Below, in pieces: positions 1-62,310 of a stretch of DNA of 62,310 bases. Source of the stretch: Oscillospiraceae bacterium (GTDB taxonomy: Bacteria; Bacillota; Clostridia; Oscillospirales; Ruminococcaceae). The translations under genes were made by a program, and so were the position numbers. The notes beneath the pieces were generated by a model. That model saw only the letters and a list, made by a program, of their open reading frames with translations, had not been told where the DNA came from and did no database searches. Location of the stretch: assembly GCA_017436575.1 (NCBI GenBank), contig JAFSCU010000009.1, positions 1 to 62,310 on the forward strand. The letters run 5' to 3'. Every line of letters starts with the position of its first letter. Within the stretch, counting starts at the first letter, position 1.

Positions 1-31
1 CGGAAACTATGGATATACATAGGGGCATACC

Positions 32-493
32 TCACATATCCGTCCGAAGTGGAACAAAGTATGTATATATTCTCTGAAACCTGTGCCAGAATACGCCATT
101 TGGGTTCTTTTCTGCTCTGAGGGTACTGGTTTGGAACCATAAACGCATCTGTGAGAGGATAGCATTTTCAATACATTTAGCCCGATAGGTAGAAAACCTG
201 GTATTCTTTTCATAGTTAAAACTTTGTACAGCTTTTATAAGACCTATTGTTCCAATGCTTATCAGGTCTTCGTTATCCTGTGGATTGGCATAGTATTTTT
301 TCGCAACATGTGCCACAAGACGTAAATTGTGCCGTATCAGTCTGTCTCTGGCTGCATTGTCTCCTTTGTGGTATTTTTCAAACTCTTCTTTTTCTTCCTT
401 TTGTGTAAGTGGTTTTGGCAATGTGCGGCTTTCCAGATGTAATGAAAGAAACAGCATTGACGAAAGCACCAGTGAAAAAAGAGCTGTGAACAT
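32..493 (-). CDS. sigK: Sporulation sigma factor SigK, N-terminal part only (interrupted)
   Basis: Encodes the start of a mother-cell sigma factor that would direct late spore coat and cortex genes. A hydrophobic pro-sequence covers residues 1-20, as in pro-SigK proteins that are cleaved at a membrane. Sigma region 2 follows, with NLRLVAHVAKK (56-66), NEDLISIGTIGLIKA (74-88) and CIENAILSQMR (107-117). From residue 118 the sequence no longer resembles sigma factors, and a stop follows at 153 instead of the usual 230 or so residues; regions 3 and 4 are missing. The start is supported by AGGAGG five bases upstream. Known sigK genes of Bacillus subtilis and Clostridioides difficile are split in this region by excisable skin elements. 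Whether this copy is split or simply decayed cannot be seen because the window ends. Confidence 0.85.
   Translation of the reverse strand: MFTALFSLVLSSMLFLSLHLESRTLPKPLTQKEEKEEFEKYHKGDNAARDRLIRHNLRLVAHVAKKYYANPQDNEDLISIGTIGLIKAVQSFNYEKNTRFSTYRAKCIENAILSQMRLWFQTSTLRAEKNPNGVFWHRFQRIYTYFVPLRTDM
77..132. repeat. Imperfect inverted repeat next to the sigK break
   Basis: AAACCTGTGCC (77-87) is matched by GGTACTGGTTT (122-132), with 9 of 11 positions pairing across a 34-base gap. It lies just beyond the last SigK-like codon (about 143-145). Dyads of this size occur in serine-recombinase attachment sites, so it could mark the end of an inserted element. That role is inference, and a chance match is possible. 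Confidence 0.3.
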
Positions 494-542
494 ATATCCT
501 CCTGTTAGATTTTATATAATTCTATTAAGGAGTAGAATAAAA

Positions 543-571
543 AATAACCTGGGATTATTTCCCAGGTTATT
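543..571 (-). terminator. Intrinsic terminator after sfsA
   Basis: Perfect 12-bp stem AATAACCTGGGA / TCCCAGGTTATT with a five-base loop. On the minus strand it is followed by a T-rich tract. It closes the amidase-sfsA transcript ahead of sigK. Confidence 0.9.
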
Positions 572-575
572 CTGA

Positions 576-1247
576 TTAAAGAATTACAGGCACAGGTTTA
601 TCTATTTCCAGACTGTCAGCAGTTACTTTACAACTGTAAGCCAATATCTGCACACCTGCCGACTGTGCCTCTTTCAGTGCCTGACAAAACCGTGGCTGTG
701 TGTCATAATTTGGTGAAAAAGACAGTACACCTTCCATCTGTATTACAAAGAACACTGCTGCCCTGTAACCATTCTGCACCGCATCAACAAGGCCTTTTAT
801 ATGTTTTATACCTCTTTCTGTAGGAGCATCGGGGAAACGGACACAGTTATCTTCTTCCAACGTAACACCTTTTACTTCGACAAATATTTTATCCTTTTCT
901 GTTTCGATATAGCAGTCAAATCTGGAATCTTTGTAGGTCTTTTCTCTTTTTACAACTGCATCCGGACATTTATCCTTTACCCACCGGGCAAAAACATTGT
1001 TGGGCGCCTGGCTGTCCATATTGATTATTCTGTGGCCTTTAACAACTGCAACAAGGTCATATATGGTTTTTCTGTTGGGATTATCTGATTTTTCAAGAAA
1101 AACAGTACACCCCGGCACCAGCAGTTCTTTGCAGCGGCCGGTATTTTTCACATGGACTGTATGTTCCGTGCCATCTATATTAACTTTTGCAATAAATCTG
1201 TTTGGGCGGCTGACAAAGCTGCCACTGACGATGTTTGAATATTTCAT
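576..1247 (-). CDS. sfsA: SfsA family protein (sugar fermentation stimulation homolog)
   Basis: A 223-residue protein of normal family length. SfsA was named for maltose metabolism effects in E. coli; the family has an OB-like N-terminal part and a nuclease-like C-terminal core, and its cellular role is not settled. Recognisable family segments are FIAKVNIDGTEHTVHVKNTGR near residues 18-38, the DSRFDCYIE strand around 107-115 and the IFVEVKGVTLE segment around 121-131, whose D, E and K suit a PD-(D/E)xK-like site. No Shine-Dalgarno is visible before the ATG. The gene begins 36 bases after the amidase gene and is probably translated from the same mRNA. Ends at a strong terminator. Confidence 0.9.
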   Translation of the reverse strand: MKYSNIVSGSFVSRPNRFIAKVNIDGTEHTVHVKNTGRCKELLVPGCTVFLEKSDNPNRKTIYDLVAVVKGHRIINMDSQAPNNVFARWVKDKCPDAVVKREKTYKDSRFDCYIETEKDKIFVEVKGVTLEEDNCVRFPDAPTERGIKHIKGLVDAVQNGYRAAVFFVIQMEGVLSFSPNYDTQPRFCQALKEAQSAGVQILAYSCKVTADSLEIDKPVPVIL

Positions 1248-1283
1248 AGTGTGAATTTTTGGGAAAGTATTGTCTTACAGAGA

Positions 1284-3551
1284 TTATATGTTAAAAGCCT
1301 GTATAACTGCCTGTGCAGTGCCATAGGCGGCTTTATATATATCTGTATTGCCATAAAGAGTGGAAAATTCTGCAGGGTTAATCATAAAACCATATTCCAT
1401 CAGTACAGACTGACAAATATCTGTTCTGGTTACATAATAATAACCATTGAACGCACCACGGTTAAGCCTGCCAGTTGATGCTGTTACATTATTTGCCAAT
1501 GCCTGTGCAAGATTCTTGCTCTGATGTGTGAAATAATAGCATTCACTGCCACGAGCCTTTGAAGAGTTGTAAGAATAGTCCATACTGTTATGATGAATTG
1601 CAATAAACATATCAGGTTTTAAATCCCTGACCATATTCCTGCGGTCATCAAGAGTCGGAAAAGTATCGTCTTCCCTGGTCATCAGTACTGTGGCACCTTT
1701 GGACTGAAGTATTGCCTTTGTTGCCTGGGCAACAGCCAGATTCAAATCTTTTTCCAGAGGACCATTTGTAGATGCCACTCCCAGTGCACCACTGTCTTTT
1801 CCGCCATGGCCTGCATCCAGCATAACTGTAATGCCTTCCAGTGGTTTATCGCTGTCTTTAAGCTGTGGTGTGTGTTTAAGATAAAGTTTTACAGTTCCTT
1901 CCTCTGATCTTATATCATATCCCCACAAAGGATATGATTGATTTAAAATAAAGTCAAACTGTGTGTAGTTTTCTGTCTGTGTAACAGTGTAATCATCGTA
2001 AAAAGCTGTTTTTGGAAATGGTATCTCTTCGATAACCGTATCCATAAATACAACAGTCAGTTTATCCGGTGAAAAGCTGTGGGTTACGCCTGGCATATTG
2101 TTTACAGAAAAATGCAGTATCCGGTCACCGTTTTCCAGTTTTTCCTGATTTACAGCATTTATAACAGGATTTTCATAAACTGTGTAACCGTCTGTCTTTT
2201 CTTTTTTGGACGGTTTATAATCCAGTGTGATTTCATCAAGTATTTCTACTTTTTCTGATGGGATATATCCACCGTTTGTCAGTTTATATGCGTAAGTTTT
2301 TACACCGCCACGCGCTGCCTCTACAGATTCTGCTACTATAAGTTTTGTGCCGGAATCAAGACCTGCTATGATAGATGAATCATCTTCAGGGTCTGACAAT
2401 ATGCTGGTCAGCTGTGAGGTTGTACGAATAATCCTGCCCCGGTTAAGTTTTTCACTTTCATCCCATAGCAGTTCTTTTTTCACTGTGTTGCCTGTGGATT
2501 TGTACACCTTGCGTGTAACTGTAAAGGATTTACTGCCAACACCATCGGAAACTGTGACAGGATTTTCTCCCTCAATAAGTTCCAGATATACACCAAAAGT
2601 GCCATCAGGCCGGCTAGCATACTCTGTGCCATTGATATTTACAGTACCCTGTGCACCGGTACCGGTAATAAATATACCTGAATAATATGTGGTTACGTCC
2701 TTTGTAGGATATGTTACTGTAAAGTCCTGTGAAACAGACAGATTGAACAGTGGCAGACTATCGTTTTTAGCCAGTGCGTATTCCAAACCAGTATGTTTTT
2801 CATAGTCTCCGTTATAAAGCGAAACCACAGCACCATCAAGACTGCCAAAGTTGGTTGCAACAAAAATATCACTTTCCAGTGACGAGGTGTTGTAATGTAA
2901 CATTACTGTTTGCTGTGTGGTTGATTTGAAAAGGTTGTATTGGCTGTAATCCATTTCAGTACAGATATAGCCGTCTATTTCAGGCATGCCAGCTGTCTGT
3001 GATAACAATGAATTACCACACATCATAAAAAGGTTACATTTTTTCGGCAGCTGTGCAGATATCTGCTGTAAAAATTCCGGGCTGCCATTATAATTTTTCA
3101 GTACAACTGCAGGCAATGCATAATTTTTACCAAGTGTTTTAACTGCTGTCAGTATATTATCGTCTGATAATCCCCGGCAATCAACCATAACATACAGCTG
3201 CACTTTTTCTTCAGTCAGGGATTTTTTCAGTTGCTTTATAAAATCCTGCTTTTCATATGCAGAATTTCCCTGATATACCCCTGTGAACCCTTCTGCATCA
3301 ACTAAACTTTCAGTACCATGGTTAAAAGGCAAAATAACAGTATTCATCCCATTTGAAAGAATATAGTTAAAAGCCGCTTCAGACGAATATTCAGATGACC
3401 GACAATAAGAAAATTCAAATTCGGTAGCTATGAAAGGTTGGTTCTTTATAGAAAATCTTCTGTCTGAATTGAATACAAAAACAGTTGCAGCAAGCATAAA
3501 TATCACTGTAACTGCCGTGTACAAAAACGCCATTCTTCTTCTTTTTTTCAT
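1284..3551 (-). CDS. N-acetylmuramoyl-L-alanine amidase, membrane-anchored, with long extracytoplasmic region
   Basis: Cleaves the bond between muramic acid and the stem peptide of peptidoglycan. The 755-residue protein begins with a basic stretch and one membrane segment (about 8-27). A long region without clear catalytic motifs follows, with an SH3-like part around 390-440 (AGLDSGTKLIVAES...KLTNGGYIPSEKVEIL) that probably binds wall polymer. The C-terminal Amidase_3 domain starts near 570: LDAGHGG (His582), Glu600 in PLEKDLN, the IHHN motif (His653/654) and Glu719 in MEYGF, giving the zinc ligands and catalytic glutamate expected. Long N-terminal extensions are unusual for plain CwlD-type amidases, which suggests a surface-placed enzyme of growth or sporulation. 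Upstream of sfsA in the same transcript. Confidence 0.88.
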   Translation of the reverse strand: MKKRRRMAFLYTAVTVIFMLAATVFVFNSDRRFSIKNQPFIATEFEFSYCRSSEYSSEAAFNYILSNGMNTVILPFNHGTESLVDAEGFTGVYQGNSAYEKQDFIKQLKKSLTEEKVQLYVMVDCRGLSDDNILTAVKTLGKNYALPAVVLKNYNGSPEFLQQISAQLPKKCNLFMMCGNSLLSQTAGMPEIDGYICTEMDYSQYNLFKSTTQQTVMLHYNTSSLESDIFVATNFGSLDGAVVSLYNGDYEKHTGLEYALAKNDSLPLFNLSVSQDFTVTYPTKDVTTYYSGIFITGTGAQGTVNINGTEYASRPDGTFGVYLELIEGENPVTVSDGVGSKSFTVTRKVYKSTGNTVKKELLWDESEKLNRGRIIRTTSQLTSILSDPEDDSSIIAGLDSGTKLIVAESVEAARGGVKTYAYKLTNGGYIPSEKVEILDEITLDYKPSKKEKTDGYTVYENPVINAVNQEKLENGDRILHFSVNNMPGVTHSFSPDKLTVVFMDTVIEEIPFPKTAFYDDYTVTQTENYTQFDFILNQSYPLWGYDIRSEEGTVKLYLKHTPQLKDSDKPLEGITVMLDAGHGGKDSGALGVASTNGPLEKDLNLAVAQATKAILQSKGATVLMTREDDTFPTLDDRRNMVRDLKPDMFIAIHHNSMDYSYNSSKARGSECYYFTHQSKNLAQALANNVTASTGRLNRGAFNGYYYVTRTDICQSVLMEYGFMINPAEFSTLYGNTDIYKAAYGTAQAVIQAFNI

Positions 3552-3653
3552 GTTATCACCTCTTTTATACGATTTTAACAGGAAAATGTGAAATAATCTT
3601 CACTGAAAAGTGAAAACAAAATGACATTACTGTCACTATTCTATATTTTATGC

Positions 3654-4115
3654 TTATCTGCCGTTTTTATAGGTCTGTACAGATATTTCCTGTTTCAGAA
3701 AATCTATATGATAAATAGAACTGTCCCCTGCTTCGTACAGCCAGTCGATTACTTTATTTGGTGTAACCTTGATAACAACCTCTGTATCAACTGTGGAATA
3801 CATTTCATAGCTTTCAGGATGATGCTTTTTCATAAGCTGTGCAAACTTTTCGTTTTCTTTATCCAGTGGATGACCACAAAGCTGTGCTGTGCCCTCTATC
3901 TGTGTGGCATTTTTTACCAGAGCAACTTTTGGGTTATTTAACAGCTGTGTATATTTATCAAATTTTTTATCAGTCTGCATCCAGATAGCATCGTCAAAAA
4001 CAAGACAAGTCATTGTGCTGGCCATTGGATAATCATTGTGGCAGGTGGCCATTACCATATAGCAGGTTTCACCCAGTCTTTCAAAAAATTCTTTTTTCTT
4101 TGTTTCAAAACTCAT
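3654..4115 (-). CDS. Pyridoxamine 5'-phosphate oxidase family flavoprotein
   Basis: A small split-barrel FMN-binding protein of about 153 residues; members of this family reduce flavin, F420 or haem-related substrates and many have no assigned substrate. The fold signature is the N-terminal strand pair TCYMVMATCHNDYPMASTMTCLVFD followed by AIWMQTDKKFDKYTQLLNNPKVALV and a C-terminal VVIKVTPNKVIDW strand. Two ATGs are possible: 4121, only three bases after GAGG, and 4115, nine bases after it; the second is better spaced. Monocistronic, transcribed away from the GDPD gene. The split-barrel family call is firm, the substrate is unknown. Confidence 0.8.
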   Translation of the reverse strand: MSFETKKKEFFERLGETCYMVMATCHNDYPMASTMTCLVFDDAIWMQTDKKFDKYTQLLNNPKVALVKNATQIEGTAQLCGHPLDKENEKFAQLMKKHHPESYEMYSTVDTEVVIKVTPNKVIDWLYEAGDSSIYHIDFLKQEISVQTYKNGR

Positions 4116-4242
4116 ATTCATTTACCTCGTTTAATATGAATTTATTTTATCATTTAAAAAATTGGTTGTAAATAGCGGTTGAGATTTTATAGCCATGATG
4201 ATAAAATAAAGATATAAATTACCAAAAGGAGCGTAAAATATT

Positions 4243-4959
4243 ATGAAAAGAATTATCGGTCACCGCGGCTGGGCTTCACTGACACCTGAAAACACCATCC
4301 ACGGTTTTAAAATGGCACTGGAAGACGACAGAGTATGGGCCATTGAATGCGATGTTCATCTGACAAAAGATAACAAAATAGTTGTTGCACATGACCCTAT
4401 GCTGGGCAGAACCTGTGACGGCAAAGGTTGGATAGCCGACCATACATATGAAGAACTGCTGCAGTACGACTTTGGCGGCTGGTTCGGCGAAGAATTCAAA
4501 GATACAAAAATCATGCTGTATTCAGACCTGCTGAAACTGATTGACGGCAAAAAGAGACTGGTGTGTGAAATCAAATCTCAGTATGGCCAGAACGATGCAA
4601 TAGTTCCATTTATTCTGGAAGAAAGCAAAGGTGTTCCAAAAGAAATGCTGTGCTTTAAATCTTTTGACCACAGAATTATGAAAAAACTGGCTGATGCCGG
4701 TTGTGAATATGACCTGGGTCTGCTGTTTATGGACAAGGCTTATGGCATTGTGGAAGAATGTAAAGCCTGTGGCTGTAACTTTATTTCTATGCTGTACTAC
4801 AATTATGACCAGGAAATTTTTGACGAACTGAAAGAAGCCGGAATCGACTGCTATGCATGGACTGTTGATACAATTGAAAATGCTGATTTTATGTATAAAT
4901 GCAACAATCACGAAGTAGCTATCATCACAAACAAACCACAGCTGTTCTTTGAATATTAA
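4243..4959 (+). CDS. Glycerophosphodiester phosphodiesterase (UgpQ-like, cytoplasmic)
   Basis: Hydrolyses glycerophosphodiesters released from phospholipids to glycerol 3-phosphate and an alcohol. The 238-residue protein has the GDPD hallmarks: GHRGWASLTPENT at 6-18 (His7, Arg8, Glu16), the metal site IECDVHLTKD at 34-43 (Glu35, Asp37) and the HDP motif (His50, Asp51). The C-terminal barrel strands include IDCYAWTVDT, the usual late WTV motif. No signal peptide, so it acts inside the cell. Good AGGAG ribosome binding site. The peptidase E-like gene starts two bases after its stop, indicating one transcript. Confidence 0.93.
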   Translation: MKRIIGHRGWASLTPENTIHGFKMALEDDRVWAIECDVHLTKDNKIVVAHDPMLGRTCDGKGWIADHTYEELLQYDFGGWFGEEFKDTKIMLYSDLLKLIDGKKRLVCEIKSQYGQNDAIVPFILEESKGVPKEMLCFKSFDHRIMKKLADAGCEYDLGLLFMDKAYGIVEECKACGCNFISMLYYNYDQEIFDELKEAGIDCYAWTVDTIENADFMYKCNNHEVAIITNKPQLFFEY

Positions 4960-4961
4960 TT

Positions 4962-5576
4962 ATGTTATTTCTTACCTCCAACGGACTTACAAGTGATAAA
5001 CTGAAGGCAGAGTTTATTTCTGTTATTGACAACAAAGGCAAAAAATGCGCTATCATACCTACTGCAATGGAAAAAGATAAGGATCATCAGCAGTGGCTGG
5101 AAGAAACAAAAGCAAGTCTTGCACAATATGGACTGGACTGCGATTATTTCTATTTTGGTCAGGATGAAAATGAAAAACTGGCTGACTATGATGTAATTTA
5201 CATCTGTGGCGGCAATGTTTTTTATCTGATGCAGATGATAAAACAATGTTGTGCCGAAGATATTCTGCGCAAAACTGCACTGGAAAAGGTAGTTGTAGGA
5301 GTATCAGCCGGCAGCCTGATAATGCAGAAAGACCTGGAGCTTATCCGCGACCTTATTCCAAGGATGAACAAGCGTGTAAAGCTTAAAGACTTAACAGCGC
5401 TTGATATCACCAATAATATTGAACATTTACCGCATAAAACCCGTTATATTGGCATTATTGATGCTTTTGAAAAACGCGTAAAGACTTATGAGCGCAAAAC
5501 CGGGCATAAAGTGATATGTCTTGAAGATGGTCAGGGTATAATTATTGATGGTGATACCCACAGAATAATCGTATAG
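4962..5576 (+). CDS. Peptidase E-like protein (peptidase S51 family)
   Basis: Class I glutamine-amidotransferase fold with a serine nucleophile. PepE proteins of this family cleave N-terminal Asp-Xaa dipeptides; others make or degrade cyanophycin-type peptides. In the 204-residue product the ICGGNVFYLM strand-loop (81-90) and the nucleophile elbow GVSAGS (Ser115) are clear. It is slightly shorter than E. coli PepE (about 229). The start lies two bases after the GDPD stop and has no separate ribosome binding site, so it is likely translationally coupled. The family call is strong; the exact substrate is not visible. Confidence 0.82.
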   Translation: MLFLTSNGLTSDKLKAEFISVIDNKGKKCAIIPTAMEKDKDHQQWLEETKASLAQYGLDCDYFYFGQDENEKLADYDVIYICGGNVFYLMQMIKQCCAEDILRKTALEKVVVGVSAGSLIMQKDLELIRDLIPRMNKRVKLKDLTALDITNNIEHLPHKTRYIGIIDAFEKRVKTYERKTGHKVICLEDGQGIIIDGDTHRIIV

Positions 5577-5580
5577 CAAA

Positions 5581-5608
5581 AAAGAGATTGGAAAAATCCA
5601 ATCTCTTT
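5581..5608. terminator. Bidirectional intrinsic terminator
   Basis: AAAGAGATTGGA and TCCAATCTCTTT form a perfect 12-bp stem with a four-A loop. T or A runs on both sides let it serve both the peptidase gene and the convergent merR-type gene. Confidence 0.92.
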
Positions 5609-5614
5609 TTTAAT

Positions 5615-6379
5615 TTATGCAAGATAAATTTTCATTGCTTCATACAGGAAATCTGCACAGCCCGGGGCTATTTTTTCATAGTATTCTTTGAATCTTTCGT
5701 CCTGGGTGTACATAAGACACAGGTTAAGATGAGCTTCTTTATTATAGAAATTCCAGTAATAACCCAGCCACTCTTTGTGCAATGCACAGGCTTTCTGAGC
5801 TGTTTCTGATGCAGGATCGCCTTTTTCAACTGCAATTTTCAATGTTTTATTAAGCAGTTCATTCAACTCTTCCAGACTGTTCCAGTTATCCAGAGACATA
5901 TCCAGTATTTTTTTATTTGTGTCATCCACTGCTTTGTCGCCATATTTTCTGCGTGCTTCTGCACCATATTTTTCTTCATTTTTATCTACAATGTTCTGTT
6001 TGAACGCCGCAAATTTTTCTTTGTCTGACATTGTGGTTTCTCCTTTTAATGAAAGTATTGTTTTGTTTACATTGTCTATTAACCGGTTTATTTTAGCTTT
6101 TTGATTTTCAAGTTTTACAAGATGGCTTTCAAGGGCGGTTACTGGATCAAACTCATCTGAATTTAAAATGTTTTTAATATCATCCAGTTCCATATCAAAA
6201 CTGCGATAAAACATAATCTGCTGTAATTTGTCAACCTGTTGTGAACTGTAATATCGATAGCCGTTTTCCCCTTTTTCCCGTGGTAACAGCAAGCCTATCT
6301 CTTCGTAGTATCGCAATGTTCTGCTGGAAACACCCGCCAGCTTTGACAGCTGGGAAATAGAATATTTCATAATAATCAC
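5615..6379 (-). CDS. MerR family regulator with TipAS antibiotic-sensing domain
   Basis: A 254-residue transcription activator. Residues 1-70 hold the MerR winged helix (SQLSKLAGVSSRTLRYYEEIGLL), about 75-110 form a coiled coil for dimerisation (LVKLENQKAKINRLIDNVNK), and about 135-250 are a TipAS domain, known from Streptomyces TipA and Bacillus Mta to bind thiopeptides or other drugs. The TipAS part shows the typical helix with ALHKEWLGYYWNFY. The promoter immediately upstream has the 19-bp spacer characteristic of MerR-activated genes, which suggests autoactivation on drug binding. The only close upstream gene is a membrane protein on the same strand. ATG lies nine bases after AAGG. Confidence 0.92.
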   Translation of the reverse strand: MIIMKYSISQLSKLAGVSSRTLRYYEEIGLLLPREKGENGYRYYSSQQVDKLQQIMFYRSFDMELDDIKNILNSDEFDPVTALESHLVKLENQKAKINRLIDNVNKTILSLKGETTMSDKEKFAAFKQNIVDKNEEKYGAEARRKYGDKAVDDTNKKILDMSLDNWNSLEELNELLNKTLKIAVEKGDPASETAQKACALHKEWLGYYWNFYNKEAHLNLCLMYTQDERFKEYYEKIAPGCADFLYEAMKIYLA

Positions 6380-6391
6380 CTTTTAACATAA

Positions 6392-6432
6392 AAACCTGTA
6401 TACATGTATTACAATTACAAGTATACAGGTTT
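6392..6432. repeat. 12-bp perfect inverted repeat in front of merR
   Basis: AAACCTGTATAC (6392-6403) and GTATACAGGTTT (6421-6432) pair perfectly across 17 bases. It overlaps the -10 element and the transcribed leader of merR. It may be an operator, a leader hairpin followed by five Ts on the minus strand, or the terminator of the upstream membrane gene. Confidence 0.6.
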
Positions 6433-6450
6433 ACGTTACGTCAATGTCAA
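6420..6450 (-). promoter_or_regulatory. MerR-type promoter with 19-bp spacer
   Basis: On the minus strand TTGACA (6450-6445) and TATACT (6425-6420) are separated by exactly 19 bases. The spacer contains a 15-base dyad, TTGACGT-A-ACGTAAA (6444-6430), with 6 of 7 pairs. A long spacer filled by a dyad is the established design of MerR-activated promoters, where the regulator untwists the DNA. Confidence 0.75.
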
Positions 6451-6458
6451 TATGTTTT

Positions 6459-7358
6459 TCAAATAATTTCTGCTTTTTGTTTGCAGATTATATTCATTAA
6501 TTTTGTGCCAGCCATAACACCGATATAAAGGCCTGCTATATTGTATACAAGTGTAAGTGTACAAGGCATAATATTGGCAATATCCAATGTAATAAATGAT
6601 GTAAAAAAGCGATGTAAAGCACCACCCGGGCAGCAACAGTATATCACCGGTGTAAGTATTACAAGATAGTCCGTTTTACCCTGACGGTGAACAATCCCAA
6701 CCAGAATACTTGCCATAAATGCTGCTATTATTGAACCTATAAAAATCAAACCTTTAAGATTGAAATAATTGAAAGGAATTGCGCATATAAAGGCTGTTGG
6801 AAAAATATATACCATACGCTGAATTTTTATATGGCGGGACAATGCAAGAAAACAGCAGACACCGGCACCGAAAAATGTATTCTGCAAAAAAGTGGCTGTG
6901 TTGTTTACTGGAAATGTAACTGCAGCTGAGTCAATACCTGTAAGCAAAATTGTAAGCAATATTCCTATTGTAAGACAGAAAGAAGACATTGCACCGACAA
7001 AAGCTTTTGTTTTGCCTGTTTCTGAAGGAATCATAAACAGACCGTCCATAAACATAGCACCGGATGCTACAGGAAGAAAAACACTTTTTATAACAGTTAC
7101 TGCATTGGTTGAAGCAGCAAAAACAAATCTGTCCACAGCAACCACTGCCATTGCTGCTGCAAAAACACCAATCCCACGGCACAGATATTCCGGCAGTTTA
7201 ATTTTCTGGCAAAGAATAACACCTATGCCCAATACAACACCGCAACAGGCACATATAAGCATATCGCTTGCCGGCAGCATATTTTTAGCTGCCCAACAAA
7301 GAGCAAATAAAAAATATATGACTAATAATGAAAAATCATTATATTTGGTTTTATCCAT
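6459..7358 (-). CDS. Multi-pass membrane protein, possibly related to the ThrE amino acid exporter family
   Basis: The 299-residue product is hydrophobic almost throughout, with roughly nine or ten membrane segments and no signal peptide cleavage site. The C-terminal part contains YCCCPGGALHRFFTSFI, which resembles the PG-containing helix break of ThrE-type threonine/serine exporters; I regard that link as weak. Unusually rich in Cys for a membrane protein (CACCGVVLG, YCCCPGG). It sits just upstream of the TipAS-type regulator on the same strand, with the merR promoter beginning right after its stop, so the two could also be transcribed together. Function unknown. Confidence 0.6.
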   Translation of the reverse strand: MDKTKYNDFSLLVIYFLFALCWAAKNMLPASDMLICACCGVVLGIGVILCQKIKLPEYLCRGIGVFAAAMAVVAVDRFVFAASTNAVTVIKSVFLPVASGAMFMDGLFMIPSETGKTKAFVGAMSSFCLTIGILLTILLTGIDSAAVTFPVNNTATFLQNTFFGAGVCCFLALSRHIKIQRMVYIFPTAFICAIPFNYFNLKGLIFIGSIIAAFMASILVGIVHRQGKTDYLVILTPVIYCCCPGGALHRFFTSFITLDIANIMPCTLTLVYNIAGLYIGVMAGTKLMNIICKQKAEII

Positions 7359-7482
7359 AGTATTCTCCGATTAAAGTATTACTTTAATATTAATGTCTGT
7401 GTCAGATTTTGTCAATTAACAAAGATATAGATTTTAAGGCTGTAATATGTTATATTAGTAAAAAAAGATTAAGGATTTTAAA

Positions 7483-8421
7483 TTGAAACAGATATATATA
7501 ACCAAAAACGAAAAAAGTATATCTGCATTTTTGCAGGATAGCTATCCCCTTTTGAAAACAGGAACACTGAACAAGTTTTTACGAGCAAACAAAATAAAAG
7601 TAAACGGCAAAAAAGTACCGCTGAACACACCACTGAAAAAAGGTGATGTGATAAACCTTTATATCGAGGATACATATTTTGAAAAGCCTGATAAAAACAA
7701 CGCTTTTAAATTCAGCAGTAAAAATCTGGAAATCATTTTTGAAGATGATAACCTGCTGATAGTCAATAAACAGGCGGGTATAGCTGTAATTGATGACAAC
7801 TGGCAAAATTATGACACTTTGATTAACAGGGTTAAAAACCATTATTTTACAAATAACATTGATTGTTCCCCTGCACTGTGTCACCGCTTGGATACAGGTA
7901 CCAGTGGCCTGGTTATGCTGGCAAAAAATGATGATTTTTTACAGTTTATGCTGGAAATGTTCAAGGATAAAGAACTGGAAAAAGAGTATGTATGTGTTGT
8001 AAAAGGCATACCTGAAAAGAAAAGCGGACTTTACAATGCTTACCTTACAAAAAATGCAAAAGATGCCTATGTTACTGTAACGCCAAAGGCCAGAAACAAT
8101 CGGTCAAAACCTATCTCAACCCATATTACCTTACTGGAAAGCTATGGGGATTACTCATTGCTGAAAATCGGGCTTATCACCGGCAGGACACATCAGATTC
8201 GCGCTCATCTGGCGTATCTGAATATGCCTATTCTCGGTGACAGCCGATATGGAATAAATAATCTTAACAGGCAGCTGAAGATGAAATATCAGGCATTATG
8301 CAGCCGAAAAATCAAATTTGGCACAATAACAGATGAAAGATACAATTATCTGTCTGGAAAGGAATTTATATGTCCTGATCCATGGTTTGTAGACAGCTTT
8401 AATAAAAGAGAGTTCAAATAA
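7483..8421 (+). CDS. RluA family 23S rRNA-type pseudouridine synthase
   Basis: Isomerises uridine to pseudouridine in structured RNA. Residues 12-65 form an S4 RNA-binding domain (SISAFLQDSYPLLKTGTLNKFLR...NGKKV). The catalytic motif HRLDTGTSGLVMLAK has Asp137, and the later TGRTHQIRAHL segment is the second family signature. Length of 312 fits RluD/RluC relatives. The start is TTG at 7483 after AAGGAT; no in-frame ATG lies nearby that keeps the S4 domain. Monocistronic, followed by a shared terminator. Which position is modified cannot be told. Confidence 0.93.
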   Translation: MKQIYITKNEKSISAFLQDSYPLLKTGTLNKFLRANKIKVNGKKVPLNTPLKKGDVINLYIEDTYFEKPDKNNAFKFSSKNLEIIFEDDNLLIVNKQAGIAVIDDNWQNYDTLINRVKNHYFTNNIDCSPALCHRLDTGTSGLVMLAKNDDFLQFMLEMFKDKELEKEYVCVVKGIPEKKSGLYNAYLTKNAKDAYVTVTPKARNNRSKPISTHITLLESYGDYSLLKIGLITGRTHQIRAHLAYLNMPILGDSRYGINNLNRQLKMKYQALCSRKIKFGTITDERYNYLSGKEFICPDPWFVDSFNKREFK

Positions 8422-8457
8422 GTACTCTGATTATCCTATTATTCATCACAAAAAAAA

Positions 8458-8477
8458 CCGACCTTAATAAAGGTCGG
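8458..8477. terminator. Bidirectional intrinsic terminator
   Basis: Stem CCGACCTT / AAGGTCGG with a short AATA-type loop, flanked by seven As on one side and six Ts on the other. Serves the rluA-type gene and the convergent PBP gene. Confidence 0.9.
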
Positions 8478-8492
8478 ATTTTTTATTTTGAA

Positions 8493-10769
8493 TTAATGTG
8501 CCTGACAAACAGTTACAAAACCATTGTCAATAGTAGATGTTTTATAGTAACCAACCTGCTGGTCAGGACAGTTTGCATTGGCAATATTGCCAGTGATTGG
8601 GCAATAGTTATGCTGCTGTACACCTTTTGCCACTGCAAAACTCTTCTTTGGAAGATTCTGCTGGCAGATGTTCATAACATTGCGCCATGCAGTTGTAGGT
8701 GCGTGTGTACCATAGTTTACAGTAAGTGTGGCAGGATTATCGTAACCCATCCATACCGCTGTTGAATAATATGGTGTAACGCCGATAAACCAGTGGTCTT
8801 TATCATCTGTGGCTGTACCTGTTTTACCAACAGCATCCATATATTTAGGTGCAAGACCTGCACCTGTACCGTAGGTAAGAACATTTTTCATCATACGGTT
8901 CATAATATATGCTGTGTCTTCAGACAGTGCCTGTACAGATGTAACCTTTGTTTCAAGGATAACTTCACCATCGCTGTCTTCAACAGTTGTGTAACAGTAT
9001 GGTTCGATATATCTGCCTTCGTTACCGAAGATAGCATAGGCTGCTGCCATTTCCAGTGGTGAAATACCTTCTGACAGACCGCCAAGGGCCAGTGGTGCAT
9101 AGGCCATATCTTTTTCCTGCAATGAAGAAATGCCAACAGAGTTTACCAGGAAATCATAAGATGTTTCAACACCCATAAGCATAAGTGTTCTTACAGCGAT
9201 TGTATTCCAGGATTTAGCCAGTGCATAGCAAACAGGTGTCAGCTGCATTGTATATTTACCATCATAGTTTCTTGGCCACTGTCTTTTCTGACCAGGGTTC
9301 TTTTCATCATCTATTTCTGAAATATAGTCATCGAAAAGTGCTGTGGAGAAATGGATATAGTCATATTCAAGGGCTGGACCGTAAGCACCGATAGGTTTCA
9401 TTGTGGAACCAGTCTGACGCAGTGCGTCAACAGCACGGTTGAGAACACGGTCTTCAGTTTTTTCACCGATACCGCCAACTACACCAACAATTCTGCCTTC
9501 GTAGTCAACTGAAACCATTGCAGCCTGTGGTGTCTGTGTTACTTTTTCACCGGCAGCATTTGTATATGTGTTTTCTTTTGTTGGGAAAAGTGTTCTGCCG
9601 TTTGAACCCGGTTCGTTCAGCATTACCTGTTCCATTGCAGACTGAACAGTAGGGTCTACTGTCGAGTAAATTTTCAGACCGTCTTCCTGTACCATTGAAG
9701 ATGCTTCACTGCGGGAAATGGAATATTTTTCCATCAGGTCTTCGATAACCTGGTCAATAACCATATCTGTGAAGTAACTGTTTACAAAGGATTTTGAACG
9801 GATTTCCTGGTTCAGTACCAGTTCTTCTGCCAGTGCTGCTTCGTAATCTTCTGTGGAAATTTTACCCTGCTGATGCATAAAGTACAGAATGTCATCTCGT
9901 CTGTCAATATTATTTTCAGGGTGACTGTATGGATTGTATACCGATGGGTTTTTGGTGATACCAGCAATAGAAGCTGCTTCGGCAATGGTAAGCTCGCTTA
10001 CATCTTTACCAAAATAGTTGTTGGCACCTGCCTGAACACCTGCCCAGTTGTGTGAAAGGCGGAGTGTATTCAGATATGCTTCCAGAATTTCATCTTTGGA
10101 ATACTGTTTTTCCAGTGCGAAGGCACGGTAGATTTCTCTCAGTTTTCTGAATGCACCTTCGATACCACTGCCGCTGTCATCCATTGTGATGTTTTTTACC
10201 AGCTGCTGTGTAATTGTGGATGCACCACGCTTTGAAGAGAACAGTTTGATAGGTGTATATTCGTTGATCATAGCAGCAACTGTACCCACAATATCAACAC
10301 CATGATGTTCGTAGAAATCTTTATCTTCTACGGCAATGTATGCATCAATAACATGCTGTGGAATATCTTCCAGATCTACCCAGATACGGTTTTCACTGCC
10401 GTCGAGACGCTGATATTCTTCGTATTCGCCTGTTTCAGAGTCCTGATAATAAATGATACTTGTCAGTGACAGCTGAAGGTTTGTAAGGTTAAGGTCTTTT
10501 GCATCATCCCGTGTAACATTAACCAGATACATTGTAAGTGCCACCAGCACTGCACTGCCTACCATTACACCAAGACAGATAAGATAGCCAAAAACAACAG
10601 CAATGCGTTTCCAAAGCGGTTTATCACTCTTTTTCTTTGCTTTCTTTGGCTTTGGCTGTTTTGGTTCCTGTGATTTATCTACAGATTTTACAACTTTCTT
10701 TTTGGTTTCTGCCTTTTTTGCCACCGGCTTTTTATCGCCGCCAGCAGAGGATTTATTGTAAATTTTAAT
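8493..10769 (-). CDS. Class A penicillin-binding protein (PBP1A type), probable ATT start
   Basis: Bifunctional peptidoglycan synthase anchored in the membrane. Numbered from the GTG at 10724: a very Lys-rich cytoplasmic tail (1-40), one membrane helix (about 43-67), a GT51 glycosyltransferase domain with VEDKDFYEHHG and RGASTITQQLVKN, then a transpeptidase domain with the active-site serine in TGSTMKP, a SWN motif and the KTGTATD triad motif. The GTG has no ribosome binding site at proper distance. AGGAGG at 10782-10777 sits seven bases before an in-frame ATT at 10769, and no ATG, TTG or CTG start is available in frame there. I therefore place the start at ATT, adding 15 residues. Transcribed alone. 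Confidence 0.9.
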   Translation of the reverse strand: MKIYNKSSAGGDKKPVAKKAETKKKVVKSVDKSQEPKQPKPKKAKKKSDKPLWKRIAVVFGYLICLGVMVGSAVLVALTMYLVNVTRDDAKDLNLTNLQLSLTSIIYYQDSETGEYEEYQRLDGSENRIWVDLEDIPQHVIDAYIAVEDKDFYEHHGVDIVGTVAAMINEYTPIKLFSSKRGASTITQQLVKNITMDDSGSGIEGAFRKLREIYRAFALEKQYSKDEILEAYLNTLRLSHNWAGVQAGANNYFGKDVSELTIAEAASIAGITKNPSVYNPYSHPENNIDRRDDILYFMHQQGKISTEDYEAALAEELVLNQEIRSKSFVNSYFTDMVIDQVIEDLMEKYSISRSEASSMVQEDGLKIYSTVDPTVQSAMEQVMLNEPGSNGRTLFPTKENTYTNAAGEKVTQTPQAAMVSVDYEGRIVGVVGGIGEKTEDRVLNRAVDALRQTGSTMKPIGAYGPALEYDYIHFSTALFDDYISEIDDEKNPGQKRQWPRNYDGKYTMQLTPVCYALAKSWNTIAVRTLMLMGVETSYDFLVNSVGISSLQEKDMAYAPLALGGLSEGISPLEMAAAYAIFGNEGRYIEPYCYTTVEDSDGEVILETKVTSVQALSEDTAYIMNRMMKNVLTYGTGAGLAPKYMDAVGKTGTATDDKDHWFIGVTPYYSTAVWMGYDNPATLTVNYGTHAPTTAWRNVMNICQQNLPKKSFAVAKGVQQHNYCPITGNIANANCPDQQVGYYKTSTIDNGFVTVCQAH

Positions 10770-10782
10770 AATAATCCCTCCT
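10769..10782 (-). promoter_or_regulatory. Ribosome binding site that points to an ATT start codon
   Basis: Minus-strand AGGAGG (10782-10777), then seven bases, then ATT (10769-10767). Two more in-frame ATT codons lie closer to the site (10775 and 10772). ATT is a known rare start (infC of E. coli), usually sensitive to initiation factor IF3. Confidence 0.55.
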
Positions 10783-10841
10783 GTTCGTAATATGTATTAT
10801 TTCCACCAAACAGTCAACACTCTTTTACAGAGGTGCTATTT

Positions 10842-11141
10842 ATGAAGAAAATATTTTTTGTTTTATGTACATTATTTTGTACAGCTTTGATTTCTGTAAG
10901 CATATACACTATGAAAAACACTGATGTACAGCCCATTGACCAGCCCACACAGACCGCATATATAGTGAAAGAATACGGCGGAAAGGTGGCAGTGTTTAAC
11001 CCCGATGAAACCCAGCCTATGGCTGTTTACGAGGTATATGTGCATCTGCTGCCAGAAAATGACATAGAGCTGCTGCGAAAAGGTATACCGGTGGACGACG
11101 ATTATACCCTGCTGAAAACCCTGGAAAATTTCGGGCTGTAA
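10842..11141 (+). CDS. BofC C-terminal-domain-like small secreted or anchored protein
   Basis: A 99-residue protein with an N-terminal hydrophobic segment (about 3-22) and a short soluble part. The motif AYIVKEYGGKVAVFNPDETQP followed by LLPENDIELLRKGIPV matches the small BofC C-terminal-domain proteins common in Clostridia. BofC in Bacillus restrains sigma-K processing at the forespore membrane; these short relatives have no tested role. The ATG at 10842 follows AGAGGTG at a good distance and is preferred over the GTG nine bases earlier. Divergent from the PBP gene. Confidence 0.65.
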   Translation: MKKIFFVLCTLFCTALISVSIYTMKNTDVQPIDQPTQTAYIVKEYGGKVAVFNPDETQPMAVYEVYVHLLPENDIELLRKGIPVDDDYTLLKTLENFGL

Positions 11142-11336
11142 GGCACACACTTACTCATAGTAATACTTATACAAACTATATTATACTTTTTTCGCTATAA
11201 AATTTCAACCTTAAATTAATAACAATTCAGTCACAAAATTTATGCACGCCTACTAATAGATATTTTTTTATCTATATTGCACATATTATAAACATTTTAT
11301 TAATAAATAATTTACAGTTTATGCAGAGATAGAATA

Positions 11337-11365
11337 TTGCTCATATATCGAATATATGCTATAAT
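11337..11365 (+). promoter_or_regulatory. Sigma-A-like promoter of the FkbH-ACP operon
   Basis: TTGCTC (11337-11342), a 17-base spacer, then TATAAT (11360-11365), about 37 bases before the fkbH-like ATG. The rest of the gene-free stretch 11142-11401 is AT-rich and shows nothing else I recognise. Confidence 0.6.
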
Positions 11366-11401
11366 TTAATGGATAATGGACATAGTAAAGGAGTGTATAA
11401 T

Positions 11402-13183
11402 ATGTCAGTTTTAGATTATCCTTTTGATTCTGCATATATTCTTCAGAAGAAGAAAAGCATAAAAAAAGAACTTTTGGCAAACAACAAATTCATCGATAAA
11501 AAAGTGGCTATCCTCAGTGGCAGTACTATCGGTGAAATTAAAAATATACTGGAACTGTTCCTTCTGAACTACGGCATCAAACCTGAATTCAAAGTAGGCG
11601 GCTACAACCGCTATTTTGAAGACCTGATGTTTGATGACGGCAGCCTGAAAGAATTTGGTCCTGATTTTATCTATATTCACACATCAAACAAAAACATTGA
11701 AAATCTGCCTGTTCCACAGGATACCGCACAGCAGGTACAGGAAAAACTGGAAAAAGAATTTGCAAGATATAAAACAGTTGTGGAAAAAGCACTGTCCTTT
11801 GGTGCAGTGGTTATTGTAAACAACTTTGAAATGCCATTCTACCGTATGTACGGCAACAAAGATGCTGTGGCTGTACAGGGTGTGGTAAACTTTACAACAC
11901 GTCTAAACCTGATGATAGCAGATTACATTGCCACAAAAGACAATGTGTATCTCAACGACATCAACTACCTGTCTTCCCTGGTTGGTCTGGACAACTGGCA
12001 CAACCTGGAAAACTGGTACCTGTACAAATACGCACTGTCTGTTGACCAGATTCCACAGTTGGCTTTCAGTGTGGCAAAAATCATCAAATCTGCACTGGGT
12101 AAAAACAAAAAAAGCGTTGTGCTGGACCTGGACAATACACTGTGGGGCGGCATTATCGGTGATGACGGTGTGGAAGGTATCGCAATCGGCAATGAACAGC
12201 CTGCAGGCATGAGCTATACAGAATTCCAGTCTTATCTGAAAAAACTGACCGGTCTGGGCATTATGCTGAATGTTTGTTCCAAAAACGAAGAAGCAATTGC
12301 TAAACAGGGCTTTACAGACAGAAAAGAAGCACCTCTGTCAGTGGATGACTTTATCTGCTTCAAAGCAAACTGGGAACCAAAATCAATCAATATTGCAAAT
12401 ATCGCAAAAGAAATAAACATCGGCGAAGACAGCCTAGTATTTATTGATGACAACCCTGCAGAAAGAGAAATTGTACGTCAGTCACTGCCAACAGTAACAG
12501 TACCTGAAGTAAAGAGCCCTGAAGATTACATAAAAGCAATAGACAGAGCAGGTTTCTTTGAAATCACATCTTTCACCAAAGATGATGCAAAGAGAAACGA
12601 AATGTACAAACAGAACGCACAGAGAGCAGCCGCAGAAAGCAGTTTTACTGATTATACAGATTATCTGCTGTCACTGAATATGACAGGCGAAATCGGTGCT
12701 TTCAGCACAGCACACTGTGAAAGAATCACACAGCTTATCAACAAGACAAACCAGTTTAACTTTACAACACGCAGATATGCGCAGAGTGAAGTGGAAGCGA
12801 TTATTGAAGATAAGATAAACTATATTTCCGCCTATGCAAAACTGGTGGACAAGTTCGGTGACAATGGCATTACAGCCTGCTTTATTGCATCAGTGGAAGG
12901 CACAAATGCAAACATTGACCTGTGGGTAATGAGCTGCCGCGTATTCAAGAGACATTTTGAATATGCTATGCTGGACTATGTAGTAGGCAAATGTAAGGAA
13001 ATGGGTGTGAAAACAATCACAGCCAGCTGGCTGAGAACAGCGAAGAATGTAATTATCAAGGATTTCTATGAATCTGTTGGCTTTGAAGTGACAATGGATA
13101 CAGAAGACGAAAAGAGATACATCTACAATATTCCTGATGATTACGAAGTTAAAAACAAAGTTATTGAAATGGAAACAGTATAA
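11402..13183 (+). CDS. FkbH-like HAD-IIIC family protein (glyceryl-ACP type)
   Basis: FkbH proteins take 1,3-bisphosphoglycerate, remove a phosphate and load the glyceryl group on the phosphopantetheine of an acyl carrier protein; relatives serve sugar N-acylation and polyketide pathways. The 593-residue product has an N-terminal SGNH-like domain (KVAILSGSTIGEI), a HAD domain with DLDNT (242-246) and the later FIDDNPAERE motif, and a C-terminal GNAT-like domain (INKTNQFNFTTRRY, KFGDNGIT, TAKNVIIKDFY). The ATG at 11402 follows AAAGGAG; the in-frame ATG at 11369 lacks a site. The ACP gene follows 13 bases downstream, so the likely acceptor is encoded next to it. Confidence 0.9.
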   Translation: MSVLDYPFDSAYILQKKKSIKKELLANNKFIDKKVAILSGSTIGEIKNILELFLLNYGIKPEFKVGGYNRYFEDLMFDDGSLKEFGPDFIYIHTSNKNIENLPVPQDTAQQVQEKLEKEFARYKTVVEKALSFGAVVIVNNFEMPFYRMYGNKDAVAVQGVVNFTTRLNLMIADYIATKDNVYLNDINYLSSLVGLDNWHNLENWYLYKYALSVDQIPQLAFSVAKIIKSALGKNKKSVVLDLDNTLWGGIIGDDGVEGIAIGNEQPAGMSYTEFQSYLKKLTGLGIMLNVCSKNEEAIAKQGFTDRKEAPLSVDDFICFKANWEPKSINIANIAKEINIGEDSLVFIDDNPAEREIVRQSLPTVTVPEVKSPEDYIKAIDRAGFFEITSFTKDDAKRNEMYKQNAQRAAAESSFTDYTDYLLSLNMTGEIGAFSTAHCERITQLINKTNQFNFTTRRYAQSEVEAIIEDKINYISAYAKLVDKFGDNGITACFIASVEGTNANIDLWVMSCRVFKRHFEYAMLDYVVGKCKEMGVKTITASWLRTAKNVIIKDFYESVGFEVTMDTEDEKRYIYNIPDDYEVKNKVIEMETV

Positions 13184-13196
13184 GGAGAAATAAATT

Positions 13197-13439
13197 ATGA
13201 ACAGAACAGAAATTATGGCAAAACTGAACGAAATCTTCTGTGACGTATTTGATGATGAAGACATCGTGCTGACAGATGCTACAAACTCTGACGACATTGA
13301 AGACTGGGACAGCCTGGAACAGATTAACCTGCTGGTTGCAATCGAAAAACAGTTCAGCATCAAATTCTCTCTGGCAGACGTTGCAGACCTGGAAAATGTA
13401 GGCGCAATGGTTGACCTGATTGAAAGAATGGTTGGTTAA
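13197..13439 (+). CDS. Acyl carrier protein, partner of the FkbH-like enzyme
   Basis: An 80-residue carrier protein. The phosphopantetheine attachment motif is DWDSLEQ with Ser39, inside the usual four-helix pattern (ILLVAIEKQFSIKF follows). It differs from fatty-acid AcpP, which usually reads DSLD, and has an acidic surface. Strong GGAGA ribosome binding site. Directly downstream of fkbH and closed by its own terminator, so this is a dedicated two-gene unit rather than the housekeeping ACP. Confidence 0.92.
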   Translation: MNRTEIMAKLNEIFCDVFDDEDIVLTDATNSDDIEDWDSLEQINLLVAIEKQFSIKFSLADVADLENVGAMVDLIERMVG

Positions 13440-13458
13440 TTTACATTATACAACAGTA

Positions 13459-13480
13459 AAGGCACTGCAAGCAGTGCCTT
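13459..13480. terminator. Intrinsic terminator after acp
   Basis: AAGGCACTGC AA GCAGTGCCTT, a near-perfect hairpin followed by six Ts on the plus strand. It lies between acp and the convergent Nudix gene. Confidence 0.9.
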
Positions 13481-13502
13481 TTTTGTGTTTTATTTGCTTG
13501 TT

Positions 13503-13997
13503 TTAAAACTCTTTCATTTCAAGAAATACCATATCATTGTCTGTTGCAACGCCGCCATAAAAGCAATTGGTATGTCTTCCCTCTTTTACCCAATGGTTTG
13601 TTACCATTTTTGATGTAAACGGCATATCAAGAGAAACAATTTCTTCAATATCAAACCATTTAAGCTGACCTTCGTTTGAGGTTTTGATTACACTGTCATC
13701 TTTAAGCTGTGCAAAAAAATAGTAGTTCTGGCGCAATTCTTCCAGTTTGTTGTAAATGGTCAGATAGCGAAGCTCTATCTTTTCCAGCATATCCGGGGTT
13801 ATGCCCAGTTCTTCTTTCAGTTCTCGCATTGCACAGGCATAAGCATCGTTAAGTTCCCGTGGTTCAAAATGACCGCCGGCAGAGCCTATCCATTTGTCAT
13901 TTACCACTCTAGAGCCTTGTCGGAACAAAAGAAGTATTCTGTCGTCGTGTGTAAGATATACACTTGTCATATTGCGCAGTCTGCCGATTGGATTCAT
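13503..13997 (-). CDS. Nudix hydrolase
   Basis: Cleaves a nucleoside diphosphate linked to another group; the substrate is not evident, though the DDRILLLFRQGSRVVNDKWIGSAGGHFEP start is like 8-oxo-dGTP-type or general house-cleaning members. The Nudix box is GGHFEPRELNDAYACAMRELKEELGI read from about residue 40, with two extra residues between the first Glu and the RE pair compared with the classic spacing. 164 residues. It is inserted in opposite direction between the two halves of the acyl-carrier cassette, and ATG follows AGGAG. Confidence 0.88.
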   Translation of the reverse strand: MNPIGRLRNMTSVYLTHDDRILLLFRQGSRVVNDKWIGSAGGHFEPRELNDAYACAMRELKEELGITPDMLEKIELRYLTIYNKLEELRQNYYFFAQLKDDSVIKTSNEGQLKWFDIEEIVSLDMPFTSKMVTNHWVKEGRHTNCFYGGVATDNDMVFLEMKEF

Positions 13998-14131
13998 AAT
14001 AATCTCCTGTTGTATTAATTGATTTAATTATATTATTCTTTTCTTTTAAAATCAATAGATCTGTAAAACTTGTTAATCTATTATAAATATGTTATACTAT
14101 TTAATTAGAAAACTTATTAAAAGAGGTTAGT

Positions 14132-14548
14132 ATGAACAGTTATAAATTCAGCGATTTGTCTGTAGGTATGAGTGAAAAGTTCACAGTTACAATCACAGAA
14201 GAAATGATGAATAAATTTATAGAAATCACAGGCGATGTAAGCCCTATTCATGTAAGTGCAGAATACGCAAAGGAACATGGCTTTGCCACAAGAGTGTGCC
14301 ACGGCATGCTGTTTGGCAGTATGTTTTCCACTATGGCCGGTGTATATCTGCCGGGTGAACACTGCCTGCTGCACAGTGTGGAAACTAAATTTTCACTGCC
14401 TGTATACCCTGGCGATGTGCTGACAGTTACAGGCAAAATCAGCGAAATCAATGATACATTCAAAACTGTATTTGTAAAGGGCACAATTACAAATCAGAAC
14501 GGCAAGAAAGTGTGCAAGGCGAATATTCAGCTGGGGGTAAGAGAATGA
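14132..14548 (+). CDS. MaoC family (R)-specific enoyl hydratase
   Basis: Adds or removes water across a trans-2-enoyl thioester by a hot-dog fold. The 138-residue single-domain protein shows the active-site pair Asp35 and His40 in GDVSPIH and the helix HGMLFGSMFS. Compared with the common GDxNPxH motif it has Ser in place of Asn. The start has AGAGG seven bases upstream. Its stop overlaps the start of the following reductase gene (ATGA), so the two are translated together. With the ketoreductase it could make or dehydrate a 3-hydroxyacyl group. Confidence 0.88.
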   Translation: MNSYKFSDLSVGMSEKFTVTITEEMMNKFIEITGDVSPIHVSAEYAKEHGFATRVCHGMLFGSMFSTMAGVYLPGEHCLLHSVETKFSLPVYPGDVLTVTGKISEINDTFKTVFVKGTITNQNGKKVCKANIQLGVRE

Positions 14549-15276
14549 GCGTTTATCTGATTACAGGTGCAACAAGCGATTTAGGTTTTGAACTGATTAA
14601 AACTGTGGCAAAAGATGGTGACAAATTTCTTCTGCAGGGTTTTGGTGATGAAAGCGCACTGAAAGCTTTCTGCGAAGAAAACAAAATCGATTACACATAT
14701 TATGATGTAAATCTTTCTGACAGTGTTGCCACTGACAAATTTGTGGAAGATATCAAATCCACAGGACTTACACCGACACATTTTGTTCACCTGCCTGCCC
14801 TGCGTGTAGTAAATACAAAGTTCAAAAGTTTTGACGAAGAAAGATTTATGGCAGATATGAATGTGCAGGTTATGAGTGCTGTAAAAATCTGCAAATATAT
14901 TATGCCAAAAATGGCAAAAGCTAAATTTGGCAGGGTGCTGTTTATGGCAACCAGCTATGTGCTGGCTAATCCACCTAAAAACACAGGTGCATATATTATG
15001 GCCAAAAATGCTATAGTTGGGCTGATGAAAAGTCTGGCAAGCGACTATGTTTCCAACGGCATTACAGTAAACAGCGTAAGCCCAAGTATGATTGAAACAA
15101 AATTCCTGGCAGAAACCAGCCACCTGATTGTGGAAGCCGCCGCCAACGACCACCCTATGAAACGCAATGCGCAGGTAAATGACGTGGTACCTGCAATGGC
15201 TTTCCTTTTAAGTGAAGAAGCAAGATTTATCACAGGTGTAAACCTGCCTGTTACAGGAGGTAGTGTAATTGAGTAA
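14545..15276 (+). CDS. Short-chain dehydrogenase/reductase (FabG-like)
   Basis: NAD(P)H-dependent reductase of 243 residues. The nucleotide motif is TGATSDLG at 7-14, and the catalytic residues are Ser137 (MATSYV), Tyr150 and Lys154 (YIMAK). The C-terminal PVTGG segment is typical of FabG-like ketoacyl reductases. The ATG at 14545 overlaps the maoC stop and has GGGGGT upstream; the longer reading from 14512 lies inside maoC and is not used. Likely role, by context, is reduction of a carrier-bound 3-ketoacyl group. The next gene overlaps it by eight bases. Confidence 0.88.
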   Translation: MSVYLITGATSDLGFELIKTVAKDGDKFLLQGFGDESALKAFCEENKIDYTYYDVNLSDSVATDKFVEDIKSTGLTPTHFVHLPALRVVNTKFKSFDEERFMADMNVQVMSAVKICKYIMPKMAKAKFGRVLFMATSYVLANPPKNTGAYIMAKNAIVGLMKSLASDYVSNGITVNSVSPSMIETKFLAETSHLIVEAAANDHPMKRNAQVNDVVPAMAFLLSEEARFITGVNLPVTGGSVIE

Positions 15277-16243
15277 CAATATAAGACGTGTACCGCTGGC
15301 TGAAAAAGAACTGATTGTAGATTTTCTCAATGAAAACTGGGGTTCAAAACATCCCCTTGTAAATAATGAACAGCTGTTTAACTATTATTTCCTTGATGGA
15401 GATATGACAAACTTTTATGTGTCTGAAGATGAAAAAGGTGTGGCTGCCCTGTGTGGTTACATCAACTGCAGCAACGGCGAAAATCCGGATATATGGGTTT
15501 CTATCTGGTGTGCAAGAAAAGGCAAAAACGGTCAGGGTCTGGCGCTGATGGGCGCGATGAAAGAACTGACAGGCGCACAGGTGATGAGCTGTAACAATAT
15601 CAGAGAAAACACAATGCCTTTCTATACTTTCCTGGGCTATCACCCTGACAAGATGAAGCATTACTACCGCTTGGCTGACAGAAGCGAATATAAAATGGCA
15701 GTAGTAAATGAAAAAATTATTCCTGAAAGCGTGAAAAAAGAAGGCGTATGGCTGGAAGAAATGAAAGATATTGCACAGGTGGAAGCCACTTTTGCAATAC
15801 CTGCACACTGTCGCCCACGCAAAGACTACTGGTATATTGATAAAAGATATTTCAAATACCCTCATTACGAATACAAAGTATTTGCTGTACACAGCTGTGA
15901 AAATGTGCCTGCACTGGTGGTTTTCAGGGTAAATGAAAGTGACGAAGGCTATGTATTGCGACTGGTTGACTACATTGGTGATAAAAAAGACTTCTGTCTG
16001 CTGTCCGGTTTTGTGGATGAACTGATGCAGAAATATGACTGTGAATACTGCGATATGTACTGCTGGGGTGTTGATGGCGAAGATGCAGGTTTTGTACTGC
16101 GTGTAGCTGATGAAAACATTATTCCAAACTATCTGAATACATTGCTGCAGAAAAACATTGACTATTTCTTCTTTACCAGTGATACAGAAAATTTTATGAT
16201 GTTTAAAGCTGATGGCGACCAGGACAGAAAAAACCTGGGATAA
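15269..16243 (+). CDS. GNAT-like N-acyltransferase of the acyl-carrier cassette
   Basis: A 324-residue protein with an N-terminal GNAT-like core (VPLAEKELIVDFLNENWG, then WVSIWCARKGKNGQGLALMGAMKELTG and a late YTFLGYHPDKMKHYYRL) and a second half that may repeat the fold (EDAGFVLRVADENIIPNYLN). Such proteins occur in surface-glycan loci where they move an acyl group from a carrier to an amino sugar; that is inference here. Starts at TTG, 15269, after an AGGAGG that lies within the end of the SDR gene. Last gene of the maoC-SDR-GNAT operon, closed by a terminator. No glycosyltransferase is nearby, so the acceptor is unknown. Confidence 0.7.
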   Translation: MSNNIRRVPLAEKELIVDFLNENWGSKHPLVNNEQLFNYYFLDGDMTNFYVSEDEKGVAALCGYINCSNGENPDIWVSIWCARKGKNGQGLALMGAMKELTGAQVMSCNNIRENTMPFYTFLGYHPDKMKHYYRLADRSEYKMAVVNEKIIPESVKKEGVWLEEMKDIAQVEATFAIPAHCRPRKDYWYIDKRYFKYPHYEYKVFAVHSCENVPALVVFRVNESDEGYVLRLVDYIGDKKDFCLLSGFVDELMQKYDCEYCDMYCWGVDGEDAGFVLRVADENIIPNYLNTLLQKNIDYFFFTSDTENFMMFKADGDQDRKNLG

Positions 16244-16266
16244 TAATTCGTAAATATCAAGAAAAT

Positions 16267-16289
16267 GGGAGAGCATCGCTCTCCCCTTT
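16267..16289 (+). terminator. Intrinsic terminator after the GNAT-like gene
   Basis: GGGAGAG CATCG CTCTCCC followed by CTTTTT. Confidence 0.88.
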
Positions 16290-16304
16290 TTACATTATAA
16301 AAAA

Positions 16305-16915
16305 TGTACAAAATATATAAGAGCCGCTGATATTTCAACGGCTCTTTATGTCTAATCACTACTGTTTTAGTGGGCTGTTATAAATGTCCTTTTATGCTTT
16401 ATACGGTGCTTTTTTGTTGTCGACATATAACTTTCTTTACAATTATACATCTTGGTTTTGTTTTATTTCTTTTCTTTATTCATTACACATATCTTTAAAC
16501 AATCTATTGTGATCCTGTCACTTTTACGATACGACAATATTTCTTACCTTCTTTACGATATTACTTTATTGTGACTGTTTCTTTTCATCGATATGCTTCG
16601 TTTTTTATTAAGCATCCTGCATTTTGTAAGCATAGAACATCTGCAGAAAATTTCAGATTAATTTCTATTTCTCCGTATATTTTTTAATATCCTCATATCC
16701 CTTCTGATTTCCGATACCCTGTGTATCTTCTTTTCATTTTATGATACTTTTCGAATATTTTTTAATATCACTATAGTTTCATCTGATTTTGTTTTAATGT
16801 CTTTTATATGACTTTCTTTACAATCATATTTTCTTTGGCATTTTTTGTTTTTATTTTCTGCTCTTGCCAGGAACAGCATTTACTTAATGTGCCATCGGCC
16901 CCACATCCTTTTCTT
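16305..16915 (-). ncRNA. Candidate large structured noncoding RNA, about 610 nt
   Basis: No reading frame of note lies in this stretch, but the minus strand looks like an RNA gene. A consensus promoter (16950-16922) points into it. The minus strand is strongly purine-rich and carries many short stems with A-rich loops: 16858-16876, 16806-16829, 16713-16727, 16593-16615, 16505-16539, 16425-16448 and 16357-16372. Two stems at 16806-16829 and 16425-16448 share the identical 12-base loop UUGUAAAGAAAG while their stem pairs differ and still pair, and a related loop recurs near 16545-16557. Two stems use G-U pairs that exist only in minus-strand RNA. A 15-base direct repeat is at 16677-16691 and 16755-16769. 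Length and style recall large RNAs such as ROOL, GOLLD or OLE, but I do not recognise the sequence. Confidence 0.6.
16320..16345 (-). terminator. Probable terminator of the candidate RNA
   Basis: Stem AGAGCCG / CGGCTCT with a 12-base loop. On the minus strand it is followed by a U-rich but interrupted tail (UUAUAUAUUUUG, then six Us near 16303-16298). Confidence 0.55.
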
Positions 16916-16921
16916 GACTAT

Positions 16922-16950
16922 ATATTACCATATCGCCACACAGTTGTCAA
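16922..16950 (-). promoter_or_regulatory. Consensus sigma-A promoter reading into the gene-free region
   Basis: Minus strand TTGACA (16950-16945), exactly 17 bases, TAATAT (16927-16922); start expected near 16915. About 170 bases of nearly pure A/T upstream (16951-17120) could act as an UP element. It is cut off from the abc-F gene by a strong terminator, so it must drive a transcript of its own. Confidence 0.8.
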
Positions 16951-17125
16951 CTGTTAAAAATTTATTTAATTAAGTTTTATGTGATTTTTAATACTTTTAA
17001 TTAAATATAGTGTAAGTATTTTTTAGTATTTCATTTTTTAATTAAGTTTTTCTTGATTTTAAAGTTTAGATTCAAAGCTTATTAAATTAATTTATATTAA
17101 ATTTTTCTTAATTTTATTAAATATC

Positions 17126-17162
17126 AAAAAAGTACCATTTCCCTGTGAAAATGGTACTTTTT
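17126..17162 (-). terminator. Intrinsic terminator after the ABC-F gene
   Basis: AAAAAGTACCATTT and AAATGGTACTTTTT form a long stem around CCCTGTG, with A and T runs on both flanks; it sits right at the stop codon. Confidence 0.92.
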
Positions 17163-17164
17163 TA

Positions 17165-18760
17165 TTATCTGTTATGTTTGTATTCAATATATTCGTCGTA
17201 TGTCATCATCTTATCGATAATAGAACCGTCCGGCTGAATTTCAATAATTCTGTTGGCAATAGTCTGAATAAACTGGTGGTCATGGCTGGCAAAAAGTACA
17301 GTGCCTTTAAAATCAACCAGGCCGTTATTTACTGCTGTAATGGATTCCAGGTCCAGATGGTTTGTAGGCTGGTCCAGCATGATTACATTTGCCTCTTTCA
17401 TCATCATACGGGACAGCATACATCTTACTTTTTCACCACCGGAAAGAACATTTACCTTTTTGAAAACATCGTCGCCGGAAAACAGCATTCTGCCCAGGAA
17501 GCCGCGGAGATAGCTGTCTGTCTGGTCTTTTGAATACTGGCGCAGCCAGTCGATGATAGTATCATCAATACCTTCAAAAAAAGCAATATTGTCTTTTGGG
17601 AAATAGCTGCGGGAAGTGGAAACACCCCATTTGATAAAGCCTGAATCAGGTTCCATTTCGCCGTTGAGAATTTTAAACAATGCTGTCTGACCGGCTTCGT
17701 TATCACCTACCAGAGCAATTTTGTCAAGGCGGTTGATATAGAAAGAAATATTGTCCAGAACTTTGATACCGTCAATAGTTTTGGAAAGTTCTCTTACTTC
17801 CAGAACATCTTTACCTACTTCCCTGTCCTGTACAAAGCCAACAAACGGATATTTACGGCTGGATGCAGGCATTTCTTCCAGCTGGATATTATCAAGAATT
17901 TTCTTTCTTGATGTAGCCTGTTTTGATTTTGATTTATTTGCAGAGAAACGGCGGATAAATTCTTCCAACTGTTTGATTTTTTCTTCTTTTTTCTTGTTCT
18001 GGTTGCGGATAAGCTGGTTCATCAGCTGGCTGGATTCATACCAGAAGTCATAGTTGCCGGCATACATTTTTACTTTGTTGTAGTCAATATCAACTGTGTG
18101 TGTACATACGGCATTAAGGAAATGGCGGTCGTGGGATACAACCAGTACTGTGCCGGGAAATTCAATAATAAATTCTTCCAGCCATGCAATAGCATCAATA
18201 TCCAGGTCGTTTGTAGGTTCGTCCAGCAGGATAATACTTGGTTTGCCGAAAAGGGCTTTTGCCAGCAGAACTTTAACCTTGTCACGACCTTTCAGGTTTT
18301 TCATCTGCATATAGTGGTATTCTTTATCCACACCCAGACCGTTGAGCAGCTGCAGAACTTCGGTTTCTGCTTCCCAGCCGTCCAGTTCGGCAAATTCGCC
18401 TTCAAGCTGTGCAGCGCGTTCACCATCTTCTTCAGAAAAGTCAGGTTTTGCATAAAGTTCGTCTTTTTCTTTCATAATTTCATACAGTCGAGGGTTGCCC
18501 ATAATAACTGTTTCCATTACATAATATTCGTCGAACTTGAAATGGTCCTGTTCCAGAACTGACATACGGGCGTTTTTATCCAGGAAAATTTCGCCTTTTG
18601 TAGGTTCACGGAGACCGGAAATAAATTTAAGCAAAGTACTTTTACCAGCACCGTTTGCGCCGATGATGCCATAACAGTTGCCCTGTGTAAAAGTAAGGTT
18701 TACATCTTTGAATAAAGTTTGCCCATCAAATTCGTGGGTTAAATCTTTAATTGTAAGCAT
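17165..18760 (-). CDS. ABC-F family ATPase (YkpA/YbiT-like) with altered second nucleotide site
   Basis: Soluble twin-ATPase protein of the ABC-F group that works on the ribosome E site, aiding translation or giving antibiotic protection. In 531 residues, domain 1 has Walker A GANGAGKS (34-41), a non-standard signature LKGRDK (156-161) and Walker B LLDEPTND (178-185). A charged linker (about 240-300) follows. Domain 2 has GDNEAGQT (352-359), where the Walker A lysine is Gln358, a normal LSGGE (439-443) and LDQPTNHLD (462-470), where the catalytic glutamate is Gln464. Both changes are plain in the codons (CAG). I recall Asn or Gln at the second glutamate in relatives of this clade; the lysine loss looks rarer. 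No membrane segments. Monocistronic. Confidence 0.9.
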   Translation of the reverse strand: MLTIKDLTHEFDGQTLFKDVNLTFTQGNCYGIIGANGAGKSTLLKFISGLREPTKGEIFLDKNARMSVLEQDHFKFDEYYVMETVIMGNPRLYEIMKEKDELYAKPDFSEEDGERAAQLEGEFAELDGWEAETEVLQLLNGLGVDKEYHYMQMKNLKGRDKVKVLLAKALFGKPSIILLDEPTNDLDIDAIAWLEEFIIEFPGTVLVVSHDRHFLNAVCTHTVDIDYNKVKMYAGNYDFWYESSQLMNQLIRNQNKKKEEKIKQLEEFIRRFSANKSKSKQATSRKKILDNIQLEEMPASSRKYPFVGFVQDREVGKDVLEVRELSKTIDGIKVLDNISFYINRLDKIALVGDNEAGQTALFKILNGEMEPDSGFIKWGVSTSRSYFPKDNIAFFEGIDDTIIDWLRQYSKDQTDSYLRGFLGRMLFSGDDVFKKVNVLSGGEKVRCMLSRMMMKEANVIMLDQPTNHLDLESITAVNNGLVDFKGTVLFASHDHQFIQTIANRIIEIQPDGSIIDKMMTYDEYIEYKHNR

Positions 18761-18841
18761 TAATTACTCTCTTTCTTTTCAAGTGGGTTTAAATTGCGTA
18801 ACTATATAATTATATCATAATATTATATCTATAACAATTGG

Positions 18842-20245
18842 CTAAACTGTATAATTAATATCAGTTGCCTGGTTGCGTATATCGTCAATAATCTGTTTTA
18901 TTGTTGTAAGTGCTTTTTCGAGGTCTTGGTAAGTATCCGGACCGGAAGTAGACACACGCAGAAAATATCTGCCACCTGCATCCCCTGTGAGAAAGCGTTC
19001 AGAACCATACACCTTTACCCCCGCTTTTAATGCAACAGATTCAAAGGCCACACTGCTGATGCCCTGTGGCAATTCAAGCCATTGATAATAGGAGTTCATG
19101 TTGGATACCGGAAAATATTTTGCATATATTTCATTGCGCTTTTGGGTCAGCAAAATATGTTCTGCCAATGACTTTTCATAAACACAGCTGTTAATAGCAT
19201 ATGCCGCAATCTGTGCAGAAAACCAGTCCACAGTCAGATTGCAATTATAATTGGCCTGTTCCAGCTTTGAACGAAATTTTTCATCATAACAAATATAGCC
19301 TGTTTTGATACCGGGACTGATTGCTTTGTTAAGCTCTGTAAGATAGATTGCATTGTCAGACACCATATTGTATATAGGCTGCGGCTTGTTTTCTATCAGA
19401 AATGCATAACAATCGTCCTCAATCAGTATCAGATTATAACCGTCAATCAGCTCTGCTATCTCTTTTCGCCTGTTCAGTGGCATACAGGTGGCCTGCGGAT
19501 TGGAGCAAGACGGCGACAAGTATATTCCCTTTACATTATTGGTATTTAGAATTTTCTTCAATTCTGCAACATCCATACCATATTCATCACTTGGAACAGT
19601 CAGCAAAACAATGTGTAGCATATTGGCAAGTGCAAGAAAGTTGGGATATGTATACTGGTCAACTATAATTCTATCCCCTGCTTCAAAAATACCGGCCAGA
19701 ATTAGTGTAAGAGAATTCTGGCTGCCGTTTGTGATAAGTATTTCCCCTGTTGATTTTATATTGAAATTATCCAACCATTTTCTTGCTGCATGCAGCTGAT
19801 AGTCAGTACTGGCAGGGTTGGCAAAACGGATATTGTCTGCAAATGATTTATCTTGTGTAATTTCATTTATAATGAGTTTTAACTGTTTTATATTTGGCTG
19901 TGGAGAAACTGTAATGCCCACATTGATAATATTCTTTTCTGTATTAGTTTCTACCACAGACTTGATGGAATTGATTGATGAATTTACAAAAGTGCCTTTT
20001 CCTGTCACTGCATACAGCAGACCGCGTTTTTCACACAGGGTGTAGGCACGGGTTATAGTGTTGAGACTGACATCAAGGTAGTCTGCCAGTTCTCTCTGGG
20101 GCGGCAGTTTTGTGCCCACAGGCAATACACCGCTGGCTATATCCTTTTCCATAAGTTCTGCAAGAGAAGTATAGATAGGATACTTCAGTTTTTCCCTATC
20201 CGGCTTCCATGTAAGTATATAATTTTCAAACGAGTTTACAGGCAT
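18842..20245 (-). CDS. MocR-type GntR regulator with aminotransferase-like domain
   Basis: A 467-residue regulator. Residues about 10-80 hold a GntR winged helix (YTSLAELMEKDIASGVLPVGTKLPPQRELADYLDVS), and the rest is a type I aminotransferase fold that binds PLP or an amino acid (GSQNSLTLILAG, SPSCSNPQATCMP, LIEDDCYAF). In the usual lysine position the sequence reads TELNKAISPGIKTGYI, so a PLP-binding lysine is retained. The start at 20245 follows GAGGAGAG; the upstream ATG at 20293 lies in the operator region. Divergent from a glutamate synthase-like gene, with repeated boxes between them, so it very likely controls that gene and itself. Confidence 0.9.
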   Translation of the reverse strand: MPVNSFENYILTWKPDREKLKYPIYTSLAELMEKDIASGVLPVGTKLPPQRELADYLDVSLNTITRAYTLCEKRGLLYAVTGKGTFVNSSINSIKSVVETNTEKNIINVGITVSPQPNIKQLKLIINEITQDKSFADNIRFANPASTDYQLHAARKWLDNFNIKSTGEILITNGSQNSLTLILAGIFEAGDRIIVDQYTYPNFLALANMLHIVLLTVPSDEYGMDVAELKKILNTNNVKGIYLSPSCSNPQATCMPLNRRKEIAELIDGYNLILIEDDCYAFLIENKPQPIYNMVSDNAIYLTELNKAISPGIKTGYICYDEKFRSKLEQANYNCNLTVDWFSAQIAAYAINSCVYEKSLAEHILLTQKRNEIYAKYFPVSNMNSYYQWLELPQGISSVAFESVALKAGVKVYGSERFLTGDAGGRYFLRVSTSGPDTYQDLEKALTTIKQIIDDIRNQATDINYTV

Positions 20246-20268
20246 CAGTACACTCTCCTCTATCCAAT

Positions 20269-20346
20269 ATTGTATTGATAACAATTTTATCATTGAATTG
20301 ATTGTATTACAATATTATAATATACTTAAAATGTAATCAATACAAT
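20269..20346. promoter_or_regulatory. Repeated MocR boxes between the divergent genes
   Basis: ATTGTATTGATAACAAT (20269-20285), ATTGTATTACAAT (20301-20313) and, inverted, the complement of ATTGTATTGATTACA (20332-20346) share a core ATTGTATT. Combined direct and inverted boxes are the usual target pattern of MocR regulators. Confidence 0.6.
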
Positions 20347-20365
20347 TATGAAAGCGAGGATTATT

Positions 20366-21889
20366 ATGTCTTACTCACCTAAACTGACATCTAATTTCAA
20401 TGATACAAAAAACAGAAGCAATATAGTTTCCTGTTCCGGTATGTGCTCTTTCTGTACAGAAGACTGTATGGGCACCTGCGAACTGGGACTTGCCGCTGTA
20501 AGAGGCAGCCAGACTGTTTACCCAACAAACACAGGGGCAAACCAGGTTGCCAGTGAAAAGGACTATCCTATTGACTATTCACACTTTAACATCAATGGTC
20601 ACTGCTTTGGTACACACGGTGTAAGACCAAATTATGAAGACGCTACAATCTACAACGTAAAACTGGAACGCAGATACGGCCGTGACAATGAAGTAAAAAT
20701 TGCACTGCCATTTATGCTGCCAGCTGTTATCAAACTAAACTGGAAAGATTATTTTGCAGGTGCTGCCATGGCCGGTGTATGTGCTGTAATCGGCGAAGGT
20801 TGCCCAAGCAAAGACCCTAACCTGGAATATACAGACGGCAAAATAACAAAATTTGAAATGCTGGGCGAAATGTTTGATGCTTTCAACAAATATTATCGCG
20901 GTTATGGCCAGATTATCCTGCAGTGTAATGTAGAAGACGATATGCAGGGCCTGCCTGAATACGCTATCAAAAACCACGGTTGCCAGGCCATTGAATTCAA
21001 ATTCGGCCAGAGTGCAAAAGGTGTACAGCCTGCAAGAATCTGCAAAGGCGGCTATGAAGAAGCACTGAAAAAACAGGCCAGCGGTCTGATTGTAAGACCT
21101 GACCCATCAACACCTGAAATGAAAAAGAAATTTGAAGAAGGCTGCTGCCCTAACTTCTATGCCTATGACAGACTGCCACTTTGGGATACCAAATTTATGG
21201 TAAAACGCGTTAAGGAACTGAAAGAAATGGGTCTGAAAAACGTTTACTTCAAAATGGCAGGTTATGACCCTAAAGACCTGGAAACTGTATTGCGCATTGC
21301 TGCCATGGCAGGTGTTGATATGGTTACATTTGACGGTGCCGGCGGCGGCAGCGGTTACAGCCCAAACAAAATGATGAATGAATGGGCATACCCAACTGTA
21401 TGTATGGAAGTGGCTGTGGCTGACATTGTAAACAAGCTGGAAGATGAAGGTCTGGAAATGCCTGCTATTACAATTACTGGTGGTATCGCAACAGAAGACC
21501 AGGCATATAAAGCCATTGCTCTGGGTGACGGACATATTACAGCTATCGGTCTGTGCCGTGCATCAATGGCAGCTGCAATGAGCGGTAAAAAAATCGGCGA
21601 TATGATTAAAGCCGGTGATGTGCCAGCAAGATATAAACAGTATGGCAATACAGTACAGGAAATCTTTGCTGACCTGGCCGACCTGAGATATATCTATGGC
21701 AAAGAAGCAGATAACTTCCCTACAGGTGCAATCGGCGTATTTTCTTACCTTAACAAAATGGCATTCGGTCTGCAGCATTTTGCAGCACTGAACAGAAAGT
21801 TTGATATTGAACTGGCTGATTCTTCTGACCTGATTCCACTTACAAGAGATGCAAGAGACCTGCTGAACGGCGAATGGTTTGATTTTTAA
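20366..21889 (+). CDS. Glutamate synthase-like FMN-binding protein
   Basis: A 507-residue protein related to the FMN barrel of glutamate synthase large subunits, without glutaminase domain. The barrel shows VDMVTFDGAGGGSGYSP and the phosphate-binding end ITGGIATEDQAYKAIALG. The N-terminus has a cysteine cluster at residues 23, 27, 30, 34 and 38 (CSGMCSFCTEDCMGTC), which could hold an iron-sulfur centre. ATG at 20366 has GAGG seven bases upstream; the longer reading from 20348 has none. Its expression is probably set by the divergent MocR regulator. Likely an amine or ammonia-handling oxidoreductase; the substrate is unknown. Confidence 0.85.
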   Translation: MSYSPKLTSNFNDTKNRSNIVSCSGMCSFCTEDCMGTCELGLAAVRGSQTVYPTNTGANQVASEKDYPIDYSHFNINGHCFGTHGVRPNYEDATIYNVKLERRYGRDNEVKIALPFMLPAVIKLNWKDYFAGAAMAGVCAVIGEGCPSKDPNLEYTDGKITKFEMLGEMFDAFNKYYRGYGQIILQCNVEDDMQGLPEYAIKNHGCQAIEFKFGQSAKGVQPARICKGGYEEALKKQASGLIVRPDPSTPEMKKKFEEGCCPNFYAYDRLPLWDTKFMVKRVKELKEMGLKNVYFKMAGYDPKDLETVLRIAAMAGVDMVTFDGAGGGSGYSPNKMMNEWAYPTVCMEVAVADIVNKLEDEGLEMPAITITGGIATEDQAYKAIALGDGHITAIGLCRASMAAAMSGKKIGDMIKAGDVPARYKQYGNTVQEIFADLADLRYIYGKEADNFPTGAIGVFSYLNKMAFGLQHFAALNRKFDIELADSSDLIPLTRDARDLLNGEWFDF

Positions 21890-21907
21890 TTGAAAACTTC
21901 AATAAAA

Positions 21908-21933
21908 AATGAGAGTGTTTTTACACTCTCATT
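21908..21933. terminator. Bidirectional intrinsic terminator
   Basis: AATGAGAGTGT TTTT ACACTCTCATT with five Ts after it on the plus strand and an A run before it. Confidence 0.9.
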
Positions 21934-21942
21934 TTTGTTTAA

Positions 21943-22560
21943 TCAAAACTCCTGCCGGTAAATCTGCTGTGCCCATGATTGACTGCTGTTTAATTTAAGA
22001 TAGTTTTTGAAATAATCCTTTTCCATCAGGGTAAAATTGCAAAGGACAGCTGTATCTTCTGATTCCATAGAATATACAGCCATAAAGTAAATTCCTTCGT
22101 GTACTGTATACCAGTAACCCATATTGCTTTCTATCATAAAATTAAGATTTTTATAATCATCTATCAGCAATGCAGACAGGCTGTCAGTATTTTTAAACTG
22201 ACCATAAGCGGAACAGATTACTTTTACGGCGCTGTCCATATAATCACCGCCGGCAAAAAAGTCACCTATAATTGACCAAGAAGACAGGTCTACACAAACC
22301 CCATTGTTGCCTGTAACTGTAGAAAAGCTGCCCATAGGATTTTTTGAAAAACCGTCTTTCAGATTATAGTATTCGGCAGTTATTCCCTGCACATCATTGG
22401 CTACATCGATTTTTTCAGCAATAACAGGAAGTTTACTGTCAGAAATAATCTGATTGACCATATCTTCACCCAGTGGCAGTTTATTGACCTTTGGGGTGGA
22501 AGAACAGGCTGTTGTAAATATCATAAGAACTGCAAGAGCAAATGCAATAATTCTTTTCAT
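21943..22560 (-). CDS. Lipoprotein of unknown function (DUF4358-like)
   Basis: 205 residues with a signal peptide and lipobox ending in TTAC (Cys19), so it is anchored on the outer face of the membrane. The soluble part alternates short strands and helices. The opening MVNQIISDSKLPVI and the central YYNLKDG segment resemble DUF4358 lipoproteins of Clostridia, a link I hold loosely. Ribosome binding site AGGAG. It starts ten bases after the yigZ stop and shares its transcript. No function can be assigned. Confidence 0.7.
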   Translation of the reverse strand: MKRIIAFALAVLMIFTTACSSTPKVNKLPLGEDMVNQIISDSKLPVIAEKIDVANDVQGITAEYYNLKDGFSKNPMGSFSTVTGNNGVCVDLSSWSIIGDFFAGGDYMDSAVKVICSAYGQFKNTDSLSALLIDDYKNLNFMIESNMGYWYTVHEGIYFMAVYSMESEDTAVLCNFTLMEKDYFKNYLKLNSSQSWAQQIYRQEF

Positions 22561-22570
22561 TATTTATCTC

Positions 22571-23188
22571 CTAAAAAATATCATATATTTCATCGCTTAC
22601 ATCCGGTTTGCGGCCTTTTGTAAGAATTTCAATTTCGTTAATCAGATTGTCCTGAGTACCGCTGACCATTCTCACCTTTACAAACACTTTGTCAGTATAC
22701 TGTGTGTCCATAACCTTTGCCCCGTTGTTCTGACAGATGTTCATCAGTTTGTCGTACAACGGATAATCTATTTCGACAGACAGGTCAACACACAGGCTGT
22801 AAGACAGTATTTCTGCCGATGCAACTGCCGCCTGTGCCGCCTGTGTATATGCGCGGACAAGACCGCCTGTGCCCAGCAGAGTACCGCCAAAATAGCGAAC
22901 AACAACTATGATTACATCTTCCAGACCGCTGTGGCGCAGAACTTCAAGTATAGGCATACCTGCGGTTTTCTGTGGTTCGCCATCATCGGACTGGCGCTCT
23001 ATTTTTTCATCTTTTATTATATACGCATAACAGGCATGACGGGCGTCATAATGTTTTTTTCTTATAGACGCCAGGAAAGCCTGTGCATCGGCCTCTGTTT
23101 TTGCATGGGAAATATAGCCGATAAATTCGCTTTTCTTTTCATATATTGTATCGTGGCTGGGTGCGCCAACGGTTTTGTAATCTGCCAT
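22571..23188 (-). CDS. YigZ/IMPACT family protein
   Basis: A 205-residue protein of the YigZ family, related to the eukaryotic translation regulator IMPACT; the bacterial role is not well defined. Diagnostic parts are KKSEFIGYISHAKTEADAQAFLASIRKKHYDARHACYAYI (broken here by normal variation) followed by DDGEPQKTAGMPILEVLR and the glycine-rich VVRYFGGTLLGTGGLVRAYTQAA. The C-terminal part (from about 140) is the DUF1949 ferredoxin-like domain. The start at 23188 follows AAGGAG; the upstream in-frame ATG at 23299 falls in the rpmE terminator and is rejected. Confidence 0.93.
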   Translation of the reverse strand: MADYKTVGAPSHDTIYEKKSEFIGYISHAKTEADAQAFLASIRKKHYDARHACYAYIIKDEKIERQSDDGEPQKTAGMPILEVLRHSGLEDVIIVVVRYFGGTLLGTGGLVRAYTQAAQAAVASAEILSYSLCVDLSVEIDYPLYDKLMNICQNNGAKVMDTQYTDKVFVKVRMVSGTQDNLINEIEILTKGRKPDVSDEIYDIF

Positions 23189-23216
23189 AAAAACTCCTTG
23201 AATTTTTATTTTATAA

Positions 23217-23244
23217 CGGGCGGTCGAAGACGCCTGCCCCTGCG
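23217..23244. repeat. Short GC-rich palindromic repeat (CGNAGGGG family)
   Basis: GGGCGG ... CCTGCCCC with TGCG following. Read on the minus strand it begins CGCAGGGGCAGG and ends CCGCCCG, as in two other copies in the window (23661-23685 and 62140-62166). Confidence 0.5.
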
Positions 23245-23277
23245 ATAAATGCACTTTTATTTTACCATAAAAAAACA

Positions 23278-23297
23278 GGGCGGTACAAGTACCGCCC
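23278..23297 (-). terminator. Intrinsic terminator after rpmE
   Basis: GGGCGGTAC AA GTACCGCCC; on the minus strand a run of Ts follows. Confidence 0.9.
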
Positions 23298-23316
23298 ATA
23301 AGTTTTGCAATTAATA

Positions 23317-23520
23317 TTAGTCAACAATACCAAATTTCTTTTTGAATCTGTCAACACGACCGCCTGCATCTACAATTTTCTGTTTACCTGTGTAGAATGG
23401 GTGGCATTTTGAACATACGTCAACAGAGATGTTTTTCTTTGTTGATCTTGTTTTGATTACGTTACCACAAGCACAAGTGATTGTAGCTTCTTCATAATGT
23501 GGATGGATGCCTTCTCTCAT
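23317..23520 (-). CDS. rpmE: 50S ribosomal protein L31, zinc-binding type
   Basis: 67 residues, normal for L31. Zinc-binding cysteines are at 16, 18, 36 and 39 (CACG and [10 protein letters not shown]), so this is the C+ form that also acts as a zinc store in other bacteria. Starts at [10 protein letters not shown] with GAGGTG upstream; the longer reading from 23571 has no site. Monocistronic with its own terminator. Confidence 0.97.
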
Positions 23521-23660
23521 CTTGTTCACCTCATTTTCATTTTGTCGGGGTTTCCGTCCCCGAGTGTTCAATAGTTACCCATAAATATTACCACATCTTG
23601 TACATAAATGCAAGTATTTTTTTATGGAATTTACAAGAATTTTCTGCCAGACAAACATAG

Positions 23661-23685
23661 CGGGACGGTTAACCCGTCCCCTACG
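23661..23685. repeat. Short GC-rich palindromic repeat (CGNAGGGG family)
   Basis: CGGGACGG TTAAC CCGTCCCC then TACG. On the minus strand it reads CGTAGGGGACGG. There is no T tract after it, so it looks like a dispersed repeat rather than a terminator. Confidence 0.55.
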
Positions 23686-23698
23686 TATTAATGTATAA

Positions 23699-25405
23699 TT
23701 ATGCCAGAACAGCTTTGATAACTGTGTCGATATCAGCTTTGATAGCTGTTGCTTCTTCCAGGTCTTTACCTTTGATTGAGTAGTAAACCTTGATTTTTGG
23801 TTCTGTACCTGATGGACGTACGATAACCTGGTGGCCACCTTCAAGCAGGTAGATAAGAATGTTTGCATTTGGCAGGTCAATATGCCATTCTTCACCTGTC
23901 AGTTCATCTTTATGTGTAAGAGTTTTATAGTCTTCTCTTGCAACAACTGGAAGTGAACCAAGTTTTGCCAGTGGTTTATCACGCAGACCCTGCATGATGT
24001 CTTTCATTTTATCCATACCGGACAGGCCTTCAAATTCATAGGAATCAACTTTGTTCAGGTAGTAGCCGAATTTTGCATAGATATCCTGAAGAGCTTTGTT
24101 GATGGAAGAACCGATTGAGCGGTAGTAAGCAGCCATTTCGCTGATAAGCAGTGTTGCAACAACAGCGTCTTTATCACGAACAGCAGAACCTACCAGGTAG
24201 CCGTAGCTTTCTTCAAAACCAAGGATAAATCTTTCTTCTTCACCTTTTTCTTCCAGTTTTTTGATTTCTGTACCGATGTATTTGAAACCTGTCAGAACGT
24301 TGATTGTTTCAACACCATGGGAAGCTGCAACTGCATCAGCCAGTGAAGATGAAACGATGGATTTAACCATAATTGGATTTTCTGGCAGTGTACCCAGTTC
24401 TTTTCTTGTTTTTGCGATGTAGTCTGTCAGCAGGATACCAACCTGGTTGCCTGTCAGCAGTACATATTCGTCATTTTCTTTTACTGCGATACCTACGCGG
24501 TCAGCGTCAGGGTCTGTTGCGATAAGTACGTCGCCGTCCAGTTCTTTTACTCTGTCCAGACCCAGCTGCATAGCTTCTCTGATTTCTGGATTTGGATATG
24601 GGCATGTTGGGAAGTTACCATCCGGCAGGCGCTGTTCTTCAACGATTGTGATATCTTTCAGACCTGCTTTTGCCAGAACTGTTGTTACAGGAACCAGACC
24701 GGAACCGTTAAGTGGTGTGTAAACCATCTTCATTGGTTCTTTTACAAAAATGTCTTTTCTCATCATCTGGCCAAGACACCAGTCATAGTAAGCCTGTTTA
24801 ACTTCTTCTGATACATATTCGATTTTGCCTTCAGCTTTAGCCTGTTCAAAATCAGCTTTTTTGATGTCAGCAAAAATATCCAGTTTATTGATTTCAGCCA
24901 GAACTTTGTCTGCAGATTCGCTTGTCATCTGACAGCCGTCTGGGCCATATACTTTATAGCCGTTGTATTTTGCAGGGTTATGGGAAGCTGTAATCATAAT
25001 ACCTGCATCAGATTTATGTGCTCTTGTAGCAAATGAAAGCATTGGTACTGGTGCCAGTGCATCGTAAAGGTAAACTTTTACACTGTTTGCAGCCAGAATC
25101 TGTGCAGCAACCTGTGCAAATTCGTCTGAACGGATACGGGAGTCGTAAGAAATAGTAACTACTGGGTTTTCGTTTTCGCTTTTCAGGAAGTTAGCCAGAC
25201 CCTGTGTAGCTTTACCTACTGTGTAGATGTTCATTCTGTTTGTGCCTGCGCCCAGAACGCCACGAAGACCTGCTGTACCGAATTCAAGGTTGAGAAGGAA
25301 TCTTTCTTTGATAGCTTCGTCATTGCCATTGATTTCTTTCAGTTCAGCCTGCAGATAATCTTCGCCTACTGCTTCACACCAGCGCAGATATTCTTTATTG
25401 TACAT
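23699..25405 (-). CDS. Phosphoglucomutase / phosphomannomutase (alpha-D-phosphohexomutase family)
   Basis: Interconverts sugar 1- and 6-phosphates, most likely glucose, which links glycolysis to UDP-glucose made by the galU product encoded 10 kb away. The 568-residue length and the order of motifs fit the PgcA type: catalytic phosphoserine loop TASHNPAKYNGYK (Ser141), magnesium loop DPDADRVG, sugar loop GFEESYGYL and phosphate loop VRPSGTEPKIKVY. Starts at ATG with TGGAGG upstream. Monocistronic; a dispersed repeat lies just after the stop. Confidence 0.95.
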   Translation of the reverse strand: MYNKEYLRWCEAVGEDYLQAELKEINGNDEAIKERFLLNLEFGTAGLRGVLGAGTNRMNIYTVGKATQGLANFLKSENENPVVTISYDSRIRSDEFAQVAAQILAANSVKVYLYDALAPVPMLSFATRAHKSDAGIMITASHNPAKYNGYKVYGPDGCQMTSESADKVLAEINKLDIFADIKKADFEQAKAEGKIEYVSEEVKQAYYDWCLGQMMRKDIFVKEPMKMVYTPLNGSGLVPVTTVLAKAGLKDITIVEEQRLPDGNFPTCPYPNPEIREAMQLGLDRVKELDGDVLIATDPDADRVGIAVKENDEYVLLTGNQVGILLTDYIAKTRKELGTLPENPIMVKSIVSSSLADAVAASHGVETINVLTGFKYIGTEIKKLEEKGEEERFILGFEESYGYLVGSAVRDKDAVVATLLISEMAAYYRSIGSSINKALQDIYAKFGYYLNKVDSYEFEGLSGMDKMKDIMQGLRDKPLAKLGSLPVVAREDYKTLTHKDELTGEEWHIDLPNANILIYLLEGGHQVIVRPSGTEPKIKVYYSIKGKDLEEATAIKADIDTVIKAVLA

Positions 25406-25663
25406 AATAAAAATGCCTCCATTTTTCTAAAAATTAACAAATTTAACACAGCATTTGAAAAATAAAATTTCAAACGCAAATATACACTTTAAGAATAACA
25501 TAATTCTGCTTTTCTATCAATTATTTTTAATAATAAAAATGCTCCTGTTTATTGGTTAAAATGCCAATAGAATTATATAATTCCTATTATAAATAGTCGG
25601 TTATTGCATATTTTATACAATTATTGTATTATAAACTTAATAAACAGATATCGGGGTGAAGAT

Positions 25664-27175
25664 ATGTTCAGTAAAATATACAGCTTTGGCGTAATGGGCA
25701 TAGACGGCTATGTGGTTACGGTGGAAACACATATTTCCGGTGGTCTGCCGGGTTTTGAAATAGTGGGACTGCCGGACAACGCTGTAAAAGAAGCCAAGGA
25801 ACGAGTGCGAAGTGCCATAAAGAACAACCATATCTCCTACCCTTCCAGCCGAATTACAGTAAATCTGGCGCCTTCTGACATAAAGAAAACCGGGGCAATA
25901 TACGACCTGCCTGTTTTGCTGGGCATTTTGTCAGCCAAAGGTGATGTGGACAAAATAAGCGATAAATATGCCTTTGCGGGGCAGCTGTCACTTGATGGCA
26001 CTTTACGAGGTGTACCGGGTATACTGCCAATGGCTATAAAGGCAAAAGAAGAAGGTTTTACCCACTTTTTTGTGCCGTCAGACAATGCAAACGAAGCCGC
26101 TGTAGTAGACGGGCTGAATGTATTCGGTATTGACCATATATCACAGCTGATAGGATATTTCAACGGCGAAACAGTATTAAAAGAACATATTTACCAACCT
26201 GTGGAAAATCCGGAAGAACTGCTGGATTTTGCTGATGTTAAAGGACAGGAAGAAGCCAAAAGAGCACTGGAAATAGCGGCTGCAGGCGGACACAATATAC
26301 TGATGGTTGGCCCACCCGGCAGCGGTAAAAGTATGCTGGCAAAAAGAATGCCGTCAATATTGCCGCCGCTGACAAAAGAAGAGGCCATACAGACAACCAA
26401 ACTGTATTCCATCAGCGGTCTGATTTCCAAAAATGGCGGACTTATCACCAAAAGGCCTTTCCGCAGCCCACACCACACTGTATCTGCCCCTGCCCTGACC
26501 GGCGGAGGCACCAGTGCAAGACCAGGTGAAATATCACTGGCAAACAATGGTGTTCTTTTTCTTGATGAATTTCCGCAGTTTCATAAAGATGTGCTGGAAA
26601 GTTTAAGGGCACCGCTGGAAGACAATGTGGTAACAATCAGCCGTGTAAGTTATACACAGACTTATCCAAGCAATATTATGCTGGTGGCGGCAATGAACCC
26701 CTGCCCTTGCGGTTATTACGGCACTGAAAACCACACCTGCACCTGTTCGGATACTCGCAGACAGCGGTATATGAACAGGATAAGCGGACCGATGATGGAC
26801 AGAATAGACCTGCATGTACATCTGGAAGATGTGAGCTGGGACCAGTTGACCACCAGTGAAAAAGCAGAAAGCAGCAGCGAAATACTGGAAAGAGTAATAG
26901 CTGCAAGAAAATTGCAGGCAGAAAGATACAAAGGACTGGACTTTGATACCAACAGCAATATACCATCAAAATATATGGGTAAATTCTGTCAGGTTACAGC
27001 AAAAGGTACACAGATACTTAAAAAAGTTTTTGATAATATGAATTTATCTGCACGCTCCTATGACAAAGTGCTGAAAGTTGCACGCACCATAGCTGACCTG
27101 GATGGCGAAGAAATTATAAACGAAATGCATATTCTTGAAGCTGTGCAGTACAGGGATATGGACAGAGAGATATAA
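25664..27175 (+). CDS. comM: YifB/ComM family Mg-chelatase-like AAA ATPase
   Basis: ComM is a hexameric branch-migration helicase that helps natural transformation in other bacteria. The 503-residue protein has an N-terminal Lon-protease-like domain (IYSFGVMGIDGYVVTVETHISGGLPG), Walker A GPPGSGKS (216-223), Walker B GVLFLDEFPQF, a loop with CPCGYYG and CTCSD cysteines, and the C-terminal chelatase domain ending ILEAVQYRDMDR. The start at 25664 follows GGGGTG; the ATG at 25604 lacks a site. First gene of a four-gene run with gaps of 10 to 14 bases. The preceding 25406-25663 stretch is AT-rich and shows nothing further. Confidence 0.93.
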   Translation: MFSKIYSFGVMGIDGYVVTVETHISGGLPGFEIVGLPDNAVKEAKERVRSAIKNNHISYPSSRITVNLAPSDIKKTGAIYDLPVLLGILSAKGDVDKISDKYAFAGQLSLDGTLRGVPGILPMAIKAKEEGFTHFFVPSDNANEAAVVDGLNVFGIDHISQLIGYFNGETVLKEHIYQPVENPEELLDFADVKGQEEAKRALEIAAAGGHNILMVGPPGSGKSMLAKRMPSILPPLTKEEAIQTTKLYSISGLISKNGGLITKRPFRSPHHTVSAPALTGGGTSARPGEISLANNGVLFLDEFPQFHKDVLESLRAPLEDNVVTISRVSYTQTYPSNIMLVAAMNPCPCGYYGTENHTCTCSDTRRQRYMNRISGPMMDRIDLHVHLEDVSWDQLTTSEKAESSSEILERVIAARKLQAERYKGLDFDTNSNIPSKYMGKFCQVTAKGTQILKKVFDNMNLSARSYDKVLKVARTIADLDGEEIINEMHILEAVQYRDMDREI

Positions 27176-27187
27176 AGGAGAGAATTT

Positions 27188-27739
27188 ATGACTTTTGAAC
27201 CTGTTGAAATAATTCTGAAAGATGGAAGAACGGCTGTATTACGTACAGCGCAGATAGCTGATGCGGCTGAAATGCTGGCTTTCAGAATAAAAAGCCTGGG
27301 ACAGACTGATTATCTGATGCAGTACCCTGAAGAAATGGCCGACTATACCATTGAAAAACAATTGAATTTTATAAACCGAATGATTGAAAGCCCAAACGAC
27401 AAGATGTTCACTGTTATCGTTGACGGAAAAATTGCAGGCACAGGGCAGGTATCTTTCAACAACCGAATCAAAACCAGACACAAGGCTGGCATAGGCATCG
27501 CCCTGCTTAAAGAATACTGGGGGCTGGGTATAGGCAGTGCAATTTTTACAGAAATAATAAAAACAGCCCAAAGCCGTGCCGGTGTCGAACTGCTGGAACT
27601 GAATGTTATTGAGGGCAATGAAAGAGCTATTGCTTTGTATAGAAAATTCGGCTTTGAAATTGTAGCTGAAATTCCCGATGCTATCCGTCTTAAAGACGGC
27701 ACAAAACTGAAAGAAATAACAATGCAGAAAAGATTATAG
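27188..27739 (+). CDS. GNAT family N-acetyltransferase
   Basis: 183 residues with a complete GNAT fold. The acetyl-CoA loop is seen in KAGIGIALLKEYWGLGIGSAIFTEIIK, and the end reads LELNVIEGNERAIALYRKFGFEIVAE, as in RimI-like and small-molecule acetyltransferases. Twelve bases after comM, with GGAGA before the ATG. The acceptor substrate is unknown. Confidence 0.9.
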   Translation: MTFEPVEIILKDGRTAVLRTAQIADAAEMLAFRIKSLGQTDYLMQYPEEMADYTIEKQLNFINRMIESPNDKMFTVIVDGKIAGTGQVSFNNRIKTRHKAGIGIALLKEYWGLGIGSAIFTEIIKTAQSRAGVELLELNVIEGNERAIALYRKFGFEIVAEIPDAIRLKDGTKLKEITMQKRL

Positions 27740-27749
27740 GAGATTTGTT

Positions 27750-28664
27750 ATGGCTTTCTGGAAAAAGAAAAAAGGAGAACAGGAAAAAGAAACTGTATTG
27801 CAGCAGGATTTAAGCAAAAAAGATGAAACCAAAGGGTTGGTTTTCACGATGGTGCTGCTGTTTGAAGACACTGTGCCAATTTCTGAAAAAGATAAAATGA
27901 CAGAAATTTTCAGCCGTCACTTAGGCGGTGCAGAGTGTTTTTCCTACGACGGAGAAAAAATGGCCGCTTTTACCCTGCAAAGCTATACAGGAGAAGTAAA
28001 AGAAGGCCGAATGCCTGTTTCCCTGCTGACTACAGGCTGTATACCATTGAAAGAAGATATGTTTGACCGGTTTACAAGAAGCCAGTTCTGGCACTGTAAA
28101 AACCGGGATGAAATATTGGACAAATGCAAATATCAATTGATTGCCACAGATTTTCTGGCTGCAACTCTGGAATATAAAGAACGTGCAGAATTGGAAATGA
28201 AATACCTGTATGCACTGATGGAAGCTTATCCTGAATGCAAAGCTGTGTATTTTACCAACAGCGGCACTATGTTCAGCCGTGAAGATATACTGGCTTATGA
28301 CGGAGATGAAGAATATAGATTTATACATTTTGGTGTAAATATCAGATTCTTCAGAATACAAGGCACAGAAGATTTTATAGTAGACACCACAGGTATGGCT
28401 CCTCTGTTTTTACCTGACCTGCAATACCATTTCCACAATATAAATCCTGACTGGGTTATAAACCACGCATGGAACCTGCTGTGCTATATATTTTCAAATG
28501 GTGATGTAATAAAAAGCGGAGACAGCGTTGACGGTATTACAGACGGACATATGGATATGAATATCCAGTGGAAGTGCAATTATGAAGAAGCCCTTATCCA
28601 GCCTGCACGCCATGTGCTGGATATAAATATGGCAGAATATGCCAGCGGAAAAAGAAATAATTAA
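27750..28664 (+). CDS. DUF4261 domain protein
   Basis: A 304-residue soluble protein with a charged, Lys/Glu-rich start (about 1-30). The bulk looks like the DUF4261 family: FTMVLLFEDTVPIS near the start, YKERAELEMKYLYALMEAYPECKAVYFTNSGTMFSREDI broken into helices and strands, then FIVDTTGMAPLFLPDLQYHFHNINPDWV. No catalytic motif stands out. AGGAG precedes the ATG, 10 bases after the GNAT gene. Families with this domain have no tested biochemical role that I know. Confidence 0.6.
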   Translation: MAFWKKKKGEQEKETVLQQDLSKKDETKGLVFTMVLLFEDTVPISEKDKMTEIFSRHLGGAECFSYDGEKMAAFTLQSYTGEVKEGRMPVSLLTTGCIPLKEDMFDRFTRSQFWHCKNRDEILDKCKYQLIATDFLAATLEYKERAELEMKYLYALMEAYPECKAVYFTNSGTMFSREDILAYDGDEEYRFIHFGVNIRFFRIQGTEDFIVDTTGMAPLFLPDLQYHFHNINPDWVINHAWNLLCYIFSNGDVIKSGDSVDGITDGHMDMNIQWKCNYEEALIQPARHVLDINMAEYASGKRNN

Positions 28665-28678
28665 AAAGGAGATAAATC

Positions 28679-29158
28679 ATGTTTAGAGATTTGGTAAGAA
28701 TCAAACAGCAGATGCCGATGGAAGAATGCATTGAACTGCTGAAAAGCGAAACAAGAGGTGTGCTCAGCGTTTTGGGTGATGACGATTATCCTTACGGCGC
28801 ACCAATCAATCATTTTTATGACGAAGAAAGCGGAAAAATATATTTCCATATCGGCAGTCAGCGCAGCCACCGAACAGATTCCATAAAAAAACATGACAAA
28901 GTTTCATTTTGTGTATACGACAAAGGCTGGAGAAAAGAAGGTGAATGGGCACTGAATGTAAAAAGCGTGATTGTTTTCGGTCGAATTGCAATAGTTGAAG
29001 ACAAAGAAAGAATAATTGATATCACATCAAAACTGACACGCAAATTCACCCTTGATGAAGAATATCTGAAAAAAGAACTTGAAAACAATCTGCACAGGAC
29101 CTGGCTGTTGGAACTTACACCAGAACACATCAGCGGTAAATTTGTAAACGAATCTTAA
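28679..29158 (+). CDS. Pyridoxamine 5'-phosphate oxidase family / NimA-like flavoprotein
   Basis: A 159-residue split-barrel protein. The typical first part is ECIELLKSETRGVLSVLGDDDYPYGAPINHFYD, followed by IYFHIGSQRSHRTDSIKKHDKVSFCV. Members bind FMN or haem and some reduce nitroimidazole drugs. Ends the comM operon; AAGGAG lies before the ATG. Substrate unknown. It is not closely similar to the other split-barrel protein at 3654-4115. Confidence 0.82.
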   Translation: MFRDLVRIKQQMPMEECIELLKSETRGVLSVLGDDDYPYGAPINHFYDEESGKIYFHIGSQRSHRTDSIKKHDKVSFCVYDKGWRKEGEWALNVKSVIVFGRIAIVEDKERIIDITSKLTRKFTLDEEYLKKELENNLHRTWLLELTPEHISGKFVNES

Positions 29159-29292
29159 AAAATTTGTTTTAACACAATTTATATATTAAATTTTCAAAAT
29201 TTCAACATATTTTACAAATATAATGTACTTGACAGCAAAAGATGTAATCCGACAATAGTCTTTAATTTATATAACTGTCACAGGAGGACACT

Positions 29293-29868
29293 ATGAAAAA
29301 ATTATTAAGTATTATTATTGCAATGGTTCTGGCGGCCTCTTTCTTTACAGGCTGTGTTGATGGTGGCGATCCTGAAAGCAATGTTGAACCAACACCTACA
29401 CCAACTGTTTCACCATCTGCAAAACCTGTTGCTGACGATGAAGAAGACCCTAACTACCCTACTGTTCTGGCTATGTGGAAAGACATGGACGGCTACTGGG
29501 TTGATGAAGATGGAGATTATCTGTTCTTTACACTGGATGAAAATGGTAAAGCTGTGCTGTATAGCTATGATGACGGCAAGCTGGACGGTTTTATGAAAGC
29601 AACTGCTGTAATGTCTTCAAACAAAACATCCTATTATATTGCAGTTGACCTGCCTGCTGTAAGCAATAATGACAAACTGCCTGGCCTTGTACAGAAAGAA
29701 TCTGCAAAAAGCTTTATGATTGAACTGGGCGGATATGGTGACGGATATGTGGAACTGGCAGAAGATGACGGCGAATTTGACTATGAAATCTTTGTAAAAG
29801 TTGGAGAAAATCTGGACAACCTGAAAGATGCTATCAAACAGGCTGAAAAACTGGAAAAAGATGACTAA
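29293..29868 (+). CDS. Acidic lipoprotein of unknown function
   Basis: 191 residues. Signal peptide with lipobox FFTGC (Cys21), a Pro/Thr-rich spacer (PTPTPTVSPSAKP) that would reach through the wall, then an acidic domain starting at about 55 with MWKDMDGYWVDEDGDYLFF. The first strand pair resembles proteins that test or buffer extracellular ligands, but I do not recognise a family. Strong AGGAGG site. Followed by a terminator. Confidence 0.75.
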   Translation: MKKLLSIIIAMVLAASFFTGCVDGGDPESNVEPTPTPTVSPSAKPVADDEEDPNYPTVLAMWKDMDGYWVDEDGDYLFFTLDENGKAVLYSYDDGKLDGFMKATAVMSSNKTSYYIAVDLPAVSNNDKLPGLVQKESAKSFMIELGGYGDGYVELAEDDGEFDYEIFVKVGENLDNLKDAIKQAEKLEKDD

Positions 29869-29890
29869 ACAGGCTTATCTATAATAATTC

Positions 29891-29918
29891 AAGGCATAGC
29901 TTTCACGGGCTATGCCTT
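29891..29918 (+). terminator. Intrinsic terminator
   Basis: AAGGCATAGC and GCTATGCCTT around TTTCACGG, followed by a short T-rich tail. It ends the lipoprotein gene. Confidence 0.8.
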
Positions 29919-29947
29919 TATACATAGGTTTTATTGAGGTAATAAAT

Positions 29948-30112
29948 ATGAAAAAGAACAAAATAATTTCATTGGCATTCTGTCTTGCCGGTTGTTGTTT
30001 CGTCGCCGGCGTATTAAACCACATAATAAACACAGGTGAAGGTATACTCTCATCATCCCTACTTGCTGCCGGATGTTTTTGTATGGCATTTGCCTTCCAT
30101 AAAAACAAATAA
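29948..30112 (+). CDS. Small two-helix membrane protein
   Basis: 54 residues, two hydrophobic segments (about 7-22 and 34-48) joined by a short loop, with basic ends (MKKNK and HKNK). The ATG at 29948 has GAGG upstream; the longer reading from 29912 starts within the preceding terminator. Short, but the ribosome binding site, the closing terminator and a regular codon pattern support it. Function unknown. Confidence 0.6.
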   Translation: MKKNKIISLAFCLAGCCFVAGVLNHIINTGEGILSSSLLAAGCFCMAFAFHKNK

Positions 30113-30113
30113 A

Positions 30114-30141
30114 AGGTCGTGTATCAGCTGATACACGACCT
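30114..30141. terminator. Perfect 28-base palindrome, bidirectional terminator
   Basis: AGGTCGTGTATCAG joined directly to CTGATACACGACCT, with A and T tracts outside. Lies between two convergent genes. Confidence 0.88.
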
Positions 30142-30153
30142 ATATTTTATCTG

Positions 30154-30639
30154 TTATACTCTGTTCATTGGCAGTTTTGCCACAAATTCTTTGCAAATTT
30201 CTATTTCTTCTTCACCATAACCCAGTGCAAGTGCTGCCAGTGGTGTATGTTTTTCAGGAATACCCAGTTCAGCCATAAGGTCTGCATCTTTCTGCAAGCC
30301 GGCAGTAACACCATAAAGATATATATTACCCAATCCCAGGTCTGTTGCCATAAGAGACATCATTTCAACCACACAGGCTGCATTCTGGTCACCAATGCCA
30401 GGTGCCGGTGATGGCGGACAGGAAACGATAATAAGTACAGGTGCGTTGTATGTGCCATTCAGTTTTGACAGCGCATCTTTATCTGTAACCACTGTCAATG
30501 CCGGTGTACACATTTTTGGAAGACCAAGTGGTGCCAGTGAAGCTGAGATAACAACTTTTTCCAGTTTTTCTTCTTCAACAGGTTTTTCTTTAAATTTACG
30601 GCAGGATTTGCGTGAAAGCAATACTTTTTCCAGTTCCAT
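30154..30639 (-). CDS. Nitroreductase family flavoprotein
   Basis: A 161-residue FMN protein that would reduce nitro groups or quinones with NAD(P)H. It begins with the classic LSRKSCRKFKEKPV and has the later glycine motif DLGLGNIYLYGV and ALGYGEEE. It is shorter than most relatives (about 170-220), mainly in the middle. ATG has AGGAG upstream. Monocistronic. Confidence 0.9.
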   Translation of the reverse strand: MELEKVLLSRKSCRKFKEKPVEEEKLEKVVISASLAPLGLPKMCTPALTVVTDKDALSKLNGTYNAPVLIIVSCPPSPAPGIGDQNAACVVEMMSLMATDLGLGNIYLYGVTAGLQKDADLMAELGIPEKHTPLAALALGYGEEEIEICKEFVAKLPMNRV

Positions 30640-30794
30640 AGTATTTCTCCTTTGCGAAAATTATTATTATCATTATTTTATCATATTTTACAGCATAATG
30701 TAAATCCGCAAGAATATTAATGACACAATGTTGTATAGATTATTAATCTTAATTAAAATGATTTAATACTGACAGACAAATCAAAAAATGTTGA

Positions 30795-31157
30795 CTATAT
30801 CGGTGTTCCTACTTCAATTAAGTTACCATCCAAATCATAGAATCTTACCACCTTTTGCCCCCAGCTGTGTGTCATCAGGTGATTGACATATTCGATTTCA
30901 GGGTAAAGCGTTTCAAGACGCTCTACAAATTGTTCTATGTTGGCCTCTTCAAAATACAACTCTGACCGATTACTGTTTGGAATTACACTTCTTTTTGTAA
31001 ATTGTTCCCAGTATCCTGATTCCTGTAAATATAAATTATTCGTCAATTCCATATTCCCATCGTTGTCTTGAAGCAGTCGAAATCCAAACATATCACAATA
31101 GAACTTTAATGCGCGGTTACAATCTTTAACAACAATAAGCGTTCCTTTGTATTTCAT
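30795..31157 (-). CDS. VOC (glyoxalase/bleomycin resistance) superfamily protein
   Basis: 120 residues with one VOC unit pair: KGTLIVVKDCNRALKFYCDMFGFRL at the start and VVRFYDLDGNLIEVGTPI at the end. Metal-binding residues are partly present (Glu near the C-terminus). The ATG at 31157 follows GAGGAG; the longer frame from 31223 has no site. Such proteins include drug-binding and lactoylglutathione lyase-like enzymes; the actual substrate is unknown. Confidence 0.85.
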   Translation of the reverse strand: MKYKGTLIVVKDCNRALKFYCDMFGFRLLQDNDGNMELTNNLYLQESGYWEQFTKRSVIPNSNRSELYFEEANIEQFVERLETLYPEIEYVNHLMTHSWGQKVVRFYDLDGNLIEVGTPI

Positions 31158-31226
31158 ATAGTTTCTCCTCATCAAATACAATTTTTCTAACAGCATTATA
31201 TCAGACAACTGTTGTTTATACAATTA

Positions 31227-31256
31227 CGTCCCCGGCAGATATTTCTACCGGGGACG
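31227..31256. repeat. GC-rich hairpin between VOC and prfB genes
   Basis: CGTCCCCGG and CCGGGGACG form a perfect 9-bp stem around 12 bases. No T tract follows on either strand, so it is more like a dispersed repeat than a terminator. Confidence 0.5.
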
Positions 31257-31309
31257 CTGTAAATATTAAATTATTTTGCTTTTAATACAGTTTTTATTAT
31301 TCAACCTGT

Positions 31310-32431
31310 TTAGTTGTTTTCAAGTTCACCTTTGGATGCTGCGGACAAATAAGCATTGAGGAACGCCTGAATATTGCCGTCCATAACCATATCAACACGG
31401 CCGTCTTCGTGGCCTGTGCGATGGTCTTTTACCAGAGTGTATGGCATAAATACATAACTGCGAATCTGGCTGCCCCATGCTATTTCTTTCTGAACACCTT
31501 TAATATCTTCAATTTTGTCCAGATGTTCCCTTTCTTTAATCTGTGCCAGTTTTGCTTTCAGCATTTTCATACACATATCTTTATTCTGGAACTGGCTTCT
31601 TTCATTCTGGCAGGCAACAACAATGCCTGTAGGAATATGTGTGAGACGAACAGCAGAAGATGTTTTGTTAACATGCTGACCGCCTGCACCTGAAGAACGG
31701 AACACATCCATTTTTATATCTTCTTCGCGGATAACAATATCTGTGTCATTTTCAATTTCAGGCATAACTTCACAGGAAGAGAATGATGTATGTCTGCGTC
31801 CTGATGAGTCAAACGGTGAAATTCTTACCAGACGATGAACACCGTTTTCTGATTTCAGAAAGCCATAGGCATTGTTGCCTTCGATAGAGAAAGAAACAGA
31901 TTTGATACCTGCTTCATCACCTTCCTGGTAATCAATAGTCTGTGTTTTCCAGCCCATTTTTGTGCAGTAGCGTGTATACATTCTGAAAAGCATTTCGCAC
32001 CAGTCCTGGCTTTCAGTACCGCCGGCACCTGCATGCAGTGTGATAATTGCATTGTTTGCATCATATTCACCTGTCAGCAGTGTTGTCAGTCGCAGCTGTT
32101 CCACCTTTGTCTGCAGTGCAGCTGCTGTGGCAACAATTTCTTCTTCCATATCTTCATCTTCCAGTTCGATATAAAGCTCAATCATTGTTTCCAGGTCTGA
32201 AAATGTGGTTTTGATATCATCTATACCACCTTTTTTGTCTTTCAGAACTTTCAGCTGTGCAAAAATTTTTGTGCTGCGTTCCTGGTCATTCCAGAAATCC
32301 GGCTGCTGTGTGTGCATTTCCAATTCTTCTATCTGACCAGACAGTGTTTCATAGCCTGTGCTGATGATAAGTTCATCAATCTGTGGTTTTGTATCATTGA
32401 GAATTTTTTTGTAATCGTCTATTAAAATCAT
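31310..32431 (-). CDS. prfB: Peptide chain release factor 2, without programmed frameshift
   Basis: Recognises UGA and UAA stops and triggers peptide release. The 373-residue protein shows the SPF anticodon-like tripeptide (RISPFDSSGRRHTSF) and the GGQ catalytic motif (RSSGAGGQHVNKT). In many bacteria a UGA near codon 26 must be bypassed by +1 frameshifting. Here the reading frame runs through the region (TGYETLSGQIEELE) with no CUU-UGA site, so that autoregulation is absent. Monocistronic. Confidence 0.97.
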   Translation of the reverse strand: MILIDDYKKILNDTKPQIDELIISTGYETLSGQIEELEMHTQQPDFWNDQERSTKIFAQLKVLKDKKGGIDDIKTTFSDLETMIELYIELEDEDMEEEIVATAAALQTKVEQLRLTTLLTGEYDANNAIITLHAGAGGTESQDWCEMLFRMYTRYCTKMGWKTQTIDYQEGDEAGIKSVSFSIEGNNAYGFLKSENGVHRLVRISPFDSSGRRHTSFSSCEVMPEIENDTDIVIREEDIKMDVFRSSGAGGQHVNKTSSAVRLTHIPTGIVVACQNERSQFQNKDMCMKMLKAKLAQIKEREHLDKIEDIKGVQKEIAWGSQIRSYVFMPYTLVKDHRTGHEDGRVDMVMDGNIQAFLNAYLSAASKGELENN

Positions 32432-32616
32432 ATTTACTCCATTTTTTCACATTTGTCTATTATAATATTATATAATATATCAGCCAGAAAATAAAGCCAA
32501 AATTTTATATGTTTATATATTAAATTATTGTTAAAATTAACGGCTTTACTTTACATTATAATATTTTTTGTGCTATAATATCATTTAATGCAAGAATTTT
32601 GCAATAGGAGAATAAT

Positions 32617-33537
32617 ATGCTTAAAGTAAAAGGACAGGTTTGCGATGTATGTGGCGAACCTTTTGATAACGACAGTGATATAGTTGTGTGTCCGGATTGT
32701 GGCACACCGCATCACAGACAGTGCTGGCATCAGCTGGGACATTGCGTAAACCGGGACAAACACGGTACAGACTTTGAATGGAAGCCTGCAACAGATAATA
32801 TCCCTAATGCTGATAACAGTATCACCTGCCCTGATTGTGGCGCAATGATGCCACAAGGCACAATGTACTGCGAAAATTGTGGCAGACAACTGCCTGCAGC
32901 TGCACCTGATACAAAAATGCCGGGCAGCACAATGGACACACACAGATTTCCTCCAGCAACAGGTATGAGTTTTGAAGAATACAAAGCTCAGGTAGACAGA
33001 GAACTGGCCGGCGAAATAGACGGTGTTCCTTTGAGAGATATGGCAGTATTTATCGGTACTAACGCTAAATACTACATCTATCATTTCAAAAAAATGCAGC
33101 AGAACCCTAAACACAGAGTTATGAACTGGTCTGCATGTTTCTTTCCACCTCTCTGGTTGCTTTTCAGAAAGCTTTGGAAACATGCTATTCTGGCTGCTGC
33201 AATCAATGCTGTTCTCAATCTGCCTACTTTTATTATGCTGGCTGTTGAAACAGGTACACTCAGTGCTTCTTCCCCACTGGTATTTCCTGGTATTGAAAAT
33301 GTAGCACGAATCACATCATTGATAGTGTTGCTTATAGGTGCTTTATGGGGTGTTATGGCTGTGCCGCTGTACAAAAAGGATACAGTCAGAAGACTGAAAA
33401 AGATGAAAGAAGAATCTTTGGGTGATACAAACACATATTACCGCAGCATTCTGGAAAATGCTGGCCCAAGTAAAATTGGTATGTTTGTTGTAATAGTTTT
33501 TGCAGCACTGTATATGATGGCATTATTCGGTGTTTAA
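32617..33537 (+). CDS. RING-like zinc finger and DUF2628-type membrane protein
   Basis: 306 residues. Residues 8-45 form a prokaryotic RING-like treble of zinc ligands (CDVCGEPF, VVCPDCGTPHHRQCWHQLGHC) and 66-89 a zinc ribbon (ITCPDCGAMMPQGTMYCENCGRQ). After a linker comes GVPLRDMAVFIGTNAKYYIYHF and then a hydrophobic C-terminal part with about four membrane helices and WLLFRKLWKH, as in DUF2628 proteins. Probably a membrane protein with cytosolic zinc domain; function unknown. galU follows 12 bases downstream. Confidence 0.75.
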   Translation: MLKVKGQVCDVCGEPFDNDSDIVVCPDCGTPHHRQCWHQLGHCVNRDKHGTDFEWKPATDNIPNADNSITCPDCGAMMPQGTMYCENCGRQLPAAAPDTKMPGSTMDTHRFPPATGMSFEEYKAQVDRELAGEIDGVPLRDMAVFIGTNAKYYIYHFKKMQQNPKHRVMNWSACFFPPLWLLFRKLWKHAILAAAINAVLNLPTFIMLAVETGTLSASSPLVFPGIENVARITSLIVLLIGALWGVMAVPLYKKDTVRRLKKMKEESLGDTNTYYRSILENAGPSKIGMFVVIVFAALYMMALFGV

Positions 33538-33549
33538 AGGAGTATAGAA

Positions 33550-34416
33550 ATGATTAGAAAAGCCGTTATTCCAGCAGCAGGTTTTGGTACAAGAGTTCTG
33601 CCTATGACAAAGGCAGTTCCAAAAGAAATGCTGCCTATTGTTGATAAACCAAGTATTCAGTATATTGTAGAAGAATGTGTGAAAAGCGGTATCACAGATA
33701 TTCTGATTATTACAACAAGAGGCAAGGAAGTTATAGAAGACCATTTTGATAAAAGCCCTGAACTGGAAAGAGCACTGGACAAACCCGGCAAAGAAAATCT
33801 GCTGGAACAGGTAAAAGGCATCAGCGATCTGGCAAATATCTACTATCTGCGCCAGAAAGAAGCAAAAGGTCTGGGCCATGCAATCCTGTGTGCAAAGGAA
33901 TTTACAGGCAACGAGCCATTTATGGTACTGTATCCTGATGATGTTATTTTTGGTGAAAAACCTGTTGCACTGCAGCTGATTGAAGCCTATAACGAATTTG
34001 GTAAAGCCTGCGTAGGTATCAAAACTGTTGCACCAGAGGCTATCAGCAGATATTCTTCACTGAAAGTGGAAAACCTGAAAGACAACATCTATGATGTAAC
34101 AGATATGATAGAAAAACCTGCAAAAGGCAAAGAATTTTCACTGTATTCCATTCTGGGCAGATGTTTGCTGACACCTGATATCTATCCTATCCTGGAAGAA
34201 ACAAAACCTGGTGCCGGCGGTGAAATACAGCTGACAGATGCAATGGCTGTGTTGGCAAGAGAAGGCAAAATGACAGGTGTTGACTTTATCGGCAAACGCT
34301 ATGATATGGGCAACAAACTGGGTGTTATGATGGCAAATATCGAACAGGGTGTTTTACATAATGAAATCGGTGAAGATTTTAAAGCATACCTGAAAGAATT
34401 TGTTAAAACCTTATAA
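33550..34416 (+). CDS. galU: UTP-glucose-1-phosphate uridylyltransferase
   Basis: Makes UDP-glucose for glycolipid, teichoic acid or exopolysaccharide pathways. The 288-residue protein has the pyrophosphorylase start AAGFGTRVLPMTKAVPKEMLPI, the uridine-binding segment KGLGHAILCAKEF, LYPDDVIFG for the metal, and the VDFIGKRYDMGNKLG end. Translated after the zinc-finger gene with AGGAG. Ends at a terminator. Confidence 0.96.
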   Translation: MIRKAVIPAAGFGTRVLPMTKAVPKEMLPIVDKPSIQYIVEECVKSGITDILIITTRGKEVIEDHFDKSPELERALDKPGKENLLEQVKGISDLANIYYLRQKEAKGLGHAILCAKEFTGNEPFMVLYPDDVIFGEKPVALQLIEAYNEFGKACVGIKTVAPEAISRYSSLKVENLKDNIYDVTDMIEKPAKGKEFSLYSILGRCLLTPDIYPILEETKPGAGGEIQLTDAMAVLAREGKMTGVDFIGKRYDMGNKLGVMMANIEQGVLHNEIGEDFKAYLKEFVKTL

Positions 34417-34450
34417 TTTTTACCATAAAAAATCTGTATTTTATACAAGA

Positions 34451-34476
34451 AACCCCTTGACTTCAAGGGGTTTTAT
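34451..34476 (+). terminator. Intrinsic terminator after galU
   Basis: AACCCCTTGA CT TCAAGGGGTT followed by TTTATTG. Confidence 0.88.
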
Positions 34477-34509
34477 TGATATAATAATTCTTGCTGTAAA
34501 AACAGCAAT

Positions 34510-34554
34510 CCTTGCTCTGCCACAAGGGCAGGGCCACTATAGTCCACAAGGAGG
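34510..34554 (+). promoter_or_regulatory. Folded leader of the S6-SSB-S18 operon
   Basis: Inner stem CTCTGCC (34515-34521) pairs with GGCAGGG (34527-34533). Outer stem CCTTG (34510-34514) pairs with CAAGG (34547-34551), which overlaps the AAGGAGG ribosome binding site of rpsF. A single-stranded CCACTATAGTCCA lies between the two halves. A leader near rpsF bound by the S6:S18 complex is known in several bacteria; the match here is by position and shape, not by a verified consensus. Confidence 0.55.
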
Positions 34555-34563
34555 TAAATAATC

Positions 34564-34842
34564 ATGCAGAAATACGAATCAATGGTTGTTATCAGCACAA
34601 AACAGGATGAAGAAGCTATCAAAGGTCTTGTTGAAAAATTCTCAAGCCTTATCTCAGCTAACGGTACTCTGGTTTCTGTTGATGAATGGGGCAAAAGAAA
34701 ACTTGCTTACATGATCAACAAAGAAACAGAAGGTTATTATGTTCTGTTCACATTTGAATGTGAAGCTGCTTTCCCAGCAGAACTTGGTCGTGTGTTCAAG
34801 ATCACAGAAGGTCTTCTGCGCACAATGATCATCGCTCTGTAA
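34564..34842 (+). CDS. rpsF: 30S ribosomal protein S6
   Basis: 92 residues, normal length. Contains the conserved YESMVVISTKQDEEAIKGLV start and the DEWGKRKLAYMINKETEGYYVLF core that contacts S18. First gene of the conserved rpsF-ssb-rpsR order, 17 bases before ssb. The gene's leader can fold over its ribosome binding site. Confidence 0.98.
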   Translation: MQKYESMVVISTKQDEEAIKGLVEKFSSLISANGTLVSVDEWGKRKLAYMINKETEGYYVLFTFECEAAFPAELGRVFKITEGLLRTMIIAL

Positions 34843-34859
34843 TTTGAGAGGTTTTTAAA

Positions 34860-35336
34860 ATGAATGTTGTATGTTTAATGGGCAGACTTACTGCCGACCC
34901 TGAAGTACGCCAGACACCTAACGGTATCAGCGTATGCAGCTTTTCCATCGCAGTTGACAGATTTGCAAACGGCGAAAGAAAAGCAGACTTTATCAACTGT
35001 GTTGCATGGAGAGCAAACGCAGAAAATATTGCCCGCTTCTTCAAAAAAGGCAGTATGATTGCTATCAACGGCTCTATCCAGACAAGACAGTATCAGGATA
35101 GAGATACAGGCAAAAACCGCACAGCTTTTGAAGTTCTGGTTGACAGATTCCACTTCACTGGCAATGCCGGTGGTGCTTCACAGGGTGGTTCAAACTACTC
35201 ATCAAACAACTTCTCTACAGGCTATTCACAGCCTGCAAGACAGACAGAAAATAATTTTGGCGCATCCACATTCTCAACAGGAGATTTGGATGGCTTCTCC
35301 ACAGTCGCTACAGACGATGGAGATTTACCGTTTTAG
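34860..35336 (+). CDS. ssb: Single-stranded DNA-binding protein
   Basis: 158 residues. N-terminal OB fold from MNVVCLMGRLTADPEVR to about residue 105, a Ser/Gly/Asn/Gln-rich linker (GGASQGGSNYSSNNFSTGYS) and the acidic tail DDGDLPF that recruits repair and replication partners. Located between S6 and S18 as usual in Firmicutes. Confidence 0.97.
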   Translation: MNVVCLMGRLTADPEVRQTPNGISVCSFSIAVDRFANGERKADFINCVAWRANAENIARFFKKGSMIAINGSIQTRQYQDRDTGKNRTAFEVLVDRFHFTGNAGGASQGGSNYSSNNFSTGYSQPARQTENNFGASTFSTGDLDGFSTVATDDGDLPF

Positions 35337-35360
35337 TTTAAGAAAGGAGAATTTCTAATC

Positions 35361-35618
35361 ATGGAAAGAAATGAAAGAGAATTTAAAGGCGGCCGTCCAG
35401 TAAGAAGAACAAGCCGCAAAAAAGTATGCAGCTTCTGCGTAGAAAAAGTTGACTACATCGATTACAAAGATGTTTCCAAACTGAGAAAATACATCACAGA
35501 AAGAGGCAAAATCGTGCCAAGACGTGTAACAGGCACATGTGCTTACCACCAGAGACATCTGACAACAGCTATCAAAAGAGCTAGAACAGTTGCTCTGCTG
35601 CCATACACAAACAACTAA
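35361..35618 (+). CDS. rpsR: 30S ribosomal protein S18
   Basis: 85 residues. The N-terminal zinc-type pair CSFC and later CAYHQRHL fit a metal-binding S18, and the core [23 protein letters not shown] is typical. Third gene of the operon, with AAAGGAG upstream. Confidence 0.98.
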
Positions 35619-35631
35619 TTGTTATGTATAA

Positions 35632-35659
35632 AAAAGTCGTAGAGAAATCTACGACTTTT
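35632..35659 (+). terminator. Intrinsic terminator after rpsR
   Basis: AAAAGTCGTAGA GAAA TCTACGACTTTT, a stable tetraloop hairpin, then ATTTTTG. Confidence 0.92.
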
Positions 35660-35715
35660 ATTTTTGTTTACAAAACCTTTTATATGATGTAAAATCAAGG
35701 AAAGGCGGTGATTTT

Positions 35716-36744
35716 ATGCTGAAAAAAGCAAAAGTATTGAAAAAAGGAGATACTGTATGTACAGTGTCATCTTCATGGGGTGGTGCCGGCGATGCGGATT
35801 TACGATTCCGCTATGAAATAGGTAAAGCACAGCTGGAAAAACTGGGACTGAATGTAATAGAAATGCCACATACATTGGCAGGAACAGCATTTGTAGCTGA
35901 TAACCCACAGGCAAGGGCCGCAGACCTGAACGCCGCTTTTGCCAATCCGGAAATCAAGGGAATATTCTCCTGTATAGGCGGCAGTGACAGTGTGCGTATG
36001 ATGCCATATCTGGACTGGGATATTATTAAAAGTAATCCTAAAATATATATGGGTTATTCTGACAGTACTATCACTCACCTTATATGCCATAAAGCAGGTT
36101 TTACATCCTTTTACGGGCCAAGCATACTGGCAGAATTTGCTGAAAACAACGGTATGTTTGAATACACAAAACAGTGGGTAGAAAAAGCCCTGTTCTCCCC
36201 TGCTCCGCTGGGGAAAATAGAACCTTTTGAAGAATTCACAATGGATTATGTTCCGTGGACACCACAAACCCAGCATATAGACAAAAAAATGATACCGGAC
36301 AGAGGATATGAACTGTTACAGGGCAAAGGAAAAGCAACAGGCAGACTGCTGGGTGGCTGTCTGGATGTGTGGGAGTTTATAAAAGGTACAGACCTGTTCC
36401 CTGCCAAAGAATATTTTGACGGTGCTATTCTGTTCTTTGAAACCAGTGAAGATACACCAACACCGGACTTTATTGAATGGTGGCTGCGCAACTATGCCAC
36501 TATGGGTGTATTGCAGAAAGCAAACGGCATTATCTTCGGCAAACCATATCACGAAAAGTATTATGATGAATACAAACAGAGAATTCTGAAGATTATGAAA
36601 GAAATCGACAGTGATATTCCTGTTTTCTACAACGGCAGTTTTGGCCACAATGAGCCGATGTGTGTAATACCATACGGTGTAATGGCTGAATTGGACTGTG
36701 ACAATATGACATTTACAATACTGGAAAGCGCAACGGAAGAATAA
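35716..36744 (+). CDS. Peptidase S66 family (LD-carboxypeptidase/MccF-like)
   Basis: 342 residues. S66 proteins are serine enzymes that trim murein tetrapeptides or hydrolyse microcin C-like adenylates. The fold elements are KKGDTVCTVSSSWGGAGD, FSCIGGSDSVRMMPYLD, and the nucleophile elbow MGYSDST (Ser in GYSDS). Length and the WWLRNYATMGV insertion are nearer to the MccF branch than to LdcA. GGCGGTGATTTT before the ATG supports the start. Confidence 0.88.
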   Translation: MLKKAKVLKKGDTVCTVSSSWGGAGDADLRFRYEIGKAQLEKLGLNVIEMPHTLAGTAFVADNPQARAADLNAAFANPEIKGIFSCIGGSDSVRMMPYLDWDIIKSNPKIYMGYSDSTITHLICHKAGFTSFYGPSILAEFAENNGMFEYTKQWVEKALFSPAPLGKIEPFEEFTMDYVPWTPQTQHIDKKMIPDRGYELLQGKGKATGRLLGGCLDVWEFIKGTDLFPAKEYFDGAILFFETSEDTPTPDFIEWWLRNYATMGVLQKANGIIFGKPYHEKYYDEYKQRILKIMKEIDSDIPVFYNGSFGHNEPMCVIPYGVMAELDCDNMTFTILESATEE

Positions 36745-36749
36745 ACAAC

Positions 36750-36778
36750 AAAACCGCAGGTTTACACCTGCGGTTTTT
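36750..36778. terminator. Bidirectional intrinsic terminator
   Basis: AAAACCGCAGGT TTAC ACCTGCGGTTTT between convergent genes. Confidence 0.9.
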
Positions 36779-36780
36779 CA

Positions 36781-38967
36781 TTATCCTATATATCCTGCAT
36801 TATCCAAAGGAAGAATTTGTGGATTGTTATTGAAATAATTATCTTTTGAAATTAACGATAAAATACATGATGGACCTACATCATTTATACATATAACATA
36901 ATTGTTTCCTATTATTCCCATAATATTTGCCAGCTGATAGCCAACATCTGACGTTTTCATAATAGTTAACTCTTTTATTTCTTCAGTAATTAAATCATAA
37001 TAAACATATTTGTATTCAGTGTTCCGACTGTCTATAAAATATTCAAATACAATTTTATTATCATAAACACCAATGAAATTAACATATCTTTCAGCATTAA
37101 ATGCTGCATAAATATCATCTATCAGTATAGTTTCTTTTACCTGACCATATTTTTGTTGTGTCAAAACATTATTTTTCAAATCAAGGACAAAAACTGAATC
37201 ATTGGTCAGCCAGCATCTGCCGACTGTATCTTTTTCAACATCAGAAATAGCTGTAAAATCTATTGTTCTCAAAAGCTGCACATCCCCTGTCTCAACAGAT
37301 ACTGCAATTATTTCAGTTTCTTCGTTGTTGTAAAAGAAATCTGTTGTACCAATTATGCATTCTCCGTTATCTGATACTGCAGATATATTTCTGATATGTG
37401 CATCATTTTTAAGTTTTGTAGTGGTATATTTACCACTTTCCAAATCGACTTTTATAATTTCATCGTGTGATTCATTGGTATTGAATTTTTTACCACTGAA
37501 ATAAATACAGTTGTCAACAGAAATAATGTTGGATTCAATAAAATTGTAGCCTTTAAATTCACATAAAACAACTCTGCCCGATTCTGTTATTTCCAAAAGT
37601 TCCTGGGTATATTGGGTTCTATCTGTGCTTTTGTAAAGTTCCGGTTCAGTAAGATAATATACTTTGTCATTTACAGTAAACAGCTTGCCAGGTGATATAA
37701 CAGCATTACAATCCGGTGTATCGTGGGAACAATTTGCATTACACATAATACCTGTCTCACCATTTTCTTCTATATATTTCAGTAAAAAACCATATGCTGA
37801 GACACCTTTGGCTTTATAATAGAATCTTGAACTGCTGGATTCGCAGACATCTTCCCCCACCCCAGTTGAATAAACAAATAAATTATTGCATTTTTCAAAA
37901 GAAACATTATCCAAAACAGGTGAAGCATTAAAAACTGATGTTCGATTTGAACACCCCACCAGGCTGGTGGCAATTACAACCACTGCCATAAAAACGGCTA
38001 TAACAGATTTGCCTGCTTTCAGTTTGCGGTTAGTGAAAATATTTGTAAAACGTTCTTTTACAGTTTTTGCATTCTGTGAAAAGTTTGTAGCCAGTATAAG
38101 TTTATTGTTTTGCATAGAAATCACCCTTATTATGGTCTGGGCGTATTCAGCTTTAAACTGTTTATCCCCTGTTTTTACAATATCTTCGTCGCAGGATATT
38201 TCTATATCTTTGCCTGCCAGACGGGCCATACAGGCTGTCAGCGGATTGAACCAATATACACAAGACACAAGATGCAGAATGAATTTATACAGAATATCAT
38301 TGCGTTTTAAATGTGTCAGCTCGTGGCGTATAATCATTTCCAGCTGTGTGGCAGTATATTCATTATTCGGCAACACAATTACAGGACTGAAAATGCCAAC
38401 CAACATGGGACTGCCTGTGTAATTGCATACTGCGATTTTCACCTGCTTGCTGATTTTCATCTGCTTTTTCATATTTTCCATACAGGCAGTAAGATTATCA
38501 TCATAAAAAGCGGTGGACATTATATCCCTTTTGGCAAGAATATAAGAAATAACCGACACGACCCCAAGCAGCACTGCCACTGCCAGCCAGATTCTATACA
38601 GTATATCCGTGATAGAAACTGTAGATATAACCGGTGGTATTTCTTGTGTATACTCTGTGTTTTCCATCGGCCGGCTGTTCAACTGGTCTGCCGTGATTAT
38701 TTCAAACTCTGTCATCTGTCCGTCAATCTGCGGTTGCTGTGCAGAAATGTAATAATCTCTCACAGGGATATTTACCGGTGCCGTGCGGTTAAGCTGAATG
38801 TTTATATCTACAGGCAGACACAGGCGCAGTGCAATAATCAGCCACAGCCAGTAGCGCAGTTTTGCAACATAGTGTCTTTTCATTGTCCGGCGGGACAACA
38901 AAAGAAACGCAATCGCTATACTGGCGCCAAACTGGACACTTATAATATTGTTAAATAATTCTTTCAT
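36781..38967 (-). CDS. BlaR1/MecR1-like M56 metallopeptidase with propeller-like sensor domain
   Basis: Membrane protease partner of the BlaI-type repressor upstream; on sensing a signal it would cleave or inactivate the repressor. From the ATG at 38967 (728 residues): membrane segments at about 10-25, 40-54 and 120-145, the zinc motif HELTH (215-219) with CDED later, then a hydrophobic segment at about 321-338 followed by the outer domain from about 340 to the end. That domain is not a penicillin-binding domain; it has repeated SGKYTT, SDNGECIIGT and VSVETGDVQ strands as in DUF5050-type propellers. The start follows GAGG; the longer frame begins inside a dispersed repeat. Confidence 0.8.
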   Translation of the reverse strand: MKELFNNIISVQFGASIAIAFLLLSRRTMKRHYVAKLRYWLWLIIALRLCLPVDINIQLNRTAPVNIPVRDYYISAQQPQIDGQMTEFEIITADQLNSRPMENTEYTQEIPPVISTVSITDILYRIWLAVAVLLGVVSVISYILAKRDIMSTAFYDDNLTACMENMKKQMKISKQVKIAVCNYTGSPMLVGIFSPVIVLPNNEYTATQLEMIIRHELTHLKRNDILYKFILHLVSCVYWFNPLTACMARLAGKDIEISCDEDIVKTGDKQFKAEYAQTIIRVISMQNNKLILATNFSQNAKTVKERFTNIFTNRKLKAGKSVIAVFMAVVVIATSLVGCSNRTSVFNASPVLDNVSFEKCNNLFVYSTGVGEDVCESSSSRFYYKAKGVSAYGFLLKYIEENGETGIMCNANCSHDTPDCNAVISPGKLFTVNDKVYYLTEPELYKSTDRTQYTQELLEITESGRVVLCEFKGYNFIESNIISVDNCIYFSGKKFNTNESHDEIIKVDLESGKYTTTKLKNDAHIRNISAVSDNGECIIGTTDFFYNNEETEIIAVSVETGDVQLLRTIDFTAISDVEKDTVGRCWLTNDSVFVLDLKNNVLTQQKYGQVKETILIDDIYAAFNAERYVNFIGVYDNKIVFEYFIDSRNTEYKYVYYDLITEEIKELTIMKTSDVGYQLANIMGIIGNNYVICINDVGPSCILSLISKDNYFNNNPQILPLDNAGYIG

Positions 38968-39010
38968 AGTAAAGTCCTCTGTTAGTTTTATGTATCGGGA
39001 CGGATAAATC

Positions 39011-39102
39011 CCTCCACCGCCATAGGCGGTCCCCCTCCCTGAAGGTGAATTGGTCGCAGACCAAGAGAAGCTGGCCTGGGCCATTGACAAGGGAGGCAAT
39101 CC
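39011..39102. repeat. Dispersed GC-rich intergenic repeat
   Basis: CCTCCACCGCCATAGGCGGT, then CCCCCTCCCT, a 60-base middle part and CAAGGGAGGCAAT. Both ends match the copy at 57969-58012, which lacks the middle part. It lies between the BlaI-like and M56 genes. Confidence 0.7.
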
Positions 39103-39112
39103 ATTAAGAAAT

Positions 39113-39499
39113 TTACTCATCTGCAGAGTCTTTATACTGCTGAATCATCTCTTCCAGCTGCGCTATTTCTTCTTTTGTAATGCCGCGTGTCTGTACAAAA
39201 GCCGTCATAAGACCGGTAATGGATACATTTTTCAGCTTTTCACCAAAGGATATGCTTTCATCCACCATATATTCCTCACGGGATATAAGAGGTGTATAAA
39301 GGTTTTTGTTACCCTGCTTTTCACAGGCCAGATAACCTTTTTTTACAAGACGTGACAGCATTGTAAGTATTGTAGGGTCAGACCAGGACTGGTCTGCCAG
39401 TTGATGTGACAGGATATTGCGTGGTACAGGGGGCGTATTGTCCCAGATTACCATCATTATTTTTAGTTCGCTTTCCGGAAGCTTTTTGTTTGGTTTCAT
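39113..39499 (-). CDS. BlaI/MecI/CopY family repressor
   Basis: 128 residues. An N-terminal winged helix (LPESELKIMMVIWDN ... SDPTILTMLSRLVKKGYLACEKQGNKNLYTP) and a C-terminal dimerisation helix (ITKEEIAQLEEMIQQYKD). It represses until a membrane protease removes it. The M56 protease gene follows on the same strand, so this is a two-part signalling unit, and the repressor site overlaps its own promoter. AAGGAG precedes the ATG. Confidence 0.93.
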   Translation of the reverse strand: MKPNKKLPESELKIMMVIWDNTPPVPRNILSHQLADQSWSDPTILTMLSRLVKKGYLACEKQGNKNLYTPLISREEYMVDESISFGEKLKNVSITGLMTAFVQTRGITKEEIAQLEEMIQQYKDSADE

Positions 39500-39545
39500 A
39501 AGGTTTTACTCCTTGAAAAATTCTTTGACAATTGTCTATGATTTT

Positions 39546-39574
39546 ATTATACAAATGTCGAAGTGTTTTGTCAA
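39546..39574 (-). promoter_or_regulatory. Consensus promoter of the blaI-like/M56 operon
   Basis: Minus strand TTGACA (39574-39569), 17 bases, TATAAT (39551-39546): a full consensus promoter. The operator below covers its -10 region and the sequence around the -35. Confidence 0.8.
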
Positions 39575-39595
39575 CAGTTTTATTTGACATTTGTA
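39550..39595. promoter_or_regulatory. Paired BlaI-type operators
   Basis: TACAAATGTC (39550-39559) and GACATTTGTA (39586-39595) are exact inverted copies. Each resembles the TACANATGTA box of BlaI/MecI repressors. One overlaps the -10 element, so strong repression in the absence of signal is expected. Confidence 0.78.
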
Positions 39596-39699
39596 TAAGA
39601 TTTTTGAGGTAAAAATCACAAAATATACTTGACCTGAATATATAAATAAATATACAATATAATTAAAGAATATTCGTTATCAGACGAAAGGAGTAACGT

Positions 39700-40569
39700 A
39701 TGAAACCTAAAGTTTATTTCAGCAGAACCATCACACCTGAAAAAGTACTGGAACTTTACAAACTGCTGGGTAAAGAACTGCCTGGTAAAGTGGCACTGAA
39801 AGTTCACAGCGGCGAAAAAGGCAACCACAACTTTTTGGGCCCTGAATTCTGGAAACCACTGATTGATGAAGTTGGCGGCACTATTGTAGAATGCAACACT
39901 GCTTATGCAGGCGAACGCGACACAACAGAAAAGCATCTGGAACTGTTTAAATATCACGGCTGGAGCGAAATGTACGACGTAGACCTGCTGGATGCAGAAG
40001 GTCCAGACCTTGTACTGGAAGTGAAAAACCACAAACAGATTGACAAAAACTATGTAGGCAAAAACCTGGCAAACTATGACAGCTTGCTGGTGCTGAGCCA
40101 TTTTAAAGGCCACCCTATGGGCGGTTATGGCGGTGCGCTGAAACAGCTGTCTATCGGTATCGGTTCATCTTATGGCAAAGCATACATCCATGGTGCCGGC
40201 GAACCTGAAAAAATCTGGACACAGGACAGAACAAAATTCCTGGAATCAATGGCTGATGCCGCCGGCAGCGTTGTTGAATACTTCGGCGAAAACGCAGCAT
40301 ATATCAATGTTATGAAAAACATGTCTGTTGACTGTGACTGTGTGGCACATCCTGAAGACCCATGTATGAAAGACATCGGTATTCTGGTATCCACAGACCC
40401 TATTGCAATTGACCAGGCATGTATAGACCTGGTTTATGCAGCAACAGATGACCCTGGTCAGGCACATCTTCTGGAAAGAATAGAAAGCAGACGCGGTGTT
40501 TACACTATTGAAGCATCTGCTGCACTGGGCTTTGGCAGCAGAGAATATGAACTGATTGAAGTTGAATAA
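39700..40569 (+). CDS. DUF362 family protein
   Basis: 289 residues. The core matches DUF362: VALKVHSGEKGNHNFLGPEFWKPLIDEVGG (broken across strands), LLVLSHFKGHPMGGYGGALKQLSIGIGS and the end DPIAIDQACIDLV. Many relatives carry a C-terminal 4Fe-4S ferredoxin part; this one lacks it, though VDCDCVAHPEDPCMKD has three cysteines. Function unknown; no partner gene nearby. AAAGGAG upstream of ATG. Confidence 0.85.
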   Translation: MKPKVYFSRTITPEKVLELYKLLGKELPGKVALKVHSGEKGNHNFLGPEFWKPLIDEVGGTIVECNTAYAGERDTTEKHLELFKYHGWSEMYDVDLLDAEGPDLVLEVKNHKQIDKNYVGKNLANYDSLLVLSHFKGHPMGGYGGALKQLSIGIGSSYGKAYIHGAGEPEKIWTQDRTKFLESMADAAGSVVEYFGENAAYINVMKNMSVDCDCVAHPEDPCMKDIGILVSTDPIAIDQACIDLVYAATDDPGQAHLLERIESRRGVYTIEASAALGFGSREYELIEVE

Positions 40570-40581
40570 TCTGCATATACA

Positions 40582-40615
40582 AAAAGACTCTTTTCCAAAT
40601 GGAAAAGAGTCTTTT
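40582..40615. terminator. Bidirectional intrinsic terminator
   Basis: AAAAGACTCTTTTCC AAAT GGAAAAGAGTCTTTT, between convergent genes. Confidence 0.92.
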
Positions 40616-42172
40616 TTATTCCTGTGGAATTGTAACTACAGGTGTGTTGTCAGCAACATAAATAATAACATAAGTGTCTTTTGGATTGATAAAAACACCT
40701 TCAGCAATATCTGTGCCTGTAACAGTACCATAAGGATACTGCCGTGACTGAGGCACATCTTTGGTTACATACCGTATACCCATCGAATCAAGTAATGCCT
40801 GTACTTCTGCCAAAGGACGGCCTTTAAGCCCTGTTGGCATCTGAACTTTTACCTCTTCCTGCCCTTTACTGATAGTAAGATAAATAATAGTACCTTCATT
40901 AACAACAGTGTTTGGCAGTGGCTGCTGGCGGATTACCTGGCCTTTAGGCAAATCACTGTATTCTTCGCTGATATTGAAGTAAAACTGGCTTATAAGCCGG
41001 TTATCATTCATTATCTGGCTGTAAGTCTTATCTGTAAAGTCAGGTAACTTTATATCTGTCGACTGTGAAATTTCTTCACATTGTGATGAATCCGGCAGTG
41101 AAGACGAACTGTCCCCTGTGTTTATCGACAGCATGGCAGTGAAAAACAGTATTATTATAAGAATAACTATAACAACAGGAAGATATTTTTTCATCTGTTC
41201 TTCAGTAGCTGAAGGTTTGCTGTCTGTTTTTTTCTTGTCTTCTGTTTTTTCGATGGTGGCTTTGTTATCCAGCATCAGCACAAAGTCCGTAGCATTGTCC
41301 AGCCTGTCAGCAGGGTTTGGCTTTGTAGCATATTTAAGGGCCTGTACAGCGTATTTTGGCATATAGCGTGACAGGTCTTTCAGTTCCAGACAGCCCTGTG
41401 CAAAAATACGGCCTGTAACAATGTGATAGAACAATGCCGCTACAGAATAAATATCTGTGTAGAAACCTGAAAACCGGTTGAGATTATACTGTTCAGGTGC
41501 TGAAAAACCATCATACAGTTTATACATTATATGTTCGTTTTTTACACGAAGGTCCCGTATCGCAAAACCTGTAAGAACAATATTGTTTTCGTCTGTTACA
41601 ATTACAGTTTCGTCACTGATACCACCATGGGCAATATTGTTCTTTTCCAGAATATCCAGCAATGCAAACAACTGCTGAAACAGCCATCTGGCTTCCTTGA
41701 AAGTATATGGCTTGCCACGTTTTATAAGATTTTGTCTTAAAGTATCACCTTTAATATACTCTAAAACAGCGTATACTGTACCATTTGCAGAGAAAAGGCT
41801 GTAAACAGTCTGAATTGCCCTGCTATCTATTGATGCAAGAGAGGAGTAAAGGTCTGAAAAGTCCATCATCAGATTTTTGAACAGAACTTCTTTCCCCTGC
41901 TGTACCACTACCTGTGTACCATTTCGCGGGCCTACCATTGAAACAGGTAAAAACTCTTTCAATATAACCCTGCGCTGATTTGCAGTGTCGTATGCAATAT
42001 AAGATGTGCTTTCTCCGTCCATATCCACCACATCGCCTGCCACATAACCATTGACAGCTGTGCCATAGTCAAGTGTACCTGACAAATGTGCCTTTGGCTG
42101 CTGTGAAAAACCGCACCAGGAACAGATATCCTGTGTGATTTCACTGCCGCAGATAATACATTCTGATGACAT
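40616..42172 (-). CDS. PASTA-domain pseudokinase with N-terminal zinc ribbon
   Basis: 518 residues. A small zinc ribbon comes first (CIICGSE and CSWCGF, 5-21). A serine/threonine kinase-like fold covers about 40-305 with a retained lysine (ILKEF, Lys72) and APEQ (225-228). The catalytic HRD loop is replaced by HGG (182-184) with ISDETV after it, and DFG reads TGF or GFA at 201-204, so both catalytic and metal aspartates are gone. A membrane helix (331-350) and two extracellular PASTA repeats (about 373-437 and 441-506) follow. PASTA domains bind peptidoglycan or muropeptides, so it probably passes wall signals by binding, not by phosphorylation. Ribosome binding site AAAGGAG. Confidence 0.85.
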   Translation of the reverse strand: MSSECIICGSEITQDICSWCGFSQQPKAHLSGTLDYGTAVNGYVAGDVVDMDGESTSYIAYDTANQRRVILKEFLPVSMVGPRNGTQVVVQQGKEVLFKNLMMDFSDLYSSLASIDSRAIQTVYSLFSANGTVYAVLEYIKGDTLRQNLIKRGKPYTFKEARWLFQQLFALLDILEKNNIAHGGISDETVIVTDENNIVLTGFAIRDLRVKNEHIMYKLYDGFSAPEQYNLNRFSGFYTDIYSVAALFYHIVTGRIFAQGCLELKDLSRYMPKYAVQALKYATKPNPADRLDNATDFVLMLDNKATIEKTEDKKKTDSKPSATEEQMKKYLPVVIVILIIILFFTAMLSINTGDSSSSLPDSSQCEEISQSTDIKLPDFTDKTYSQIMNDNRLISQFYFNISEEYSDLPKGQVIRQQPLPNTVVNEGTIIYLTISKGQEEVKVQMPTGLKGRPLAEVQALLDSMGIRYVTKDVPQSRQYPYGTVTGTDIAEGVFINPKDTYVIIYVADNTPVVTIPQE

Positions 42173-42286
42173 ACCTTTTCTCCTTTCTTTATTGGTTAAG
42201 TTGTAACTGTATAATTATAATACAAAAACAGTGTAAATTCAAGCATCCCCTGTTTTTTATTATTTTCATAAAAAATGATATTAAAC

Positions 42287-42874
42287 TTACTCTTTGATAT
42301 TTCCTTTTCTGATATTATCCTTGATTATTGCATCCGAAACCTGAAAAATTGTTTTTGAACCCAGCTTTGTTTTATTCTGCCTGCCGTATACCTGCCGGGC
42401 TGTTACACCATGGGCACGCCAATCTGCACCGCCATTGGAATGATTAAGTATAAGTGGCTGAATATTGTCCATAGCATGGGCGAATTTTGATTCCGGTGTT
42501 TCCCATGCTTCAAACTCGTCAAACAGTGCTATCAGTTCTTCTTTCTGATCCGCAGGCAATAATGAGAAAATTCTTTCCTTGGCGGCATCTTCCCTGGCCT
42601 TCTGTGTTTTAAGATTCACTTCATCATAAGCGTAAGTGTCCCCTGCATCAATTTCCACTATATCGTGTATAAGGCACATAAGCATAACTTTACCGATATC
42701 CACAGGGTCGTTAGCATATTCTTTCAAAAGATACGCCATAATAGCCATGTGCCAGGCGTGTTCTGCATCATTTTCCCGGCGGCCACCACCTGACAGATGG
42801 GTTTGCCTGAAAATATTCTTCTCTTTATCGATTTCAAGAGAAAACTCCAGTTGCTGTTTAAGACGGTTATCCAT
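42287..42874 (-). CDS. HD-domain hydrolase, YfbR-like
   Basis: 195 residues. The HD pattern is seen in NDAEHAWHMAIMAYLL, then the metal pair in MCLIHDIVEIDAGDT, and a late HAMDNIQPLILN. Nearest are YfbR-type 5'-deoxynucleotidases that act on dNMPs. The ATG at 42874 lies five bases after GGAGG; the in-frame GTG at 42886 includes that site and is rejected. Monocistronic. Confidence 0.85.
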   Translation of the reverse strand: MDNRLKQQLEFSLEIDKEKNIFRQTHLSGGGRRENDAEHAWHMAIMAYLLKEYANDPVDIGKVMLMCLIHDIVEIDAGDTYAYDEVNLKTQKAREDAAKERIFSLLPADQKEELIALFDEFEAWETPESKFAHAMDNIQPLILNHSNGGADWRAHGVTARQVYGRQNKTKLGSKTIFQVSDAIIKDNIRKGNIKE

Positions 42875-42941
42875 ATTGGCCTCCACAAACTATTTTAGTA
42901 GGATAAGAATATAATACTATTTATTAATCAATAATGTAAAG

Positions 42942-42970
42942 AAAGGAAATCTGAAATTCAGATTTCCTTT
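42942..42970 (-). terminator. Intrinsic terminator after the TSCPD gene
   Basis: AAAGGAAATCTGAA A TTCAGATTTCCTTT hairpin; on the minus strand it is followed by a short T-rich tail. Confidence 0.7.
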
Positions 42971-42991
42971 CCGCATCATTACATACTATGA

Positions 42992-43267
42992 TTAAGCGTT
43001 GGCTTTTTCAGCTTCCATTTTTGCCAGTGCTTCTTCGATTGTGATAGCAAACTGGTCTGGGCAGGAAGTTGCTTTGTACATACAAGGTGTGCCTTTCCAT
43101 TTTTCAATAACAAATTTTGCTGGCAAACCAACAACAATCTGTGACAGACCTCTTGTGTTACCATCGCAGCCACCGATGATTTTTGCAGCTGTGATAACGC
43201 CATCTTCATTTATTTCAACCATTGATGCTCTGGAGCATACGCCTCTGTGTCTTCTTGTGTATTCCAT
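42992..43267 (-). CDS. TSCPD-domain protein (TIGR03905 type)
   Basis: A 91-residue protein named for its TSCPDQ motif near residue 68. The rest reads RRHRGVCSRASMVEINEDGVI, VIGGCDGNTRGLSQIVVGL-like, matching small free-standing relatives of the C-terminal domain of B12-dependent ribonucleotide reductase. Four conserved cysteines (CS, GGCDGN, PCMY, SCPD) suggest metal or thiol chemistry. The start at 43267 follows AGGAG. Function of the stand-alone form is unknown. Confidence 0.88.
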   Translation of the reverse strand: MEYTRRHRGVCSRASMVEINEDGVITAAKIIGGCDGNTRGLSQIVVGLPAKFVIEKWKGTPCMYKATSCPDQFAITIEEALAKMEAEKANA

Positions 43268-43406
43268 ATTTATATCTCCTGTAATTATCATTGCATAATT
43301 TTTGTTTTATCATTTTAGCAGATTTTCCAATTTAATACAATATTATTGTGATTTAATCACAATATGTAGCTATATATAATTTTCACAAAATCATAACTTT
43401 TTTTCA

Positions 43407-43435
43407 TTGACATAACAGTAAAAAAAATATAAAAT
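43407..43435 (+). promoter_or_regulatory. Promoter of the dnaD-dnaI operon
   Basis: TTGACA (43407-43412), 17 bases rich in A, TAAAAT (43430-43435), about 40 bases before the first ATG. Confidence 0.7.
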
Positions 43436-43476
43436 ATTGTTTATACGATTAAAATTATAATTCTCTGGAGGTTCTT

Positions 43477-43803
43477 ATGAACGCTTTTACAGCTTATGCA
43501 ATCGCAGGCTTTCTTAACTCTCTGGCTTGTTGTTCTGCAATTGCTTTTCTCGTAAGTAAATGGAAGGGTCTTAAATCTATTTATAAAGTAGGTATTACAT
43601 ACGCAGTATATGTTCTGCTGGCATTTGTTATGTCTGCAGGCGGCAATGGTATTATGAATCTTGATATGTCAGTTTTCAACCTGCCACTGTTCCTGTTCTA
43701 CTGTGCAGGCGGTATATGCTCCTGCATTATGATTTATGTTTTCTTTGAAAGAAGCAGCCTTGGTACAAAAGCAGCTAATATTACTAAAAAAGGCAAAAAA
43801 TAA
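43477..43803 (+). CDS. Small membrane protein upstream of dnaD
   Basis: 108 residues with three membrane segments (about 5-24, 37-55 and 70-92) and a basic tail (TKKGKK). CTGGAGG before the ATG. It ends two bases before the dnaD-like start, so it is co-transcribed with the replication genes. I do not recognise the family. Confidence 0.75.
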   Translation: MNAFTAYAIAGFLNSLACCSAIAFLVSKWKGLKSIYKVGITYAVYVLLAFVMSAGGNGIMNLDMSVFNLPLFLFYCAGGICSCIMIYVFFERSSLGTKAANITKKGKK

Positions 43804-43805
43804 TT

Positions 43806-44693
43806 ATGAAGTTTCATCTTCTCAAACAGGCAGTCATAGGACCACAGGTTCCTATGGCTGTTTTTGAAAATTTATACACCGCAAAAGAAAACGACCTGAA
43901 GGTTATTCTGTATTCACTGGAAAAAGGTTCTGTTGACCCTATGGATATTTCGCGCAATCTGCAGATTTCCCTGGCCGCTGTACAGTCCAGCCTGCTGTAT
44001 TGGGCTGACAAGGGGCTGGTTATGGCAGAGGAAGAACAGCAGACAAAAAACAGAAAGAAAAAAACTTTGTCTCCACAGGAAATTTTGCAGTTTTCATCTG
44101 ACCACCCCGAAATAGAAATGCTGGTAAATCAGTTACAGAAAATTTATGGTGGTGCCATCAATGAAAAAATCACCAATAAATATATCAGTCTTTATCTGCT
44201 GGACAACATACCTGTAGATGTTATACTTATATTGGCACAGCATTTTACATCACTGGAAAAAGAAGCCAATTATACTATCAGGGTAATTCAGAATTATTTT
44301 GAAAAGAAAGGTATTACTTCTGCAGAAAAAGCAGAAGAATATATTGCAACAGAAGAAAGACGAAACAAAGCATATCGGACTGTATGCGGTATCTTTGGTC
44401 TGGACAAAATCAAACTGACCAGCAGTGAAAAAACAATAATTAACAGCTGGTTTGAAGCCCTGAATATGAGTGAGGATATGATAAAGTCCGCATTTGAATC
44501 TGCAGCCGGCAATGCAAATATCAGGTACTGCAACGGTATATTGAAATCCTGGTCGCAGAAAGGTTATAAAACAACTGATGATATTCAGGCTGAATATACC
44601 TTTAACAGTCTTACAGGGAAAAACATTGATGACGACAATGACCTTATTCTTAAAGGTATGAACATAGTACCTGTATTTAAAAAAGGAGAATAA
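43806..44693 (+). CDS. dnaD: DnaD/DnaB-like replication initiation protein
   Basis: 295 residues. An N-terminal winged-helix part (ENLYTAKENDLKVILYSLEKGSVDPMDISRNLQIS) and a C-terminal DnaD domain (EADLIINSWFEALNMSEDMIKSAFESAAGNANIRYCNGILKSWSQKGYKT), the last helix ending with the YxxxIL-x-W pattern. Binds DNA and helps load the helicase. Next gene is the DnaI-like loader, three bases away, which supports the role. Confidence 0.85.
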   Translation: MKFHLLKQAVIGPQVPMAVFENLYTAKENDLKVILYSLEKGSVDPMDISRNLQISLAAVQSSLLYWADKGLVMAEEEQQTKNRKKKTLSPQEILQFSSDHPEIEMLVNQLQKIYGGAINEKITNKYISLYLLDNIPVDVILILAQHFTSLEKEANYTIRVIQNYFEKKGITSAEKAEEYIATEERRNKAYRTVCGIFGLDKIKLTSSEKTIINSWFEALNMSEDMIKSAFESAAGNANIRYCNGILKSWSQKGYKTTDDIQAEYTFNSLTGKNIDDDNDLILKGMNIVPVFKKGE

Positions 44694-44696
44694 TCT

Positions 44697-45665
44697 ATGA
44701 GCGGCGAAAGCTATAACAACGCCTATTCCGTACTGGAAAACAGAAGGCTTGCCATGAGAGCCAAGTATTTTGCAAAACAGGACGAAATTAATAATAAAGT
44801 GCCTATGGTAGCTGAAATCACAGATGAAATAAATCATCTTGGTGCCAGCTATACATTGGCTGTTCTGGGCAAAAATAAAGCCGAAGCCGACAAGTTGCGC
44901 CGTGAAATGGACAGGCTGGACGATGAAAGAACAAAACTGCTGAAAGAAAACGGTTTTACCAAAAAAGACCTGGAAATGGAATATTTCTGCCCTGTGTGCA
45001 AAGACACAGGTTTTGTAAACGGCAGAACCTGCCAGTGTATGAAGGAAGAAATCACCAGACAGAGACAGAAGTTCCTGACAGTTCTTTCCCCTGCCCCTCA
45101 GGCTGATTTTGAAACTTTCAATCTTGATTTGTATTCCAAAAACGCCAGAGAAATGTCCAATGGTATGATGGTAGTGCCATATACCCACATGAAACGGATA
45201 TATGAATACTGCCTGGCTTATGCCAACCATTTTACAACAGATAATAAAAGCCTGTTGATGCTGGGCAGTGCAGGCCTGGGCAAAACTCATCTGGCCTGTG
45301 CCATAGCCAATGTGGTAATGGCCAGCGGTTACACTGTTATGTATTCTTCTTCACAGAGTCTTTTCAGCAAAATTGAACAGGCAAGATTTACTGATGAAGA
45401 TGTTATCAGTGATATTCTAAGCTGTGACCTGTTCATTCTGGATGACCTGGGCGCAGAAAGTATGACAAACTATTCTCTGAGTGTTCTGTACAATATTGTA
45501 AACACCAGAATGATAAGTAAAAAGCCTTGTATCTACACTTCAAACATCACTTCCCAGGCCGCTCTGCAGAAAAGGTACGGCGAAAAAATTTCTTCCCGTC
45601 TGCTGGGCAGCTGTGACACATTCTTCTTTGTAGGCGATGATATAAGAATAATGAAAAACAGATAA
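44697..45665 (+). CDS. dnaI: Helicase loader DnaI/DnaC-like ATPase
   Basis: 322 residues. The N-terminal half has a cysteine pair set (YFCPVCKDTGFVNGRTCQC) that may bind zinc and touch the helicase. The AAA+ domain has Walker A GSAGLGKTHL, Walker B LFILDDLGAE and the sensor region YTSNITSQAALQKRYGEKISSRLL. Hands the DnaB helicase to the origin with DnaD. Followed by a terminator. Confidence 0.92.
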   Translation: MSGESYNNAYSVLENRRLAMRAKYFAKQDEINNKVPMVAEITDEINHLGASYTLAVLGKNKAEADKLRREMDRLDDERTKLLKENGFTKKDLEMEYFCPVCKDTGFVNGRTCQCMKEEITRQRQKFLTVLSPAPQADFETFNLDLYSKNAREMSNGMMVVPYTHMKRIYEYCLAYANHFTTDNKSLLMLGSAGLGKTHLACAIANVVMASGYTVMYSSSQSLFSKIEQARFTDEDVISDILSCDLFILDDLGAESMTNYSLSVLYNIVNTRMISKKPCIYTSNITSQAALQKRYGEKISSRLLGSCDTFFFVGDDIRIMKNR

Positions 45666-45721
45666 AACATCAACTTCACTCTTACACATAAATCAGAAAA
45701 CTATGATACTATAATAAAACT

Positions 45722-45744
45722 GGTGTCGCTGGATTAGCGGCACT
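45722..45744 (+). terminator. Intrinsic terminator after dnaI
   Basis: GTGTCGCT GGATT AGCGGCAC with one T-G pair, then seven Ts. Confidence 0.85.
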
Positions 45745-45782
45745 TTTTTATTGCCAACATATATTGCTGATGATATAATTGA

Positions 45783-45969
45783 TTTGTTGGGGAAACAGGT
45801 GCAAAACCTGTGCGGGCCCGCCGCCGTAATACACGTTGTTTTTTACTCTTACCTGCCGCCACAGGCAGGGACAGGTCATTGGCTATGCTGAGAAGACCGG
45901 GTAAAAAGTGTACAGCCGGAATATCCGACAGTAAAACTGCAATACAGCCGCGAGCGCCGGTATGCAGTG
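45783..45969 (+). promoter_or_regulatory. Cobalamin riboswitch
   Basis: Conserved blocks in order: GGGGAAACAGGTGCAAAACC (45789-45808), TGCGGGCCCGCCGCCGTAA (45811-45829), and the B12-box-like TGCTGAGAAGACCGGGTA (45887-45904). A following hairpin ACTGCA-TAC / GTA-TGCAGT (45936-45969) could be the expression platform. It lies just before the DUF4430 lipoprotein and ECF S component genes and should turn them off when cobalamin is plentiful. The stretch 45666-46001 holds no other gene. Confidence 0.9.
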
Positions 45970-46001
45970 AAAACAAAACCAATTATAAAGGAGAAACAAT
46001 T

Positions 46002-46460
46002 ATGAAAACAAAACAGTTTAAAACTGCTTTGTCCAGAATCCTTTGTACAGTGCTGATTGTGGCTATGGCACTTTTTACAATCGGTTGCGGACAGCAGCAG
46101 AAAGATGAAACAACAAACAACCTGCATGAATTTACACAGGTGTACGAAGATGGTGCCGTTATCGGTGAAGGTGAAACAGAATTTCTGTTTACTGTTACTG
46201 ACAAAGATGGAAACAGTAAGAATTTCACAATAAAAACCGACCGTGAAACAGTGGGCCGGGCACTGCAGGAAGCAAAAATCATCTATGGTGAAATGGGTGA
46301 TTATGGCCTGTATGTAACAGAAGTAAACGGTATTGTTGCAATATATGATATTGATAAAACATACTGGGCATTTTATGAAGACGGCAAATATGCACTGGCC
46401 GGAGTTGATAAAACAGCCATAGTACCTGGCGCATCATACGAACTGCGAGTAGAAAAATGA
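46002..46460 (+). CDS. DUF4430 lipoprotein under cobalamin control
   Basis: 152 residues. Signal peptide and lipobox with Cys29 (FTIGCG), then a DUF4430 domain from about 40, with the family ending YWAFYEDGKYALAGVDKTAIVPG. DUF4430 is similar to the C-terminal beta domain of transcobalamin and intrinsic factor, the eukaryotic B12 carriers, so cobalamin binding is a reasonable proposal. Translated from ATG after AAAGGAG, downstream of the riboswitch. Its stop overlaps the start of the S component gene. Confidence 0.88.
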   Translation: MKTKQFKTALSRILCTVLIVAMALFTIGCGQQQKDETTNNLHEFTQVYEDGAVIGEGETEFLFTVTDKDGNSKNFTIKTDRETVGRALQEAKIIYGEMGDYGLYVTEVNGIVAIYDIDKTYWAFYEDGKYALAGVDKTAIVPGASYELRVEK

Positions 46461-46978
46461 AAAAACTTACAGTAAAAGAAATGACAGTGTTTTCCCTGCT
46501 GGGAACAATAATGTATGCGTCCAAACTGATAACCGAAGCTGTTCCAAATATTCACCTGCTGGGCACTTTTGTGGTGGCTTTTACAATAGTTTACAGAAAA
46601 AAGGCTCTGTACCCTATTTATATATTTGTATTCCTTACAGGTATTTTTTCAGGATTTGCAACCTGGTGGATTCCATATTTATATATCTGGACAGTGCTTT
46701 GGGCAATTACAATGGCTGTTCCCGGATGGTTGCCTGCAAAAATAAAACCTATTATATATATTGCAATCTGTGCCCTGCACGGATATATTTATGGCATACT
46801 GTATGCACCGGCACAGGCACTTCTGTTCGGGCTGGATTACAACGGCATGATTGCCTGGATAATTGCAGGGCTGCCCTTTGATATTGTTCACGGCACCAGT
46901 AACCTGTTTTCCGGTCTGCTGATACAACCTTTGGTAAAAACAATACAGACTGCTGAAAAAACATCAAAAACATATTAG
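46457..46978 (+). CDS. ECF transporter S component, candidate cobalamin type
   Basis: 173 residues with about five or six membrane helices, the size of ECF substrate-binding components. Begins MKKLTVKEMTVFSLLGTIMYASKLITEAVPNIHLLG, split by a typical N-terminal helix; later LPFDIVHGTSNLFSGLLIQPL. Partner ATPases and the T subunit are elsewhere, as in group II ECF systems. The riboswitch and the DUF4430 lipoprotein in the same operon point to cobalamin or a precursor as substrate. Confidence 0.85.
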   Translation: MKKLTVKEMTVFSLLGTIMYASKLITEAVPNIHLLGTFVVAFTIVYRKKALYPIYIFVFLTGIFSGFATWWIPYLYIWTVLWAITMAVPGWLPAKIKPIIYIAICALHGYIYGILYAPAQALLFGLDYNGMIAWIIAGLPFDIVHGTSNLFSGLLIQPLVKTIQTAEKTSKTY

Positions 46979-46983
46979 AATAC

Positions 46984-47010
46984 AGTATCGGGCAAATCCA
47001 GCCCGATACT
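46984..47010 (+). terminator. Intrinsic terminator after the ECF gene
   Basis: AGTATCGGGC AAATCCA GCCCGATACT followed by TTTATTTT. Confidence 0.9.
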
Positions 47011-47089
47011 TTTATTTTATAGGCAATCAACCAACAGTTTGGTGACAAAGTAATGCTGATATGCCATAATATGTACAGGAGGTGGTATT

Positions 47090-47872
47090 TTGGACACCGC
47101 TAAAATAGGCAACTTTATAAAAGAGCTGCGAAAAGAAAAAGGATACACACAGAAAGAACTGGCCGAAAAACTTCATATCACAGACCGCGCTGTTTCAAAA
47201 TGGGAACGAGGTCTGTCCGCACCTGACTTGGCAATGCTGGAACCTTTGTCTGAAATATTTGCCGTAACCATAGGTGAACTGATATCAGGCCAACGTGATG
47301 ATAGCAAAACTGACAATACCAATGACGCTGTAATAAAAGAACTGATACTTTTTTCTTATAATGAAATAAAAAATAAATTTACCTTTATGAAGAAAAAATT
47401 TTATATAAAAGTTCTGATTTGTTTTTTATCCGCCATAACATTATTTTTATTTGCAGTACAGATAAACGGCAATGGTTTTGGCATAGACTGTATACCTGCA
47501 TATCTTCACTTGCACAAGACAACAAATGCAATTGAAAACTATGACGAAAAGAAGATAAACCAATATATTTACAGGGCAAAAGAAAAAAATGTATACAAAA
47601 ACCTGGTTGCACTGAAAGAAGAAGGTATAGAAATACTGGACCGGGATGCAGAACTGTCTGGTACAAGACTGGATGATGGTTTTATGTTTACCCGTGCCAG
47701 TATCGTAATAAGATATGATGGCATCACCTATATGGTTTACTTTACAGGCACATACCGAAACGGTAAGTGTGAACTTATATATGTAGATGGTCTGTTTGGC
47801 AACGAGCCCATCGATGCACCTGACTGTATAGTAAAACTACAAAAAGCACTGTGCACCTATAATCCGGGATAA
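47090..47872 (+). CDS. XRE-type helix-turn-helix regulator with membrane anchor
   Basis: 260 residues. Residues 6-65 are a Cro/CI-type HTH (IKELRKEKGYTQKELAEKLHITDRAVSKWERGLSAPDLAML). A single membrane helix covers about 105-122, and the remainder is an outer domain of unknown fold. Such one-piece membrane-bound regulators are common in Clostridia and sense something outside the cell. Starts at TTG with AGGAGGTGG seven bases upstream; there is no ATG option. Monocistronic. No clear target gene. Confidence 0.85.
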   Translation: MDTAKIGNFIKELRKEKGYTQKELAEKLHITDRAVSKWERGLSAPDLAMLEPLSEIFAVTIGELISGQRDDSKTDNTNDAVIKELILFSYNEIKNKFTFMKKKFYIKVLICFLSAITLFLFAVQINGNGFGIDCIPAYLHLHKTTNAIENYDEKKINQYIYRAKEKNVYKNLVALKEEGIEILDRDAELSGTRLDDGFMFTRASIVIRYDGITYMVYFTGTYRNGKCELIYVDGLFGNEPIDAPDCIVKLQKALCTYNPG

Positions 47873-48043
47873 TCATTCAGACCAATTTATTTGTAAACTT
47901 TATTTAATTAATAATTTATTATAATCTTTATATTTAAAAATGTTTTTCTTTCAAACAATTATTTTTTATTGCAATTATACCACTTTAGTAGTATAATATA
48001 TTTTTGTGAGATTATATTAATTTATTTGAAAGGAAGTTTGAAT

Positions 48044-49417
48044 ATGAGTATTAAAAGTATGTTTGCTGCTCGTAGCATGACCGAAGGCAATCCTTCAAAA
48101 AGGCTGATGGAATTTGCTGTTCCAATGCTTATCGGTAACATTGCTCAGCAGCTTTATAATACAGCTGACTCTGTAATCGTAGGTCACTATGTAGGTGACA
48201 ATGCGCTGGCTGCTGTAGGCAGTGCCAGCCCAATACTGAACCTGCTGCTGGCCCTGTTTGTTGGTATTGCTACAGGTGCAGGTATCGTGGTTTCACAGAG
48301 TTTCGGCGCAAAAGACAGAGAAAGACTGACAACTGCTGTTGGCACATGTATTTCTCTTTCTGTAATTGCATCCATCGTAATTATGATTATCGGTCCAATG
48401 ATTACAAGACCTATGCTGGAACTGCTGGGCACACCTGATTCAATTATCAACTGGTGTACATCATACCTGAAAATCTACTTCTACGGTATTCTCGGGTTCT
48501 TTATGTACAACATGCTGTCCGGTGTTCTGCGTGGTATGGGTGACAGCCTTTCCGCACTGGTTTACCTGCTTATTGCAGCCGGTCTTAACATTGCGCTGGA
48601 TATTGTTTTTGTTGCTAACTTTGGCATGGGTGTTGCCGGTGTTGCTCTTGCTACAATCATTGCACAGTTTATTTCTGCTATCTGCTGCTATGCTAAACTG
48701 TCAAAAATGACTGATACATTTGATCTGAGTCTGAAAACAATCAAACTGAACAAACCAATGGCAAAACACGTTATCAAAATTGGTGTTCCATCCGGTATCA
48801 CACAGGCCATTATGGCTATGGCAGGTATGGTTGTTCTCAATCTGACAAACGCTATGGGCGAAATGGTTATTGCATGTAACGTTATCATCATGCGTGTTGA
48901 CGGTTTTGCTATGATGCCTAACTTTACATTCGGTCAGGCTATATCCGTTTACACAGGTCAGAACGTTGGTGCAGGCAAACTGGACCGCGTACAGGACGGT
49001 GTAAAACACGGTCTGAAACTGGCTCTGTCTTTCTCTGTAACAATCACTCTGGTTCTTGTAATCTTCGGCAAAGTTCTGTTCGGTTTCTTTACAGACACAC
49101 CTGAACTGATTGAACTGGCTATCAAAATGATGAGAATACTGGCTGTTGGTTACATCTGCGTATCTGTAACACAGATTCTGGGTGGTATCATGCGTGGTTG
49201 TGGCGACACAGTTACACCAATGTGGATTTCCATGATTCAGACAATACTTATCCGTGTACCACTGGCTTACCTGCTGGCTGCACTTACAAAATCTGCAGAA
49301 TATCCACACGGCGCACCAATCGCTCTGTTTGGCTCTATGCTGATTTCATGGGTAATCGGTATGCTGATGTCCATCATCGCATTCCGTATGGGCAGATGGA
49401 AAAGAAAACTGCTGTAA
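48044..49417 (+). CDS. MATE family multidrug/cation exporter
   Basis: 457 residues with twelve membrane helices in two related halves. The first half has MLIGNIAQQLYNTADSVIVGHYVG and the second FGQAISVYTGQNVGAGKLDRV, both MATE signatures. Exports drugs or metabolites against sodium or protons. Start at 48044 after GAAAGGAAG; the longer frame from 47969 has no site. Followed by a terminator. Confidence 0.95.
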   Translation: MSIKSMFAARSMTEGNPSKRLMEFAVPMLIGNIAQQLYNTADSVIVGHYVGDNALAAVGSASPILNLLLALFVGIATGAGIVVSQSFGAKDRERLTTAVGTCISLSVIASIVIMIIGPMITRPMLELLGTPDSIINWCTSYLKIYFYGILGFFMYNMLSGVLRGMGDSLSALVYLLIAAGLNIALDIVFVANFGMGVAGVALATIIAQFISAICCYAKLSKMTDTFDLSLKTIKLNKPMAKHVIKIGVPSGITQAIMAMAGMVVLNLTNAMGEMVIACNVIIMRVDGFAMMPNFTFGQAISVYTGQNVGAGKLDRVQDGVKHGLKLALSFSVTITLVLVIFGKVLFGFFTDTPELIELAIKMMRILAVGYICVSVTQILGGIMRGCGDTVTPMWISMIQTILIRVPLAYLLAALTKSAEYPHGAPIALFGSMLISWVIGMLMSIIAFRMGRWKRKLL

Positions 49418-49435
49418 TTTAAAGTTATATTGAAC

Positions 49436-49467
49436 AAAAAGACTGTACAAATTTGTACAGTCTTTTT
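49436..49467 (+). terminator. Intrinsic terminator after the MATE gene
   Basis: The 22-base perfect palindrome GACTGTACAAA/TTTGTACAGTC with As before and eight Ts after. Confidence 0.92.
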
Positions 49468-49573
49468 TTATTTTCCTGTTGTAGTATATAGGATAAAATG
49501 TTAAACTATAGATAAGATATAAACAGTTTTATAAAGTTTATTTAAAAAATCGTTTACGAAAGGAAAATCAATT

Positions 49574-51040
49574 ATGGAAAGAATCAAATTCCCTGAAGTT
49601 GACAACTGCAGTACAATTATTGTAGGTAAAAATGCTTCCAAAACAGGCAAAGTAATTCTGGCACACAACGAAGACACACCTGACTGTACAGCACAGGTAC
49701 ACCTGGTACCAAGAATGAAACACAAACCGGGCGAAGTGCTGACATTTGCTGACGGCAGTGCTGTTATCCCTCAGGTGGAAGAAACATATGCGTATATGTG
49801 GAGCGAATTCCGCGCATTGGGCGAATTTGGCGGTGAACCATTTGCAGACAGTTTCTTTAATGAATGGGGTGTCGCAGTGGCTTCTGACAGCTGTGTTGCA
49901 ACAAGAGAAGGCACCCAGCCTTACACAGGTGGCATCGGTTACGGCATCAGAAGACTGATTGCTGAACGCAGCCGCAGTGCAAGAGAAGGCGTAGAAGTTG
50001 TTGCAGGTCTGGTAAAAGAATTCGGCTATCGCTCTACCCGCTCATACCATATCTGCGACAAAGACGAAGCATGGGTTATCCAGCTGACTGTTGGCAATAA
50101 CTTTGTGGCAAAGAGAGTTGGCGATGATGAAATCTACTACATTCCAAACTGGCTGACAATCCATGAAGTTGATTTCAACGACACAGAACACAAAAATTAC
50201 TACTGGTCTGAAGATGTGGTAGGCTATGCTATCCGCAACGGTTGGTACACACCTGCTGTTGAAGGCGATTACTCTGACTTTGACTATGCAAAAGCATACC
50301 AGGGTGAAGGCCACTGGATTAAATCAAATCTGGACCGTTCTGACCTTGCATGGAGCCAGATTACAGGCGAAAACCCAGAACAGTACCGCACAGTATTCTC
50401 TATCAAGGCACCTAAAAAATACGGTGTAGAAGACCTGAAACCAATTATGCGCTCCCACTATGCACAGCACGGTGAAGACCTGAAAGAAGACCCGACAATG
50501 TCTCCACACCGCTATGGCATCTGCCGTGATACAACTATTGAAACAACAATTACAGAATTCAATGACGATGTAAACTTGACATGTATCTGGCGTTCCAGCC
50601 CAAGACCATGTGCCGCACCATTTGTGCCATGGTATCTGGGTATCACAAAACTGCCAAAAGGTTATGAATGGATAGATGCAAAAGCTTCACAGGCCAGCCA
50701 TTTTGCAGTTGACCCATCTGAACTGAAATATGACGGCAGATATGCTTACTGGGCATTCCACACATTACAGAATATGATGGAATTTGACTATCAGTTCGGC
50801 AAGGAAACACTGGACAGTTCAATTAAAGCACTGGAAGATGAATGGGCAGTGACAAAACCAGCAATGGATGCCGCATACAAAGCAGTAAAAGAAATCAATC
50901 CTGAATACGCAAAACAGATGCTGACAGACTATACTGCACAGCAGGCACAGCGCGCATGGGACTGGGCATCGAATACAATGACAGAAATCACCAACGCAAG
51001 ACACGCTGCAAGAATGCACTTCTGGAGAAGCAAACTGTAA
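49574..51040 (+). CDS. C69 family dipeptidase, copy 1
   Basis: Ntn-hydrolase that splits dipeptides. 488 residues; the nucleophile is Cys12 in DNCSTIIVGKNAS, which must be freed by removal of residues 1-11. The AHNEDTP and RSTRSYHICDKDEAW segments are family signs. Related to the second copy across its whole length (both read YYIPNWL, DTEHKN and YAIRNGWYTP). The start has AAAGGAAA. Cytosolic, no signal peptide. Its own terminator follows, so the two copies can be expressed differently. Confidence 0.92.
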   Translation: MERIKFPEVDNCSTIIVGKNASKTGKVILAHNEDTPDCTAQVHLVPRMKHKPGEVLTFADGSAVIPQVEETYAYMWSEFRALGEFGGEPFADSFFNEWGVAVASDSCVATREGTQPYTGGIGYGIRRLIAERSRSAREGVEVVAGLVKEFGYRSTRSYHICDKDEAWVIQLTVGNNFVAKRVGDDEIYYIPNWLTIHEVDFNDTEHKNYYWSEDVVGYAIRNGWYTPAVEGDYSDFDYAKAYQGEGHWIKSNLDRSDLAWSQITGENPEQYRTVFSIKAPKKYGVEDLKPIMRSHYAQHGEDLKEDPTMSPHRYGICRDTTIETTITEFNDDVNLTCIWRSSPRPCAAPFVPWYLGITKLPKGYEWIDAKASQASHFAVDPSELKYDGRYAYWAFHTLQNMMEFDYQFGKETLDSSIKALEDEWAVTKPAMDAAYKAVKEINPEYAKQMLTDYTAQQAQRAWDWASNTMTEITNARHAARMHFWRSKL

Positions 51041-51050
51041 TAATCACCAA

Positions 51051-51079
51051 AAACAGCTGTACTTTTTGTACAGCTGTTT
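51051..51079 (+). terminator. Intrinsic terminator after C69 copy 1
   Basis: AAACAGCTGTAC TTTTT GTACAGCTGTTT followed by CTTTC. Confidence 0.85.
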
Positions 51080-51187
51080 CTTTCACTTTTATTGAATTAA
51101 TTTGATATAAATGTTAAACTATAATTAAGTATGTACACACACTGTGTACAGTTATTGTTTGTTATCATATTTGAAAGGATAATTATT

Positions 51188-52645
51188 ATGGCGAAAAAAT
51201 TTCATGAAAACTGGGACAACTGCAGTACTATTATTGTAGGTAAAGACGCTTCCAAAACAGGCCGTGTTTTGCTGGGTCATAACGAAGACGATATGAACTG
51301 TGTTGTTCAGATTCACAAAGTTCCAAGAATGGAACACAAAGAAGGCGAAGTGCTGACATTTGATGACGGTGATGCAGTAGTGCCACAGGTTCCTGTAACA
51401 TGGGGATATATGTGGAGTGAACTGCGCTGCCCAGGCGGTGAACCATTTGCTGATGGTTTTGTAAACGAATGGGGCGTTGCAGTTGTAACTGACAGCTGTG
51501 TTTCCACAAAAGAATCCAACCAGCCATATACAGGCGGTCTGGGCTATGGTATGAGAAGACTGATTGCTGAAAGATGTAAAACAGCCAGAGAAGGTGTGGA
51601 AGTTGTAGCACAGCTGATGAAAGAACACGGTTACCGTTCAACACGTTCCTACCACATTGTTGACAAAGACGAAGGTTGGGTAGTACAGCTGACAGTTGGT
51701 AACAACTTTGTAGCAAGAAGAGTTGGCGACGACGAAATTTACTACATTCCAAACTGGCTGAACATCCACGAAGTTGACTTCTCTGATACAGAACACAAAA
51801 ACTTCTACTGGTCTGAAGATGTAGTTGGTTATGCTATCCGCAATGGCTGGTACACACCTGCTGTTGAAGGCGACTACTCCGACTTTGACTACACAGCAGC
51901 ATACCAGGGTGAAAACAGTGACGTTAAATCCAACTGGGACCGTTCTGACATCGCTTGGAGCAAAATCACAGGCGGCGATCCAATGCCACACCGCACATTC
52001 TCTATCAAAGCACCAAAACTGTTTGATAAAGAAGACCTGAAAGATATTCTGCGTTCACACTGCCCAGAACATCCAGAACTGCTGGCAAAAGACCCAACAG
52101 CTACACCTCATCAGTACTATGGTGTATGCCGTGACACAACAATCGAAAGTCTGGTTGTTGAATTCCAGGATGATGCTGACCTGACAACTGTATGGAGAAC
52201 AACTCTGCGTCCATGTAACAGCCCATATCAGCCATGGTTCCCAGCTATCACAGCTGCACCAAAAGGTTGGTTCTGGCAGGATATTCCATCCACACAGTTC
52301 ACACATCTGAACCCTGTTGCAGACGACTTTAAATATCACAGCGACAGAGCTTACTGGGCATTCCATATGCTGAACATGACAAGAGAACTGAACTGGCAGT
52401 TTGGCGAAGAAATGGTAAAAGAAGAAATCGAAGCCATGGAAAAAGAATGGGATATTATTGTTCCTGCAGTAAGAGAAACATATTCTAAACTGAAAGAAAC
52501 AAACCCAGACGCTGCAAAAGCATTCCTGACAGACTTTGTTCATTCACAGGCTGCAAAAACTTGGGAATGGGCAGAACAGATGACTCTGAAACTTGTTGAT
52601 AAAAAAGACAAAGAAAGCAAAGTTGCCTGGAGAAAAACTCTGTAA
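51188..52645 (+). CDS. C69 family dipeptidase, copy 2
   Basis: 485 residues; Cys12 in DNCSTIIVGKDAS is the expected nucleophile after loss of an 11-residue propeptide. Much of the sequence is the same as copy 1 (VGDDEIYYIPNWL, VEGDYSDFDY), but the substrate-side loops and C-terminal third have diverged, e.g. SDVKSNWDRSDIAW against KSNLDRSDLAW. The start at 51188 follows GAAAGGAT. The pair looks like a tandem duplication with later change of specificity. A DUF819 permease follows. Confidence 0.92.
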   Translation: MAKKFHENWDNCSTIIVGKDASKTGRVLLGHNEDDMNCVVQIHKVPRMEHKEGEVLTFDDGDAVVPQVPVTWGYMWSELRCPGGEPFADGFVNEWGVAVVTDSCVSTKESNQPYTGGLGYGMRRLIAERCKTAREGVEVVAQLMKEHGYRSTRSYHIVDKDEGWVVQLTVGNNFVARRVGDDEIYYIPNWLNIHEVDFSDTEHKNFYWSEDVVGYAIRNGWYTPAVEGDYSDFDYTAAYQGENSDVKSNWDRSDIAWSKITGGDPMPHRTFSIKAPKLFDKEDLKDILRSHCPEHPELLAKDPTATPHQYYGVCRDTTIESLVVEFQDDADLTTVWRTTLRPCNSPYQPWFPAITAAPKGWFWQDIPSTQFTHLNPVADDFKYHSDRAYWAFHMLNMTRELNWQFGEEMVKEEIEAMEKEWDIIVPAVRETYSKLKETNPDAAKAFLTDFVHSQAAKTWEWAEQMTLKLVDKKDKESKVAWRKTL

Positions 52646-52660
52646 TTATATCAAAATTGA

Positions 52661-52688
52661 AATCGGCAGGTATTCCCTGCCGATTTTT
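52661..52688 (+). terminator. Intrinsic terminator after C69 copy 2
   Basis: AATCGGCAGG TATTC CCTGCCGATT then TTTTT. Confidence 0.9.
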
Positions 52689-52820
52689 TTAATTTATTTA
52701 TAGAAAATGATATTTTTTCCTTGTTAAATTTTTCTCTGCATTGTATAATATATTTTATTATGGGTTTGGATGTATTTACTTCCAAAAATATTACCATTTA
52801 TGAATAAGGAGAGAATTTCT

Positions 52821-54083
52821 ATGACATTAATGGAAAGTCTTTTTGGCACTACACTTATTACAGCAGACAATACTTGGGGACTGCTGGGTATTATGTGTAT
52901 TACTGTTGCCCTGTCTATCTGGCTGGAACAGACATACAACTGGGCATCAAAAGTTTCCGGTGCTATCATTGCATTGATTATTGCAATGTTTGCCGCCAAT
53001 ATCGGTATTATCCCTACAAACAGTGTTTTGTATGATGATATAGTGTGGGGCGTTGTTGTTCCAATTGGTATTCCTCTGTTACTGTTGCAGTGTAACCTGA
53101 ATAAAATCGGTAAACTGACCGGTAAAATGCTGGTGGTTTTTCTGATGGGTGCTGTGGGTACAACACTGGGGGCACTGATTTCATTCTTTGCACTGAAAGG
53201 TGCTTATGTTGCAAATGGTGGCAATATTGCTGATTTGGCAGGTGTTGCATCTATGATGACAGGCTCTTACATCGGTGGCGGTGTAAACTTTGCTGCTATG
53301 GCCAGCGCACAGGGACTGAAAGGTACCGACGTGGCCGCTGCTGCAACTGTAGCTGACAACCTGCTGATGGCTGCATACTTCTTTGTACTGATTTTTATCG
53401 CAGGTATGAAATGGTTCAGAAACAAATTCAGCCATCCATACATTGACGAAGTTGAATCAGGTGTAACAACAGGTAAAACACAGGCTGCTGCTTTCTGGGA
53501 CAGAAAAGATATTTCCCTGAAAGACATCGCTTTCAACATTGCATACGCTGTTGCAGTAGTATGGGCATCCACTATTATTGCAGGCATATTCTCTGGTATG
53601 GTACCAGCTGAAAATCCAACTGCATTTCAGGATTTTGTAGGTAAATTCTTTGGTTCACAGTATGTGTGGATTACTACTATTTCCGTTATTGTAGCTACAT
53701 TCTTCAACAAACAGATTGTTGAAAAAATGAACGGTTCACAGGAAATCGGTACATATCTGATTTATCTGTTCCTGTTTGTAATCGGCGTACCAGCAAACAT
53801 TATGACAGTTATTGAAAAATCACCACTGTTCCTGGTTCTGTGCTTTATCATGGTTTGTGTTAATATGCTGTTCTGCTTTGTTGGCGCTAAACTGGCTGGT
53901 GCAACACTGGAAGATGCTATTGTTGCCTCAAATGCAAATATCGGTGGTCCTACAACTGCTGCAGGTATGGCTATTTCACAGGGTTGGTCAGCACTGGTCG
54001 GTCCTGCTATGCTGGTAGGTGTACTGGGTTATGTTATCGGTAACTATCTGGGCACACTGGTTGGCATTATTCTGGGTGCATAA
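52821..54083 (+). CDS. DUF819 (YjcL-like) membrane permease
   Basis: 420 residues with about ten to twelve membrane helices. Family parts include the LLGIMCITVALSIWLEQ start and the two broken-helix signatures GVASMMTGSYIGGGVNFAAMA and ASNANIGGPTTAAGMAISQGW, which probably form the transport site in two inverted halves. DUF819 proteins are thought to be amino acid or peptide-type carriers, not settled. The start at 52821 follows AAGGAG. Its place right after two dipeptidase genes suggests a transporter for a dipeptide or its product. Confidence 0.88.
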   Translation: MTLMESLFGTTLITADNTWGLLGIMCITVALSIWLEQTYNWASKVSGAIIALIIAMFAANIGIIPTNSVLYDDIVWGVVVPIGIPLLLLQCNLNKIGKLTGKMLVVFLMGAVGTTLGALISFFALKGAYVANGGNIADLAGVASMMTGSYIGGGVNFAAMASAQGLKGTDVAAAATVADNLLMAAYFFVLIFIAGMKWFRNKFSHPYIDEVESGVTTGKTQAAAFWDRKDISLKDIAFNIAYAVAVVWASTIIAGIFSGMVPAENPTAFQDFVGKFFGSQYVWITTISVIVATFFNKQIVEKMNGSQEIGTYLIYLFLFVIGVPANIMTVIEKSPLFLVLCFIMVCVNMLFCFVGAKLAGATLEDAIVASNANIGGPTTAAGMAISQGWSALVGPAMLVGVLGYVIGNYLGTLVGIILGA

Positions 54084-54100
54084 ATCCAATTAAACAAAAG

Positions 54101-54128
54101 AAATCCGTTGGAAAATTCCAACGGATTT
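54101..54128. terminator. Bidirectional intrinsic terminator
   Basis: AAATCCGTTGGAA AA TTCCAACGGATTT, then more Ts, between convergent genes. Confidence 0.9.
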
Positions 54129-54130
54129 TT

Positions 54131-54475
54131 TTATTTAAACCATATTTCTGCTTTATCATTATTGAATCTTTCAAAACCACAATGCGGGCATTTGAACCTT
54201 TCCATTTTCAGAAAAGTTTTCAGGTCTATCTGATTTTTGCATTTGATACATCTGGTGTGGGTTGCGATGTAATGCAGGGAATATATTACACCAATTAAGC
54301 TGATGCTGAAAATCATAATTCCAGCCACGCTGCCGGCAATATTTGCCAAAGTGTATGTTGCAATATTGTATTTTCTTACTCGGAACAACAATGAGCTAGC
54401 AAAAGAAATAACAAGATAAATATAAATCAGCCGGCGGTGCAGTTTTAGCTTTCTTTTCAGATTATCAAATGTCAT
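54131..54475 (-). CDS. Small membrane protein with C-terminal zinc ribbon
   Basis: 114 residues: a basic start, two membrane helices (about 17-31 and 46-66), then CIKCKNQIDLKTFLKMERFKC-type zinc ribbon (CIKC ... CPHCGFERF). GGGGGAG before the ATG. Probably the third gene of a small operon with the two upstream genes on the same strand. Function unknown. Confidence 0.7.
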   Translation of the reverse strand: MTFDNLKRKLKLHRRLIYIYLVISFASSLLFRVRKYNIATYTLANIAGSVAGIMIFSISLIGVIYSLHYIATHTRCIKCKNQIDLKTFLKMERFKCPHCGFERFNNDKAEIWFK

Positions 54476-54524
54476 AGCATCTCCCCCATTCTGTTTTTAC
54501 TATATCAAAAAGCAAATTAAGATT

Positions 54525-55703
54525 TTAATACAGGTCATACAGCCTGTAATTCTTTTCCCTGTCTTTCAGCATAATTACAATATCTTCATCACAAATAGCA
54601 ACATTTACAAGACAGTTTGTTGTATCCAAACCTACCGGATTTATTTCAATTTTATTATGGTTATGTTCTGGGAAATAGCTATGCCTTACAACTTTAATCT
54701 GTGGGGCTGAATAATCACCGTGAGTGAATATCATTACACTTCTTCCTGTGTTGAAAGTATAAAAACTGCCTGTTTCCAGTTCATAAAGAGTGTTATCGTC
54801 TTTATTCAGAAATTCAAGAGCCTTATATTCAAATGTTTTGGCCTGTTTTGTTCTTCTGATATAAACATCTTCACCCTGGACAATATACCCGTCACCAGTT
54901 TCATAAGGCAAAGAATACTGATAGTTCTGCTGTTCATCTGTATAGAGTGTAAATGTTCTTTCGTTTTCACTTGTATCGATTTTCCAATACTGAACGTTCA
55001 CCTGTTCCCTGTTTTCTACATTATACAGATAATCATCGCTGTTTACAGAAACTATTTCTATATCAAAAGGCTGGTCGTCGACAAATTCTGCAATTTCAGT
55101 GCAAGCTATACCTCTTAAATAAAACAGTTTTTTAATATATTGCCCGTCTGATTCCACACTGTGCACCGCAAACAGTTCATCATCCAAAACAAACATTTCC
55201 AATGGACTCTCGCCCATAGACACAGGCTTGCACTCATATGTATAAACAATATGGTTTTCAAGATAAAGGGAATCTCTGTAAACTATTTCACCTCTGCCTG
55301 CATAGGGATAGAAAATTGCAAAGTACAGTTCCCCTCCATATTCATAAACATCAGTAATAATTCCTTCAAACAAATCCACATTGACAGTTTCAAAACCAGA
55401 CCTGTCGCCAAAATCCCTGTAAACAATAATATTGTCAGTTTCATTGGCATAACCAACATTGCGCTGATTTTCCATATTTCTGCTGGTGGTGAAAATAACA
55501 GACTTATAATCTCCTTTTGAATAAACCGATTCCAGTGAAACATAATCATATTCATCAAAAACATCATTAACTTTTATTTCTTCCGAACCCCAGGGCTTTT
55601 CGTATGGCTTGCTGATTTCAGGCTGTATAACTTTTTCTTTACTACACCCTGTCAGCAACAGTATAAAAACAGAAAGCATAAAAACTGATATTATTTTTTT
55701 CAT
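54525..55703 (-). CDS. Large lipoprotein of unknown function
   Basis: 392 residues. Signal peptide and lipobox LLTGC (Cys20). The rest is beta-rich with repeated short strands such as VYEYGGELYFAIF, VLDDELFAVHSV and GYIVQGEDVYI, a rhythm typical of propellers, and similar in feel to the sensor domain of the M56 protein at 36781-38967. No enzyme motif. The membrane protein gene lies 11 bases upstream. Confidence 0.7.
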   Translation of the reverse strand: MKKIISVFMLSVFILLLTGCSKEKVIQPEISKPYEKPWGSEEIKVNDVFDEYDYVSLESVYSKGDYKSVIFTTSRNMENQRNVGYANETDNIIVYRDFGDRSGFETVNVDLFEGIITDVYEYGGELYFAIFYPYAGRGEIVYRDSLYLENHIVYTYECKPVSMGESPLEMFVLDDELFAVHSVESDGQYIKKLFYLRGIACTEIAEFVDDQPFDIEIVSVNSDDYLYNVENREQVNVQYWKIDTSENERTFTLYTDEQQNYQYSLPYETGDGYIVQGEDVYIRRTKQAKTFEYKALEFLNKDDNTLYELETGSFYTFNTGRSVMIFTHGDYSAPQIKVVRHSYFPEHNHNKIEINPVGLDTTNCLVNVAICDEDIVIMLKDREKNYRLYDLY

Positions 55704-55714
55704 TATTTGCTCCT

Positions 55715-56098
55715 CTATCCGGCAGTTTTTTTATTTTTCCTTGATTTTCTGTCCAATATTTCTTTTTGTATATGCCAACCGGCAAATGAAAATAATAAGA
55801 TAAATAAGCTGATTACTTTAATAGTTCCCATCGGTCCAAATGGAGTGCAGAAATATGTCCATTTTTCTGTGGCATAATTTATTACACAATAGTAAGATGT
55901 GGCAAATGAAAGCATATTGCCTGCAATGACAATATATTTATTATCAAGCTTTGATGCCTGTGATGAAAGGATATAAGGCACAGTAACTGCCATAAAATAG
56001 CCCCATAAACCCCATCCTGCAAGTTCAAGATAAACAGATAAATATGCATATGGTACGCAGAACAGCAGTAGTATAATTATATAAAATACTTTTTTCAT
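55715..56098 (-). CDS. Small four-helix membrane protein
   Basis: 127 residues, about four membrane helices, a short soluble loop with YCVINYATEKWTYFCTPFGP and a very basic end (KSRKNKKTAG). AAAGGAG before the ATG. First gene of the probable operon with the lipoprotein and the zinc-ribbon protein. I do not recognise the family. Confidence 0.7.
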   Translation of the reverse strand: MKKVFYIIILLLFCVPYAYLSVYLELAGWGLWGYFMAVTVPYILSSQASKLDNKYIVIAGNMLSFATSYYCVINYATEKWTYFCTPFGPMGTIKVISLFILLFSFAGWHIQKEILDRKSRKNKKTAG

Positions 56099-56197
56099 AA
56101 ATACACTCTCCTTTGTAATTTTATTATACCATATCAGATTTGTTTGTGCGTATAAAAAATGAGATATAAATATTAAGGTTTTCTTAAATTAAAAGCA

Positions 56198-56224
56198 AAA
56201 CCACCTGTTTGAAACAGGTGGTTT
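56198..56224 (-). terminator. Intrinsic terminator after the alpha-glucosidase gene
   Basis: AAACCACCTGTTT G AAACAGGTGGTTT; on the minus strand it is followed by a T-rich stretch. Confidence 0.88.
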
Positions 56225-56229
56225 AAATA

Positions 56230-57912
56230 TTATGCTTTTACTGCTGTAATACCTTCATATGGGCGAAGAGTTACTGTATCTTCAATTTCTGTAACATCGC
56301 CGTAGTTTGTCAGCACCACTTTGAATTTGCCCTGTGGCAGTTTTACCTGTACAGCATAGTCTTTGAAGTTGTTGATTGAAACAACTGTTTCATCTTCAAA
56401 GTCGCGTCTGTAGCAGAAAGTGGCATCGCTGTCATTGTCAAACGGTGTTACTGTACCATTGATAACACTCTTGAGAGTTTTGCGCACTTTAAGCAGCTGG
56501 CGGTAGAAATTCAGTGGAGATTTTTCATCCTTTTCCTGCAGTTCCACGTTGATTTTTGTGTAGTTACCATTTGTTTTCTGCCAAGGTGTAACTTTTGAGA
56601 AGCCGCCGTTTTCTGTGGAATCCCACTGCATTGGGCTGCGGCCGCCGTCACGGGAACGTGTGTTGAACAGATGAATCCATTTTTCCCGGCTTTCACCGCC
56701 TTCTACAACCTTTTCCTGCCACATAAATGGCACTTCTACATCGTGGAAATCGTTTACATCTGTATAGTCAAGGCTGGTCATACCCAGTTCTTCGCCCTGA
56801 TAGATGTATGGTGTACCTTTCAGCATATACATTGCATTGCCATGCATTTTTGCTGACAGTTCACGGTATTCATCGCTGTCGTTACCAAAACGTGAAACGC
56901 TTCTGGCCTGGTCGTGGTTGGAGAAGAACAGTGCCAGATGACCGAAATCTTTCATTTCTTCCTGCCAACCGAAAACAGCTTCCTTGAATGCTTTTACATC
57001 AAATGGCAGTGGTGCAAATTTGTCATAGCCGTCCTGGTCAAAGTTCAGCAGTTCGAAAAGGTAAAGCATATCAACTTCCGGTTTTTCAAGACCGCAGTAT
57101 TTTCTGGCTTGTTCGCCGTTGATATATGCAACTTCTGCAACTGTCATCATATTGTATGGGCCAAACACTTCCCTGTTCAGTCTGTTGAAATGTTCGTTTA
57201 CCTTTGGTTTATTCGCATAGTGTTCTGTACCAAAGCCGAATTCTGAACCCGGCACTGGCTCAACAGAAGGAAAATCAGGTTCTTTGTACAAGTAATTGAT
57301 TGCATCCAGGCGGAAGCCGTCTACACCGTATTCTGCCCAGTGTTTCATAATATTTATAACTTCATCCACAACCTCTTTGTTTTCCCAGTTCAGGTCAGGC
57401 TGTTTTTTGTGGAAGATATGCAGGTAATATTTATTAAGATGTGGCACATATTCCCAGGCACCGCCACCGAATACACTGGCCCAGTTTGATGGTGCTTTGC
57501 CGTTTACAGGGTCGCGGAAATAGTAATAGTTCATATACTTTTCATCGCCTGCAAGAGCTTTCTGGAACCATTCGTGCTCGTCTGATGTGTGGTTTGCCAC
57601 AAGGTCAAGAACAAATTTCATACCCAGTTTATGAGTGTCATCAATAAGGTTTCTCAAATCTTCCATATTGCCGCCGAAAATAGGGTCTATTTCAAAATAG
57701 TCGGCAACATCATAGCCGTTGTCGGCCTGTGGGCTTTTGAAAAACGGACAAACCCATACTACATCCACTCCCAGACTTTTGATGTATGGCAGTTTCTGAC
57801 GGATGCCTTCTATATCGCCATAGCCGTCATTGTTTGAATCGTAAAAGCTTTTAGGGTAAATCTGATACACTGCGGCATCTTTCCACCAGTTTTTTTCTTT
57901 CTGCAAAATCAT
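56230..57912 (-). CDS. GH13 alpha-glucosidase (oligo-1,6-glucosidase type)
   Basis: Cytosolic enzyme that hydrolyses alpha-glucosidic bonds of short sugars such as isomaltose. 560 residues. The barrel begins WWKDAAVYQIYPKSFYDSNNDGYGDIEGI; region I is DLVANHTSDEH, region II GFRLDAINY with nucleophile Asp203, region III TVAEVAY with acid Glu260, and region IV SNHDQAR with Asp334. The QPDLNWEN motif is typical of the oligo-1,6-glucosidase group, and Val after the nucleophile region is not present, so it is not a plain maltase. No signal peptide, AGGAAA before the ATG. Confidence 0.93.
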   Translation of the reverse strand: MILQKEKNWWKDAAVYQIYPKSFYDSNNDGYGDIEGIRQKLPYIKSLGVDVVWVCPFFKSPQADNGYDVADYFEIDPIFGGNMEDLRNLIDDTHKLGMKFVLDLVANHTSDEHEWFQKALAGDEKYMNYYYFRDPVNGKAPSNWASVFGGGAWEYVPHLNKYYLHIFHKKQPDLNWENKEVVDEVINIMKHWAEYGVDGFRLDAINYLYKEPDFPSVEPVPGSEFGFGTEHYANKPKVNEHFNRLNREVFGPYNMMTVAEVAYINGEQARKYCGLEKPEVDMLYLFELLNFDQDGYDKFAPLPFDVKAFKEAVFGWQEEMKDFGHLALFFSNHDQARSVSRFGNDSDEYRELSAKMHGNAMYMLKGTPYIYQGEELGMTSLDYTDVNDFHDVEVPFMWQEKVVEGGESREKWIHLFNTRSRDGGRSPMQWDSTENGGFSKVTPWQKTNGNYTKINVELQEKDEKSPLNFYRQLLKVRKTLKSVINGTVTPFDNDSDATFCYRRDFEDETVVSINNFKDYAVQVKLPQGKFKVVLTNYGDVTEIEDTVTLRPYEGITAVKA

Positions 57913-57968
57913 TTTTGGTTTCCTTTCTGTATAAATTTATACAAGTTGTATTGCGGGCAAATAAAATT

Positions 57969-58012
57969 CCTCCACCGCAAGCGGTCCCCCTCCCTTTAAC
58001 AAGGGAGACAAT
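57969..58012. repeat. Dispersed GC-rich intergenic repeat, short copy
   Basis: CCTCCACCGCAAGCGGT, CCCCCTCCCT, AACAAGGGAGACAAT. Its two hairpins match the ends of the longer copy at 39011-39102. Confidence 0.7.
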
Positions 58013-58016
58013 AAAA

Positions 58017-58064
58017 AGAGCAGACTTTACCTGTGCAACATTTTAGCATGTGCAAGGTTGTCTG
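58017..58064 (-). terminator. Intrinsic terminator after prfC
   Basis: On the minus strand GCAGAC, an inner CCTTGCAC/GTTGCACAGG pairing and GTCTGC, followed by TCTTTTTATTG. The short repeat copy lies directly behind it. Confidence 0.7.
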
Positions 58065-58101
58065 CCCTATAATTTATTAACTTAACATTATTATTTTAAC
58101 A

Positions 58102-59697
58102 CTAATTCTGTGCTACGTCAACAAGAATCAGGTCAGGATTTTTTTCTGTCGCCCAGTTGATGTTCCACTGGCTTGTGAACAGAAGCAGTTTTCTTTCTTT
58201 AAAGTCTTCCAGTGCCTTTGTATCGCTGGTAATATTCAGTGAACGCAGATTTACATCTTCATTTTCAATCCAGCGGATAAACTGGTATGGAAGAGACTGC
58301 ATTCTGATATCAACATTGTACTCTGTTTTAAGTCTGTGTTCCAGAACTTCCAGCTGCAGAACACCAACAACGCCAACAATAACTTCTTCAAAACCGCCGC
58401 CCGGTTCTTTGAAAATCTGGATAGCACCTTCCTGTGCAATCTGTTCCATACCTTTTACAAACTGTTTACGCTTCATTGTATCAACCTGTGATACTCGCGC
58501 AAAGTGTTCAGGTGCAAAGGTTGGAATAGGGTCAAAGGTAAATGGATTTTTGGCTGTTGTAATGGTATCGCCAATGGAGAAAATGCCCGGGTCAAAGATA
58601 CCGATAATATCACCTGCAAAGGCTTCGTCAACAGTTTCCCTTTCACTTGCCATCAGCTGTGTGGACTGTGAAAGACGAACTTTTTTACCGCCCTGTACAT
58701 GGAACACATCCATACCACGTTCAAACTTGCCGCTTACGATACGCATAAACGCAATTCTGTCGCGGTGAGCTTTATTCATATTGGCCTGAATTTTGAAAAC
58801 AAAAGCAGAGAAATCTTCATTCTCTTTTGGTTCAATCATACCTATAGAGGAATGGCGTGCCAGAGGTGATGTTGTCAGAGACAGGAATTCTTTGATAAAT
58901 GGTTCAACACCAAAGTTTGTAAGAGCTGAACCGAAGAAAACCGGAGTCAGTTTACCTGTGTTTATCATATCCTGGTCAAAGTCATAGGCTGCGCCGTCCA
59001 GCAGTTCAACGTCATCTGAAAGTATGGAATGAAGTTCCGGTGTAATAAGGTCGTCCAGCTGTGCATCGCCCAGCTTTGCTGTGATAACCTGTGCCTGATT
59101 TACACCTATTTTACCATCGTGCTGGAAAGCAAGGATTTCCTGGCGCTGTCTGTCATAAACACCTTTGAAATCTTTACCGCTGCCAATAGGCCAGTTCATA
59201 GGATAGGTCTGGATACCCAGCACATTTTCAATTTCTTCCAGCAGATCAAACGGATCCTGTGAATCACGGTCCATTTTGTTGATGAAAGTGAAAATAGGAA
59301 TATTTCTCATTGTACATACTTTAAACAGCTTTTTAGTCTGTGCTTCAACACCTTTTGCGGCGTCGATAACCATAACTGCGCTGTCAGCAGCCATCAGTGT
59401 GCGGTATGTGTCTTCAGAGAAGTCCTGGTGGCCAGGAGTATCCAGAATGTTTACACAATAGCCGTCATAGTTAAACTGCATAACGGAAGATGTAACAGAG
59501 ATACCACGCTGTTTTTCAATTTCCATCCAGTCTGAAGTTGCTGCTCTTGCACCTTTTTTACCCTTAACAATACCTGCCTGCTGGATAGCACCACCGTAGA
59601 GAAGCAGTTTTTCTGTAAGTGTGGTTTTACCGGCGTCAGGGTGAGAGATGATAGCAAAAGTGCGTCTTTTTTCTATCTGATTTATAAAGTCTTTCAC
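58102..59697 (-). CDS. prfC: Peptide chain release factor 3
   Basis: GTPase that recycles RF1 and RF2 after termination. 531 residues: G1 AIISHPDAGKTTLTEKLL, G3 DTPGHQDFSED, G4 FINKMDRDSQDPFDLL, and domain II/III ending AFVFKIQANMNKAHRDRIAF. The start is GTG at 59697, read as VKDFINQIEKRRT, five bases after GGAGG. The longer ORF starting at 59778 has no site there and would add a run of membrane-like residues. Monocistronic. Confidence 0.96.
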   Translation of the reverse strand: MKDFINQIEKRRTFAIISHPDAGKTTLTEKLLLYGGAIQQAGIVKGKKGARAATSDWMEIEKQRGISVTSSVMQFNYDGYCVNILDTPGHQDFSEDTYRTLMAADSAVMVIDAAKGVEAQTKKLFKVCTMRNIPIFTFINKMDRDSQDPFDLLEEIENVLGIQTYPMNWPIGSGKDFKGVYDRQRQEILAFQHDGKIGVNQAQVITAKLGDAQLDDLITPELHSILSDDVELLDGAAYDFDQDMINTGKLTPVFFGSALTNFGVEPFIKEFLSLTTSPLARHSSIGMIEPKENEDFSAFVFKIQANMNKAHRDRIAFMRIVSGKFERGMDVFHVQGGKKVRLSQSTQLMASERETVDEAFAGDIIGIFDPGIFSIGDTITTAKNPFTFDPIPTFAPEHFARVSQVDTMKRKQFVKGMEQIAQEGAIQIFKEPGGGFEEVIVGVVGVLQLEVLEHRLKTEYNVDIRMQSLPYQFIRWIENEDVNLRSLNITSDTKALEDFKERKLLLFTSQWNINWATEKNPDLILVDVAQN

Positions 59698-59888
59698 AAA
59701 AGCCTCCAAATAAATGTGTAAGTTAAATATCAATAAACATAACCATATTATTTTAACATAAATAAAGAATAAAGGCAATAATTATAATTAATAACAGTAA
59801 AACTTTCAATACTGTCACTTTTATTGATATTATCCAATACTTATGATATATTTAAATCAATAAATGTTGAGAGGGAGGTATTCGATTT

Positions 59889-60569
59889 ATGAAAAAACTG
59901 TTTATGTTGTTTATTGCAACTGTAATATTCTGCGGTCTGTGCATACAGGCTTTTGCGCAGCAGAAACAGGTAGAAAATGTATATTTCAACCAGTATGCAG
60001 GCGGCTCTTTGCAGGCAAATTTCACTGCAGAAGAATTGATAGAAAACGGCAATCTGCTGATATATAAAGATAATAAAACAGGCTATACAGCTACCATCAG
60101 TATAGATGAAGAATACTCTTCCCAGGATTTTTACAGGGCAGATGTTTATTTTGAAGATGATAAAGCCTATACTGGTTTTTCTTTTGATTTCAATCCCATA
60201 GACAAAATCATTTATTCTGTTCACAGTTTTTATGGAAGATTTCCATTCAGACAACTGGATATAGACCTTAATACATCGCCAAGACTGGAAAAACTGTATA
60301 GCGGTGTAAACAGAATTATAGTTGAATTTGCCACCAGAACAAAACACTCTTATGTGGGACAGCATTGTAGTATAATATTGTATGAGGACGGTGTATTCGA
60401 TTTCAACCGGTCTATGCTTGATAGTCATGCAAAAGGCGGATATGACGGTTTCACAATGAAAATGGCATTATATAATGTTATTGGTTTGTTGCCTGTATTT
60501 ATTGTAGGAACTGTTATAATAGTTCATTATCGCAAAAAACATAATAAAAAAGAAGAAAACCGCCTGTAA
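59889..60569 (+). CDS. Secreted or membrane-anchored protein of unknown function
   Basis: 226 residues. A signal peptide ends near CIQAFA-QQK (about 23), the middle is beta-rich with aromatic residues (YFNQYAGGS, FEDDKAYTGFSFDF, HSFYGRFPFRQLDIDL), and a membrane helix at about 197-212 is followed by a basic tail. This is the layout of a bitopic protein with an outer domain. GAGGGAGG before the ATG. No family recognised. Confidence 0.7.
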   Translation: MKKLFMLFIATVIFCGLCIQAFAQQKQVENVYFNQYAGGSLQANFTAEELIENGNLLIYKDNKTGYTATISIDEEYSSQDFYRADVYFEDDKAYTGFSFDFNPIDKIIYSVHSFYGRFPFRQLDIDLNTSPRLEKLYSGVNRIIVEFATRTKHSYVGQHCSIILYEDGVFDFNRSMLDSHAKGGYDGFTMKMALYNVIGLLPVFIVGTVIIVHYRKKHNKKEENRL

Positions 60570-60582
60570 AACAGGCGGTTTA
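60558..60582. terminator. Bidirectional intrinsic terminator
   Basis: AACCGCCTGT AAA ACAGGCGGTT, with a T-rich tail on the plus strand and an A-rich flank before it. The stop codon of the preceding gene is inside the hairpin. Confidence 0.85.
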
Positions 60583-60589
60583 TATATTT

Positions 60590-61198
60590 TTACATCGTGG
60601 ACGGATTATACACGCTGGGTGCTTTCAATGCCCGCACCAGTTCTGCAGACTGTTGTTTATCAAGCAACAAAGGTTCTGTGGAATAATAATACCCTGCAGC
60701 CTCTTTTACCCCATAACAGTTCTGACCAAAGTAAGCCAGTGAACAGTATATCGCCAATATTTCATCCTTTGTATACATACTTTCCAGTTTAAAAGCCACG
60801 AACAATTCAGCAACTTTTCTTTCCAGCTGTTTGTCAAATGAGAAATACATATTTTTAGCCAGCTGCTGTGTAATGGTACTGCCCCCCTGAACAAGCCTGC
60901 CGTGGAAAATATTTGCACCTACAGCACGGACAAGTGAAATAGGATCGATGGCAAAATGCTGATAAAAGCGCCTGTCTTCTGACTGCAGCAATGTATCAAT
61001 AAACACCGGTGATATATCCTCAAAAGGTGTATAAGCGTCCTGACTGCGAATCTGATCTACTTTCTGTTCTATTGGTATATCAGTTACTGCCTGTTTATAC
61101 ATTGCATAACCTTCTTTTATATACGGCATTGCAACAATACCAAAGACAACAACTGCCACCAACAGCACAGCCAACAGTCTTTTAAATAACTTTTTCAT
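60590..61198 (-). CDS. Monofunctional peptidoglycan glycosyltransferase (GT51)
   Basis: Polymerises lipid II into glycan strands. 202 residues: a membrane helix (about 7-25) and a GT51 domain with catalytic Glu in QSEDRRFYQHFAID, the RLVQGGSTITQQLAKN segment and ERKVAELFVAFKLE. The transpeptidase half found in the PBP at 8493 is absent. It ends soon after APSVYNP, so the domain is complete. GAGGTG precedes the ATG. Monocistronic. Confidence 0.93.
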   Translation of the reverse strand: MKKLFKRLLAVLLVAVVVFGIVAMPYIKEGYAMYKQAVTDIPIEQKVDQIRSQDAYTPFEDISPVFIDTLLQSEDRRFYQHFAIDPISLVRAVGANIFHGRLVQGGSTITQQLAKNMYFSFDKQLERKVAELFVAFKLESMYTKDEILAIYCSLAYFGQNCYGVKEAAGYYYSTEPLLLDKQQSAELVRALKAPSVYNPSTM

Positions 61199-61281
61199 AC
61201 TTTAACACCTCTTTAATTAAATTATATCATAAAAGAGGTAAAAATGTGATAGTTTGGTAAACATTAAGAAAAATTTAAGTT

Positions 61282-62007
61282 TTATCTGATTTCTATCTGC
61301 CCCAGAATCTGGCCTACACTGCCGTGAATAACCAGGTCTGCAGTGTTGTCCAGTGGAGTTGCATCACGGTTTATAAGAACAAGATTATCCCCCTGGAAAT
61401 AACGCACCAGACCCGCAGCCGGATAAACAGTGAGAGATGTGCCTGCCACTATCATAGTATCTGCATTTGCTATAGCATTGATAGATCGGTTATAAATATC
61501 CATATTCAGGTCTTCATCGTACAGGACAACCTTTGGCTTTATAGTTCCGCCACAATGGCATTTTGCTATACCTGTGGAATCAAGAATATCCTGTGCTGAA
61601 TAAAAACTGCCACAACGCATACATCTGTTGGAATGGACTGTGCCGTGAAGCTCGTATACGCGGCGACTGCCTGCCCGCTGATGCAGACCATCAATATTCT
61701 GTGTTACCACAGCAGTTAGTCTGCCTTTTTCTTCCAGCTTTGCCAACCATTTGTGCGCAGTATTGGGCTGTGCATCAAGTGCCAGCATTTTATCACGATA
61801 AAACTTAAAAAACTCCTCCGGATAGTCCATAAAAAAGTCGTGACTTAAAATAATTTCCGGTGGAAATTTGTATTTCTGACTGTACAGACCGTCCTGTGAA
61901 CGGAAATCCGGTATACCGGATTCGGTGCTTACCCCTGCGCCACCAAAGAAAACAACCCTGTGGCTGTTGTCAATAATCTGCTGTAATTTTGATATTTTGT
62001 CTGTCAT
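61282..62007 (-). CDS. cobB: NAD-dependent protein deacylase (sirtuin)
   Basis: Removes acetyl or longer acyl groups from lysines using NAD. 241 residues. NAD motifs GAGVSTESGIPDFRS (24-37) and TQNIDGLHQ (102-110), catalytic His121 in LHGTV, and a zinc site of Cys129, 132, 150 and 152. The CxC second pair (CHC) is shorter than the usual CxxC. A role in acyl-CoA or metabolic enzyme control is likely. Monocistronic. Confidence 0.93.
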   Translation of the reverse strand: MTDKISKLQQIIDNSHRVVFFGGAGVSTESGIPDFRSQDGLYSQKYKFPPEIILSHDFFMDYPEEFFKFYRDKMLALDAQPNTAHKWLAKLEEKGRLTAVVTQNIDGLHQRAGSRRVYELHGTVHSNRCMRCGSFYSAQDILDSTGIAKCHCGGTIKPKVVLYDEDLNMDIYNRSINAIANADTMIVAGTSLTVYPAAGLVRYFQGDNLVLINRDATPLDNTADLVIHGSVGQILGQIEIR

Positions 62008-62115
62008 ATTATTTCCTGTAAAATAAATGGTTTAATTGTATATTAAATATATTTTATAATGAAAAATGAAATAAAGCAATAATTAACATTTGGTGATAAG
62101 GGTAAAAAATTGTTT

Positions 62116-62134
62116 AGCGCACTTAACGTGCGCT
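62116..62134. repeat. Small GC-rich hairpin
   Basis: AGCGCAC TTAAC GTGCGCT. Part of the repeat-rich end of the window (62008-62310), in which I see no gene. Confidence 0.5.
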
Positions 62135-62139
62135 GAACA

Positions 62140-62166
62140 CGTAGGGGATGGCGCCCCCGACATCCC
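62140..62166. repeat. Short GC-rich palindromic repeat (CGNAGGGG family)
   Basis: CGTAGGGGATGG then CCCCGACATCCC; GGGATG and CATCCC pair. Same opening as the copies at 23661-23685 and 23217-23244. Confidence 0.55.
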
Positions 62167-62167
62167 A

Positions 62168-62196
62168 TGTAATAAATCATAAAACGATTTATTACA
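62168..62196. repeat. 11-bp perfect inverted repeat
   Basis: TGTAATAAATC and GATTTATTACA around ATAAAAC. Follows the GC-rich repeat directly. Could be a hairpin of a mobile repeat or of an unseen transcript; no T tract is present. Confidence 0.5.
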
Positions 62197-62310
62197 TATA
62201 AGGAACGCCGCAAGCGGCTGATTATTTATATAGTTTAGTGAAAATATCTGCTTTTTTATGCCATTGCTCGCTTCGGGCGCGGCTCGCATTTGCGCGCGGT
62301 CGGCAACATA

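Follow-up and report, generated by a model that had tools for sequence, protein, structure and literature searches.

An unrecognised putative structured RNA with an eight-nucleotide hairpin loop and a 5′ start signal, and its apparent relatives in distant gut bacteria

Introduction

To our knowledge, large structured RNAs of bacteria are few, and we know of no function for ROOL or GOLLD. ROOL is found in phages or prophages, often near tRNA islands. RNAIII of Staphylococcus aureus, which is about 500 nt long, combines a small 5′ ORF and its Shine–Dalgarno (SD) sequence with a long-range closing helix and a repeated loop motif; its loops are C-rich and bind the SDs of its targets. In CsrB the repeated GGA hairpins are sites for the protein CsrA. 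Passages of PMC11706538 describe the raiA motif RNA (ModT) as structured, widespread in Clostridia and without a telling neighbour, and passages of PMC12286853 describe ROOL, GOLLD and OLE as forming homo-oligomers.

Here we describe a candidate RNA from an Oscillospiraceae bacterium, encoded in a stretch of 62,310 nucleotides (contig JAFSCU010000009.1, positions 1–62,310) that is called the window below. Positions 16918–16314 of the minus strand very probably encode a long RNA that folds strongly. It is like RNAIII in its size, its putative 5′ small ORF with SD, its closing helix, its many hairpins with a repeated loop and its own promoter and terminator, but the repeated loop is GUAAAGAA (the octaloop) and not C-rich and SD-complementary. 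With ROOL, GOLLD and OLE it shares a large, ornate form, a single transcription unit and A-rich stretches; unlike them it is without a covariance or phage match, and a 5′ start signal and the octaloop hallmark set it further apart. The identical loop repeated on different stems recalls CsrB and RsmZ, although it contains no GGA, is present in one to four copies rather than many and is accompanied by other conserved helices. As in what the passages on raiA (ModT) describe, the RNA is structured, spread in Clostridia and set among uninformative neighbours, but it is larger, has a 5′ frame and lacks an Rfam raiA match.

Results and discussion

The predicted transcription unit and its neighbours

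The initial annotation had proposed a large structured non-coding RNA with its own consensus promoter in a gene-free stretch between two terminators. The promoter was found (16922–16950, minus strand), with a −35 hexamer TTGACA (16950–16945), a 17-nt spacer, a −10 hexamer TAATAT (16927–16922) and an A/T-rich block upstream, and the promoter scan gave it 10 of 12 matches with a TG ahead of the −10. As 26 promoter-like sites occur in 14000–19000 against 16.4 in shuffled sequence, the match by itself is weak proof. By eye, all eight homologues described in the next section have TTGACA and a TATAAT-like hexamer in the equivalent position. The unit measures about 605 nt (16314–16918, minus strand), which bears out the proposed 610 or so, and ends in an intrinsic terminator of 12 pairs (16319–16346, minus strand), in which four of nine pairs show two-sided changes. 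A second terminator-like hairpin (17164–17125, minus strand) lies 3′ of an ABC-F gene, and no ORF of 50 or more amino acids overlaps 16360–17164 on either strand, so the gene-free stretch between terminators stands. The ABC-F ATPase gene (17165–18760, minus strand) is the upstream neighbour; it has its own terminator and lies outside the RNA. Its best NCBIfam models are ABC-F ATPases, at scores under the curated cut-offs, and an orthologue was found in all 16 genomes of the genus. Also as annotated, a 15-base element, GATATTAAAAAATAT, is present twice in the minus-strand RNA, at 16769 and 16691.

Homologues within the genus

A blastn search with the whole unit (E ≤ 0.001, 61 genomes) matched eight of the 16 genomes that belong to the window's genus, counting its own, and none of the 45 non-genus genomes. 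These copies, referred to as type A, form the subclades A1 (G000, G010, G015 and G001), A2 (G009 and G013) and A3 (G005 and G008). Seven of them span the complete gene; a contig end splits the G005 copy, and the 3′ remainder opens another contig. The 5′ block AAGAAAAGGA(U)GUGGGGCCGAUG and the TTGACA promoter are present in all eight, the hairpins recur and so does the terminator, unless a contig end intervenes. Seven of the type A contigs belong to Oscillospiraceae or Clostridia metagenome-assembled genomes (MAGs), five being from ruminant rectum or caecum.

At a permissive threshold (E ≤ 1) all 16 genus genomes gave a blastn match, and only the eight with E below 1e-6 were taken as homologues. 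The weaker matches were rejected as short chance matches, yet three of them proved to be hairpins of a second RNA (type B, below). A search with the 5′ pattern returned 14 genome–contig records, of which seven were of the genus and the other seven were set aside as chance, lying in open frames of at least 122 codons and having no GTAAAGAA within the following 1.5 kb. Model R1 matched 10 of 396 genomes of the family, five of them in the genus; the remaining five (loci L064–L067 and L069) were discarded because by eye they lacked the architecture. No type A match was obtained among plasmids, among phages or in viral contigs.

Folding and helices of the type A RNA

The minimum free energy of the window RNA (16918–16312) is −120.6 kcal/mol, compared with −82.5 ± 4.7 in 20 shuffled sequences (z −8.1); once the last 60 nt are removed z is −5.6. 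The three subclades were folded independently, the A3 fold coming from a single sequence. All three folds contain the helices P1, P2, P3, P6 and P7, the terminator and the first and third octaloop hairpins. Only the folds of A1 and A2 include P8, P9 and P10; in A3 the strands of P9 and P10 were located by eye. The middle arm of the RNA is variable.

On the minus strand, P1 joins both ends of the RNA through GUGGG (16900–16904) and CCCAC (16370–16374) and, being invariant in all seven sequences, is uninformative on covariation. P3 pairs GCAGAAAA (16854–16861) with UUUUCUGC (16643–16650), that is GCAGAA../..UUCUGC, with 55 of 56 cells paired and a two-sided change in one pair. In P6, GAUGUUC (16635–16641) faces GGACAUU (16383–16389) and three of seven pairs show two-sided changes. 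P7, formed by UGCAGGAUGCUU (16610–16621) and AAGCACCGUA (16402–16411), differs in its letters between subclades and was left out of the pair count given below. P9 (AACAGUC, 16573–16579, with GAUUGUU, 16498–16504) and the P10 hairpin (GUGA-CAGGA-UCAC, 16509–16521) have two-sided changes in two of seven and two of four pairs respectively. Conserved pairing in related genomes had been set as a check on the proposal: with eight homologues in hand, 412 of 414 cells were paired across 60 hand-listed pairs (nine helices), 17 of these pairs showing two-sided changes, although the strand list was drawn from predicted helices and is biased towards pairing. The stronger structural evidence is the agreement of the separate folds together with the slide control on octaloop hairpin 1. 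Homologues, common helices and compensatory changes support a large structured RNA that has its own promoter.

The hallmark of the RNA is a hairpin with the 8-nt loop GUAAAGAA closed by a U-A pair and mostly a U.G pair, and the window has three copies on the minus strand. In the stem of hairpin 1 (16806–16829, loop 16821–16814) four of seven pairs show two-sided changes (eight sequences); 100% of 55 cells are paired against 82% when shuffled, covariation is 0.607 against 0.229, and pairing falls from 100% in register to 22–58% after sliding. Hairpin 3 (16422–16451, loop 16440–16433) has 11 pairs, the inner seven of which are paired in 49 of 49 cells (seven sequences), two pairs varying on one side only. 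Hairpin 2 (16545–16560, loop 16556–16549) is weak, with only four pairs; its counterpart in the relative G015 has seven. A model, R3, was built from 12 octaloop hairpins of types A and B and scores 36.0 bits for hairpin 1 (on which it was trained), 37.3 bits for hairpin 3, 19.4 bits for hairpin 2 and 36.8 bits for the G015 counterpart of the last. An identical loop of 12 bases had been annotated in two of the hairpins; the identity is real (TTGTAAAGAAAG at 16823–16812 and 16442–16431), whereas the size is not, the true loop being GUAAAGAA inside the U-A and U.G pairs. Among the matches listed for the 16 genus genomes, 26 score at least 32 bits and all lie in type A or type B loci, the next listed match having 25.9 bits. 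One of the 26, on contig G005:C11, belongs to the 3′ remainder of the split type A gene, which is interrupted where G005:C34 ends.

A second octaloop RNA in the genus

Type B was traced from weak genus matches by inspecting them for the hairpin. It occurs in seven of the 16 genus genomes (L072 in G002, L073 in G006, L074 in G014, L075 in G011, L076 in G004, L109 in G007 and L110 in G012) and never beside type A; G003 has neither. The RNA lies between the T-box leader of an alaS-like gene and a penicillin-binding protein-like gene (gene names by reading; T-box leader by Rfam at L017, L068, L074 and L109). By eye it has a promoter-like TTGCRT-N17-TATATT, and it has an SD and a terminator; the six readable copies are 646–727 nt long. 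Each of these six carries a frame of 33 codons (MKTEEHS..), in which codon differences over all pairs are 132 non-synonymous and 22 synonymous. Two type B hairpins have 100% of 112 cells paired, with two-sided changes in 4 of 16 pairs, a value reached by 7 of 500 shuffles. The type B search also matched five type A genomes, in the flanking gene only. By eye, no RNA of this kind lies 3′ of ABC-F in the seven type B genomes, and none was seen at the alaS site in the four type A genomes viewed. The type B pattern found no match in viral contigs, and model R2, made from the type B domain, matched one of 297 genomes, the genus member G004. The abc-F neighbourhood in which homologues had been expected is constant for type A, which lies 3′ of ABC-F on the same strand in all eight copies; it does not extend to type B, which sits elsewhere, or to the more distant members described next, which by eye have other surroundings.

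Apparent relatives beyond the genus

Matches of R3 were kept if they lay outside long open frames and if the surrounding unit had a promoter, an SD and a start codon; terminators were judged mostly by eye. In the family, 389 non-genus genomes were sampled and 6 of the 13 matched were kept, which means that either the class is sparse or R3 overlooks the majority of its members. Of 11 genomes matched in the order G000, G077 and G050 were kept, and of 20 matched in the class G000, G1055 and G1051. The others were dropped because they lay in open frames or by eye lacked promoter and start signal; G813 and G611 were viewed around the match only, and in both it is inside an open frame (202 codons in G813, 108 in G611). 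The kept members were sorted into group C (G077, G304 and G388, family), with a 22-codon frame in all three; group D (G061, family), with four R3 matches; group E (G180 and G249, family), of about 1.39 kb; group F (G050, order); group G (G1055, class), with the octaloop atop the terminator and the frame MRK; and group H (G1051, class), a C. difficile-like genome with the frame MGMIEDEPLIIN. A blastn match of group E led to a further member with the octaloop on the Subdoligranulum variabile record OY725842.1, which is labelled as a plasmid ('plasmid 8'); this member (group S, L175, approximately 5070–5690) has three frames of the form SD-CC-AUG, namely MYSTEEPVQSVQGV, MH and MQF. The G1051 member, of 447 nt (L195, 4709–5155), has a prs-like gene on one side and, on the other, a c-di-GMP-II riboswitch that precedes a pilin gene, an order that we take to be that of C. 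difficile.

Eleven representatives of nine groups gave fold z values from −3.6 to −10.6, and from −1.9 to −7.5 minus the last 60 nt, with 20–30 shuffles each. Among the loci viewed no gene neighbour was constant across groups. The window itself shows what defines the class, namely the GUAAAGAA hairpin with a U.G second pair, in a non-coding position and within a unit that has a 5′ SD and start codon. The class appears to be spread thinly through Clostridia, and as R3 is biased to AT-rich stems and the exact loop this spread is a lower bound.

In all, 39 octaloop hairpins with 19 distinct stems were counted in 24 RNAs of nine groups. Hairpins with at least four pairs number one to three per RNA, one apiece being counted in types B, C, E–H and S. 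The invariance of the loop is partly a product of selection, since the loop was both in the training set of R3 and a requirement of the count. The second pair is U.G in 36 of the 39. The G at +10 is present in 38 of the 39, mostly opposite U, where A would pair better, and its retention suggests sequence recognition by a partner. Across 16 stems, which came from hairpins picked for pairing, 39 cells show two-sided changes against 11.3 when shuffled (reached by 0 of 500 shuffles), and eight of nine pairs have a two-sided change (reached by 44 of 500).

The 5′ initiation signal

At the 5′ end of the window RNA (16884–16914, minus strand) the SD AGAAAAGGA (16914–16906) precedes a mini-ORF, ATG GCA CAT TAA (16895–16884). 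The start codon and an in-frame stop at codon 4 are conserved in all eight type A homologues, the frame being ATG GCA CAT TAA in A1, having a TAG stop in A2 and reading ATG TAC TAC TAA in A3 (peptides MAH* in six homologues and MYY* in two). The term 'non-coding' is therefore not strictly apt. As the start codon lies beside and within the predicted arm P2, translation and structure may compete there. An SD of at least five letters, CC and a start codon were found within 100 nt in all 11 representatives against 2–15% of the shuffles of each, although groups G and H were accepted partly by SD context, which makes the signal circular in them. The frame behind the 5′ SD varies from 2 to 33 codons across the representatives. 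Two further ideas fared less well. Mini-ORFs along the RNA were rejected as a class feature, there being no enrichment over shuffles (42 SD mini-ORFs of up to eight codons seen in 15 sequences, 32.3 expected). An 'exceptionally extended SD' was also weakened: the type A SD scores 8 or 7, scores of at least 8 occur in 6 of 43 window ORFs and scores of 3–7 in the other 37, and the 15 segments tested range from 6 to 12.

Searches of known families and literature

In the window RNA, and at the type A, type B, group C–H and S loci, no Rfam 15 family came up to its gathering score. The scans used gathering scores, and also E ≤ 10 for 16000–17200 of the window and E ≤ 0.5 for 24 other loci; the same searches did detect 6S, T-box, tRNA, c-di-GMP-II and cobalamin elements. 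The suggested comparison with ROOL (RF03087), GOLLD, OLE, HEARO and raiA was made, and none of these is among the 26 matches with E ≤ 10 in 16000–17200, where the best sub-threshold match by E-value is MicX on the plus strand (E 0.023). Nor was raiA matched in the 24 other loci at E ≤ 0.5. ROOL had no match in the window's own genome; 14 control genomes were also silent, so this search is weak alone. The two 5′ patterns had no matches in viral contigs or in phages, and, to the extent viewed, the RNA is flanked by ordinary genes in the window and in its relatives. The beginnings of abstracts and the article passages searched (including PMC11651100, PMC3649979, PMC7438776 and PMC10267692) contain no description of an octaloop RNA; the C. 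difficile copy may nevertheless be annotated in supplements. We would thus regard the octaloop RNA as a probable new class, in no catalogue searched, with apparent relatives in distant gut bacteria.

Possible function and alternative explanations

A structured RNA class with a 5′ initiation signal is well supported by these comparisons of sequence, and we hypothesise that its octaloops capture ribosomes. The reading we prefer, held tentatively and with somewhat less than even confidence, is an autonomous, trans-acting RNA in which ribosomes would be engaged at the 5′ end while the octaloops would be shown to one partner. Ribosomes would load at the 5′ end and make or abort a tiny peptide, and this loading would protect or localise the RNA. 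The octaloops would bind one conserved partner, the preferred candidate being the translation machinery: AGAARG (octaloop and closing letters) could pair with CUUUCU at the end of 16S rRNA, an end taken to be as in B. subtilis, and the occurrence of either A or G at R could follow from their common ability to pair with U. By several such contacts the RNA would hold or sense ribosomes. The kept start signal, the near-irrelevance of the frame content and the long kept fold favour ribosome engagement as such, for stability or sensing. Against this, pairing with 16S rRNA would explain only AGAARG and leave the invariant GUA over, and a protein is almost as likely as the ribosome to be what recognises the octaloop. 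Also unfavourable are the lone octaloop counted in types B, C, E–H and S, a type A SD that is good rather than exceptional, the lack of mini-ORF enrichment and the place of the start codon at P2. A bolder version, which we think unlikely, would be a Clostridia-wide ribosome-docking RNA, a 5′ mini-gene plus octaloops offering AGAARG to the 16S 3′ end, that would serve as a store, a counter or a parking place for ribosomes or initiation subunits, its place and sequence shifting between clades while the device is kept. If the ribosome link is true, this would be a new way for an RNA to act on translation. The 22-nt signature is a simple search handle, the start signal is defined, and with apparent members in Subdoligranulum variabile and a C. 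difficile-like genome expression and partners are directly testable.

The closest competitor, possible but less probable than ribosome engagement, is a scaffold or sponge in which each octaloop hairpin would be a site for an RNA-binding protein that the RNA titrates or organises. An identical loop on varied, covarying stems, a second pair that is U.G in all but three of the 39 hairpins and a variable copy number (one to three with at least four pairs, and four R3 matches in G061) are what such a sponge might present. However, sites in mRNAs normally compete for a protein of this kind, and the genus matches listed outside the RNA loci reach at most 25.9 bits; a single copy suffices in many members, and further helices of the RNA are conserved as well. 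The 5′ frame found in all groups would instead suit a dual-function RNA of the RNAIII kind, with a peptide and a 3′ part that pairs with target mRNAs, or a small-peptide mRNA with a long 3′ UTR. The 33-codon frame in six of six readable type B copies, the 22-codon frame in three of three group C members and the E-E/D-E-P common to several peptides (MGMIEDEPLIIN, MIGEEPKHLVPAL.., MYHTEEPVQLVQGV and MYSTEEPVQSVQGV) point in the same direction. We nevertheless consider it improbable, as the window frame has only three codons, non-synonymous codon differences predominate in type B (132 versus 22) and type A conserves RNA rather than peptide.

An ornate structural RNA that assembles with its own copies or a partner, as ROOL, GOLLD and OLE do, is less likely still. 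Its size and A-rich look are comparable, it has a long-range closing helix and many arms, and homo-oligomers are described for all three in passages of PMC12286853, but there is no Rfam match to any of them, the octaloop is not self-complementary and no phage or viral contig was matched, although the Subdoligranulum member is on a plasmid-labelled record. That the locus is a decayed gene or a chance structure is already contradicted by the covariation results and seems hardly credible: simple stems are frequent in A/T-rich, purine-rich sequence, but conservation with compensatory changes across species, and a hairpin found in 24 RNAs of nine groups, would not follow from it.

Other elements at the loci

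Some further elements were noted in passing. In the genus member G003 (L108), which is without either RNA type, ABC-F is directly followed by a TTGACA that resembles a promoter element, together with an SD and a short frame. At the group C and D loci (L146, L147, L148 and L149) a 6S RNA gene is close to the octaloop RNA, which by eye is divergent from a DUF1292-like gene. Elsewhere in the window a cobalamin riboswitch was detected on the plus strand (45751–45946, 48.6 bits). Two group C RNAs have a sub-threshold Thr_leader match at the 3′ end (L147, 815–923, minus strand, and L148, 2194–2304, plus strand), with E-values of 0.024 and 0.04 and scores of 33 and 32 bits of 55.
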